Source: Desulfovibrio sp. (lineage in GTDB: Bacteria; Desulfobacterota; Desulfovibrionia; Desulfovibrionales; Desulfovibrionaceae). From it: a DNA stretch of 11,524 nt. The translations under genes were made by a program, and so were the position numbers. The notes beneath the pieces are model-generated. The model was given only the letters and a program-made list of their open reading frames with translations, did not search any database and was not told the DNA's origin. The DNA lies in NCBI GenBank assembly GCA_014804915.1, contig JAAUYW010000085.1, forward strand, positions 1 through 11,524. The letters run 5' to 3'. Below, one piece after another: positions 1 to 11,524 of this stretch (position 1 is the first letter of the stretch; each line of letters starts with the position of its first letter).

Positions 1-1163
1 TAGGAATATTATATGATAGAATAGAAGGAGGGGGAATTGAAACCACAATTAGGAATATATGCCAGGAAATATATCCTGAGCATTTTAATATTGTTTTATT
101 TTTACATGAAAGAGTTAAGGATTCTTCTATAATTCCAGCTGGAATTAAAATTGTATATCTGTCTTCACCGCAATCAAGCAGGTCAAGTATATATGATTTT
201 ATTAATGAGCTGAAGACTGGACTTGAAGAAAATTCAATCTCGATCTTAATGCATTGGTGGATTCATGGCCCCGCTCTTTTGTGGATTACACTACTATGCC
301 ATTTGATGGATATTGCTGTTCTTACATCAATACGGTTTGATCACAATTTTGAAGTTATTTCCCGGCGTCAGCATTATCCTCATACATCAATGCTTAATAC
401 ATTGCGTTGCATTGATAAAATATCCTGTCTTAATATATCTTCAGAAATATATTTAAGGCTTCAGGGAATAGATGCAATTTATTTGCCTAATACAGTAAGG
501 CAATGGGATGAGCCAATACCATGTAACAAAAGAGAAAACAATATTGCTGTTTCCTGTCGCCTTCATGATCGCAAAAAAGGCATTCGTCACTGCTTGCTGG
601 TACTGAAAGAAGTATTGCGGTATTGCCCTAATGCCAAAATGATTTTTATAGGCTCCTTTGAAATGCCTGAACGCGAGAAGATATTTTATGAGCGAGCTAA
701 AAATCTAAATCTACTCGAACATATAGACGTAACTGGCTGGATACGCGATCCCGCAGAAGTCCTTGATCAGTGCAAGGTCGGGTTTTCAGCATCATTCATG
801 GAAGGATTTCCCAATACTGTGGCAGATGCCCAAGCCAGGGGTTTGCCACTTGTCATGTATGATCTGGATATCTCGATTGCTGATAACAATCCAAGCATTA
901 TACGCGTTCCACAACAGGACATAAAAGGAGCTGCAATAGAATTGGCAAATTTGCTGCTAAATGACGATATGCGCCAGCATCTATCCAGAGTGGCGCTTGA
1001 AAACATAAAAAGGTTTTCCCGTGAACGTTTTAAAAGAGATATTCTAGACTTCCTGAAAAATTTTGATTCCATGTCCCATATGCGGAGTTATTCTCCAGGG
1101 GAATATAGGCGCGCTTTGCAGATGATGGCCTGGTATGCGGGCAAGAGCATGCCTGATTATTGA
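1..1163 (+). CDS. GT4-family glycosyltransferase, C-terminal part (5' end outside window)
   Basis: The frame is open from base 3, well upstream of the first ATG at 249, and the residues before that ATG are real protein: GILYDRIEGGGIETTIRNI matches the nucleotide-sugar-enzyme N-terminal Rossmann motif (GILYTMLGNGGAERVIL) of the paralogue downstream. The visible 386 residues therefore cover a whole GT-B fold GT4 domain, and the start codon and probably an N-terminal GT-A half lie outside the window. The second Rossmann half shows IYLPNTVR, ISCRLHDRKKG-like donor-loop residues, IFIGSF, VTGWIRD and EGFPNTVADAQARGLP. The usual E-x7-E donor signature reads E-x7-D here (801-827). The role is inferred as transfer of a sugar from a nucleotide donor during surface-glycan assembly at the cytoplasmic membrane face. 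The stop is 13 bases before the next gene. The family is confident; donor and acceptor are unknown. Confidence 0.85.
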   Translation, partial: GILYDRIEGGGIETTIRNICQEIYPEHFNIVLFLHERVKDSSIIPAGIKIVYLSSPQSSRSSIYDFINELKTGLEENSISILMHWWIHGPALLWITLLCHLMDIAVLTSIRFDHNFEVISRRQHYPHTSMLNTLRCIDKISCLNISSEIYLRLQGIDAIYLPNTVRQWDEPIPCNKRENNIAVSCRLHDRKKGIRHCLLVLKEVLRYCPNAKMIFIGSFEMPEREKIFYERAKNLNLLEHIDVTGWIRDPAEVLDQCKVGFSASFMEGFPNTVADAQARGLPLVMYDLDISIADNNPSIIRVPQQDIKGAAIELANLLLNDDMRQHLSRVALENIKRFSRERFKRDILDFLKNFDSMSHMRSYSPGEYRRALQMMAWYAGKSMPDY

Positions 1164-1176
1164 AGAGGTAATCGGA

Positions 1177-1665
1177 ATGGACGAATATAATCTTTTTGCG
1201 CTAATCTCAGCCAGCTTGCCTCCTGAAGTGGATCCGGCCATGCTCAAGGTCGCTTGTCCCCCGGGCTGGTGGACCTCCAGGCCTGAAGCGGCGGCAGCCT
1301 ATGCCTTAAGAAAATGCAAATATCTCGACTGGAATGCATATCTGGCTAACAATCCAGATCTGCGAGATCTTTCAGTAGATCCTGTTACACATTTTCTAAA
1401 AGATGGACTTTATGAAGGCAGAAAACTTTATTACTGTAAAGAGAATCACAAGCACCATGATACAAATAGTCCTGTATTTTCAATAATACTATATTGTAAA
1501 AATGATGAACTTTATATCGATAAATCATTTCACTCAATAACACATCAGCATTTTGATAATATAGAAATATTTATAATAGACGATGCTTCGGATGATAATT
1601 CACTTAAAATAATCCAAAAATTTTGTGCAAATGATAAAAGAATTAGAGTTTTATCCTTTTCTTAG
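1177..1665 (+). CDS. N-terminal fragment of the interrupted glycosyltransferase
   Basis: If TAG 1663-1665 terminates, this gives a 162-residue product: a predicted soluble leader, one DP..HFL..G..EGR repeat and the first half of a GT-A domain, ending in RIRVLSFS just before the segment that carries the metal motif. Such a fragment would lack a complete nucleotide-sugar site and is unlikely to be a working enzyme. An upstream in-frame ATG at 1135 overlaps the previous gene and has no visible ribosome site, so 1177 is preferred. Confidence 0.5.
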   Translation: MDEYNLFALISASLPPEVDPAMLKVACPPGWWTSRPEAAAAYALRKCKYLDWNAYLANNPDLRDLSVDPVTHFLKDGLYEGRKLYYCKENHKHHDTNSPVFSIILYCKNDELYIDKSFHSITHQHFDNIEIFIIDDASDDNSLKIIQKFCANDKRIRVLSFS

Positions 1666-1731
1666 GATAAAGGAAAGAATATTTCAAGAAAAATTGCGCT
1701 AAATGAATCAAAAGGTTCATATATAATTTTT

Positions 1732-3606
1732 ATGGATGCCTGTGATTACCTTGAACAAGGATCATTACAAACTATTTATGAGGTTATGTTGCAAGGCTAT
1801 GATCTGGGCGTATTTGCGTTAAACTGGCATAAGAGATTTTTAAGGCCAGCTATAGATTTAAGATACCGCGCCTTGGGTTATGGTACTGTAAACGAGAAAT
1901 CTTACCATTTATCTAAAAAAGGACACGATGTTCAGAATCTTCTAAATGCCAGACTTCATAGTTATGTATGCACAAGAGATCTTTGTGTTAATGTATTCAA
2001 CGATCTTCCAGATAATAACTTTTCACAAATGGAAGATGCTCTTGAAGCTTGTATGCTAAAATTGGGGTCTAAAAGTATTAATATTGACAAACGAAAGATT
2101 TATGCAGTACGTGAAATAGAACGTAATAATGAAGATCTACTTACTGAAATGGCATTTCCAGTTTTGAAAGGCTATATGGAATCACATGGCCACAATGAAG
2201 ATCTAAAAGATGTGATGAGTAATTTCGTTAGCGCCATGATTCCAGCTTGGCTCGATTTACATTCAGGAGACAATATAAGAAAATTATTTGATTGTCTGGT
2301 CCAACAATTTGGTATCTACGAGATTCTAAATTATCTCATGGATCACCACGGCAAGGACTGGGAACTAATTGCAAGCCAGTTTCAGCATTACGGCTCCATT
2401 GCAGCAACTATACAACCGAAGCGGATTGGCATTCTCTACACCATGCTTGGCAATGGAGGCGCTGAACGTGTCATACTTGAACTTGTGAAACTTCTGGATG
2501 CCGCTGGATATGAAGTCATCCTTTTTCTCGGGCGTCCAAATGAGAATGAGAAAGAACTTCCGAATCATGTAAAAAGGATTTACGTCGGCGCCCAGGATGA
2601 AACACAGAAACAATTCAAGGAGCATTTAAAGACACTTGGAATGAGTCTTGAGCAGCATCCAGTTGATGTTATGCTGTGCCATGCAGTTTATTTTGGTGAT
2701 CTGCTTTGGCAAATAATGCTAATCAAATACATGAAAATTCCTGCGATAATTTTTGTCCATGGCTCGTTTTTTAATAAGCTCGTGGCGCCCCCCACAAAAT
2801 TTGATATGCAAACTCAGGCAGCAATCCTGCGCTGTGCTGATAAGGTATCTGTATTGTCTCCATATGAGGAACTTTATTACCGTACTCTGGGGGTCGATGC
2901 CGTATATATTCCAAATCCTGTAAGGCTTCCAGGTATAGATGAGCATATAAATACCGACTTTGATAATAGGAAGGATAACATAATAGTTTTTGGCAGAATG
3001 CAAGAATCTTCAAAAAATATGACAGATTGCCTATTAATTTTGCGGGAGGTTGCAAAATATAGAAAATCAATTAAAATGACTTTTATTGGCTCATTTACCC
3101 AAAATTATATTAAGACGGATTTTGAAAACAGGGCTAGAAAACTGGGAGTACTTGACAGGATCTCAATTACTGGCTGGGTGAATGATTCACACAAATATAT
3201 TGATGCCTCTGCGATTCTTCTTTCTTGCGCATATACAGAATCTTTTTCATTGACAATTGTGGAAGCGCAATCAAGAGGGCTGCCAGTTATTATGTATGAT
3301 ATGCCTATCGCTCCAGCCATAAATAATAAAAGCATAATAAAAATAAGGCATGGAGCGATAAAAGATGCCGCCAGGAATATTCTATCAATACTTGAGGACG
3401 AGGTAAAATGGCATACGCTTTCCCAGATTGCGAAAGAAAATAGTCTTAAATTTTCTTCGCTTGAATATCTTAACAAGATAATTAATTTATTAAATAATTA
3501 TAATAAATATTCAATAGTCTCAGATCCCTCCCCAGAAACTTATACAACAATCATGAAGACGCTTGGCTTCTATGGCGCAACTGTGCCGCCATGGTTAAGA
3601 AAATGA
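1732..3606 (+). CDS. C-terminal fragment of the interrupted glycosyltransferase (rest of GT-A + GT4)
   Basis: This is the downstream part, in the same frame as the 1177-1665 fragment. ATG 1732 is only the first methionine after the TAG and sits inside the GT-A metal motif (MDACDYLE). There is no ribosome-binding site in the AT-rich bases before it, so it is not a believable natural start. The complete GT4 domain (nt about 2422-3540), with its intact E-x7-E signature at 3238-3264, could still fold if it were translated by re-initiation or read-through. Its ending (YGATVPPWLRK) resembles that of the upstream partial GT4 gene (YAGKSMPDY), so the two are tandem paralogues. Confidence 0.55.
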   Translation: MDACDYLEQGSLQTIYEVMLQGYDLGVFALNWHKRFLRPAIDLRYRALGYGTVNEKSYHLSKKGHDVQNLLNARLHSYVCTRDLCVNVFNDLPDNNFSQMEDALEACMLKLGSKSINIDKRKIYAVREIERNNEDLLTEMAFPVLKGYMESHGHNEDLKDVMSNFVSAMIPAWLDLHSGDNIRKLFDCLVQQFGIYEILNYLMDHHGKDWELIASQFQHYGSIAATIQPKRIGILYTMLGNGGAERVILELVKLLDAAGYEVILFLGRPNENEKELPNHVKRIYVGAQDETQKQFKEHLKTLGMSLEQHPVDVMLCHAVYFGDLLWQIMLIKYMKIPAIIFVHGSFFNKLVAPPTKFDMQTQAAILRCADKVSVLSPYEELYYRTLGVDAVYIPNPVRLPGIDEHINTDFDNRKDNIIVFGRMQESSKNMTDCLLILREVAKYRKSIKMTFIGSFTQNYIKTDFENRARKLGVLDRISITGWVNDSHKYIDASAILLSCAYTESFSLTIVEAQSRGLPVIMYDMPIAPAINNKSIIKIRHGAIKDAARNILSILEDEVKWHTLSQIAKENSLKFSSLEYLNKIINLLNNYNKYSIVSDPSPETYTTIMKTLGFYGATVPPWLRK

Positions 3607-3632
3607 ATTAATATAAAAAATACGAGTCAGGA

Positions 3633-5528
3633 ATGCGCTGGAATTTTGTCCCCAAAGACAAGTTACAAAAGCTGTCTGAAATTGCGCTGAAGCATAATTT
3701 GAAGGCTGAGAATATAGGCGACGAACTCGTCATTCAGCTGCTTCAGCAATTGGATTTATTTGACGTAGAATTTTATGAGACAACATACCCTGATGTGAAA
3801 AATGCTGACATTGATCCATTGATGCATTATATAAAAATTGGCTGGAGGGAAGGCAGAAACCCAAATATCTGGTTCGATACGAACCTGTATGTGCGGGAAA
3901 ATCCAGAAATTATTGTAAATCCTTTTCTTCACTTCATAATTCACGGATTTAATGAAGAAAGACGCCCAAATTCACAGGAGCGAAAAAAAAGGGGGCGCTT
4001 AATTGTTTCCCTGGAGGCAACAGCAAGCGAATATGACACTATCGCTGCAACTATTGAATCCCTTCTTTGTCAGAGCATGCCTGCTGACAAAATAATAATA
4101 CAGATGTCAAAGAATTCCCTTTTAGATCAGCAATATGTATATAATTTTATCGAATTGATAGATAGAGGACTCGACATACACTGGCATGATGAGCCGGAAG
4201 GATACGGCGCTGTCATTCCCGCATTGATCAATTACCCTGATGATATTATAATTACATGCGGATGTGAGCGATCCCTTGAGCCAGATTTTCTTGAGAAGCT
4301 CTGGGAAGCATATATCAGAAAGCCCTCAGACGTGCACTGTTTTTTCGCTTCAAGGTTGAACCTGGAAAAGGGCAATACCCCTCTCCCGCCAGGAGAACAT
4401 GAGAATGATCCCGCTGCCTCCTTTCTCATTATTCCCCATGCTCGGCATGGAATGCTTTTGCCGCCCCGGGTCTGGAGTCCCATTGCTACAGAACGCGCGA
4501 TTTACTCAAGGCACGCACCCAGGTGCCCTGATCTTTGGTACTGGATGATGAGTGTATATTCAGGAATAGCAATAAATACAGTTCCTGATGAATCTGGAAA
4601 AAGCAGGACAATTGAAATTATCCATGATATAAGCAAGTTAGAAAAAAATCAGAAACAAGAGTTGATTAGTTTACTATATTTTTTCAAAGACGAAATCATG
4701 CATAAGCTAAACATTAGCATTTATGATGCATGCCTTAAGAACGAAGTGAAGGATGCCTATTATAATAAATATAGAAAGAACCTAGATTTTGCTAATATAA
4801 GTTCTTTTACGGAAAAAATACAATATCTTAAGGTCTATGATGATTTACCCATCAAATCTTTATTATCTGACAAATATCTAATAAGAAAATATATCCGCGA
4901 TAAGATAGGTGAGGAGTTCTTAATCCCATTACTTGGCATCTGGCCCACATTTGAACAAATTAATTTTGACATATTACCGAAGCAGTTCGTTTTAAAAACT
5001 AACCACGCAAGTGGTTCAAACCAAATTATAAGATCAAAATTTTCGATTAATAAGAACCAACTTCAGATAAAATTTAATAAATGGATGAGCAAAAATTATG
5101 CACTAAATTGCTGGGAAATGAACTATTTTAATATTAAACCATTAATCATGGCTGAATACTTTCTTGGAGACAATATATCAGATTACAAATTTGTGTGTAG
5201 TCTGGGAAGAATACTTTTCATATATGTTGATGTAAACAAAAATTCTGATTACCGAAGAAATATTTATTCTGAAGATTGGATTCTCCAGGAATGGAATCTA
5301 CGCTTTAGAAATTCGGATATTGATATTCCAAGACCAGAGCGTCTCGACGAAATGATTGATATTGCGCGTTTCCTTTCAAGACAATTTAAACTTGTAAGTA
5401 TAGATTTTTATTACTACAATAATAATATCAAGATTGGAGAAATGACATTCTATCCAGGAGCAGGCTATAACACTTTTTATCCATTAGAGGCTGACTATTT
5501 AGTAGGAAAGCATATTCAAATTTATTAA
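3633..5528 (+). CDS. GT-A-like / TupA-like ATP-grasp fusion protein
   Basis: A 631-residue cytoplasmic protein with three parts. Residues about 38-112 are two repeats of the YPDV..ADIDPLMHYI..GW.EGR type, also found once in the neighbouring glycosyltransferase. Residues about 121-320 resemble the GT-A-like domain that reads VSL..Y....TIESLL.Q....DKIIL...PALK.YPDDIIITADDD in typical members. Here it reads YPDDIIITCGCERSLEP (201-217), so the acidic metal triad is lost. Residues about 374-625 match the TupA-like ATP-grasp family (named for teichuronopeptide synthesis): DKYLIRKYIRDKIGEEFLIP (413-432), FVLKTNHASGS (452-462), DYKF (517-520), SIDFYYY and KIGEMTFYPGAG (600-611). ATP-grasp enzymes ligate carboxylates to amines, so it may add an amino acid or peptide to the glycan; this is inferred. 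The start has only a weak site (GAG 3624-3626; AGGA touches the ATG). It lies 26 bases after the previous stop. Confidence 0.8.
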   Translation: MRWNFVPKDKLQKLSEIALKHNLKAENIGDELVIQLLQQLDLFDVEFYETTYPDVKNADIDPLMHYIKIGWREGRNPNIWFDTNLYVRENPEIIVNPFLHFIIHGFNEERRPNSQERKKRGRLIVSLEATASEYDTIAATIESLLCQSMPADKIIIQMSKNSLLDQQYVYNFIELIDRGLDIHWHDEPEGYGAVIPALINYPDDIIITCGCERSLEPDFLEKLWEAYIRKPSDVHCFFASRLNLEKGNTPLPPGEHENDPAASFLIIPHARHGMLLPPRVWSPIATERAIYSRHAPRCPDLWYWMMSVYSGIAINTVPDESGKSRTIEIIHDISKLEKNQKQELISLLYFFKDEIMHKLNISIYDACLKNEVKDAYYNKYRKNLDFANISSFTEKIQYLKVYDDLPIKSLLSDKYLIRKYIRDKIGEEFLIPLLGIWPTFEQINFDILPKQFVLKTNHASGSNQIIRSKFSINKNQLQIKFNKWMSKNYALNCWEMNYFNIKPLIMAEYFLGDNISDYKFVCSLGRILFIYVDVNKNSDYRRNIYSEDWILQEWNLRFRNSDIDIPRPERLDEMIDIARFLSRQFKLVSIDFYYYNNNIKIGEMTFYPGAGYNTFYPLEADYLVGKHIQIY

Positions 5529-5550
5529 ACGCAAAAAAGGAATGCAAAAA

Positions 5551-6255
5551 ATGGAAATCCCTGTCATTTTCCAAGCGCCATTAGACATTTTTGGCGTATG
5601 CAATGAGCCAGTTACTCAAACCGAAAAAAGATTAATTACTTCAATCCATAAAGAATTTAATAAAGCCCCTGCAATTGATACATCAAAGATTAGGGCTTTT
5701 CGATTGATGAAAGGAAAGAGAAGATGGATGGAGATCGGTACTGAATCAAAAGCAAATCTTGCATATATGACACATATTTTAGATGACCCCAATTTAATAA
5801 TAGATATAGATATTCATAACAATGAAGAAGGCAAGAAAAGATTATATGATCTTTCTGATAATCTTAATTATCATTTTCTGGAAGGAAGCAGTAGTGATGC
5901 TATAATAAAAAACAGGATTGATAAAATTTTGAGCGGGATAAAGTTAGATGGATTATTTATAGATGGAAACCATATGTTTAATTACGTTTTTAATGATTTT
6001 GCCTCTTATTATAAATATTTAAGTTCAGATGGATTTATTTTTTTTCACGATATATATTTCATCGGTCATTCAAAATCCAAAGGCGTTGCTCAGTTTCTTT
6101 CTTGGTTGAGCACAATACTTCCAGTTTATCAAATATCCGGAGACAGGGCTGCATCTCTTTATATGCCACACTATTCGCCAGAAACAGTTTGGGGTGGTAT
6201 AGCTATTGTTACTATGAAGGATATTTTAGCATTAGAAAAAAAGTTAATATATTAG
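5551..6255 (+). CDS. Class I SAM-dependent methyltransferase (Methyltransf_24-like)
   Basis: Encodes about 234 residues. MEIGTESKANLAYM is motif I of the SAM-binding Rossmann fold. It is followed by an acidic strand (IIDIDIH), LEGSSSDAI, and DGLFIDGNHMFNYVFNDF with GFIFFHDI, the His/Asp signature of the family often found in O-methyltransferases of glycan clusters. It is the last gene of the AT-rich operon, 13-22 bases after the ATP-grasp fusion gene. A role in methylating or capping the growing glycan is plausible but inferred. Two in-frame ATGs exist. At 5542 the AAGGA site touches the codon; at 5551 it lies nine bases upstream, so 5551 is preferred (5542 adds only MQK). No signal peptide or membrane segment is seen. 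Confidence 0.75.
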   Translation: MEIPVIFQAPLDIFGVCNEPVTQTEKRLITSIHKEFNKAPAIDTSKIRAFRLMKGKRRWMEIGTESKANLAYMTHILDDPNLIIDIDIHNNEEGKKRLYDLSDNLNYHFLEGSSSDAIIKNRIDKILSGIKLDGLFIDGNHMFNYVFNDFASYYKYLSSDGFIFFHDIYFIGHSKSKGVAQFLSWLSTILPVYQISGDRAASLYMPHYSPETVWGGIAIVTMKDILALEKKLIY

Positions 6256-6479
6256 AATTATGAAATTTCCTAGTCAATAATACAATTATTGTATTTTTGA
6301 TTCTAATTATAATGCTTAAATTTATTTAAATATTTATTATTTTAATTAAAAACTCGATCAATTCAATATGTTTATCAAAATTAGCCTCTTTTCCTGCTTT
6401 TCAGTTCATTATTTTAAAAATACATGCGCCTGCATTACCCCTAGAGCTCTTCCGATCTACACACAAAAAGGTTATCCCA
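6256..6479. other. Gene-free junction between AT-rich and GC-richer halves, containing an Illumina-adapter-like 13-mer
   Basis: This stretch is strongly AT-rich up to about 6425 and then shifts to mixed composition. It holds the weak hairpin at 6275-6298, many chance TATAAT-like boxes (one exact at 6308-6313 without a good -35 partner), and GCTCTTCCGATCT at 6446-6458. That 13-mer is identical to the shared 3' end of the Illumina TruSeq adapters (AGATCGGAAGAGC on the other strand). AAAAAGG ending at 6471 is the ribosome site for the next gene. I see no RNA gene or attachment site. The adapter match makes a chimeric join a serious possibility. Confidence 0.7.
6275..6298 (+). terminator. Possible AT-rich terminator after the glycan operon
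   Basis: About 20 bases after the methyltransferase stop, CAATAAT-ACA-ATTATTG forms a perfect 7-bp stem. The overlapping AATACAA-TTA-TTGTATT is an alternative 7-bp stem, followed by a run of T. The stem is nearly all A/T and therefore weak, so this is a candidate only. It fits the end of the operon and the lack of any gene until 6480. Confidence 0.35.
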
Positions 6480-7475
6480 ATGACACTAAATGCCTTTGTC
6501 GCCAAAAACGCGCCAACTGCCTGCAAGGGCCTTTTGCTCTCCATTGGCATGAGCGGCGCTGTGATTTTTGGCGTTGCCATGAATGCGCCCGATCTCTCCT
6601 CCTTTGCTGCTTTCGGCTCCATGCTGGCTCTCAACATCACGCCCAGGCATGGCGCGATCGCGAAAATATTCGGCGCTTTCGCCGGCTGCCTGTTCCTGCT
6701 GCTAGCTGCCTGCCTGGGCGTATTCCTGTCCAAATCCTCTTTCCTGGCCCTGGTGCTCCTGTTTTTCTTCAGCTGGCTGGCCGCCCTGCCCAAAAAGGAT
6801 ATCATGTATATCAGCTTTGTGGTCAAATTCGCAGCCATCGCCGTGCTTCTGAATTATTTTGATTTTTCCTTTTCCCTGCCAATGGGCCTTTATTTTTGCG
6901 GCGGCCTCCTGCTGGGCCTTTTCCTGAGTCTTGCGGCGACTGCCTTTGAAACAGAAAACGAGCAGCGTCCCATCGACCAGCTGCGCAAGCTGCTGCATGG
7001 CGACATCAACAGTATCGGCTACTCCCTCACTGTTCCCGTAACAGTTGTCATATCCTCGCTTATTGCCGCAAACTTTTCCTACGCAAACCCGGCCTGGGTC
7101 GGGCTTACTGTGATATTTGTCTCCAATTCAGATCCGCATCTGGAATTGAAACGGGCCTTCGCCAGAATCACGGGCACAATTGCTGGCACAGTTTTATCCT
7201 ATTTTATTCTGGATGCGATTCAGCTCCCCTTGCGCCTTGCCCTGATAGTGGGCGTGCTGGCCTTTTTTCTGCCTTTTGTTTCCAGGCGCTACAGCCTCTT
7301 CAGCCTCCTCATCACATGCATTGTGCTGATCCTGATCAATATCGCCATGTTTGCCCAGGGCGGAGACATGGACCTGCTTTTGTGGCGCTCCATAGACACC
7401 GTCTTTGGCTGCGGCTGCGTGATGGTCGCAAATATCCTCATGCGTTTTATCCAGCGCAAGTCCGCGCATGAATGA
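6480..7475 (+). CDS. FUSC-family inner-membrane protein
   Basis: Encodes 331 residues, mostly hydrophobic, with about nine to ten predicted membrane segments in two clusters (about 15-155 and 180-320) around a short polar loop with ETENEQRPIDQLRKLL (157-171). The C-terminal half carries the fusaric-acid-resistance-like signature: WVGLTVIFVSNSDPHLELKR followed by AFARITGTIAGTVLSYF (206-242), and then LLWRSIDTVFGCGCVMVANI (300-319). The family includes aromatic-acid and toxin efflux proteins (AaeB, FusC types). At 331 residues this is a short form without the large cytoplasmic insert, so substrate and direction are unknown. The start is well supported: AAGG at 6468-6471 with an eight-base spacer. 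Composition is clearly GC-richer than the genes before it, and it is separated from them by the suspect junction, so it is probably not part of that operon. Confidence 0.8.
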   Translation: MTLNAFVAKNAPTACKGLLLSIGMSGAVIFGVAMNAPDLSSFAAFGSMLALNITPRHGAIAKIFGAFAGCLFLLLAACLGVFLSKSSFLALVLLFFFSWLAALPKKDIMYISFVVKFAAIAVLLNYFDFSFSLPMGLYFCGGLLLGLFLSLAATAFETENEQRPIDQLRKLLHGDINSIGYSLTVPVTVVISSLIAANFSYANPAWVGLTVIFVSNSDPHLELKRAFARITGTIAGTVLSYFILDAIQLPLRLALIVGVLAFFLPFVSRRYSLFSLLITCIVLILINIAMFAQGGDMDLLLWRSIDTVFGCGCVMVANILMRFIQRKSAHE

Positions 7476-7593
7476 GCAGGGAGATGCCTGCCAGCCTTAA
7501 TATGCATTTGACGGCATGACGAAAAAAAGATAGGAAAATCAATAGCAAGGCCAAATTCGGCCATGCCATGCAACGTCAACTGCCGGAGAAATT
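7476..7593 (+). promoter_or_regulatory. Intergenic region with weak promoter candidate for the DUF4384 gene
   Basis: The 118 bases between the FUSC and DUF4384 genes hold a small hairpin, GCAGG-GAGATG-CCTGC (7476-7491), without a T run. TTGACG at 7508-7513 lies 17 bases before TAGGAA (7531-7536), a good -35 with a poor -10. GGAG at 7585-7588 is the ribosome site five bases before ATG 7594. The downstream gene may therefore have its own promoter, but read-through from the FUSC gene is equally possible. Confidence 0.3.
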
Positions 7594-8670
7594 ATGAAAG
7601 GACTGGTGAAAATCGCCGCGCTGGCCACACTGTTGCTGGGCTTTGCGTTTTCAGCCCTTGCGGAAGAAGGGCGCCTGAATTTCATGCTGATCAACCTAAC
7701 CGGGCAGGATATAACTGATGTCAGGATCTGTCCGACGTATTATCCCCAGTACCAGAGCGAGAACCTGCTTCGCAATGCCCTGGCGCCCGAGCATCACATT
7801 TATATCGGGCCCAATTATTACGGAGAGCAGATATTCTGGAATATCGCCGTGAAATGGGCAAATGGCCACGAGCAAACTTTCAGCAAGCTCAGGCTCACGC
7901 GCTACAACACCTATACGGTATATTCCACTCCCCAGGGCATCCGGATTCGCCAGACTTTTGATCCGCAAAACGCCCGCTACGCCTTTGGGCCGGAGGCTCC
8001 GTCGTACATGGGAGCAAAGCCCGAGGTAAAAGTGGCGGCCACCAGTCCCAAAAAGCTGAATGCGGCGCTTGCCCTGGCGGTGGACATGAATGCGGAGCCT
8101 GGCAAGAAGGCGGACGCGCAGGCCGACAAGCTCGCTTTTGGCGCGCAGGACAGGATTTCCGACAAGGCAATGGCAATCAAGACCACGGCGGAAGTAACGC
8201 GCGCCGGCAAGAACATGGCAGTCAATCCCAAGGGCGAGTTCAAGGCTGGCGACAAGATCAGGCTGCGCTTCACAACCAACAGGGATGGACATGTTTACTG
8301 GGTGAAAAAGGATGGGGAGAGCAATTATCACATTCTTTACCCGACAGCGCAGGATGGCTCCGGCGTTTCCGGAAACAGGATCTATACGATTCCCGCTTCC
8401 GAGCCGCTCCAGTTTGATGGCAGCGCCGAGACCCTGTTTGCCATTCTTTCGCCAACAGATGTGACGGATCTTGCCAAGGCTGCCAAATTGCAGGCTGAAG
8501 GCAAATTCACGGAAGCTTCAAAGCTGATTGCCGCGCTTGTGGACAGGCACGAGCAGCAAAAGAACACGAATACGGTAATCATCGAGGAAGAAGACGAAGA
8601 TGACGTCAATATGCAATCGCAGCTGGCGGATGGCGAGTTCGTGGGCGAATACGAAATTGGCGGCGAATAG
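7594..8670 (+). CDS. Secreted DUF4384-domain protein with acidic C-terminus
   Basis: Encodes 358 residues. A clear Sec signal peptide (KGLVK, hydrophobic core, cleavage after SALA at about residue 23) puts it in the periplasm or envelope. Residues about 26-125 form a small beta-rich domain beginning LNFMLINLTGQDITDVRICP, like the N..TG..I..L.ISP envelope domains of unknown role. A low-complexity Lys/Ala linker (about 140-205) follows. Residues about 212-290 match DUF4384: FKAGDKIRLRFTTNRDGHVY, HILYP, IYTIP and ETLFAILSPTDV. The tail contains an acidic run, EEEDEDD (331-337). DUF4384 is often attached to envelope, stress or secretion-associated proteins, but its ligand is not known. The start has GGAG five bases upstream. 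The strong terminator at 8692-8730 ends the transcript. No function is assigned beyond location. Confidence 0.8.
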   Translation: MKGLVKIAALATLLLGFAFSALAEEGRLNFMLINLTGQDITDVRICPTYYPQYQSENLLRNALAPEHHIYIGPNYYGEQIFWNIAVKWANGHEQTFSKLRLTRYNTYTVYSTPQGIRIRQTFDPQNARYAFGPEAPSYMGAKPEVKVAATSPKKLNAALALAVDMNAEPGKKADAQADKLAFGAQDRISDKAMAIKTTAEVTRAGKNMAVNPKGEFKAGDKIRLRFTTNRDGHVYWVKKDGESNYHILYPTAQDGSGVSGNRIYTIPASEPLQFDGSAETLFAILSPTDVTDLAKAAKLQAEGKFTEASKLIAALVDRHEQQKNTNTVIIEEEDEDDVNMQSQLADGEFVGEYEIGGE

Positions 8671-8691
8671 GCATTCCTGAAATTGAACACG

Positions 8692-8730
8692 AAAAAGGGG
8701 ATCTCCGGCCTTGCGGGAGATCCCCTTTTT
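8692..8730. terminator. Bidirectional rho-independent terminator between convergent genes
   Basis: AAAAAGGGGATCTCC (8692-8706) and GGAGATCCCCTTTTT (8716-8730) form a perfect 15-bp stem around a nine-base loop. The core is GC-rich and there is a T run on both strands, so it serves the DUF4384 gene (ends 8670, plus) and the ATPase gene (ends 8758, minus). Confidence 0.95.
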
Positions 8731-8757
8731 GCGCGTTAAAGCAAGGGGTTGCCTGAA

Positions 8758-10911
8758 CTATTCCGGAATGGCGGAACTTTGGATTGAATAGGGGCGGATA
8801 GCGCTAAGCGCGATGCTTATTGTCGTCATGTTGTGAAGGATCGCCGTAAGCGCCGGGCCGAAAAAGCCGGTTAGCGCGCCCAGAAGATAGAAGGAATTCA
8901 GTCCGATGCCGAGCTTCACATTCAAATGAATGCGCTGCATTGCCTTGCGTGAGAGAACGGTTATCTGGGGGAGCCCGCCAAGAGATGGCTGGGTGAGCAA
9001 TACATTCGCTACAGCCCGGGCAAGATCAGTCCCGTCCCCCATTGCCACGCCCACTGCGGAAGCAGAGAGTGCCGGCCCGTCATTTATGCCATCGCCGACC
9101 ATCATCACGCGCCAGCCCTCCCTGCCCAGACGCTGGATTATATCCGCCTTGTCATCAGGCAGGACATGGGCATACACTTCGGAAATGCCGGCCTGACTGG
9201 CTATCGCATCGGCTGTGCGCCTGTCATCTCCGGTGATCATGGCTATCCTTGTGAAGCCGAGCTTGCGCATGGCCGCAATTACCGCGCTGGCTTCCGGGCG
9301 CAACGGATCAGAAATCACGCACATTCCCGCGGCTTTTCCGCCAATGGACAAGAACAGCAACGTATTTCCAAGAGCCTGTTCACTTTCAATCTCCCTGGAA
9401 AACACATCCAGGCTCACGCCTTCCTCCGCCTCTATGTAATGGCGGCTGCCAAAAAATACCGGCTGTCCTGAAATGCTGGATGAAATGCCATGCGCGACCA
9501 CATATTCCACTTGCGCATGTTCTTCCTCATGCCCTACATGTTCCTTTTTTGCCTGCCGGACAATGGCCCTGGAAACAGGATGGGGAAAATGCTCCTCAAG
9601 GCAGGCCATGATCTTCAGGATTTCCCTGCGGTCATTGCCAGGCGCGGGAACAATCCGCACGACTTCCGGCCTCGCCCTTGTGAGTGTTCCTGTCTTGTCA
9701 AGAACCAGGGCGTTTGCGCCCGCAATAGCTTCAAGATACTTGCCGCCCCTGACTGCCGTGCCATTCTTCGCCCCTATCCGCATGGCGGTCAGGGCAGCCA
9801 ATGGAGTCGCCAGCTTGAGCGTGCAGGAGTAGTCCACCAAAAGAACTGATGAAGCGCGCATCAAATTGCCAGTAAGCAGCCACACAAGTCCGGCCAGGGC
9901 AAAAGTAAGCGGCACGGCCTTGTCTGCAAGCCTGGTGTAATGGGCTTCAATGGCGGATTTTTGAACCTCGGATTGCTGAATGAAGCTGAGCACCTGATGC
10001 AGCCTGGTGCTTTCACCCGTCTGGCTGACCTTTATAACTATGCGGCCGGATTCCACAATCGTGCCAGCGTACACAGCGCCGCCCTTGCCGCGTTCCACCG
10101 GAATCGGCTCGCCTGTGAATGCCGCCTGGTTTACGAGCGCCGAGCCTGCCCTGATAATGCCGTCCACCGGAATGCTTGAGCCCGCATTGACGACGACCAG
10201 ATCGCCCTGCCTGACCATTGCAATCGGCACTTTTACTTCGGCATCTTCCTCGTCCAGCACCCAGACCTTGTCAACATCCAGGGCGAGACTCTCGCCAAGG
10301 GATGAAAGCGAGCGCTGCCTTGTCCACACTTCAAGCGCGTCGCCAACAGCCAGAAGCATGGACAGCATCGCGACTGTGCCATAATCCCCATTCAGCATTG
10401 ATACCGTCAGGGCGGAAGCATCCAGCACGTCCACATTCAGCCTGCCCCTCGCAAGGGAGCGAATTCCTTTCATGATAAACGGCAGCGCGGCCAGCGAGCT
10501 GATCACAATCCTCCAAGAGGGAGGCAGGAAGGGCCGCAGGAGAAAGTACCTCGCCACTCCAATCCATGCGCCTGCCGGATTTTCACCTGTCAGAAGGTCT
10601 TCGACCTCTTCGGCTGTAATGCCCTTGTGAGCCCGCCAGTCAAAATCCCTTTCCAGAAACCGGATCGCGGCCTCCTTGTCCGCTTCCCTGTCCGCAAAGA
10701 ACAGGACGCTTTTTGTCAGATGATTAATCTGGACGCCTGTGATGCCCCGGATTTTGGCAAGCTCGCGCGTCATCGCCCTGGCAATGCGCGCGCTCACAAG
10801 ATCAGAATGGCGAAGACGAACCCTGTAGCCATGCCACCGGTTCGCAGGCAGTTCATGCACTCTTTCGCACTTGCCCGCGCTGGCTGAAAACGCCGGGGCC
10901 ATGCTCGTCAT
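8758..10911 (-). CDS. Heavy-metal-translocating P1B-type ATPase with SCT motif (P1B-6 / FezB-like candidate)
   Basis: Encodes 717 residues with the full P-type ATPase core: actuator TGEP (266-269), phosphorylation site DKTGT (405-409), HP locus HFPHP (441-445), TGD (560-562) and hinge GDGIND (606-611). The membrane metal motif, normally CPC or SPC in P1B pumps, reads VDYSCTLKLATP (359-370). The last helix pair carries GFFGPALTAILHN..T (682-697). The N-terminus (about 28-90) is an HMA-like domain starting YRVRLRH, without the CxxC metal site. SC-A/T at this helix is what I recall for P1B-6 pumps, the class of ferrosome protein FezB; Mn or Zn export (CtpC-like) is an alternative. The metal is not proven. 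Start ATG overlaps the upstream stop as ATGA (10908-10911), so the pair is translationally coupled. ATG 10902, nine bases after GGCGGA, is a possible alternative. Confidence 0.85.
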   Translation of the reverse strand: MTSMAPAFSASAGKCERVHELPANRWHGYRVRLRHSDLVSARIARAMTRELAKIRGITGVQINHLTKSVLFFADREADKEAAIRFLERDFDWRAHKGITAEEVEDLLTGENPAGAWIGVARYFLLRPFLPPSWRIVISSLAALPFIMKGIRSLARGRLNVDVLDASALTVSMLNGDYGTVAMLSMLLAVGDALEVWTRQRSLSSLGESLALDVDKVWVLDEEDAEVKVPIAMVRQGDLVVVNAGSSIPVDGIIRAGSALVNQAAFTGEPIPVERGKGGAVYAGTIVESGRIVIKVSQTGESTRLHQVLSFIQQSEVQKSAIEAHYTRLADKAVPLTFALAGLVWLLTGNLMRASSVLLVDYSCTLKLATPLAALTAMRIGAKNGTAVRGGKYLEAIAGANALVLDKTGTLTRARPEVVRIVPAPGNDRREILKIMACLEEHFPHPVSRAIVRQAKKEHVGHEEEHAQVEYVVAHGISSSISGQPVFFGSRHYIEAEEGVSLDVFSREIESEQALGNTLLFLSIGGKAAGMCVISDPLRPEASAVIAAMRKLGFTRIAMITGDDRRTADAIASQAGISEVYAHVLPDDKADIIQRLGREGWRVMMVGDGINDGPALSASAVGVAMGDGTDLARAVANVLLTQPSLGGLPQITVLSRKAMQRIHLNVKLGIGLNSFYLLGALTGFFGPALTAILHNMTTISIALSAIRPYSIQSSAIPE

Positions 10912-11183
10912 TCCGCCTGCGCTCCAGCGCCGGAATTCTTCTCCATATTCTCCTCATTCACCTTGTCGCGGGCCTCAGCCGCCATGTCCTCGATATCCTC
11001 TTTCACTGCGGCCATTTTACGCATCATCTGATCCTTGATGACCAGTCCCCTGGCCATGCAATCAGTCGCAATTGGCTTCATATAGCTGAAATCAAGCCGG
11101 TTGCGATTCAGGCAAGCCAGACCCGCGGCTCCGGCAATTGCGCCGCCAAAAAAAGCCCAGAAAATTTTTGCGCCGCTACTCAT
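10908..11183 (-). CDS. Small membrane protein with glycine zipper, partner of the P-type ATPase (PacL/DUF1490-like?)
   Basis: Encodes 91 residues. A single N-terminal membrane segment, IFWAFFGGAIAGAAGLACL, contains stacked small residues (GG..AG..G) of glycine-zipper type. It is followed by a charged, helical cytoplasmic tail: MKPIATDCMARGLVIKDQMM, then VKEDIEDMAAEARDKVNEEN. The tail resembles, from memory, mycobacterial PacL1 (DUF1490), whose A(D/E)(V/M)xAEARxRIGEE segment precedes a metal-binding end and which works with the ATPase CtpC; the His-rich end is missing here. GGAGG (11193-11197) sits nine bases before ATG 11183, so this start is chosen over the longer frame to 11387. That frame would cover the promoter region and overlap the divergent gene. 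The stop overlaps the ATPase start (ATGA). A chaperone, scaffold or oligomer-forming role is inferred from context only. Confidence 0.75.
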   Translation of the reverse strand: MSSGAKIFWAFFGGAIAGAAGLACLNRNRLDFSYMKPIATDCMARGLVIKDQMMRKMAAVKEDIEDMAAEARDKVNEENMEKNSGAGAQAE

Positions 11184-11299
11184 GCGTTCTGTCCTCCATG
11201 CGAAAATTTTGTTGGCCAGAGCTTGCATGAAAATCCGAAATATGTCAATGAAACTGAAAACTAAATTCAAATCCATTGTTTGACACTGAGGTAAAGACC
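11184..11299. promoter_or_regulatory. Divergent promoter/operator region of the metal locus
   Basis: These 116 bases separate two divergent genes, each with a good ribosome site (GGAGG at 11193-11197 on minus, GAGG at 11288-11291 on plus). On the minus strand a perfect TTGACA (11248 down to 11243) is followed after 17 bases by a poor -10 (CAAGCT). Between the genes TGAA-N7-TTCA (11255-11269) and the outer pair TGTCAATG (11243-11250) and CATTG (11274-11278) with TTGACA (11280-11285) make an imperfect palindrome. The 15-base TGAAAACTAAATTCA has a 7-1-7 layout reminiscent of a weak Fur box. A metal-responsive operator is possible but unproven. Confidence 0.3.
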
Positions 11300-11524
11300 A
11301 TGAAAAGCTATCTGAAGCATGTGTCAGCCGAGCGGGCCCGGCTACGCCATCCGGCATTTGCCAAACCCCAAGCGCGGCAGCTGGCATTGGAAGTTCTGCA
11401 AAAACAGCCCGGAATCGCCGGCGTCAAGCCCGGTCCGGAATCCTTTTTGCTTTATCTTGAAGCGGATGCCAATCTGGATCAGATATGCCTGAATCTGGAA
11501 AAGAACGTTCCCGAACTGGCCGCA
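11300..11524 (+). CDS. HMA-like domain protein without CxxC (3' end outside window)
   Basis: The frame is open from ATG 11300 to the last base, 75 codons, with GAGG (11288-11291) eight bases upstream. The visible part, containing RARLRHPAF, LALEVLQKQPGIAGVKPG and ESFLLYLEAD, has the beta-alpha-beta pattern of a heavy-metal-associated domain but no CxxC site; the only Cys is in DQICLNL. It aligns well with the N-terminal domain of the ATPase in this window (RVRLRHSDL, LAKIRGITGVQIN, KSVLFFAD), sharing R.RLRH, GI.GV and S.L. It is divergent to the small protein and ATPase, so it is likely in the same regulon. It may be a partner or scaffold of the metal pump. The full length is unknown, and more domains or membrane segments may follow. 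Confidence 0.65.
   Translation, partial: MKSYLKHVSAERARLRHPAFAKPQARQLALEVLQKQPGIAGVKPGPESFLLYLEADANLDQICLNLEKNVPELAA

Follow-up and report, generated by a model that had tools for sequence, protein, structure and literature searches.

A probable ferrosome (fez) locus in a Desulfovibrio contig, and the apparent kinship of its FezA with PacL scaffolds

Does a heavy-metal pump locus that runs to the end of a Desulfovibrio contig provide an iron store, the ferrosome, or does it serve another metal or another purpose? The window (the whole stretch of DNA that was analysed, 11,524 nucleotides) is the entire contig C85 of a 1.55 Mb assembly that is 69.6% complete. The original prediction had read its final part, from position 8758 onwards, as either a fez variant or a sister system for another metal such as Mn or Zn, with its split, divergent arrangement taken to be a variant layout. 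The evidence assembled here indicates that a Desulfovibrio-type bacterium, an anaerobe, probably has a fez (ferrosome) locus here and with it a store of iron; the window is a fresh instance of the already known fez kind, in the layout that is usual for the genus. The features on which the argument draws are as follows.

8690..8733, unstranded: terminator-like hairpin, two-way, 3' of fezB (folding energies and shuffles)
8758..10911, minus strand: fezB, P1B-6-type ATPase of 717 aa, a predicted Fe(II) pump (ORF, motifs, Pfam/NCBIfam, RS-1 alignment, tree)
8830..8835, minus strand: HN motif, residues 693-694 of FezB (RS-1 ATPase alignment)
9817..9825, minus strand: SCT triplet in the metal-site TM helix, residues 363-365 of FezB (RS-1 ATPase alignment)
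10908..11183, minus strand: fezA, 91-aa DUF6110 (PacL-like) membrane protein (ORF from the ATG at 11183; Pfam)
11184..11299, unstranded: intergenic (promoter) region of 116 bp shared by fezA and the divergent fezC (ORF positions)
11254..11270, unstranded: predicted delta-proteobacterial Fur box CTGAAAACTAAATTCAA (15.7 bits, top site of the window)
11300..11524, plus strand: 5' part of fezC, 75 codons, HMA-like, with an R-x-R-x-R motif, truncated by the contig end (L080 homologue, profile match)

The P1B ATPase with an SCT triplet and an HMA-like N-terminus lacking CxxC is present as originally described. Its ORF carries the motifs DKTGT, GDGIND, VDYSCTLKLATP and LHNMTT; the N-terminus matches HMA_2 of Pfam below the curated cut-off (18.7 versus 30 bits) and contains no CxxC. 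The P1B-6 class was defined with 'SCT'. The motif can be read in 91 HN ATPases (a set in which at least one gene is counted twice, as L051 and L102), of which 87 carry SCA and only the window enzyme carries SCT; its nearest relatives, 62-63% identical, carry SCA, and the Thr in the metal site of the window ATPase is an uncommon departure from the usual triplet. The HN motif, which is a hallmark of P1B6 ATPases (PMC9374683), is invariant across the 11 rows of ATPase alignment A1. Beyond the 3' end of the gene, the hairpin at 8690-8733 folds at −30.8 and −32.2 kcal/mol, with 0 of 200 shuffles equally stable on either strand, and the neighbour across it is a convergent DUF4384 gene; with so strong a two-way hairpin between the two, fezAB looks like a two-gene unit. 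The same hairpin is missing from the list of a simple terminator scan.

Directly upstream, the coupled glycine-zipper membrane protein of the original prediction is found as a 91-aa ORF, the stop of which overlaps the fezB start in ATGA and the product of which has a hydrophobic segment rich in glycine. FezA, FezC and DUF1490 had been named as the families against which the small proteins should be compared. The window FezA scores just above the Pfam cut-off for DUF6110 (28.0 bits, cut-off 26), has no NCBIfam match and does not match DUF1490 at E ≤ 1; it ends in ...NSGAGAQAE, with no PacL-type C-terminal metal-binding motif. In a 16-row FezA alignment, G14 and G18 (four residues apart), K50, E62, A69 and A71 are invariant, and DUF6110 is matched at E ≤ 0.1 by all 16 rows, several of them under the curated cut-off; the match of the FezA from Solidesulfovibrio (Desulfovibrio) magneticus RS-1 is weak (14.2 bits against the cut-off of 26, E 0.049). 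Single rows also match YtxH, DUF5132 and others in Pfam, and these matches call for caution, since short amphipathic proteins draw chance hits.

The reference for all three genes is locus L069 of RS-1, of which a 5 kb plasmid stretch is 100% identical to NC_012797.1. Here three genes lie in a single direction: a DUF6110-like one of 86 aa, one for a P1B-6 ATPase of 743 aa, and an HMA-like one of 146 aa whose product ends in a hairpin. This operon we take to be fezABC. This name we infer from the gene order together with the published statements that RS-1 makes ferrosomes and has fez genes (PMC12748827, PMC12713370), that its FezC resembles DUF4405 and that FezB putatively transports ferrous iron (PMC11334425). 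The RS-1 genome (G286) has one FezB-like match among those listed at E ≤ 1e-120. By eye, the two genes ahead of the operon resemble cytochrome bd subunits. The window ATPase is 44% identical to that of RS-1 over 603 aa (E 4e-159) and the window FezA is 29% identical over 59 aa (E 5e-7), while for FezC the close relative L080 gives 31% over 49 aa (E 2e-4), a likeness between the window group and RS-1 that is modest. As the same three families stand in one RS-1 operon, the window is read as fezA-fezB with a divergent fezC, and the fez reading is supported family by family.

The divergent HMA-like gene, also noticed in the original prediction, starts at 11300 on the plus strand and is cut off after 75 codons; the rest of the assembly yielded no further piece, the one other match being insignificant (E 0.2). 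These 75 codons alone match no Pfam family. They are 55% identical over 73 aa (E 2.6e-19) to the complete gene of L080 (6960-7400) and match a profile built from FezC-like proteins, and the putative HMA-like identity of the window gene rests on such relatives. The N-terminal domain is what the window holds; the membrane half lies past the contig end and is complete in L080, L081 and L035. The 18-row FezC alignment A2 is invariant at R12, R14, R16, S48 and L50, and H124 and H138, the histidines of the hairpin, show almost no variation. Searches of FezC-like proteins with Pfam place HMA_2 over its cut-off in L054, L057 and RS-1 and below it in L050, with no match in L036 and L080; DUF4405 is matched weakly (L057, E 0.089; RS-1, E 0.2), in line with the description of FezC in PMC11334425. 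In the model of the homologue L102, the N-terminal domain is of alpha/beta type (block pLDDT 82-91) and the helix hairpin is less certain; among Foldseek matches of the domain the best is to a copper-ATPase metal-binding domain (E 2.6e-3), and no match of the model reaches E ≤ 0.001.

Gene layout was compared across 53 HN ATPases at 52 loci, comprising the window and sampled relatives. A FezA-like gene lies upstream on the same strand of 51 of these ATPases and a FezC-like gene upstream and divergent of 28, frequencies that chance does not explain; in the others the FezC-like gene is downstream on the same strand (13, RS-1 included), elsewhere (6) or not found (6). The split, divergent arrangement is thus not the variant it had been taken for: it is common in the genus and no peculiarity of the window, and the nearest relatives whose contig shows the layout (L035, L080-L082) have it too. 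feoA is upstream of 20 of the 53 ATPases and downstream of one, and a short HMA-like gene is downstream of 26; neither was found at the loci of the window, L035 and L080-L082. Of the 41 ATPases flagged as HN in named genome records (two of them, L140 and L154, CPC pumps), 31 have a FezA-like gene upstream and 6 a FezC-like gene. Several of the named-record loci with no FezA begin near a contig end (L091, L092, L108, L132), and the FezA-like gene of L067 was missed by a narrower profile. Of 288 genomes sampled from the RS-1 family, 145 have a FezB-like ATPase (E ≤ 1e-120), and at the loci examined FezA mostly lies beside it; iron storage of the ferrosome type may thus be common in this family, often in a divergent-fezC layout that is recognisable by sequence.

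The region between fezA and fezC holds the best predicted Fur box of the window, scored with a matrix built from 39 published delta-proteobacterial Fur sites (PMC545781). Its 15.7 bits are reached by 0.55% of shuffles of the fezA-fezC interval and lie below the 95th percentile (17.5) of the maxima from whole-window Markov shuffles. Across the loci, the best Fur-box match falls within 1 kb upstream of fezA at 35 of 50 against 3.9 expected, a count whose tail probability is no true P value, given the relatedness of the loci and a 1-kb rule chosen after the window result. Two of the 52 loci were left out of this count (L034, with no room, and L068, with no FezA), and the 15 misses are L038, L040, L051, L052, L054-L058, L061, L067, L072, L077, L078 and L086. 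A Fur gene is present in 77 of 79 genomes of the genus and in all 55 good ones; it was not found in the 69.6%-complete source assembly, which is one of the two misses. As early as 2004, a P-type ATPase of D. vulgaris was predicted to have a Fur box (PMC545781). Together, the feoA neighbours and the Fur-box matches point to iron as the probable metal.

The phylogeny of the pump was determined from the core region of 67 ATPases (quick IQ-TREE, SH-aLRT supports only), in a tree with long branches for L126 and part of the outgroup and an unusual composition in eleven rows. All 46 SCx/HN rows share one side of a single branch (98), and within that side a 40-row group (99) includes the window, RS-1, Bacillota and Methanobrevibacter, with six SCx/HN rows standing apart (L067, L068, L119, L123, L124, L128). 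The CtpC-like rows L131, L133 and L137, which carry CPC, are outside the SCx/HN side, and a tree joining the window ATPase with the CtpC-like pumps was rejected by the AU test (p 6e-7). The phylogenetic check suggested in the original prediction therefore places the pump with the SCx/HN ATPases and not with CtpC.

It is the small protein that leads back to mycobacteria. The FezA alignment A3 was compared with 11 PacL-type proteins (of which L180 is under the DUF1490 cut-off, and L131/L169 and L137/L171 are same-gene pairs), giving an hhalign probability of 66, a score of 31.2 and a pairwise E of 5.6e-5; 150 column-shuffled nulls gave at most 15.8 (0/150 as high) and the reversed alignment 12.8. 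By profile comparison, FezA is remotely related to PacL, which in mycobacteria serves as the scaffold on which metal pumps cluster. The compared alignment includes the RS-1 FezA, so ferrosome and effluxosome appear to draw on one scaffold family. DUF6110 and DUF1490 (PacL) were earlier linked in PMC9374683; no paper making the FezA-PacL link was found in the literature searched, and the word 'ferrosome' is absent from PMC9374683 and its 2026 sequel. This link is the part of the analysis most deserving of specialist attention; through it, the shaping of membrane into an iron organelle becomes testable via residues already mapped in PacL.

The same kinship lends weight to an iron-efflux platform with no organelle, in which FezA would cluster FezB in the plasma membrane and Fe(II) would be expelled, much as PacL1 and CtpC form membrane foci and confer zinc resistance most likely by efflux (PMC9374683). 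We consider this unlikely, since the three families also occur in RS-1, which forms ferrosomes (PMC12748827, PMC12713370), and a Fur box would turn the exporter on when iron is scarce, a response that fits storage and recovery better than detoxification. Much less probable still is a sister system for Mn, Zn or Ni made from fez parts, with SCT as the mark of a changed substrate: the window ATPase is indeed the sole SCT enzyme in its set, but its nearest relatives have SCA and, where the contig shows it, the divergent layout, and the Fur-box matches and the feoA neighbours in the genus argue for iron. Nothing was found that points to the Mn or Zn system of the original prediction.

The match of the window ATPase to the cadmium-family model TIGR01512, above the cut-off (347.9 bits, cut-off 313.5), would suit an exporter of the CtpC-like or Zn/Cd kind whose small partner is unrelated; however, TIGR01525, which covers all heavy-metal pumps, scores higher (501.6 bits), and together with the CPC triplets of the CtpC-like rows, their position in the tree and the outcome of the AU test on those rows, this leaves such an exporter with hardly any probability.

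For the preferred reading as a fez locus, a course of events can be proposed by analogy with the known systems. Scarce iron would release Fur, and fezAB and fezC would be transcribed from one divergent promoter region; FezA, through the GxxxG of its TM helix, would collect FezB in membrane patches that give rise to vesicles, and FezB would fill these with Fe(II) taken from the cytoplasm. The redox state of the iron in the vesicle would be adjusted by FezC, in which an HMA-like domain sits on a membrane anchor of two helices with two histidines that may bind haem; the outcome would be an iron store for an anaerobe. More tentatively, and as a possibility that we hold a little short of likely, ferrosomes and effluxosomes may be two outcomes of one old scaffold of the PacL/FezA family by which P1B pumps are packed into a patch of membrane. 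Inward budding of this patch in the fez lineage would turn an exporter into an iron store, with the divergent, Fur-controlled fezC as the redox step. If this is true, FezA would be the organelle-forming part.

Among known systems, RS-1 fezABC shares with the window the three families, a fezA directly upstream of fezB, an SCx/HN P1B-6 ATPase and, in the complete homologues, an HMA-like FezC with two hairpin histidines; it differs in that its genes are co-directional, whereas the window fezC is divergent, and in having SCA where the window has SCT. The D. vulgaris Fur-box P-type ATPase 208856, compared by its published table (PMC545781), is alike in its predicted Fur boxes. In Clostridioides difficile, fezAB (CD630_05910-05920) is likewise a pair of membrane protein and transporter, repressed by Fur (PMC12574912, PMC11651100); the Bacillota homologues sampled mostly show the DUF6110-P1B-6 pair, with no FezC-like neighbour detected in the Bacillota loci listed. 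The window FezA and FezB form just such a pair of DUF6110 (PacL-like) protein and P1B6-ATPase as PMC9374683 describes, the difference being that membrane platforms are proposed there. With the PacL1-CtpC effluxosome, the locus has in common a P1B pump and, adjoining it, a small TM protein that combines a TM helix containing Gly with a charged helix in the cytoplasm; CtpC, in contrast, is a CPC zinc pump (PMC9374683) where the window pump has SCT, and most of the compared PacL proteins end in a His/Asp-rich tail that the FezA rows lack.

Of the 53 HN-type ATPases sampled from the window and its relatives, 20 have a co-oriented feoA gene upstream of fezA/fezB (loci L036, L037, L039, L041-L045, L047, L049, L052, L053, L059-L062, L079 and L083-L085), and FeoA may therefore feed or regulate the fez machinery. 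Downstream of fezB, 26 of the 53 cases encode a short HMA-like protein of about 96 residues with a GRVRIRHP motif, possibly an iron carrier for FezB; two examples are:

L041, 7825-8118: short HMA-like gene
L039, 6361-6654: short HMA-like gene

No short HMA-like gene was seen adjoining fezB of the window. Other genes of the window include:

3-6255 (+): glycan-assembly cluster, comprising two GT4-type glycosyltransferases, one TupA-like ATP-grasp protein and one methyltransferase
6480-7475 (+): FUSC-type membrane protein, 331 residues
7594-8670 (+): DUF4384 protein

The FUSC-type and DUF4384 genes occupy the stretch from the end of the glycan cluster to fezB.

The L048 contig carries a second P1B-6 ATPase (14294-16474) near the first, and no FezA-like gene was found adjoining this second copy. 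P1B-6 ATPases are present in the methanogens Methanovirga/Methanobrevibacter (L091, L092, L094 and L098) and in Streptococcus marimammalium (L126); among these, L094, L098 and L126 have a FezA-like gene upstream.

The ATPases of L130, L134, L135, L136 and L148 carry D-[YF]-x-T-[GA] at the position of the SCx metal-site triplet; an HMA-like ORF is found upstream of four of these five genes. In the tree of 67 ATPases, from which L148 was left out, L130, L134, L135 and L136 form one group.
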